A stretch of DNA of 20,048 nt from a virus. The notes under the pieces are model-generated. The model was not told the DNA's origin. It worked only from the letters and a program-made list of their open reading frames with translations, and searched no databases. Positions 1-20,048 of this stretch are shown here, piece by piece (the first letter of the stretch is position 1; each line of letters begins with the position of its first letter). The DNA lies in IMG/VR virus record IMGVR_UViG_3300035034_000272, positions 1-20,048 of that record; one strand, 5' to 3'. A program made the position numbers and the translations under genes.

Positions 1-146
1 CTAAAGAATTAGATAGCTTACTTTCTGGATTAAGGACTCATGATTTGGATCATCTGCTAGAGACTTTAGAGACATTTAATAAAGCATACTATGGGAAGAA
101 TAAAGAGATTATTGATTTCTTATTGGAAAATTATAAAACGAATTAG
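1..146 (+). CDS. 3' end of an unknown protein (partial)
   Basis: An open frame enters from the left edge (first full codon at base 3) and runs to a TAG at 144-146, giving about 47 C-terminal residues. The visible part is hydrophilic and probably helical, with leucine-rich stretches (for example SGLRTHDLDHLLETLETF) and the ending LLENYKTN. I recognise no domain. It is on the same strand as all other genes here and ends 13 bases before the preferred start of the next gene, so it is probably the last part of the preceding gene in the same operon. Its function cannot be told from this fragment. Confidence 0.6.
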   Translation, partial: KELDSLLSGLRTHDLDHLLETLETFNKAYYGKNKEIIDFLLENYKTN

Positions 147-147
147 T

Positions 148-155
148 AAAGGAGG
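148..155 (+). promoter_or_regulatory. Strong Shine-Dalgarno site before a TTG start
   Basis: AAAGGAGG lies 4 bases before the TTG at 160. Strong Shine-Dalgarno sites are rare in this window. The other clear ones (before 9499, 10997 and 11752) also sit 4 to 5 bases from their start codons, so the spacing supports the TTG as the real start. Confidence 0.6.
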
Positions 156-159
156 AGTT

Positions 160-429
160 TTGAATAAAACAGAAAACATGTATAAGGAAGCTTTTGAAGA
201 CGAAGGTAATGGTGAGAAAATAGAGGATATATTCAGCAAGTATACACCTAAGACATTAGAAGATGCTAAAGCTGTTATTTCAGATCTAAACACTAGAGTA
301 GCGGGTTTGGAAGAGGTTATTAGGTTAAAGGATGATGAAATTACTAGAGCAAAAAGAGATAAGCACAAAGCTTGGTGGGAGTATCACGGTCTTCAGATGG
401 AAACTCTTGATAGAAGATTAGCAGAGTAG
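160..429 (+). CDS. Small coiled-coil protein, unknown function
   Basis: A protein of about 89 residues if translation starts at the TTG at 160. An in-frame ATG at 91 would overlap the previous gene by 56 bases, and an ATG at 178 lies too far from the ribosome site, so TTG is preferred. The protein is highly charged. Its C-terminal two thirds are predicted helical with heptad-like hydrophobic spacing (DAKAVISDLNTRVAGLEEVIRL), suggesting a coiled coil. The stop TAG is followed at once by the ATG of the SF2 helicase, so the two are probably translated together. No signal peptide or membrane segment is visible and I recognise no family. A partner or accessory role for the helicase is only a guess from position. 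Confidence 0.6.
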   Translation: MNKTENMYKEAFEDEGNGEKIEDIFSKYTPKTLEDAKAVISDLNTRVAGLEEVIRLKDDEITRAKRDKHKAWWEYHGLQMETLDRRLAE

Positions 430-1842
430 ATGAAGCAATCAGATCTTTTTGAAGTAGAAGAAGAAGGGGTTGTACTAGATCCTGTAAGAACTACTAGACA
501 AGAAGAGATTGTAAGAAAGTGGAAAGCTAATAATGGTAGAGGTACCTTATTAGCAGTTACAGGTTTTGGCAAATCTAGAACAGCAATGATGGCTGCTAAG
601 GAACTTCTTAGTAGTCCTAATGCTAAAGTAGAAAGAGATGTTACTGTTATAGTTCCTAGTGTGAACTTATATAATGAGTGGAAAGAACGTCTGGCTAGTT
701 ATGATTTTCCTAGTAGAGTCTATATCATAAATACGCTAGTAAATGAGTTTTCTAGAGAACGACCACTCAATACTTCATTACTTATACCAGATGAGTTTCA
801 TAGATATCACTCAGATGTACATGGTACTCTATTCGACATTGTTAATTACAATTTCGTGTTTGGTACTACAGCTACAGTAGACGATGAAGATCCTAAGTTT
901 GTACGGATGAAACAAATAGCTCCTATTATAGACACAGTGACGTTAGAGGAAGCTAGAGAACATGATTGGGTTAGTGATTTTACAATATATAATCTTGGAA
1001 TTGAATTAAGTTCAAAAGAAGATACATATTATAAGAGTCTTCAAAAGCAGTATAATAAATACTTTAAGACCTTTGACTTTGATTATGGCTTAGCTATGGA
1101 ATGCCTATCTAATGATAAGCTTAGAAAGCGTCATGCAGAAGATCTAGGCTGGGAAGAAGGTGCTGTAATGACTCATGCAGTTCAGCTTACTAGAATAGTT
1201 CAGAAGAGAAAAAGCTTTCTCTATGAACTTCCATTAAAAGTAGAGCTTGCAGAGAAGATTATCAGGAAATTTTCTGATGATATATTTATTACATTCAGTG
1301 AATCCAACAAAATAGCGGATGAACTGACTAGACAAATGCCAGATATTTCCGTATCTTATCACAGTGATTTAAGTACACTTATAACAGATAAACGGACAAA
1401 AGAGGTAATAGCAGAGTCTGTTACAATAGATGGTAAAACTAGGTATAAGGACAATACTGGTAGAGCATATGATTGGAAAAGTATTAAAGAAGCATATCCT
1501 AAACTAAGCCTTAGAAGAAAAGGAATAAAGACCAGACGTAAAGAAGCTCTAAAACTGTTTAAGAACAAAGATAATTTAACTAGAGCTATAAATACAGCTA
1601 AAGCTTTAGATGAAGGGGCTAACATCCCACAGATTACAGCTTCTATAGTAACATCTGGTACGTCAAAGACTAGACAGAGTATCCAACGGTTAGGGAGATC
1701 TATCAGAAAAGTAAAGGGTAAAATAGCTTTTCAGGTTGAGATTTATGTCAAGAATACACAAGATGAACTGTGGCTGAGAAGCAGGCAGAAAGAATTAGTA
1801 AACATAAAATGGATAGATACAATAAATGAAATAAACACTTAA
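430..1842 (+). CDS. Superfamily 2 DNA/RNA helicase (DEAD/DEAH-like)
   Basis: A 470-residue ATP-dependent helicase or translocase. Visible motifs in order are Walker A TGFGKSRT (44-51), motif II DEFH (121-124, a DEAH variant after a hydrophobic strand SLLIP), motif III-like GTTAT (145-149) and motif VI QRLGRSIR (419-426) with the arginine finger. These define SF2, closest to the UvsW/RecG/type III restriction style helicases carried by many phages. Likely roles are branch migration, fork restart or clearing R-loops during replication. The length suits two RecA lobes with a modest insert between them and little else. No nuclease or methylase domain is visible, which argues against a restriction subunit. 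It starts directly after the stop of the upstream gene, without a Shine-Dalgarno site. The exact subfamily is uncertain. Confidence 0.92.
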   Translation: MKQSDLFEVEEEGVVLDPVRTTRQEEIVRKWKANNGRGTLLAVTGFGKSRTAMMAAKELLSSPNAKVERDVTVIVPSVNLYNEWKERLASYDFPSRVYIINTLVNEFSRERPLNTSLLIPDEFHRYHSDVHGTLFDIVNYNFVFGTTATVDDEDPKFVRMKQIAPIIDTVTLEEAREHDWVSDFTIYNLGIELSSKEDTYYKSLQKQYNKYFKTFDFDYGLAMECLSNDKLRKRHAEDLGWEEGAVMTHAVQLTRIVQKRKSFLYELPLKVELAEKIIRKFSDDIFITFSESNKIADELTRQMPDISVSYHSDLSTLITDKRTKEVIAESVTIDGKTRYKDNTGRAYDWKSIKEAYPKLSLRRKGIKTRRKEALKLFKNKDNLTRAINTAKALDEGANIPQITASIVTSGTSKTRQSIQRLGRSIRKVKGKIAFQVEIYVKNTQDELWLRSRQKELVNIKWIDTINEINT

Positions 1843-1851
1843 ACGAGTAGT

Positions 1852-2457
1852 ATGGTAATTGAAGTAGATTTTGATTTTTTAATAAAGCACAAGCTAACGA
1901 TTGAGCAGTATATGCTCTGTTATGTATTACAGTTAGATAAAGATTCTGTTGTAGATGGTGAACGTGTAAAACGAAAAGACGGACACCCTGTAGCAATCAT
2001 TTATCGCTATACAGAAAACGTTAAGCCTATGGAATCTGATGAAATGAATGATCTTATAGATCGTGGTTTTGTTAGGAAAACAGGTGATAGGCTTGTGCCA
2101 GATCAACTAGAAATAACAGATAAATTTAAACAGGAGGTATTTAATCACTGGTCTAATTTTGAGCAGTTATTTAATATATATCCAGACAGGATAAGTTTTG
2201 GTCCAGGTAAACATTCAGCTTCCCTTAAATCTCTAGATCGTCCTATGGAAGAAGTAGCAGAGTACTACACAAAGCTAGTTAGGACAAATAAAAAGCATAA
2301 AAAGATACTGAAAATAGTTCAGTGGGCTAAAGAAAAAGATATCATTAGGAAAGGTATACAGAAGTTTATTTATTCCAGAGATTGGGAATTATTAACAGAG
2401 AAGTACCAGTTAGATGAAACTGGTGAAAGTTTTGAAAGTTACGAGGTCTTAATATGA
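1852..2457 (+). CDS. Unknown protein, possible replisome organiser or helicase loader
   Basis: A 201-residue soluble protein that I do not recognise by motif. The N-terminal half (about 1-110) looks like a winged-helix fold: helices, then an EMNDLIDRGFV stretch and a short beta pair (RKTGDRLV). The C-terminal half (about 110-201) is basic and helical (KLVRTNKKHKKILKIVQ) and ends with an acidic tail. Its stop overlaps the ATG of the DnaB-like helicase by four bases (ATGA), so the two are translationally coupled. A winged-helix protein encoded directly before a DnaB-type helicase is a common arrangement for phage replication initiators or helicase loaders, and that is the basis of the suggestion. 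It could equally be a transcription regulator. The coding call is secure; the function is inference. Confidence 0.8.
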   Translation: MVIEVDFDFLIKHKLTIEQYMLCYVLQLDKDSVVDGERVKRKDGHPVAIIYRYTENVKPMESDEMNDLIDRGFVRKTGDRLVPDQLEITDKFKQEVFNHWSNFEQLFNIYPDRISFGPGKHSASLKSLDRPMEEVAEYYTKLVRTNKKHKKILKIVQWAKEKDIIRKGIQKFIYSRDWELLTEKYQLDETGESFESYEVLI

Positions 2458-3734
2458 GTGATGATATCATTCTAAATACTGATTATGATGACTTCGTAGA
2501 TGAAGTAGAGAAAGGTATTAAGGGTGGTAATACACTTATTCCTGTAGGATTACCTAAGTTAAACAGACATATAGGTATAGGTAAAGGTATTTATATCCTT
2601 ATAGGCGGAGAATCAGGTACAGGTAAAACTGCACTTACAGATGAGATGTTTGTCTTAAACCCCTATGACTGGTATATAAGAAACAAGGATAAAACGGATA
2701 AGAAGTTAAGAATTATCTATAGGTCTATGGAAAGATCTAAAACCCACAAAATAGCAAAGTGGGTTTGCCTAAGACTTTGGTTAAAATACAATATATTAGT
2801 AGATGTACCTACAGTACTAGGATGGAGAGTAGATAAAAAACCCATTCCTGTAGAAGTGTATAAGAAGATCAAAGAAGCCAGAGACTATTTTGAAGAAATG
2901 TTTGATATTGTACAAGTTACAGATGGTGCAATCAATCCTACAGGAATGTATAAGCAGTGTAAGACTATCTCTTTATCTGAAGGTTTTCTAATTAAAAGTA
3001 ATGATAAAAAGATTGTAAAAGTTGATAAATACAACCCTAAAGGGGAGGTAATAAAAGAGTTTAGTAATAAACACTACAAGATCAATAAAGCTGGTGTTAA
3101 AGTTTACTATGAAGAAGTTACAATCAAAGGTGAGGTAGAAAAGATTACTCATTATTACACAAAATATTATCCTGATCATCCTAATAGCATAAATGTCATA
3201 CTAGGTGACCATAATGGTAAATGGAAGAATGAGAAGCATGATGGAATGATGCTTAATGATAAACAGACACTTGATAAAGCTTCTGAATACTATGGAGAAT
3301 TAAGAGATATCTACAAATGGAGTCCTATAGCAGTTAATCAGTTTAATAGAAATATTGCAGATACTACTAGAAGAGTAAAGTTGGATCTCACTCCAGAGAA
3401 ACAGGATTTTAAAGGATCAGGTAATATGTATGAGGATGCAGACTTTGTATGTGCAGTATTTAATCCCCATGAGTCAGGTATCAGAGAGTTTAAGAAGTAT
3501 AAGATACCACAATTTAATAACCAAGAAGGGTTTAATAGATTTAGATCTCTTCATATACTGAAAAATTCCTTTGGTGTGGATAACATCATTACAGGGTTAA
3601 ACTTTATAGGAGAGAATGGGCATTTTAATGAAGTAAAAAGACCTACTGAAATGACTACTCTGGATTATAGCCAAGCTGCTAGACCAGAATTAAACCCACC
3701 TAATCCAAATTTAAAAGTACAGCAGTTAATATGA
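2454..3734 (+). CDS. DnaB-like replicative DNA helicase
   Basis: A 426-residue RecA-fold helicase that would unwind the fork as a hexamer. Motifs in order are Walker A GGESGTGKT (51-59), an H1a-like SMERS (91-95, the usual SLEM position), a Walker B-like strand INVILGDHNG with D252, motif H3 IAVNQFNRN (292-300) with Q296, and H4 FKGSGNMYEDADFV (319-332). The DnaB N-terminal primase-interacting domain is absent, as in several phage helicases. Residues of about 170 to 245, between H1a and Walker B, are a long beta-rich insert (many K, V, I, Y) not found in bacterial DnaB. The gene overlaps both neighbours through ATGA junctions, joining it to the putative loader and the Sak4-like ATPase. A RadA-like recombinase is less likely because of the QxNR and GSG...DAD motifs. 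Confidence 0.85.
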   Translation: MSDDIILNTDYDDFVDEVEKGIKGGNTLIPVGLPKLNRHIGIGKGIYILIGGESGTGKTALTDEMFVLNPYDWYIRNKDKTDKKLRIIYRSMERSKTHKIAKWVCLRLWLKYNILVDVPTVLGWRVDKKPIPVEVYKKIKEARDYFEEMFDIVQVTDGAINPTGMYKQCKTISLSEGFLIKSNDKKIVKVDKYNPKGEVIKEFSNKHYKINKAGVKVYYEEVTIKGEVEKITHYYTKYYPDHPNSINVILGDHNGKWKNEKHDGMMLNDKQTLDKASEYYGELRDIYKWSPIAVNQFNRNIADTTRRVKLDLTPEKQDFKGSGNMYEDADFVCAVFNPHESGIREFKKYKIPQFNNQEGFNRFRSLHILKNSFGVDNIITGLNFIGENGHFNEVKRPTEMTTLDYSQAARPELNPPNPNLKVQQLI

Positions 3735-4420
3735 GTAAACTAATAGGAATAGCAGGACCTTCAGGGCATGGTAAGAGTACAAGTTTGCGTAACTTAGATC
3801 ATACCAAAACACTGATGATTAATGTTGCTAATAAAGATCTACCTTTTGAAGGGTCTAGAAAATTATACAACAAAGAGAATAAGAATTACTTAGAAGCTAC
3901 TACAGCAGAAGATATTGTAGCTATTATGAAGAACGTTTCTTCAAAAATGCCCCATATTAAATATGTGGTTATTGATGATTTTCAGTATATTGTAGGGCTA
4001 GAGTTTGTAGAGAAAGCTCTTGAGAAAGGATTTGACAAGTTTAGTTCAATGGCACAGCATATAGTAGAGATTGTGTCTCCTAAATTACATCAAAGGTTAC
4101 GAGATGATCTTTATGTAATTATTCTCACACACGATGAAGTGATAGAAAAGGAATATCAAAAAGCACGTAAAATGAAGACAGCTGGGAAGTTAGTAGATCA
4201 GCATATTACACTAGAAGGATTCTTCACTATTGTATTCTTTACAGATTTAAGGAAAGAAGAAGGTGAAGACGAGATAAGCTATCTATTTAGAACTAGAACA
4301 GATGGAATATGCAATTCTAAGTCACCTATGGGAATGTTTAAAAAGTCACTGATCCCTAATGACTTAGCGCCTATTCTAGTTAGAGTAGAAGAGTACTTTA
4401 GCACAACAGAGAAGAGCTAA
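3731..4420 (+). CDS. Sak4-like RecA-fold ATPase (recombinase)
   Basis: A 229-residue P-loop ATPase. Walker A is GPSGHGKST (9-17). Walker B is YVVIDDFQY (78-86). A downstream strand VIILTHDE (129-136) fits the sensor position of RecA-fold proteins. Size and motif order match the phage Sak4 group, RecA-core ATPases that work in single-strand annealing with a phage SSB. The gene lies directly before the two ssDNA-binding candidates and a few genes before an exonuclease and a resolvase, which supports a recombination role. Its start overlaps the DnaB-like gene stop by four bases. No extra DNA-binding domain is visible. It might instead act as a general AAA-type loader; the sequence alone does not settle this. 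Confidence 0.78.
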   Translation: MSKLIGIAGPSGHGKSTSLRNLDHTKTLMINVANKDLPFEGSRKLYNKENKNYLEATTAEDIVAIMKNVSSKMPHIKYVVIDDFQYIVGLEFVEKALEKGFDKFSSMAQHIVEIVSPKLHQRLRDDLYVIILTHDEVIEKEYQKARKMKTAGKLVDQHITLEGFFTIVFFTDLRKEEGEDEISYLFRTRTDGICNSKSPMGMFKKSLIPNDLAPILVRVEEYFSTTEKS

Positions 4421-4439
4421 TTCTCTATAATAAACTAGC

Positions 4440-4455
4440 GTTAATCATGATTAAC
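4440..4455 (+). promoter_or_regulatory. 16-bp perfect palindrome, possible operator
   Basis: GTTAATCATGATTAAC is identical to its reverse complement. It lies in the 64-base gap before the first acidic-tail gene, 30 bases upstream of its ATG and just after a TATAAT at 4426-4431. There is no spacer between the arms, so an RNA hairpin would be strained; a dimeric DNA-binding protein is the more natural reader. No -35 element is clear. Function is inferred. Confidence 0.4.
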
Positions 4456-4484
4456 ATTAATAATAAAACATATAGGATAATTAT

Positions 4485-5021
4485 ATGGACTTAAGCAAAG
4501 CAACAACAGTAAGAAAAAGTTCAATTCAAGAGCAGAATTTTGACTTGAGGTTTATGCATTCAAGCAATAGATTTCAGCTCTCTGACAACTTCTATGCCAA
4601 CAAAGGCATGAATACTAATGGTTTTACTTATCATACTCTCGAAGTTGAGGGTGGTGAAGTAATTCCTCTACTTTCTATCCAGTCTAATGAAGATTCTGTC
4701 TTCTACAAAGGTAAAGAAGGAGATGCAGACAAAGATACAGGATTTGCATACAGTGTCCTCCTGAAAGGTCTCCGAGAAATGGGACTTATCTCTCAAGATG
4801 ACGATGCTAGATTCGATAACTTTGAACTAGTAAATGTAGGTGAGAATGATGGTGCTACATACTATCAGATTAAGCCTTGGGAAGAAGATGAAGAAGACAC
4901 TCCTGAAGAAGCACAAGCAGATCTTACAGGAGCAACTCAAGAAGAAGCAACTAATGAAGAAGTAGAAGAAGTAGAAGAAGTAAATGAAGAAGAAGTAATC
5001 GAGAACGATCCATTTGCTTAG
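4485..5021 (+). CDS. Acidic-tail protein, candidate ssDNA-binding protein
   Basis: A 178-residue protein. The first 130 residues are mixed alpha/beta with short strands (FTYHTLEVEGGEVIPLLSIQ; ATYYQIKPW). From about 132 the chain becomes almost wholly acidic (E, D, T, A), and it ends in ENDPFA. An acidic disordered tail closing with a short hydrophobic tip resembles the protein-interacting tail of bacterial and phage SSBs (which end in DDDIPF in E. coli). The start has no Shine-Dalgarno site. The gene has its own upstream gap with a palindrome and its own downstream terminator, so it is probably expressed at a higher or separate level from its neighbours. I do not recognise the globular part, and the SSB idea rests on the tail and on the position between recombinase and primase. 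Confidence 0.8.
   Translation: MDLSKATTVRKSSIQEQNFDLRFMHSSNRFQLSDNFYANKGMNTNGFTYHTLEVEGGEVIPLLSIQSNEDSVFYKGKEGDADKDTGFAYSVLLKGLREMGLISQDDDARFDNFELVNVGENDGATYYQIKPWEEDEEDTPEEAQADLTGATQEEATNEEVEEVEEVNEEEVIENDPFA
4956..4982 (+). repeat. Three tandem GAAGAAGTA units in the acidic tail
   Basis: Three exact 9-base copies (4956-4964, 4965-4973, 4974-4982), each encoding Glu-Glu-Val, followed by degenerate copies to about 4997. The repeat is in frame and builds the acidic tail; copy number could change by slippage without breaking the frame. Confidence 0.8.
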
Positions 5022-5031
5022 TAACATTTTA

Positions 5032-5059
5032 GGGGAGTGAAATATCTCCCCTTCTTTTT
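5032..5059 (+). terminator. Rho-independent terminator after the first acidic-tail gene
   Basis: GGGGAG (5032-5037) pairs with CTCCCC (5046-5051) around an 8-base loop. A5031 can also pair with T5052. The stem is followed by TTCTTTTT. The hairpin begins 11 bases after the stop codon and about 39 bases before the next start. Confidence 0.8.
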
Positions 5060-5097
5060 AATTAAATAATCAATAACCTAAAGTATTACATATATAT

Positions 5098-5742
5098 ATG
5101 AGTGATTTTAAATTTGGTACCTCAAAAGAAACAATTCAAGATACCAGTGGAGCACCAAGAGTAACTAATCCTTTTCTTGGTAAAGTGAAGCTTGACAGTG
5201 TATCTAAACGTGAAATTATAGGTAGGGATGAAACTGTTTATCCTAATGTTCTTTCTTTTGTGTTTAAAACAATGCCTGGAGTAACAGACATTGCTGATAA
5301 AGAGATTGGTGGGTTCACTATAGAGAAGGCAGAGTGGGAACCTAGAGAAGAAGACGATCAGAAGAAAGTAAATAATAAGACAGGACGTGTTGGATATATT
5401 ATGTCTAAATTCCTGTCAGAAGAAGCTGCTATTATTGATTCTACTCAAATTAAGTCTTGGGAACACTTTGTAGATACTGTTGTTTCAAGATTTGAACAGC
5501 AACCAGAAGCATTTGAGAAAGTGGTTAAAATGAAATCTCCTGCTAGTGAGTATCGGGGAGAAGTATCATTTGGTATCCCTAACTATAAAGGATTTATCCA
5601 AAGTAGTAAAGAAGATAATGCTCTGGCATTCTCAGCTAAAGAAGAGCAAGCTAACGCTAAGTGGTTGGCTACTAAGGGTATATCACCAGATGAAGCACCC
5701 GAAGAAACAGGAAGTTTCGCAGAAGATGATGACTTGTTCTAG
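5098..5742 (+). CDS. Candidate ssDNA-binding protein with acidic C-terminus
   Basis: A 214-residue protein. It opens with FKFGTSKETIQD (4-15), a peptide that recurs at the N-terminus of the primase encoded next. The middle (about 25-165) is mixed strand and helix, including YRGEVSFGIPNYKGFI near 153-168, which looks like a beta-barrel edge. The end, SFAEDDDLF, is a short acidic tail closed by phenylalanine, as in SSB proteins that recruit partners through the tail. Position before the primase, high charge and the tail make an SSB role likely, but I cannot assign a named family from memory. A strong terminator follows at once, and another lies upstream, so this is a separate transcription unit or a highly expressed segment. 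Confidence 0.8.
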   Translation: MSDFKFGTSKETIQDTSGAPRVTNPFLGKVKLDSVSKREIIGRDETVYPNVLSFVFKTMPGVTDIADKEIGGFTIEKAEWEPREEDDQKKVNNKTGRVGYIMSKFLSEEAAIIDSTQIKSWEHFVDTVVSRFEQQPEAFEKVVKMKSPASEYRGEVSFGIPNYKGFIQSSKEDNALAFSAKEEQANAKWLATKGISPDEAPEETGSFAEDDDLF

Positions 5743-5776
5743 ATAAAAGAAAGAAAGATCTATCCGAGTAAATTAG

Positions 5777-5813
5777 AAGGGTAGAGTGGCACGGAGCTTC
5801 TCTACCCTTTTTT
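5777..5813 (+). terminator. Rho-independent terminator abutting the primase start
   Basis: AAGGGTAGAG (5777-5786) pairs with CTCTACCCTT (5800-5809), a 10-bp stem with a 13-base loop, followed by further T residues to 5813. The ATG of the primase gene is at 5825, only 11 bases later. Either the primase is made by read-through, or the hairpin sits in its leader. Confidence 0.82.
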
Positions 5814-5824
5814 AATATAACATT

Positions 5825-6898
5825 ATGCCCCAACTTACATTTGGTACAAGTAAAAAGACTATTGAAGATAAAGTATTATGGAGTAAAGAGAAGATTTTAT
5901 CTCAGGTAGGGCAGGAAGAAATATTTGAACACTTTTTAAAAATTCCTGTTAATTATAGAGGTATGTTTAGAAGTCCTCTAAGAGAAGATGAAAACCCTAC
6001 ATGCTCTTTCAAGTGGATAAGTAACACCTTATGGTTCAGAGACTGGTCAGAAACACACGCTAAAGATTGTTTTGAAATAGTAAAAGAGACCCATCATTGT
6101 GACTTTTATACAGCATTAGAAATTATAGCTAAGGAATTCAATTTAACATTACAGACTCCCAGAGAGGGATTTTCTGCTAGTTCAAAGCTATCTACAGAAA
6201 ATTATAAAAGACGTAAAAACAATGAAAAGAGTATAATAGAAGTTAAAAAACAAAGATTTACATCTACTGATGTAGAGTATCTTAAAAGCTATCATCTTAC
6301 TCATAAGATAGTAAGAGCATACAATGTATTCAGTGTTAAAGCCTTTTGGTTAAATGGTAATAGATTCTATGTATATTCAAAGAATAAGCCTGCTTTAGGT
6401 TACTACTTTGGATTAGATGATAGTGGTAGGCAGAAGTGGAAGATATATTTTTATAAGACCAGAGATAGTTGGAGATTTATAGGAAATACTAATAGGATAA
6501 ATGGATGGATTCAGATACCTGAGAAGGGAAAGAATTTAATTATAACAAAATCATTAAAAGATGTGATGTGTCTAGCTAAGTTTAAGATACCTGCTATAGC
6601 TATGCAGGGAGAGACACAAATACCTTATGATTATATCATAGATGAGTTAAAAAGTAGGTATGATAACATATACACTTTACTGGATTTTGATAGACCTGGT
6701 ATAAGGTCTTCTAATATTATTAAGAAATTATATGATATCCCACCATTATTTCTTACAGATGGTAGTTTTGGATCTAAAGACTATAAACATAAGGATTTTT
6801 CAGACTATTTAAAAGCTGAAGGATCTGATATGGCTACTAAATTAATCCAACATGCTAAGTACAAGTTAAAATACAAGCCTAAATTATTTTTCTTATGA
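5825..6898 (+). CDS. DnaG-type DNA primase with TOPRIM domain
   Basis: A 357-residue primase that would make RNA primers at the fork. The N-terminus carries LTFGTSKKTIED (4-15), shared with the preceding protein. Residues of about 35 to 110 match the CHC2-like region in shape (FRSPLREDENPTCSF at 48-62, then LWFRDW and a helical CFEIV stretch), but the zinc-binding Cys/His positions are replaced. The TOPRIM domain spans about 235-330: IITKSLKDVM (239-248), where the usual catalytic Glu position reads Lys/Ser, then LLDFDRPG (285-292) with D287 and D289, and KDFSDYL (323-329). No helicase domain is fused, since DnaB is encoded separately. Its stop overlaps the resolvase ATG. Primase is by far the best fit; other TOPRIM enzymes lack the CHC2-like front. 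Confidence 0.82.
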   Translation: MPQLTFGTSKKTIEDKVLWSKEKILSQVGQEEIFEHFLKIPVNYRGMFRSPLREDENPTCSFKWISNTLWFRDWSETHAKDCFEIVKETHHCDFYTALEIIAKEFNLTLQTPREGFSASSKLSTENYKRRKNNEKSIIEVKKQRFTSTDVEYLKSYHLTHKIVRAYNVFSVKAFWLNGNRFYVYSKNKPALGYYFGLDDSGRQKWKIYFYKTRDSWRFIGNTNRINGWIQIPEKGKNLIITKSLKDVMCLAKFKIPAIAMQGETQIPYDYIIDELKSRYDNIYTLLDFDRPGIRSSNIIKKLYDIPPLFLTDGSFGSKDYKHKDFSDYLKAEGSDMATKLIQHAKYKLKYKPKLFFL

Positions 6899-7290
6899 GT
6901 GTAAACAGTAAACAAAAAGGAAGTAGAATAGAACGACAAGCCTGCAAATTATTAAAGGGGTTTGATGGTAGAATTGAAGCTAGACGTTCTCAGCAGTTCA
7001 GTGGAGTACGTACAGATGATACTAGTGCAGATATTCTAACAAATATAGAGTGTATTCGATTTGAGATTAAAGGCGGATACAATGATGTTAGTATTTACAA
7101 TTCTGTATGTAAAGAATGGATAGAAACAGCTAGAAAAGAGACACCTGCAGGGAAACATTGGTGTATATTACGTAAGAAGGACTACCAAAAATGGACAATA
7201 ATCACTGAACTAGAAGGGATGGTAGTAGAGACAGACGAAGTAAAAGCAATGATCGAACATATAATGACAATGTATAATTTTACACTATGA
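6895..7290 (+). CDS. Hjc-like Holliday junction resolvase (PD-(D/E)XK)
   Basis: A 131-residue nuclease. The pattern is E13 in GSRIERQACKLL (9-20), then RRSQQFSGV (30-38), then SADI with D46, then FEIKGG (56-61) with E57 and K59. This E...D...ExK order is the PD-(D/E)XK catalytic core, and the opening KQKGSRIER resembles archaeal Hjc and phage resolvases of similar length. It would cut four-way junctions formed during replication or recombination before packaging. The gene overlaps the primase and the following exonuclease through ATGA junctions, consistent with joint expression. A VRR-NUC-type nuclease is the main alternative. Fold assignment is firm; junction specificity is inferred. Confidence 0.78.
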   Translation: MSVNSKQKGSRIERQACKLLKGFDGRIEARRSQQFSGVRTDDTSADILTNIECIRFEIKGGYNDVSIYNSVCKEWIETARKETPAGKHWCILRKKDYQKWTIITELEGMVVETDEVKAMIEHIMTMYNFTL

Positions 7291-8324
7291 CATTAGTAAT
7301 ACCAAGAACAAAAGCAGTTAAATCTCACATGAGATTAGGACATACTCCTATTTCTTATAGCTCTCTAAAGAAGTTACGAGAAGGGGGAATTCATAATTAT
7401 TATAGATATAAAGAAAGAGAGCTAGAACCTGATACATCTCCCAGCCTATCTTTAGGCACGTTAATAGATGAGTATTTTCTCAATAGAGAGGAATTTGATG
7501 ATAAGTACATACTAGATGATACAGAAGGACCAAGTTCTCCTAATCAGCAGGAATTTTGCAGGCTAGTTAATGAGGGGGTAGATATAGATGAAGCGTATAA
7601 ACGCTCCTATAAAAATCCTCCTAAAACATCATCTATTCTCTATAAAAAAGCAGTAGAACTATATGAGGATAATGAAGATTTCATAAAGCTGTTACCTAAA
7701 TTAGCTTCTAAACAGGGATATTCTAACGATGATTCTTTTATATTAAGTCAGATCAAGATGAATTTCTTAGGTCATAAGGTGCTATCTCAGATTATGGGAT
7801 ATATTGATGATGCTCCAGAACATATAGAAGTTAAAACTCACTTTAAACTGAAAGGTTTATTTAGTGATTTACCTGTAAGGGGTGAGATAGATTTACTTAT
7901 TATAGATCATGAACAACAACTGATCTCCCATTTTGATTTAAAGAGTACAAATTATCATCTGTGCAACTTCTTGTGGGAAGTGAATAAAAGGGACTATGCT
8001 ATGCAGGTTGTTCTCTATGATCAGATATTATTAGATATAATCAGTAGAAGTGATAAGTACAAAAATTATGAAGTAACTCAACCCAGTATTATATCAGCTA
8101 GAACTACAGGTTCTTATGATGTAGCTATCTTTCAATTACCTGAAGAGTGGTATAATCAAGAGGTAAGGAAACTCAGAGATGACTTTGCTCTACTTACCTG
8201 GCACTATGAGAACAACAAGTTCAAATATCCTAAAGAATACTACGAAGGTAACGGTATTATAGAATTACCTTTTGTAGAGGACAGAGACTTATGGAAAGAA
8301 AGAATAGAGCAATCGCTAGCTTAG
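7287..8324 (+). CDS. RecE/Cas4-like PD-(D/E)XK exonuclease
   Basis: A 345-residue nuclease. The front has YSSLKKLREGG (24-34) and LSLGTLIDEYFL (55-66), which match the opening of RecE-C/exonuclease VIII-like and Cas4-like proteins. The catalytic core is VRGEIDLLI (197-205) with D202, HFDLKST (215-221) with D217 and K219, and a later Q240xxxY244 typical of RecB-type nucleases. It probably degrades one strand at DNA ends to give single strands for the Sak4-like ATPase, as in lambda Red-type recombination. It has no clear four-cysteine iron-sulphur cluster, which argues against true Cas4. The start overlaps the resolvase stop. The end overlaps the uracil-DNA glycosylase start by 34 bases. Confidence 0.8.
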   Translation: MTLVIPRTKAVKSHMRLGHTPISYSSLKKLREGGIHNYYRYKERELEPDTSPSLSLGTLIDEYFLNREEFDDKYILDDTEGPSSPNQQEFCRLVNEGVDIDEAYKRSYKNPPKTSSILYKKAVELYEDNEDFIKLLPKLASKQGYSNDDSFILSQIKMNFLGHKVLSQIMGYIDDAPEHIEVKTHFKLKGLFSDLPVRGEIDLLIIDHEQQLISHFDLKSTNYHLCNFLWEVNKRDYAMQVVLYDQILLDIISRSDKYKNYEVTQPSIISARTTGSYDVAIFQLPEEWYNQEVRKLRDDFALLTWHYENNKFKYPKEYYEGNGIIELPFVEDRDLWKERIEQSLA

Positions 8325-8968
8325 GAGAATCCTGGGGTCACTTTATACAGCATGAATTTAATAAGCCTTATATAGCTAAAATAGGACGAGAAGTAAATAG
8401 GTTAAGGAAACTAACAACTGTCTATCCTAGTAAAGAGGCTATATTTAGGGCTTTTAAGTTAACTCCTTTCAAAGATGTTAGAGTAGTCATAGTAGGTCAA
8501 GACCCTTATTATAATGGACAGGCAGATGGGTTAGCTTTTAGCACCCATCAGAAAGTTATGCCAGCTTCTTTGTCAAATATTTTAAAAGAGATAGAAGACG
8601 ACTTAGGTATAGATGTCTATGACAATCCTGATTTAACCAGATGGGCAGTGCAAGATGTGTTTTTGATAAACACTACATTGACTGTTAACAAAGGTCAGCC
8701 AGGATCTCACTCTAGGTTAGGTTGGAATAGGTTTACAGGTAAAGTTCTTAAGGGACTGAGCCTGTCTCCTGTTCCGACTGTTTTTATGCTTTGGGGCTCT
8801 CATGCTAGAGGGTTAAAACACCTTATAGATCCCATAAATCACTTAATATTAGAATCATCGCACCCTTCTCCTAGATCAGCAGATAAAGGATTTTTAGGGT
8901 GTAGGCATTTTAGTAAGTGTAATACATTTTTAACAAACAATAACTTAAATCCAATAAACTGGAAATAA
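8291..8968 (+). CDS. ung: Family 1 uracil-DNA glycosylase
   Basis: A 225-residue enzyme that removes uracil from DNA. Diagnostic motifs are GQDPYY (69-74) with catalytic D71, NTTLTV (127-132), the leucine-loop motif HPSPRSA (191-197) with H191, and RHFSKCN (205-211) followed by the ending NPINWK. Length matches bacterial Ung. Two small departures from the E. coli motif are visible: Tyr replaces His after GQDPY, and the next loop is one residue shorter. The start lies within the end of the exonuclease gene (34-base overlap); no later ATG would keep the whole N-terminal helix. Presence of Ung suggests the phage genome contains thymine, not uracil. It could also serve replication, as UDG does in some viruses. 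Confidence 0.95.
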   Translation: MERKNRAIASLGESWGHFIQHEFNKPYIAKIGREVNRLRKLTTVYPSKEAIFRAFKLTPFKDVRVVIVGQDPYYNGQADGLAFSTHQKVMPASLSNILKEIEDDLGIDVYDNPDLTRWAVQDVFLINTTLTVNKGQPGSHSRLGWNRFTGKVLKGLSLSPVPTVFMLWGSHARGLKHLIDPINHLILESSHPSPRSADKGFLGCRHFSKCNTFLTNNNLNPINWK

Positions 8969-9450
8969 TGGATAAAATATCAATCGCACTAGAAAATGGT
9001 AAAGAAGGCTCTTTAGAAGTAGTAGAAGAGTTGTTTCAAATAGACGAAGCTAATCATAATATGTTACGGGTATTTCAGTCTCCTAACTTCTTTGGTAAGC
9101 CTGTAACAATAGGTTATATGGTTCGTGAAGTTCAAGGAGAGGATGATCGTCCTACTGTTCAAATAACTGTAAAAGCTGCTGTTTGTGCAGACTCAGATAC
9201 ATTTGATGCACGACATGGATCTGAAGTAGTTATTGGTAGACTCATGCTTGCAGATGACACTGAATCTTTATGTACTATCAGTGTTAAAGGAAGATCTTAT
9301 GTTATGAATCTATCTAGAGGACTACTAGCTCAAAAAGCTCATGCTTTAGCTGAGTACCTAGAATCTAGAAAAGAAATGCTTTCTGATTTACGTCAACATG
9401 AGCAGTCAATGAAAACGATACTTGGAAATGAATTTTCTGAGTTTAAATAA
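8968..9450 (+). CDS. Unknown protein
   Basis: A 160-residue acidic soluble protein that I do not recognise. Residues of about 30 to 125 alternate short strands and turns (VTIGYMVREV, TVQITVKAAV, SEVVIGRLML, CTISVKGRSYVMNL), suggesting a compact beta-rich domain. Residues 126-160 form a charged helix (AHALAEYLESRKEMLSDL). Its ATG shares one base with the ung stop (TAATG), so translation is coupled. A hairpin follows the stop. Context gives only a DNA-metabolism setting. A DNA-binding or inhibitor role is possible but not supported by a motif. Confidence 0.8.
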   Translation: MDKISIALENGKEGSLEVVEELFQIDEANHNMLRVFQSPNFFGKPVTIGYMVREVQGEDDRPTVQITVKAAVCADSDTFDARHGSEVVIGRLMLADDTESLCTISVKGRSYVMNLSRGLLAQKAHALAEYLESRKEMLSDLRQHEQSMKTILGNEFSEFK

Positions 9451-9457
9451 ATCTAAT

Positions 9458-9480
9458 AAGGGGGTTTAACAGCTCCCTTT
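9458..9480 (+). terminator. Possible weak terminator or leader hairpin
   Basis: AAGGGGG (9458-9464) pairs with CTCCCTT (9473-9479) including one G-T pair, with an 8-base loop. The T tract is short (TTTC), so termination would be partial. The hairpin ends 9 bases before a strong Shine-Dalgarno site. Confidence 0.45.
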
Positions 9481-9488
9481 CATTTAAC

Positions 9489-9493
9489 GGAGG
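9489..9493 (+). promoter_or_regulatory. Strong Shine-Dalgarno site
   Basis: GGAGG lies 5 bases before the ATG at 9499. It is notable because most genes in the window have no such site. It follows directly after a hairpin. Confidence 0.7.
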
Positions 9494-9498
9494 AATTA

Positions 9499-9786
9499 AT
9501 GGCATTTGAAGAAAAGTTTAAAAAGGAAGCTAAAAAACGCTTAGAGAAACGTTTCAGAGATAGTACTATAGATGTAGGAAAAAATCGCACTGTTAATGTT
9601 AGAATGAATTTATCTAAACTTCTAAACAGATTGAATGTAGAAAGTGCATATTATATAACTCTCAATGGTTTTTTAAACTTAGCTAGGTTAATATATGTAG
9701 AAGAGAATCTTGAATCAGAATATGAAAAAGTAGAAGATGAGTTTTATAATGCTATGTCTAAACTAAGGAATAAGTTAGATGTATAA
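9499..9786 (+). CDS. Small helical protein, unknown function
   Basis: A 95-residue protein that I do not recognise. The first 20 residues are very basic (EEKFKKEAKKRLEKRF), followed by a short strand segment (KNRTVNVRMNL) and two helices. The C-terminal 30 residues are acidic (EENLESEYEKVEDEFYNAM). The charge split suggests a small nucleic-acid-binding or adaptor protein, but no motif confirms this. The start is well supported by GGAGG five bases upstream. The stop lies inside the next small gene (8-base overlap). Confidence 0.7.
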   Translation: MAFEEKFKKEAKKRLEKRFRDSTIDVGKNRTVNVRMNLSKLLNRLNVESAYYITLNGFLNLARLIYVEENLESEYEKVEDEFYNAMSKLRNKLDV

Positions 9787-9934
9787 ATATATATTAATAG
9801 TAGATGATCAAATAATAGCATCAAGTAACTTTAAATTAGAAATTAACAGAGAGTATGATATAGCATACGCTATGTATAAAGATAAACCTTTACCCTCACA
9901 AAAACCCTCAATTTGGAAATTAGAAAAAGAATAA
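9779..9934 (+). CDS. 51-residue unknown protein
   Basis: A short frame starting at ATG 9779, inside the end of the previous gene, and stopping at TAA 9932-9934, one base before the ligase ATG at 9936. It fills the gap between two genes exactly, which is the main evidence that it is real. The protein begins with a hydrophobic strand (MYKYILIVDDQIIASSNF) and continues with a helix (NREYDIAYAMYKDK) and a proline-rich turn. The layout (strand, strand, helix, KPSIWKLEKE end) looks like a small folded domain seen in other phage ORFs, but I cannot name it. Weak AAGGA lies nine bases upstream. Confidence 0.6.
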   Translation: MYKYILIVDDQIIASSNFKLEINREYDIAYAMYKDKPLPSQKPSIWKLEKE

Positions 9935-9935
9935 C

Positions 9936-11000
9936 ATGGTAACACTTTATAAGAAAGACAGTAAAGAGTATATACGGTTCTGGCAAGTGACTACTGAAGG
10001 CTCAGAGATCGTACAAACATCTGGTAGGATAGATACAGATAGTCCTGTTGAGCATAGGAAAACAGCAAAAGCTAAAAATGTAGGTAGAGCTAATGAGACC
10101 ACTCCTGAAGAACAGGCAGTCAAAGAAGCAGAAGCTATGCATGAGAAGAAGTTAAAAGAAGGATATTTTGGTTCCCAAGAAGATGCGGAAACGGTTACAT
10201 TTGTTAAGCCTATGCTCGCTAAGACTTATAAGCCAGGAAAGACAAAAGTAAAATGGGAGTCAGCATTTGTTCAACCTAAACTAGATGGGATGAGATGCTT
10301 AGCTGAAATTAAAAATGGCAAGGTAACTCTCAACTCTAGGAAGAATAGATTAATAGACACCGTACAGCACATCAATGACGCTCTTTCATCTATACCAGAT
10401 GATATTATACTTGATGGGGAACTGTATGCTCATGAGTATTCTTTTCAGGAGAATATGAGTATGATTAAGAAGTATAGGAAAGGTGAGACAGAGAAAATTT
10501 CTTACCATGTATATGATATGATTTATAGTGATCCTTTTCCTGATAGATTTAATATTGCTAGAAAATTGATTAAAGATCTTCCTGATTGTATAAAGATAGT
10601 TCCTACTGTACGATGCTTTGATCAGAACTTTTTAGAAGTTAATCACAGCCACATAGTGGGTAAAGGGTATGAAGGTACTATTATCAGACATACTACCAAA
10701 GGATATCAGATGAAGAGATCTTCATGTCTTCTTAAGTATAAAGATTTCATAGATGAATCTTATGAAATAGTAGATATTAAGCCTATGGATGCTTACCCAG
10801 AACAGGGTATAGTTATCTGTAAAACTGATCAAGATCAGGTATTTTCAGCTAGTTATAAAGGTAGTCATAAAGAACGTGAAGAGCTACTGACTAATAAGTC
10901 TGACTATGTAGGAAGAACAGCAGAGATTAGATTTTTTGAGTATACAGATGATGGAATACCAAGATTTCCTGTCTGTGTAGGCTTTAGGGAGGATAAATGA
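9936..11000 (+). CDS. ATP-dependent DNA ligase with WGR-like N-terminus
   Basis: A 354-residue ligase that seals nicks using ATP. Nucleotidyltransferase motifs are KLDGMR (115-120) with the adenylated lysine K115, SRKNR (134-138), DGELY (160-164), EGTIIR (246-251) and LLKYKDF (265-271). A beta-rich OB-like domain follows (about 275-354). Residues 1-75 form a separate domain (YIRFWQVTTEGSEIVQTSGRI) resembling WGR domains, a DNA-binding module of PARPs and of some phage ligases. The gene starts one base after the 51-residue gene's stop. The downstream gene begins in its last bases (ATGA). It fits Okazaki fragment joining and repair after the nucleases encoded upstream. An RNA ligase is unlikely given DGELY and the C-terminal OB region. 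Confidence 0.93.
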   Translation: MVTLYKKDSKEYIRFWQVTTEGSEIVQTSGRIDTDSPVEHRKTAKAKNVGRANETTPEEQAVKEAEAMHEKKLKEGYFGSQEDAETVTFVKPMLAKTYKPGKTKVKWESAFVQPKLDGMRCLAEIKNGKVTLNSRKNRLIDTVQHINDALSSIPDDIILDGELYAHEYSFQENMSMIKKYRKGETEKISYHVYDMIYSDPFPDRFNIARKLIKDLPDCIKIVPTVRCFDQNFLEVNHSHIVGKGYEGTIIRHTTKGYQMKRSSCLLKYKDFIDESYEIVDIKPMDAYPEQGIVICKTDQDQVFSASYKGSHKEREELLTNKSDYVGRTAEIRFFEYTDDGIPRFPVCVGFREDK

Positions 11001-11494
11001 AGGAAGCATTAATACTAGAAAACGACTATGTAGTAGGCCCTCTAGTGAAATCTTTCCTAGAGGAGTTCGATATCTTTGACAAAAAGACAGAATTAACTGG
11101 TTTAATACACCGTGATCATAACTTTGATCTAGTAGCAAAGTACATTAATGTACATTCTTGCTTAGTATTTTATAGTATTTTTGTGTATAGAGATCAACTA
11201 GAATCTTTTACACGTAGTATAGCAAGATACAAGTATCCCTTAGAAATTTATATGGGTAGGGCTCTCAGCAATATCGAAGACTGGGTAGATAGTCCTTCTC
11301 ATGAGTGGGAAGATAGAGGTGAGTTTTTTAAGAACTTACGTACTTGTTTTAACAAGCATAAGATTTACAGTTTTGATAGAGATTACCATAATAAGTTAAA
11401 GGTAAATAACCTTACAGAGTACTCTATGAAGTATGGTAAAGTTCACTTCAATTCAAATACAGTGCAAGTAAAACACTGGACAAAAGCAACTTAA
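10997..11494 (+). CDS. Unknown protein
   Basis: A 165-residue soluble protein without a domain that I can name. It is rich in aromatic residues (many Y, F, W, H) and mixes helices and short strands. Segments such as SCLVFYSIFVYRDQLESF (about 54-71) and PLEIYMGRAL (80-89) are the most hydrophobic but are broken by charges, so it is probably not a membrane protein. The start is well supported by AGGGAGG (10986-10992) four bases before ATG, and it overlaps the ligase stop by four bases. Its position between ligase and dNMP kinase gives no precise role. Confidence 0.8.
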   Translation: MKEALILENDYVVGPLVKSFLEEFDIFDKKTELTGLIHRDHNFDLVAKYINVHSCLVFYSIFVYRDQLESFTRSIARYKYPLEIYMGRALSNIEDWVDSPSHEWEDRGEFFKNLRTCFNKHKIYSFDRDYHNKLKVNNLTEYSMKYGKVHFNSNTVQVKHWTKAT

Positions 11495-11504
11495 TTATAG
11501 TATT

Positions 11505-11768
11505 ATGACTAATGTAGAATTTAATGAAAAGTATAAAGATCATTTAGAAGACGGGCACTATGGTTTAGATTTTGACATACTTTCAGTAACAGAATACTTA
11601 GACACCTTATTTGAAGAACTAACTCAAGATGAAGACTTTAAATATTATCAAATAAAACTGAATTTCAAAGCAACTAGGTTTTATAGTAGTCTTTCTAGGT
11701 ATGAGAATAAATTAATAGAAAAGAAGATTAATAAATTAGTAAAGGAGCATTATGGTGATAGGTATTAG
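11505..11768 (+). CDS. Small unknown protein
   Basis: An 87-residue protein, acidic in the first half (NEKYKDHLEDGHYGLDFD; ELTQDEDF) and basic at the end (YENKLIEKKINKLVKEHYGD). Predicted mostly helical. No family recognised. It starts 10 bases after the previous stop with an A/T-rich leader (attATG) and overlaps the dNMP kinase start by 17 bases. The kinase's Shine-Dalgarno site lies inside its final codons, so the two are probably co-translated. Confidence 0.7.
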   Translation: MTNVEFNEKYKDHLEDGHYGLDFDILSVTEYLDTLFEELTQDEDFKYYQIKLNFKATRFYSSLSRYENKLIEKKINKLVKEHYGDRY

Positions 11769-12597
11769 TGGTAAGATCGGCTCAGGTAAAGATACTGTAG
11801 CAAAAATTATACAATTACTTTCCGAAGAATCTAATTTAGATAAATGGAAATGGAATAATGAGGAAGATATTTTACACGATATAAATGTAGAACCTTCTGA
11901 TTCTTGCAAGTGGGAAATCAGAAGATTTGCAGACAAACTTAAAGATACTGTTTGTGATTGGATAGGATGTACCAGAGCGCAACTTGAAGATAGAGAGTTT
12001 AAAGAAAAACCTTTAGGAGAAGAGTGGAATAAGTATGTAGTAATTCCTGCTAATTCTTCAGAACCATTATCACTTGACAGTAGGGAAAAGGCTGAAAGAA
12101 TAGCTCTTACATATGGATTAAGGGTTAGTAAGAGTGGTAAAGTCTTAGAGCATTCTAGTGTAAGAGAGATAATTATGACTCCTCGTAAGATGATGCAACT
12201 ACTTGGTACAGAAGCAGGTAGAAAGATAATTCATCCTAATATTTGGGTTAATACTTTGATGAATGAGTATATTCCTTATCTTGAAAAACTCCCAACTGAC
12301 TCTAATGCTAATGTACAAAAGTATCATAGAGAACCTAAATGGCTAATACCAGATACCAGATTTCCCAATGAAGCCCAAGCTGTTAGAGATAGAGGCGGTA
12401 TTCTCATCAGAGTTAATAGACCTCCTTCACTAGAAACAAACAGACTTCCTGATTCTCTACAAGACATGAGAGAAAAGCATCCTTCAGAAACAGCATTAGA
12501 TGAGTGGACTGATTGGGATTATCTCATAGAAAACGATGGCACAATAGAACAATTATTAACTAAAGTAAAAGAAATATACAATGAGTTGGATAGATAA
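11752..12597 (+). CDS. Deoxynucleoside monophosphate kinase
   Basis: A 281-residue P-loop kinase that would phosphorylate dNMPs to dNDPs, similar in kind to T4 gene 1. Walker A is GKIGSGKDT (7-15). Further family features are RKMMQLLGTEAGR (145-157), IPDTRFPNEAQAV (199-211) and GGILIRVNRP (215-224), followed by HPSETALD (243-250). The last helix ends at the stop. At 281 residues it is a little longer than T4 gp1, the extra length lying around residues 80-130. It overlaps the preceding and following genes by 17 bases each, and has AAAGGAG four bases before the start. It works with the adjacent dCMP deaminase and ThyX in dTMP and dNTP supply. Confidence 0.85.
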   Translation: MVIGISGKIGSGKDTVAKIIQLLSEESNLDKWKWNNEEDILHDINVEPSDSCKWEIRRFADKLKDTVCDWIGCTRAQLEDREFKEKPLGEEWNKYVVIPANSSEPLSLDSREKAERIALTYGLRVSKSGKVLEHSSVREIIMTPRKMMQLLGTEAGRKIIHPNIWVNTLMNEYIPYLEKLPTDSNANVQKYHREPKWLIPDTRFPNEAQAVRDRGGILIRVNRPPSLETNRLPDSLQDMREKHPSETALDEWTDWDYLIENDGTIEQLLTKVKEIYNELDR

Positions 12598-13054
12598 ATT
12601 TATAGGACTGTGTGAACATATAGCATCATGGAGTAAAGATCCATCAACTCAAGTAGGAGCTGTTGTAGCTAATGGTAGGAATAAAATCCTGTCTATAGGC
12701 TATAATGGATTTCCTATAGGGGTAAGAGATGATATACCTCAACGTTTTGACAGACCTCAAAAGTATCAGTGGACAGAGCATGCAGAAAGAAATGCTATCT
12801 ACTCAGCTGCAGAAGAAGGTATATCTTTAAAAGGATCAACACTTTACTGTAATTACTTTCCATGTAGCGATTGTATGAGAGCTGTTATACAGTCAGGCAT
12901 TATTGAAATAGTTTACTTTGAAGAAAAGACTAATGGTGCATCTAGTGAGGTAGATATAGATCAGCAAATCTCAAGAAATATGGCTCAGGAGGCAGGTGTC
13001 AACATTTATAAATATGAAAAAACCCAAAAAAAAACTAAATCAATCTTAAATTAA
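12581..13054 (+). CDS. dCMP deaminase (zinc-dependent)
   Basis: A 157-residue enzyme converting dCMP to dUMP, the substrate of thymidylate synthase. The zinc site is visible as HAE (67-69, with H67 as ligand and E69 as proton shuttle) and PCSDC (94-98, cysteines 95 and 98). The front motif PSTQVGAVVAN (21-31) and ILSIGYNGFPIG (36-47) are characteristic of the dCMP/ComEB deaminase family. The last 20 residues are a basic tail (YKYEKTQKKTKS). The gene starts within the end of the dNMP kinase gene. Cytidine or tRNA adenosine deaminases are less likely because of the SxGYNGxP motif. Confidence 0.92.
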   Translation: MSWIDKFIGLCEHIASWSKDPSTQVGAVVANGRNKILSIGYNGFPIGVRDDIPQRFDRPQKYQWTEHAERNAIYSAAEEGISLKGSTLYCNYFPCSDCMRAVIQSGIIEIVYFEEKTNGASSEVDIDQQISRNMAQEAGVNIYKYEKTQKKTKSILN

Positions 13055-13060
13055 ATAGCT

Positions 13061-13243
13061 ATGAATAAAATAGAGCCAGCATGGATATGTTTGGATTGTG
13101 CTAAAGAAAGAGGTGCAAGAGTTCCAGAAGGTCATATACCTACATTTCATGAAGATACTTGTGGTATATGTAAAGAAGAGAAGCAGGTAACAGCGCCTAG
13201 AGATTTTGGTATAACACGTAATCTTTTAAAAGTAGAAGAATGA
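13061..13243 (+). CDS. Small zinc-ribbon protein
   Basis: A 60-residue protein with two CxxC pairs: CLDC (10-13) and CGIC (34-37), 20 residues apart, forming a likely zinc ribbon or rubredoxin-like knuckle. The tail after 45 (PRDFGITRNLLKVEE) is charged. Such proteins often bind nucleic acid or a partner protein; no catalytic motif is present. It starts seven bases after the dCMP deaminase stop. Its own TGA overlaps the next ATG (ATGA). Confidence 0.72.
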   Translation: MNKIEPAWICLDCAKERGARVPEGHIPTFHEDTCGICKEEKQVTAPRDFGITRNLLKVEE

Positions 13244-13398
13244 GTCCTATAAGAATAGGATTAATAATGCTTAGCAAAACTATTGAACAGCTAGAGAAAT
13301 CAAAGGATGCAAGAGTGGAGCAAATTGTAAATAATTTGAAACATGAAGAAGAACAGCTAGACATTTTAATCATGAATATAGAGGATAAAAATGAGTAA
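13240..13398 (+). CDS. 52-residue coiled-coil protein
   Basis: A short frame from ATG 13240 (overlapping the zinc-ribbon stop) to TAA 13396-13398, which overlaps the thyX start by 8 bases. It fills the gap between the two genes exactly, so it is probably a gene. After a short hydrophobic start (PIRIGLIMLSK) the chain is a charged helix with heptad spacing (TIEQLEKSKDARVEQIVNNL; EEEQLDILIMNIEDK), a likely coiled coil. A second in-frame ATG at 13267 would give 43 residues. Function unknown. Confidence 0.6.
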   Translation: MSPIRIGLIMLSKTIEQLEKSKDARVEQIVNNLKHEEEQLDILIMNIEDKNE

Positions 13399-14521
13399 AA
13401 CATTACAAGAACACAATTATCATGGTATTGATGCTACTATCATTGCTGACAGTAATAACGAACATGGACAACGAATAACATCTTTTGTCTGTACATTTCC
13501 ACGTATAATATTAGCTGAGTTTAATACTCACAGGATGTTATCCAGAAATAGTGCTTCTAGTAGAGCTATTCCATTTAAGAAGATGTTAAAGCAAATAGAA
13601 GAGCATCCTTTTATTCCTATCAAGTGGATGAAAGATCATAAAGGAATGCAGGGTAATGAGTATTTTAGCAATGATTCAGTAGACCCAGCTTTAAAATATG
13701 AGGGTAGTCCTTTTGATATTTTTAATAGCGAAAGTAAAGCTCTTAGACAACAATGGCTATTAGCTAAAAATAAAGCTTTAACTATGGCTATTAGACTTTC
13801 AAATATGGGTCTCACCAAACAGTTTGTGAATAGACTTCTTGAGCCTTTCAAATGGCATACAGCTATAGTAACTGCTACAGAATGGGAAAACTTCTTTGCC
13901 CTTAGAGCACATGAAGCTGCTGAAATCCATATACAGGATCTAGCATTTAAGATGTTGGAAGAATATAACAACTCTGAACCTAGAGAATTAAAGGCAGGTG
14001 AGTGGCACATTCCATTTGGAGATAGTTTTGATGAAGATGAATTAGTGGCTCTTCAAAGACATCTTTCAGATTTACCAGAGGGTGGATATAAAGTAGGAGA
14101 CATGTTTACAGGTAAAGGCGGCTTTCTTATGTTTGATAATGCTATGAAAAAAGAGATAGGAATAGATCCTTTTGTAGACCTTAAAGTAAAAATAGCTACA
14201 GCCAGATGTGCGAGAGTAAGCTATGAGAACTTTGAAGGTGGAGATGATTACGAGAAAGACATCAAACTTCATGATAGATTAGCATCTATGGGTCATTGGT
14301 CGCCAATGGAACATTGTGCCAGAGCTATGACTGATGAAGAATTCATGTTTAATGTTAGAGGTCTTATTGAAACTACTCACTCAGAACCAGAATATGAAGA
14401 TATTCTAGATATACCCGAAGATATTATAGGCTGGTCAGGCAACTTTAGGGGTTTTATACAATATAGGAAAATGTTTAATGAAGAAAACAAAACAGACGAC
14501 AGAGTTAAAGCCAATTCATAA
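13391..14521 (+). CDS. thyX: Flavin-dependent thymidylate synthase (long form)
   Basis: A 376-residue enzyme making dTMP from dUMP with FAD, NADPH and methylene-tetrahydrofolate. The ThyX signature RHRxxSxNxxSxR appears at 46-58 as THRMLSRNSASSR: the first Arg is Thr, all other positions are kept. C-terminal features include ARCARVSYE (about 269-277) and HWSPMEHCA. At 376 residues it is about 130 longer than bacterial ThyX; the extra part lies mainly between the signature and residue 260 and is helical and acidic. Long forms of this kind occur in phages. It overlaps the upstream 52-aa gene by 8 bases and the downstream zinc-ribbon gene by 44. Together with dCMP deaminase it gives a complete dCMP to dTMP path. 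Confidence 0.9.
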   Translation: MSKTLQEHNYHGIDATIIADSNNEHGQRITSFVCTFPRIILAEFNTHRMLSRNSASSRAIPFKKMLKQIEEHPFIPIKWMKDHKGMQGNEYFSNDSVDPALKYEGSPFDIFNSESKALRQQWLLAKNKALTMAIRLSNMGLTKQFVNRLLEPFKWHTAIVTATEWENFFALRAHEAAEIHIQDLAFKMLEEYNNSEPRELKAGEWHIPFGDSFDEDELVALQRHLSDLPEGGYKVGDMFTGKGGFLMFDNAMKKEIGIDPFVDLKVKIATARCARVSYENFEGGDDYEKDIKLHDRLASMGHWSPMEHCARAMTDEEFMFNVRGLIETTHSEPEYEDILDIPEDIIGWSGNFRGFIQYRKMFNEENKTDDRVKANS

Positions 14522-14648
14522 ATTCAATAACGGTAGAGGGGCAACTCTCTGCCATAATTGTAGTGTAATTATAACAACAGGGCTAACTAAGCAGTTATAT
14601 TGCAATAAGTGTAGAGGTAAAGATGAAAGTGATAAAAAACGTAAATGA
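14478..14648 (+). CDS. 56-residue zinc-ribbon protein overlapping both neighbours
   Basis: A frame from ATG 14478 to TGA 14646-14648, overlapping the end of thyX by 44 bases and the start of the next gene by 26. The protein has CHNC (25-28) and CNKC (42-45), a compact CxxC-13-CxxC zinc ribbon, between basic ends (MKKTKQTTELK and KKRK). Two properly spaced CxxC pairs, and the fact that it covers an otherwise empty 101-base gap, argue against chance. AGGAAA lies upstream. It may bind nucleic acid or a protein partner; no named family is assigned. Confidence 0.65.
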   Translation: MKKTKQTTELKPIHKFNNGRGATLCHNCSVIITTGLTKQLYCNKCRGKDESDKKRK

Positions 14649-15057
14649 TGTATATGAGAAAGCATGCCCACCTTGGATATCAAAACTAAAGTACAATCAG
14701 ATATTTGTATTTGGCTCTAATGAAGCAGGCATTCATGGAGCAGGAGCAGCACTTATGGCTGCTGAATGGGGGGCAAGAGATGGGCAGGGATTTGGACCTT
14801 CTGGTAGAACATTTGCAATACCTACAAAAGATTGGAGGATTAATACTCTGACAAGAATCTCTGTGAGTGCCTATGTAAACAGGTTCGTAGAGTTTGCTAT
14901 GGTCAAGTCTTTAGATGAGTTTTTAGTGACTGAGATAGGCTGTGGGCTAGCTGGATTCACTCCTGAAGAGATGGCTCCCCTATTTATAAATGCTTTTGAT
15001 TTAGATAACGTAAGATTGCCTGTGTCATTCATAGAAATTTTAATGAAAGAAAAATAG
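14623..15057 (+). CDS. A1S_2505-like phage non-structural protein
   Basis: A 144-residue protein with a glycine-rich core: IFVFGSNEAGIHGAGAA (27-43), GARDGQGFGPSGRTFAIPTKD (starting at 50) and VTEIGCGLAGF (about 102-112). This set is typical of a widespread phage and bacterial family often named A1S_2505-type non-structural protein. The glycine-rich loops resemble those of macro domains, which bind ADP-ribose, and FAIPTKD and GCGLAG sit where a ligand pocket would be. The activity is not established to my knowledge. It starts with AGAGG five bases upstream and ends one base before the rIIA start, so it is coupled to the rII pair. A role in ADP-ribose or nucleotide signalling is inference. Confidence 0.75.
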   Translation: MKVIKNVNDVYEKACPPWISKLKYNQIFVFGSNEAGIHGAGAALMAAEWGARDGQGFGPSGRTFAIPTKDWRINTLTRISVSAYVNRFVEFAMVKSLDEFLVTEIGCGLAGFTPEEMAPLFINAFDLDNVRLPVSFIEILMKEK

Positions 15058-15058
15058 T

Positions 15059-17464
15059 ATGAAGTTAAATGTACTGCAAAAAGATAGAAAAATTGATAGT
15101 TCTTCTGATGAGTCTATCCAATATGGTATAGATACTAGTCAGATAGGACTATTGTACGAGATATTAAGTCAATATTCTAATCCTGTAGGGTCTATAGTAA
15201 GAGAGCTTACTACAAATGCTTTTGATGCTCATATAGAGTCTAAATCAGATAAACGAGTTACAGTAGAAGTATCAGAAAAGAATGAGTTAACAAATGCAGA
15301 TTATACTTTTACAGTGAAAGATTCAGGTATAGGATTAAGTCCCGATAGAGTTAGGAATGTATATTCAAGATTCTTAGCATCTACTAAACGGGATAGCAAT
15401 GAACAGCATGGTGCTTTTGGATTAGGAAGTAAATCTCCTTTTAGTTACACAGATCTATTTTATGCAGAGACTGTACATGCAGGTATAGAATATTTTTATG
15501 CTATGCATAAGGGTAAGAACTCTCCTAGTATAGATTTGTTATCTAAAAACCCTACTGATAAACCTAATGGTACTTCTATAAGTATCAACATTAAACCAGG
15601 AGATACAGGCAAATTTAGAAGAGAGATAAAAAGACAGCTTGCTTATTTTGATAACATTAACCATATAAACACAGGAGTAGATAACAATTATAGGATATTT
15701 CAAGGTAATAATTTTGTCTTCAGAGAGCATGCTGCTGACTTAGGTTTAGATAGACCTCATATTTGCTTAGGAAAGGTGTATTACCCTATAGATACAAATA
15801 TTATATCATTACCTTCTCTGGCGCAGACTGATTATTATAGTTATGGCAAAAAACCGTGTAAAACCCCTATAGGATTGAAGTTTGAGATAGGAGAAATTCC
15901 TGTTATCCGGTCAAGGGAAAACCTTGAGTATACAGATGAAGCTATTGATAAGATTAAAGAAAAGTTTGAAGCAGCTAAAGAAGAGCTTCAGGGAATATAT
16001 GATAAGAGTAAAAAGAAAGTACATACAGTTCCTGAATTATTGTTAGCTAAAAAAGTAGAGAAAGAGAAATCTTTATCACTACCAGGCGATGTTTTAATAC
16101 CTCATGCAACTAATATGGTTAAAATGAATGTAGGATTAGAGGGTTTTGAAGACATGCCTAATTACCCTAAACTTTCAGAAGTGGTAAAATTAGTATATAA
16201 AACCCATAAAAGGATAGGACAGGGGAGAGCTAGTCGATCTTTCTACGGTTCAGCTTTAAGTTTCCGTTTAAGCCCTGATAGAATTCAAAAATTCTCAACT
16301 GGTAGTACTTTATACAGAAGTACAAAGTCCTATAGTACTCTTAAAAACAAGTACTTGTATGATGAAGTAGGTGAAAGTGTATTTTACATAGTTAGAAAGA
16401 GATCAGATTCAGATAAAGCTACTGAAGCTAATATTTTAAGGGCCTTTGGATATGATAATTCAGCATTTGATCAGATACCAAAAGAAGATGTTGCTAATAT
16501 TAAAAAATATACATCAGAGTGCTTAAAAATCTTCCATAAAATAACCCAGAACTATGATAATGTAGTAGTACCTAAATGGTTTAAGGATGCTAATAAAGGA
16601 ACAGCTAAGAAAGGTATGTATGATCCATCTACTTCAGAGTTTAAGCCTGAATTAAAGATTCATTTGAAGAGAGCATGTAGTAACTCTGTAAATAGTACTT
16701 ACGGTTTAGTGACTGGGTTTTCTGCTTGGGAACCTAAATTAAAGGAGCTAGTAGAAAATCCCCGTGTACTTACCATTTATGGATTTCAAGATGATTCAGA
16801 TTTGTTAGAAGATCTAGATACATTGTTACATAGGAGGTTACACAGATTTTGGTCTTATAATAGGTCTAAACCTAACAGACTATTAATACTTAAAATTGCT
16901 AAGAGTAAAGAGGAGATTATATTGGCTACAAAGAAGAATGCCATTCATGTTAATGAGTTTGTTTCAAGAAGATCTCAATTACTAGTAAAAACTCTTACTT
17001 ATTTTTATATTTATGACAAGTTAGACTATAAAGCAAAAAAACCAATCAGGTTAATAAAACGTGAAGTAGCTTCTAAAGTATTAAAGCACTTAGGGTTAGA
17101 TGACTTTAACCAGTCTTTAAATAGGACACTTAAAAATATTAATAAGATAGAATTTTCAGAGTTTCCTGTAAGAAATGGAAAGTCAGGAGTTGAGTATAAT
17201 ATTCCAAATTCCTTTCAGCAACTGTTAGAAGATCCTGCTTACTTAAACCCTCACATTCTAGAAGAGTATAAAAGGACACAAGACTTTATAAATAAGTATC
17301 CTTTACTATATAAGATAATGATAACAGAGGACATAGAAGAAGATATACTAGAAGAGCTTCCCTTCTATTTAAAAGGTAAGTCACCAATTAATCCTTCATT
17401 AGAAAGAAGGCTTAAAGAGTATAAAGAACAAAAACAACAATTAAATACGGACAATGATGAGTAA
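15059..17464 (+). CDS. rIIA: RIIA-like GHKL ATPase
   Basis: An 801-residue protein with an N-terminal Hsp90/GyrB/MutL-type ATPase. N box: RELTTNAFDAH (48-58) with E49, N53 and D56. G1: DSGIGLS (88-94). G2: GAFGLGSKSPFSY (118-130). This set and the size match T4 rIIA, whose product is a membrane-associated protein linked to lysis inhibition and to growth in lambda lysogens. The rest (about 200-801) is long and charged, with helical segments; no membrane span is evident. The gene starts one base after the previous stop and overlaps rIIB by 11 bases. MutL, gyrase B and histidine kinase are unlikely because their partner domains are missing and an rIIB follows. Confidence 0.85.
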   Translation: MKLNVLQKDRKIDSSSDESIQYGIDTSQIGLLYEILSQYSNPVGSIVRELTTNAFDAHIESKSDKRVTVEVSEKNELTNADYTFTVKDSGIGLSPDRVRNVYSRFLASTKRDSNEQHGAFGLGSKSPFSYTDLFYAETVHAGIEYFYAMHKGKNSPSIDLLSKNPTDKPNGTSISINIKPGDTGKFRREIKRQLAYFDNINHINTGVDNNYRIFQGNNFVFREHAADLGLDRPHICLGKVYYPIDTNIISLPSLAQTDYYSYGKKPCKTPIGLKFEIGEIPVIRSRENLEYTDEAIDKIKEKFEAAKEELQGIYDKSKKKVHTVPELLLAKKVEKEKSLSLPGDVLIPHATNMVKMNVGLEGFEDMPNYPKLSEVVKLVYKTHKRIGQGRASRSFYGSALSFRLSPDRIQKFSTGSTLYRSTKSYSTLKNKYLYDEVGESVFYIVRKRSDSDKATEANILRAFGYDNSAFDQIPKEDVANIKKYTSECLKIFHKITQNYDNVVVPKWFKDANKGTAKKGMYDPSTSEFKPELKIHLKRACSNSVNSTYGLVTGFSAWEPKLKELVENPRVLTIYGFQDDSDLLEDLDTLLHRRLHRFWSYNRSKPNRLLILKIAKSKEEIILATKKNAIHVNEFVSRRSQLLVKTLTYFYIYDKLDYKAKKPIRLIKREVASKVLKHLGLDDFNQSLNRTLKNINKIEFSEFPVRNGKSGVEYNIPNSFQQLLEDPAYLNPHILEEYKRTQDFINKYPLLYKIMITEDIEEDILEELPFYLKGKSPINPSLERRLKEYKEQKQQLNTDNDE

Positions 17465-18698
17465 TATTCAATTTATTCGCTTTGAAAAGAATCAAATTCT
17501 AGTCAGGTTTGAGGGTATAACCAGAAATATAACAGACGAAGAAGAAAAAGTAGATGAGATTATAGGTGCTTGTAAGATGGTAAAAGAAGATCCTACTGAA
17601 GATAATAAAGGTTATCTGAAAGGTCTTCTTAATCCTATGACTAAGGCTGACTTTAATGATAATTTGGAAATAGATCAGAAGGGTAATCTTTATCTTAAAG
17701 ATACAAAAGAGCCTATGCCTGAAAGTCTGTCTTCTCTATTGAAGATGTATGTAGATAATGGTGATGATATCACATCTTTCATCAATTTCTGGAAACTTTG
17801 CTTAGCTAATCCCAATAAGGTAGCAAGAGACGGTTTCTATACTTATGTAAAAGATTATGGTATTGTTATTACAGACTATGGATATGTTATCTTGTATAAA
17901 GCTGTTAACAAGACCCAAAAAAAGGAGGAGACTGTTATAGATAAGAGTTTCTCTCAGTATGTAAGTTCTCAATACCTCAATATTAAAGGTATGAAGAAGT
18001 CTCCTAAGAACTATCACGTCTTTTGTGTAAACGTATATGACGAAGATGTAGATTCTTATGAAGAAGTCTATAAGATAAGTACCCATAAAGGTATTAAGCC
18101 TAATATTGGAGAAAAGGACGAGATATTAAAAGATCTAGGTGTTCTTCACGATCTTTATAAAGAAGTTATAGAGGTAGGTAAAGAAATGATAGAATCTGAT
18201 GAGCGGGTAGCTGTTTACAAGCCCTGGCATTCAGGTAGTCATGGTATGGAAATTAAACTGGGAGTTCCAGTAACTATGCCTAGAGATAAGTGTGATCCAG
18301 ATATAAATGTTAGCTGCTCATACGGTCTTCATGTAGGCTCACATAAGTATGTACATTCTTTTGGCAGTGGTATGGATTCCATACTAGCTGTTTTAGTTAA
18401 CCCTAAAGATGTAGTAGCTCTTCCAGAGTACGACCACTCTAAGATTAGAGTATGTAGATACTTTCCTTATGCTGAAATTGAACGTAGATGTGATGGAAGC
18501 TGGGAAGAACTTACACATGGTTACTTTGAAGAAGATTTCATTGACTATGATGTAGAAGAAATCAAAGAACGTCTTAAGCATCTGTATGAGCAAAAAGCAG
18601 CAGGTGAAGAGATTGATACAGAAGAAGAAACTAGTCTTAACAGACGGCTTATTATCTTAGAAAATGAAACTGATTGGAACTCAGTAGATAACAGTTAA
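17454..18698 (+). CDS. rIIB: RIIB-like protein
   Basis: A 414-residue protein, longer than T4 rIIB (312). Recognisable elements are INFWKLCLANPNKVARDGFY (about 110-129), followed by ITDYGYVILYKAVNK (139-153), and a C-terminal domain with CSYGLHVGSHKYVHSF (about 285-300) and AVLVNPKDVVALPEYD, close to the CSRGLHV...VNP...VPxD pattern of rIIB. These features and the preceding rIIA define the pair. Two ATGs (17454 and 17457) are possible starts; the first overlaps the rIIA stop by 11 bases. The C-terminal 45 residues are an acidic helical extension. A strong terminator follows, closing the operon. The biochemical function is not established. Confidence 0.85.
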   Translation: MMSNIQFIRFEKNQILVRFEGITRNITDEEEKVDEIIGACKMVKEDPTEDNKGYLKGLLNPMTKADFNDNLEIDQKGNLYLKDTKEPMPESLSSLLKMYVDNGDDITSFINFWKLCLANPNKVARDGFYTYVKDYGIVITDYGYVILYKAVNKTQKKEETVIDKSFSQYVSSQYLNIKGMKKSPKNYHVFCVNVYDEDVDSYEEVYKISTHKGIKPNIGEKDEILKDLGVLHDLYKEVIEVGKEMIESDERVAVYKPWHSGSHGMEIKLGVPVTMPRDKCDPDINVSCSYGLHVGSHKYVHSFGSGMDSILAVLVNPKDVVALPEYDHSKIRVCRYFPYAEIERRCDGSWEELTHGYFEEDFIDYDVEEIKERLKHLYEQKAAGEEIDTEEETSLNRRLIILENETDWNSVDNS

Positions 18699-18706
18699 TT
18701 ATAATT

Positions 18707-18734
18707 GGGGGCATATATATAGCCCCCTTTTTTT
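18707..18734 (+). terminator. Rho-independent terminator after rIIB
   Basis: GGGGGC (18707-18712) pairs with GCCCCC (18722-18727) around an A/T-only loop of 9 bases, followed by seven T (18728-18734). It starts 8 bases after the rIIB stop. The next ATG at 18745 is only 10 bases after the T tract. Confidence 0.92.
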
Positions 18735-18744
18735 AAATTTTATT

Positions 18745-19116
18745 ATGAATATACAAACATTACAGAAAAAGATACATCACATAAATAAACAGAAAGGATT
18801 TTGGAATAATGAGCGTAATATAGGAGAACTACTTATGTTAGTAACTTCAGAGTTAGGAGAAGCTATAGAAGCTCACAGAAAAGGAAGAAGAGCGGATATA
18901 AAGGAATACATCTCAAACGTAGTAGATAATGGTAAAAGTTTTGATAAAGAATTCTTTCAAGAAGACATTAAAGATACCTTTGAGGATGAAATAGCGGATG
19001 CTGTCATTAGATTATTAGATATGGCAGAAGGTCTTGGTATAGATTTACAGTTTCATATAGATCAGAAAATCAAATATAATAAAACCAGAGAACAGCTTCA
19101 TGGTAAAAAATATTAG
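18745..19116 (+). CDS. MazG-like nucleotide pyrophosphohydrolase
   Basis: A 123-residue all-alpha enzyme of the MazG/dUTPase-2 superfamily, which hydrolyses NTPs or dNTPs to monophosphate and pyrophosphate. The metal site is visible as SELGEAIEAHRKG (35-47) with E36 and E39, and FEDEIADAVIRLLDMA (79-94) with E82 and D85, the ExxE ... ExxD pattern. Between them is a charged linker. It could lower dUTP, for which no other enzyme is visible here, or alarmone-type nucleotides; the substrate cannot be read from the sequence. It starts ten bases after the rIIB terminator, without a Shine-Dalgarno site, and leads a new group with the HD protein. Confidence 0.88.
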   Translation: MNIQTLQKKIHHINKQKGFWNNERNIGELLMLVTSELGEAIEAHRKGRRADIKEYISNVVDNGKSFDKEFFQEDIKDTFEDEIADAVIRLLDMAEGLGIDLQFHIDQKIKYNKTREQLHGKKY

Positions 19117-19121
19117 TATTT

Positions 19122-19433
19122 ATGGAAAAAACAATTAGCGATATTTTTATACTAATTTCTTTGATAATTTTATCAGGTTTTGTTAGCTTTTTAGGATATG
19201 GACTTGTCAAATATGAAAAACTACATATAAAGATTAAGCATTTCTTTATAAAAGTATACTATCATGTAGTATACGGAGCCTTTCCTTTACATATAGTTGA
19301 TTCTTTTATGTTTAAGAGAGGAGATGTAGTAAAAATTATGAATGTACAATCTCATGGAATAAGTAGAATGTACAGGATTCTATACATAACCGATAATTAT
19401 TTAGTAATAAAACCTATAGAATATGAACTTTAA
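19122..19433 (+). CDS. Small membrane protein, unknown function
   Basis: A 103-residue protein with one clear membrane segment near the N-terminus (IFILISLIILSGFVSFLGYG, about 8-27). The rest is basic and probably lies in the cytoplasm (YEKLHIKIKHFFIKVYYHVVYG), ending in a small beta-rich part (RGDVVKIMNVQSHGISRMYR and LYITDNYLVIKPIEYEL) that resembles a short SH3-like barrel. No family recognised. It starts five bases after the MazG stop and overlaps the HD-domain gene by 11 bases. A role at the inner membrane, for example in superinfection control, is possible but unproven. Confidence 0.7.
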   Translation: MEKTISDIFILISLIILSGFVSFLGYGLVKYEKLHIKIKHFFIKVYYHVVYGAFPLHIVDSFMFKRGDVVKIMNVQSHGISRMYRILYITDNYLVIKPIEYEL

Positions 19434-20048
19434 AGACTTTTTAAGAGACTGCTGTGAGTATATAGCAAACACTCAACCTAAACGAGAATATAACTACATA
19501 GAAGTAGCTAGTGGAAAGACACTAAACTTTAATAATTTGGAAAATTCTGAGATAACTATAGAGGATATTGCTCATGGTCTGTCTATGATCTGTAGGTTCT
19601 CTGGTCACATTGACAGGTATTACTCTGTGGCGCAGCATTCATTGCTCGTAGAACATATCGTAGCTCAGGCAGGCGGAACTACTGTTGAAAGATTACAAGC
19701 TCTCCTGCACGATTCTACAGAAGCTTTTATGGGAGATTTGTCTACTCCTCTTAAAGATCTATTACCATTATACCAGAAGATGGAGTCTCTGCTAAATGAG
19801 CAAATATCATCTAGTATAGACATAAACACTAAAGAGTTGCCTGACATTGTGTATTCTGCTGATCATATGGCTCTATGTATAGAAGCTAGACAGTTATTAT
19901 CAGACGGGTCTTGGGCAGAAGAAGTAGAGTTTAAGCAAAGTGTAATAGGTGTTACAGATGAGAGTGGTTATATACAGAGTTTACATCCTGAATTAGGTAA
20001 AGGATTATTCTTAAATAAATATGAACGATTAATGGAGAAATTCAATGA
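19423..20048 (+). CDS. HD-domain phosphohydrolase (YfbR-like), 3' partial
   Basis: An open frame from ATG 19423 runs past the right edge, giving at least 208 residues. HD-domain metal ligands are visible: H72 in SVAQHSLLVEH (69-79), H96-D97 in LQALLHDSTEAFMGDLSTPL (starting at 91), and D147 in YSADHMA. The ICRFSG stretch (56-61) before the first His is also typical of this group. Relatives include YfbR-type 5'-deoxynucleotidases and phage HD phosphohydrolases acting on dNMPs or dNTPs. It overlaps the membrane protein gene by 11 bases. With the MazG-like gene it forms a nucleotide-trimming pair. The last bases (ATGA at 20045-20048) may be the start of a further gene. Substrate is uncertain. 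Confidence 0.85.
   Translation, partial: MNFKDFLRDCCEYIANTQPKREYNYIEVASGKTLNFNNLENSEITIEDIAHGLSMICRFSGHIDRYYSVAQHSLLVEHIVAQAGGTTVERLQALLHDSTEAFMGDLSTPLKDLLPLYQKMESLLNEQISSSIDINTKELPDIVYSADHMALCIEARQLLSDGSWAEEVEFKQSVIGVTDESGYIQSLHPELGKGLFLNKYERLMEKFN

Follow-up and report, generated by a model that had tools for sequence, protein, structure and literature searches.

The window, i.e. the whole 20,048-nucleotide IMG/VR record IMGVR_UViG_3300035034_000272, carries a replication block in the order helicase, Sak4, a 178-aa protein, an OB-fold single-stranded DNA-binding protein (SSB) and a DnaG-type primase. Since the same gene order is found in Suoliviridae and Steigviridae, the record is, judged by its sequence, a fragment of a crAss-like phage, one of a group of gut and aquatic phages that count among the commonest viruses of the human gut. 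The helicase-Sak4-SSB-primase block, present here with a crAss-like primase and arranged as is common to those two families, is not exclusive to Crassvirales, as Flavobacterium phage FpV4, which lies outside that taxonomic order, also has it; the majority of the primase matches belong to Crassvirales or Flavobacterium phages. No virion genes (major capsid protein, portal, terminase) were seen within the 20,048-base record, and a search for relatives in cellular genomes found none. The features considered below are the following.

2454..3734, plus strand: DnaB-like replicative helicase (PF03796, E 1.5e-5, below cut-off; phrog_19, E 2e-9)
3731..4420, plus strand: Sak4-like ATPase (phrog_2872, E 2e-58; serves as a control in relatives)
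5098..5742, plus strand: SSB-like OB-fold protein, 214 aa (AF2 model, PrgE match, C-terminal tail, synteny)
5098..5145, plus strand: N-terminal tail of the SSB, residues 1-16, predicted disordered (pLDDT <50)
5113..5142, plus strand: SSB-tail copy of the shared peptide, FGTSKETIQD (ORF translation, degenerate DNA pattern)
5359..5412, plus strand: SSB core helix 88-105, proposed tail receptor (V91, T95 and G96 match coevolving columns of relatives)
5683..5739, plus strand: acidic C-terminal tail of the SSB, residues 196-214, ending EDDDLF (disordered in the model)
5825..6898, plus strand: DnaG-type primase, 357 aa (phrog_12622 DNA primase, E 7e-46; structural match)
5825..5872, plus strand: N-terminal tail of the primase, residues 1-16, predicted disordered (pLDDT <50)
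5840..5869, plus strand: primase-tail copy of the shared peptide, FGTSKKTIED (ORF translation, degenerate DNA pattern)

The 178-aa protein (4485-5021), situated between Sak4 and the SSB, gave no match in family searches, has homologues in lineages L002, L020-L023, L028 and L031-L035, shows an NFDLRF..NRFQLSDNFY-like motif and an acidic C-terminus (here ending NDPFA), and is possibly another ssDNA-related accessory protein. Further along the window, RIIA-like and RIIB-like genes (phrog_612 and phrog_609, 15059-18698) adjoin replication and nucleotide-metabolism genes, and a 144-aa protein (14623-15057) is macrodomain-like by eye (VFGSNEAGIHGAGAA). In several Suoliviridae (L048, cr124_1; L054, Bohxovirus; L058, cr131_1) at least one tRNA gene lies between SSB and primase, hence the pair is kept and its spacing is not.

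The SSB ORF (214 aa, 5098-5742) begins MSDFKFGTSKETIQD and the primase ORF (357 aa, 5825-6898) begins MPQLTFGTSKKTIED, so both translations bear out the N-terminal FGTSKxTIxD that the first-pass annotation had read in the two proteins. A degenerate DNA pattern for this peptide matches exactly two places in the 20,048-base record (5113-5142 and 5840-5869), in agreement with the earlier statement that no other protein of the window has it, while the reversed control of the pattern gives 0 matches in the same record. The ungapped BLOSUM62 score of the two peptides is 44, a value reached by no SSB-primase pair across lineages.

Concerning the two proteins themselves, the primase model has the TOPRIM fold, with a Z of 15.2 to the T7 gp4 primase-helicase and of 12-14 to DnaG cores; against TIGR01391 the protein gives an E of 8e-7, far below the equivalog cut-off. 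For the SSB, comparison with Pfam, PHROGs, NCBIfam and the PDB sequences yielded no usable match, and the AF2 model (mean pLDDT 80) shows an OB fold whose best PDB match is PrgE, an OB-fold SSB (Z 6.8, rmsd 4.3, 119 aligned residues); this Z alone is modest, and further rows of the search include SSB, RPA and telomere OB proteins. The protein resembles known SSBs in its acidic C-terminal tail with an aromatic end; the last residue is aromatic (F or W) in 13/13 sequences of the SSB alignment, the C-terminal ends being DLPF or MPF in Suoliviridae and Intestiviridae, and in cr3_1 the gene at the syntenic position is annotated as SSB. From fold, tail and annotation we infer that the 214-aa protein is an SSB. 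Its first long strand starts at residue 26 of the model, after the disordered tail, and as residues 1-16 are disordered in both models the peptide appears as a free linear motif and not as part of a shared fold. A common fold as its source is thereby ruled out by the models (disordered tails, OB against TOPRIM), which also uphold the view that the rest of the two proteins is unrelated.

The first-pass annotation had named recurrence of the peptide in distant relatives as support for its proposal. As an exact string the peptide does not recur there: among IMG/VR protein N-termini it is found only in this phage and in one close relative, present on five contigs (L002, L004, L008, L011, L013) with the SSB N-terminus MSNFQFGTSKDTIQD and the primase N-terminus MTQLDFGTNKETIEG, the other IMG/VR matches to the pattern being internal or in an unrelated reading frame. 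What does recur in distant relatives is the sharing itself, since in most crAss-like lineages the SSB and the primase of each phage tend toward a common, lineage-specific N-terminal peptide. SSB and primase carry, respectively, FKASENA/FKANPEI in L023, YSTKTAT/YSTKTAI, YNSSRA/YNAERV or YNKEAA/YNKEKA in Suoliviridae, and MAFSxG/MAFSxG, MAISKG/MISKG, TIGKT/VIGKT or IKANASS/RANSSE in Steigviridae; Flavobacterium phage FpV4, not a member of Crassvirales, has KNIFAVNDTD/KNVFTLDNAD. The likeness is weaker and short in Intestiviridae (RRGINN/RKGIDN, some 10-30 residues into the SSB), comes down to a two- to four-residue aromatic motif in lineages B, D and F, and a clear common SSB/primase peptide is seen in none of L032, L033, L038 and L050. 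Absence of the peptide from homologues, which the earlier note had named as a sign against its proposal, is thus what is seen for the exact string; yet the two proteins alter their peptides together, and this speaks more strongly for the proposal than an unchanged peptide would.

Across 13 lineages, with the Steigviridae-like SSB starts and one primase start moved to an internal Met beforehand, matched pairs have a mean score of 18.5 against 11.4 (sd 0.9) when deranged, a value attained in 0/50,000 derangements and still in 0 when the lineage of the window is taken out. Control pairs that use the gene upstream of the SSB score 10.6 and 11.7. An unrestricted local-alignment test of the N-termini with unmoved starts, a procedure that is noisy for short lineage motifs, also gives 0/20,000.

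To follow the changes along branches, the sample was enlarged by 159 loci and trees were obtained from the primase body minus its tail. Within the Steigviridae-like set, a Phe to Ile/Val switch occurs on 8 branches in the SSB tail and on 9 in the primase tail, 8 of these branches being common to both where 1.2 are expected under random placement (0/50,000). For the Suoliviridae-like phages, the anchor residue of Y-x-T (T, K/R or S/A) shows 6 changes in the SSB and 5 in the primase; 5 of them are shared, against 0.4 expected. A phylogenetic artefact was addressed through these branch counts and through branch-length-weighted resampling. In the window the codons at shared residues differ between SSB and primase (ACC/ACA, TCA/AGT, ACA/ACT), the 45 nucleotides 5' of the two starts are dissimilar (12/45 identical), and codon identity at shared residues is no higher in matched than in mismatched phages, namely 0.42 versus 0.41 in 45 Steigviridae-like pairs and 0.60 versus 0.59 in unique Suoliviridae-like pairs. 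These data agree with the earlier judgement that no recent DNA duplication is involved and, taken together, indicate that the similarity is kept by selection on the peptide.

All well-filled alignment columns of the available neighbours were then compared with the switch branches, a scan that took in the SSB core, the primase body, Sak4 and a 130-aa neighbour. In the Steigviridae-like SSB core, column A201 (numbered as in L168) changes on 6/8 switch branches with 8 changes overall (p 5.6e-7; empirical P for any column of the core 0.0003). At this column Ala accompanies Phe tails (28/30), and Cys, Val, Ile or Phe accompanies Ile/Val tails (21/24), which amounts to a large-for-small exchange. 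In the Suoliviridae-like core, columns G80 and V84 (numbered as in L044), which stand at i and i+4, one helical turn apart, co-change with the tails (p 7e-6 and 3e-5; any column, empirical P 0.0017). The primase bodies do not track the switches (empirical P 0.95 in the Steigviridae-like and 0.29 in the Suoliviridae-like set), Suoliviridae-like Sak4 does not stand out (0.08), and neither Sak4 nor the 130-aa neighbour shows a strong column in the Steigviridae-like set. Hence, among the regions scanned only one SSB-core helix tracks the switches, and it does so in two families.

Profile alignment places G80/V84 at V91/T95 of the window protein, in helix 88-105, with 98.8% probability. A201 falls at about G96 of the same helix, a weak mapping (0.2%) because the Steigviridae-type SSB has no detectable sequence similarity to that of the window. 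Two SSB types without detectable sequence similarity thus both lead to the beginning of a similar helix. The coevolving core residues may form a binding pocket, and since the residues that track the peptide are in the SSB core, the receptor of the tails is probably the SSB rather than the DnaB-like helicase that the first-pass annotation had offered as an example of a docking partner. The idea behind that proposal, a docking signal shared by two replication proteins, holds up well: the peptide belongs to neither fold, is disordered, comes back in distant relatives in lineage-specific form and coevolves at the protein level.

The reading that we consider likely is that each SSB holds on to the core of the next one through its tail and that the primase mimics this tail to load on SSB-coated DNA. 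On single-stranded DNA the disordered N-terminal tail of one SSB would dock on its neighbour at the helix that follows strand 3 and precedes strand 4, and the disordered N-terminus of the primase would act as a mimic of that tail, using the same site on the SSB. The primase would in this way be brought to the SSB filament on the lagging-strand template, or inserted at its end, and its tail would have to follow every change of the SSB pocket. On balance we also favour the broader statement that, in a Flavobacterium phage and most crAss-like lineages, tail, mimic and SSB receptor site coevolve as a three-part lock and key, by which the primase of each phage would stay matched to its own SSB.

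Parts of such an arrangement are already known: SSB tails, SSB-primase contact and mimicry of a filament self-assembly motif. The BRC repeats of BRCA2 mimic the oligomerisation motif of RAD51, a likeness in that a partner copies the self-assembly peptide of a filament protein with an aromatic residue as anchor, although the proteins are unrelated and RAD51 is a recombinase and not an SSB. The C-terminal tail of bacterial SSB binds DnaG, likewise an SSB-primase contact through a short disordered tail, but here it is the primase that bears the tail and the SSB that is the presumed receptor; the crAss-like SSB also retains an acidic, aromatic-ended C-tail. T4 gp32, for whose N-terminus we know of no copy in a primase, docks through its N-terminal B-domain on the neighbouring core, as proposed for the SSB of the window. 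Residues 1-21 of gp32 contact the adjacent gp32 core, leading to cooperative filaments, and differ from the tails considered here in being largely helical (PMC10484735). In PrgE, the closest structure noted above (Z 6.8) and an OB-fold SSB of plasmid pCF10 (PDB 8s4s, 8s4t), the N-terminal tail binds the neighbouring subunit on single-stranded DNA and is needed for cooperative binding, as seen with a deletion variant without 12 residues (PMC11137577). PrgE differs in that no primase with a copy of its tail is described (PMC11137577), in that its sequence similarity to the window SSB is undetectable, and in that it also binds double-stranded DNA.

The main rival has both tails docking on a further component of the replisome, such as the DnaB-like helicase, the DNA polymerase or a clamp, with which both would coevolve. 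Proteins with the same linear motif usually do have a common third partner, and the helicase, SSB and primase genes cluster; however, such a partner does not predict switch-tracking columns in the SSB core, which are found in two families, and no tracking of the switches is seen in Sak4, in the 130-aa neighbour or in the primase body. We regard this reading as unlikely. It is improbable, in our estimation, that the SSB tail folds back and clasps the core of its own molecule, in autoinhibition or as a DNA mimic, and that the primase tail opens this clasp by competition for the pocket, so that the SSB would be displaced and no docking on a filament would take place. The tail-core coevolution of the two families fits docking in cis or in trans alike, but in the structural precedents docking is in trans and favours cooperative binding, and the model of the SSB monomer shows a disordered tail that does not pack on its own core.

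The coevolution and codon data bear also on an effect of the nucleic acid itself: one gene start could have been copied recently from the other or converted by it, or the two start codons could lie within an RNA control element. In a small sample of pairs codon identity had been 45/63 against 29.7 expected from gene-start codon usage; this excess vanishes with the better control, i.e. the same residues in mismatched phages (45 Steigviridae-like and 61 Suoliviridae-like pairs), the upstream DNA is dissimilar, and copying cannot explain a co-change with SSB core residues. Gene conversion and an RNA element are rejected on the codon controls and the unlike upstream DNA, and we give this explanation next to no credence. 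A localisation or processing signal (directed, for example, to a replication compartment or a maturation protease), which the earlier note had entertained, would suit a peptide that is short, disordered and N-terminal in two proteins of a single pathway; a general signal should, however, mark more proteins, whereas in the whole Bohxovirus genome only the SSB and the primase carry the peptide, and the same is seen in half of FpV4. Nor should a general signal track SSB core residues, and the proposal, left without support, is very improbable. Docking of the SSB tail on a neighbouring SSB core, copied by the primase, stays the reading that we prefer.

A beta-clamp-binding motif (QLxLF type) was considered as an explanation and occurs neither in FGTSKxTIxD nor in the SSB tails, Q-x-x-L-F being seen only beside the shared motif in some primases. 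As separate observations, the primases of L020 (6744-6776) and L028 (5959-5989) begin MSKTQSDLF and MSQQSDLF, the clamp-like motif overlapping the SSB-like tail; the UvsW-like helicase has a similar N-terminus in the window (430-450, MKQSDLF) and in L002, of the same lineage (73-93, MSQTNLF); and polymerase-like ORFs of L020 and L021 end in the clamp-binding-like KQQSLF and KQLSLF. At the level of sequence, these motifs suggest use of a sliding clamp and motif shuffling between replisome proteins.

The open literature, which leaves most subscription journals outside, contained no account that we could find of a shared SSB/primase peptide in crAss-like phages, nor of the combination of tails, contact and mimicry; the biochemistry of crAss-like phage replisomes was likewise not found in the open literature. 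Tails that are common to unrelated neighbours and switch on the same branches offer a general route to docking partners, and the residue exchanges named here allow a direct test of lineage specificity. If the proposal is true, a replication enzyme bears a copy of the peptide through which the filament that it works on assembles itself, which offers a specific mechanism by which the primase may be brought to the lagging strand in crAss-like phages.
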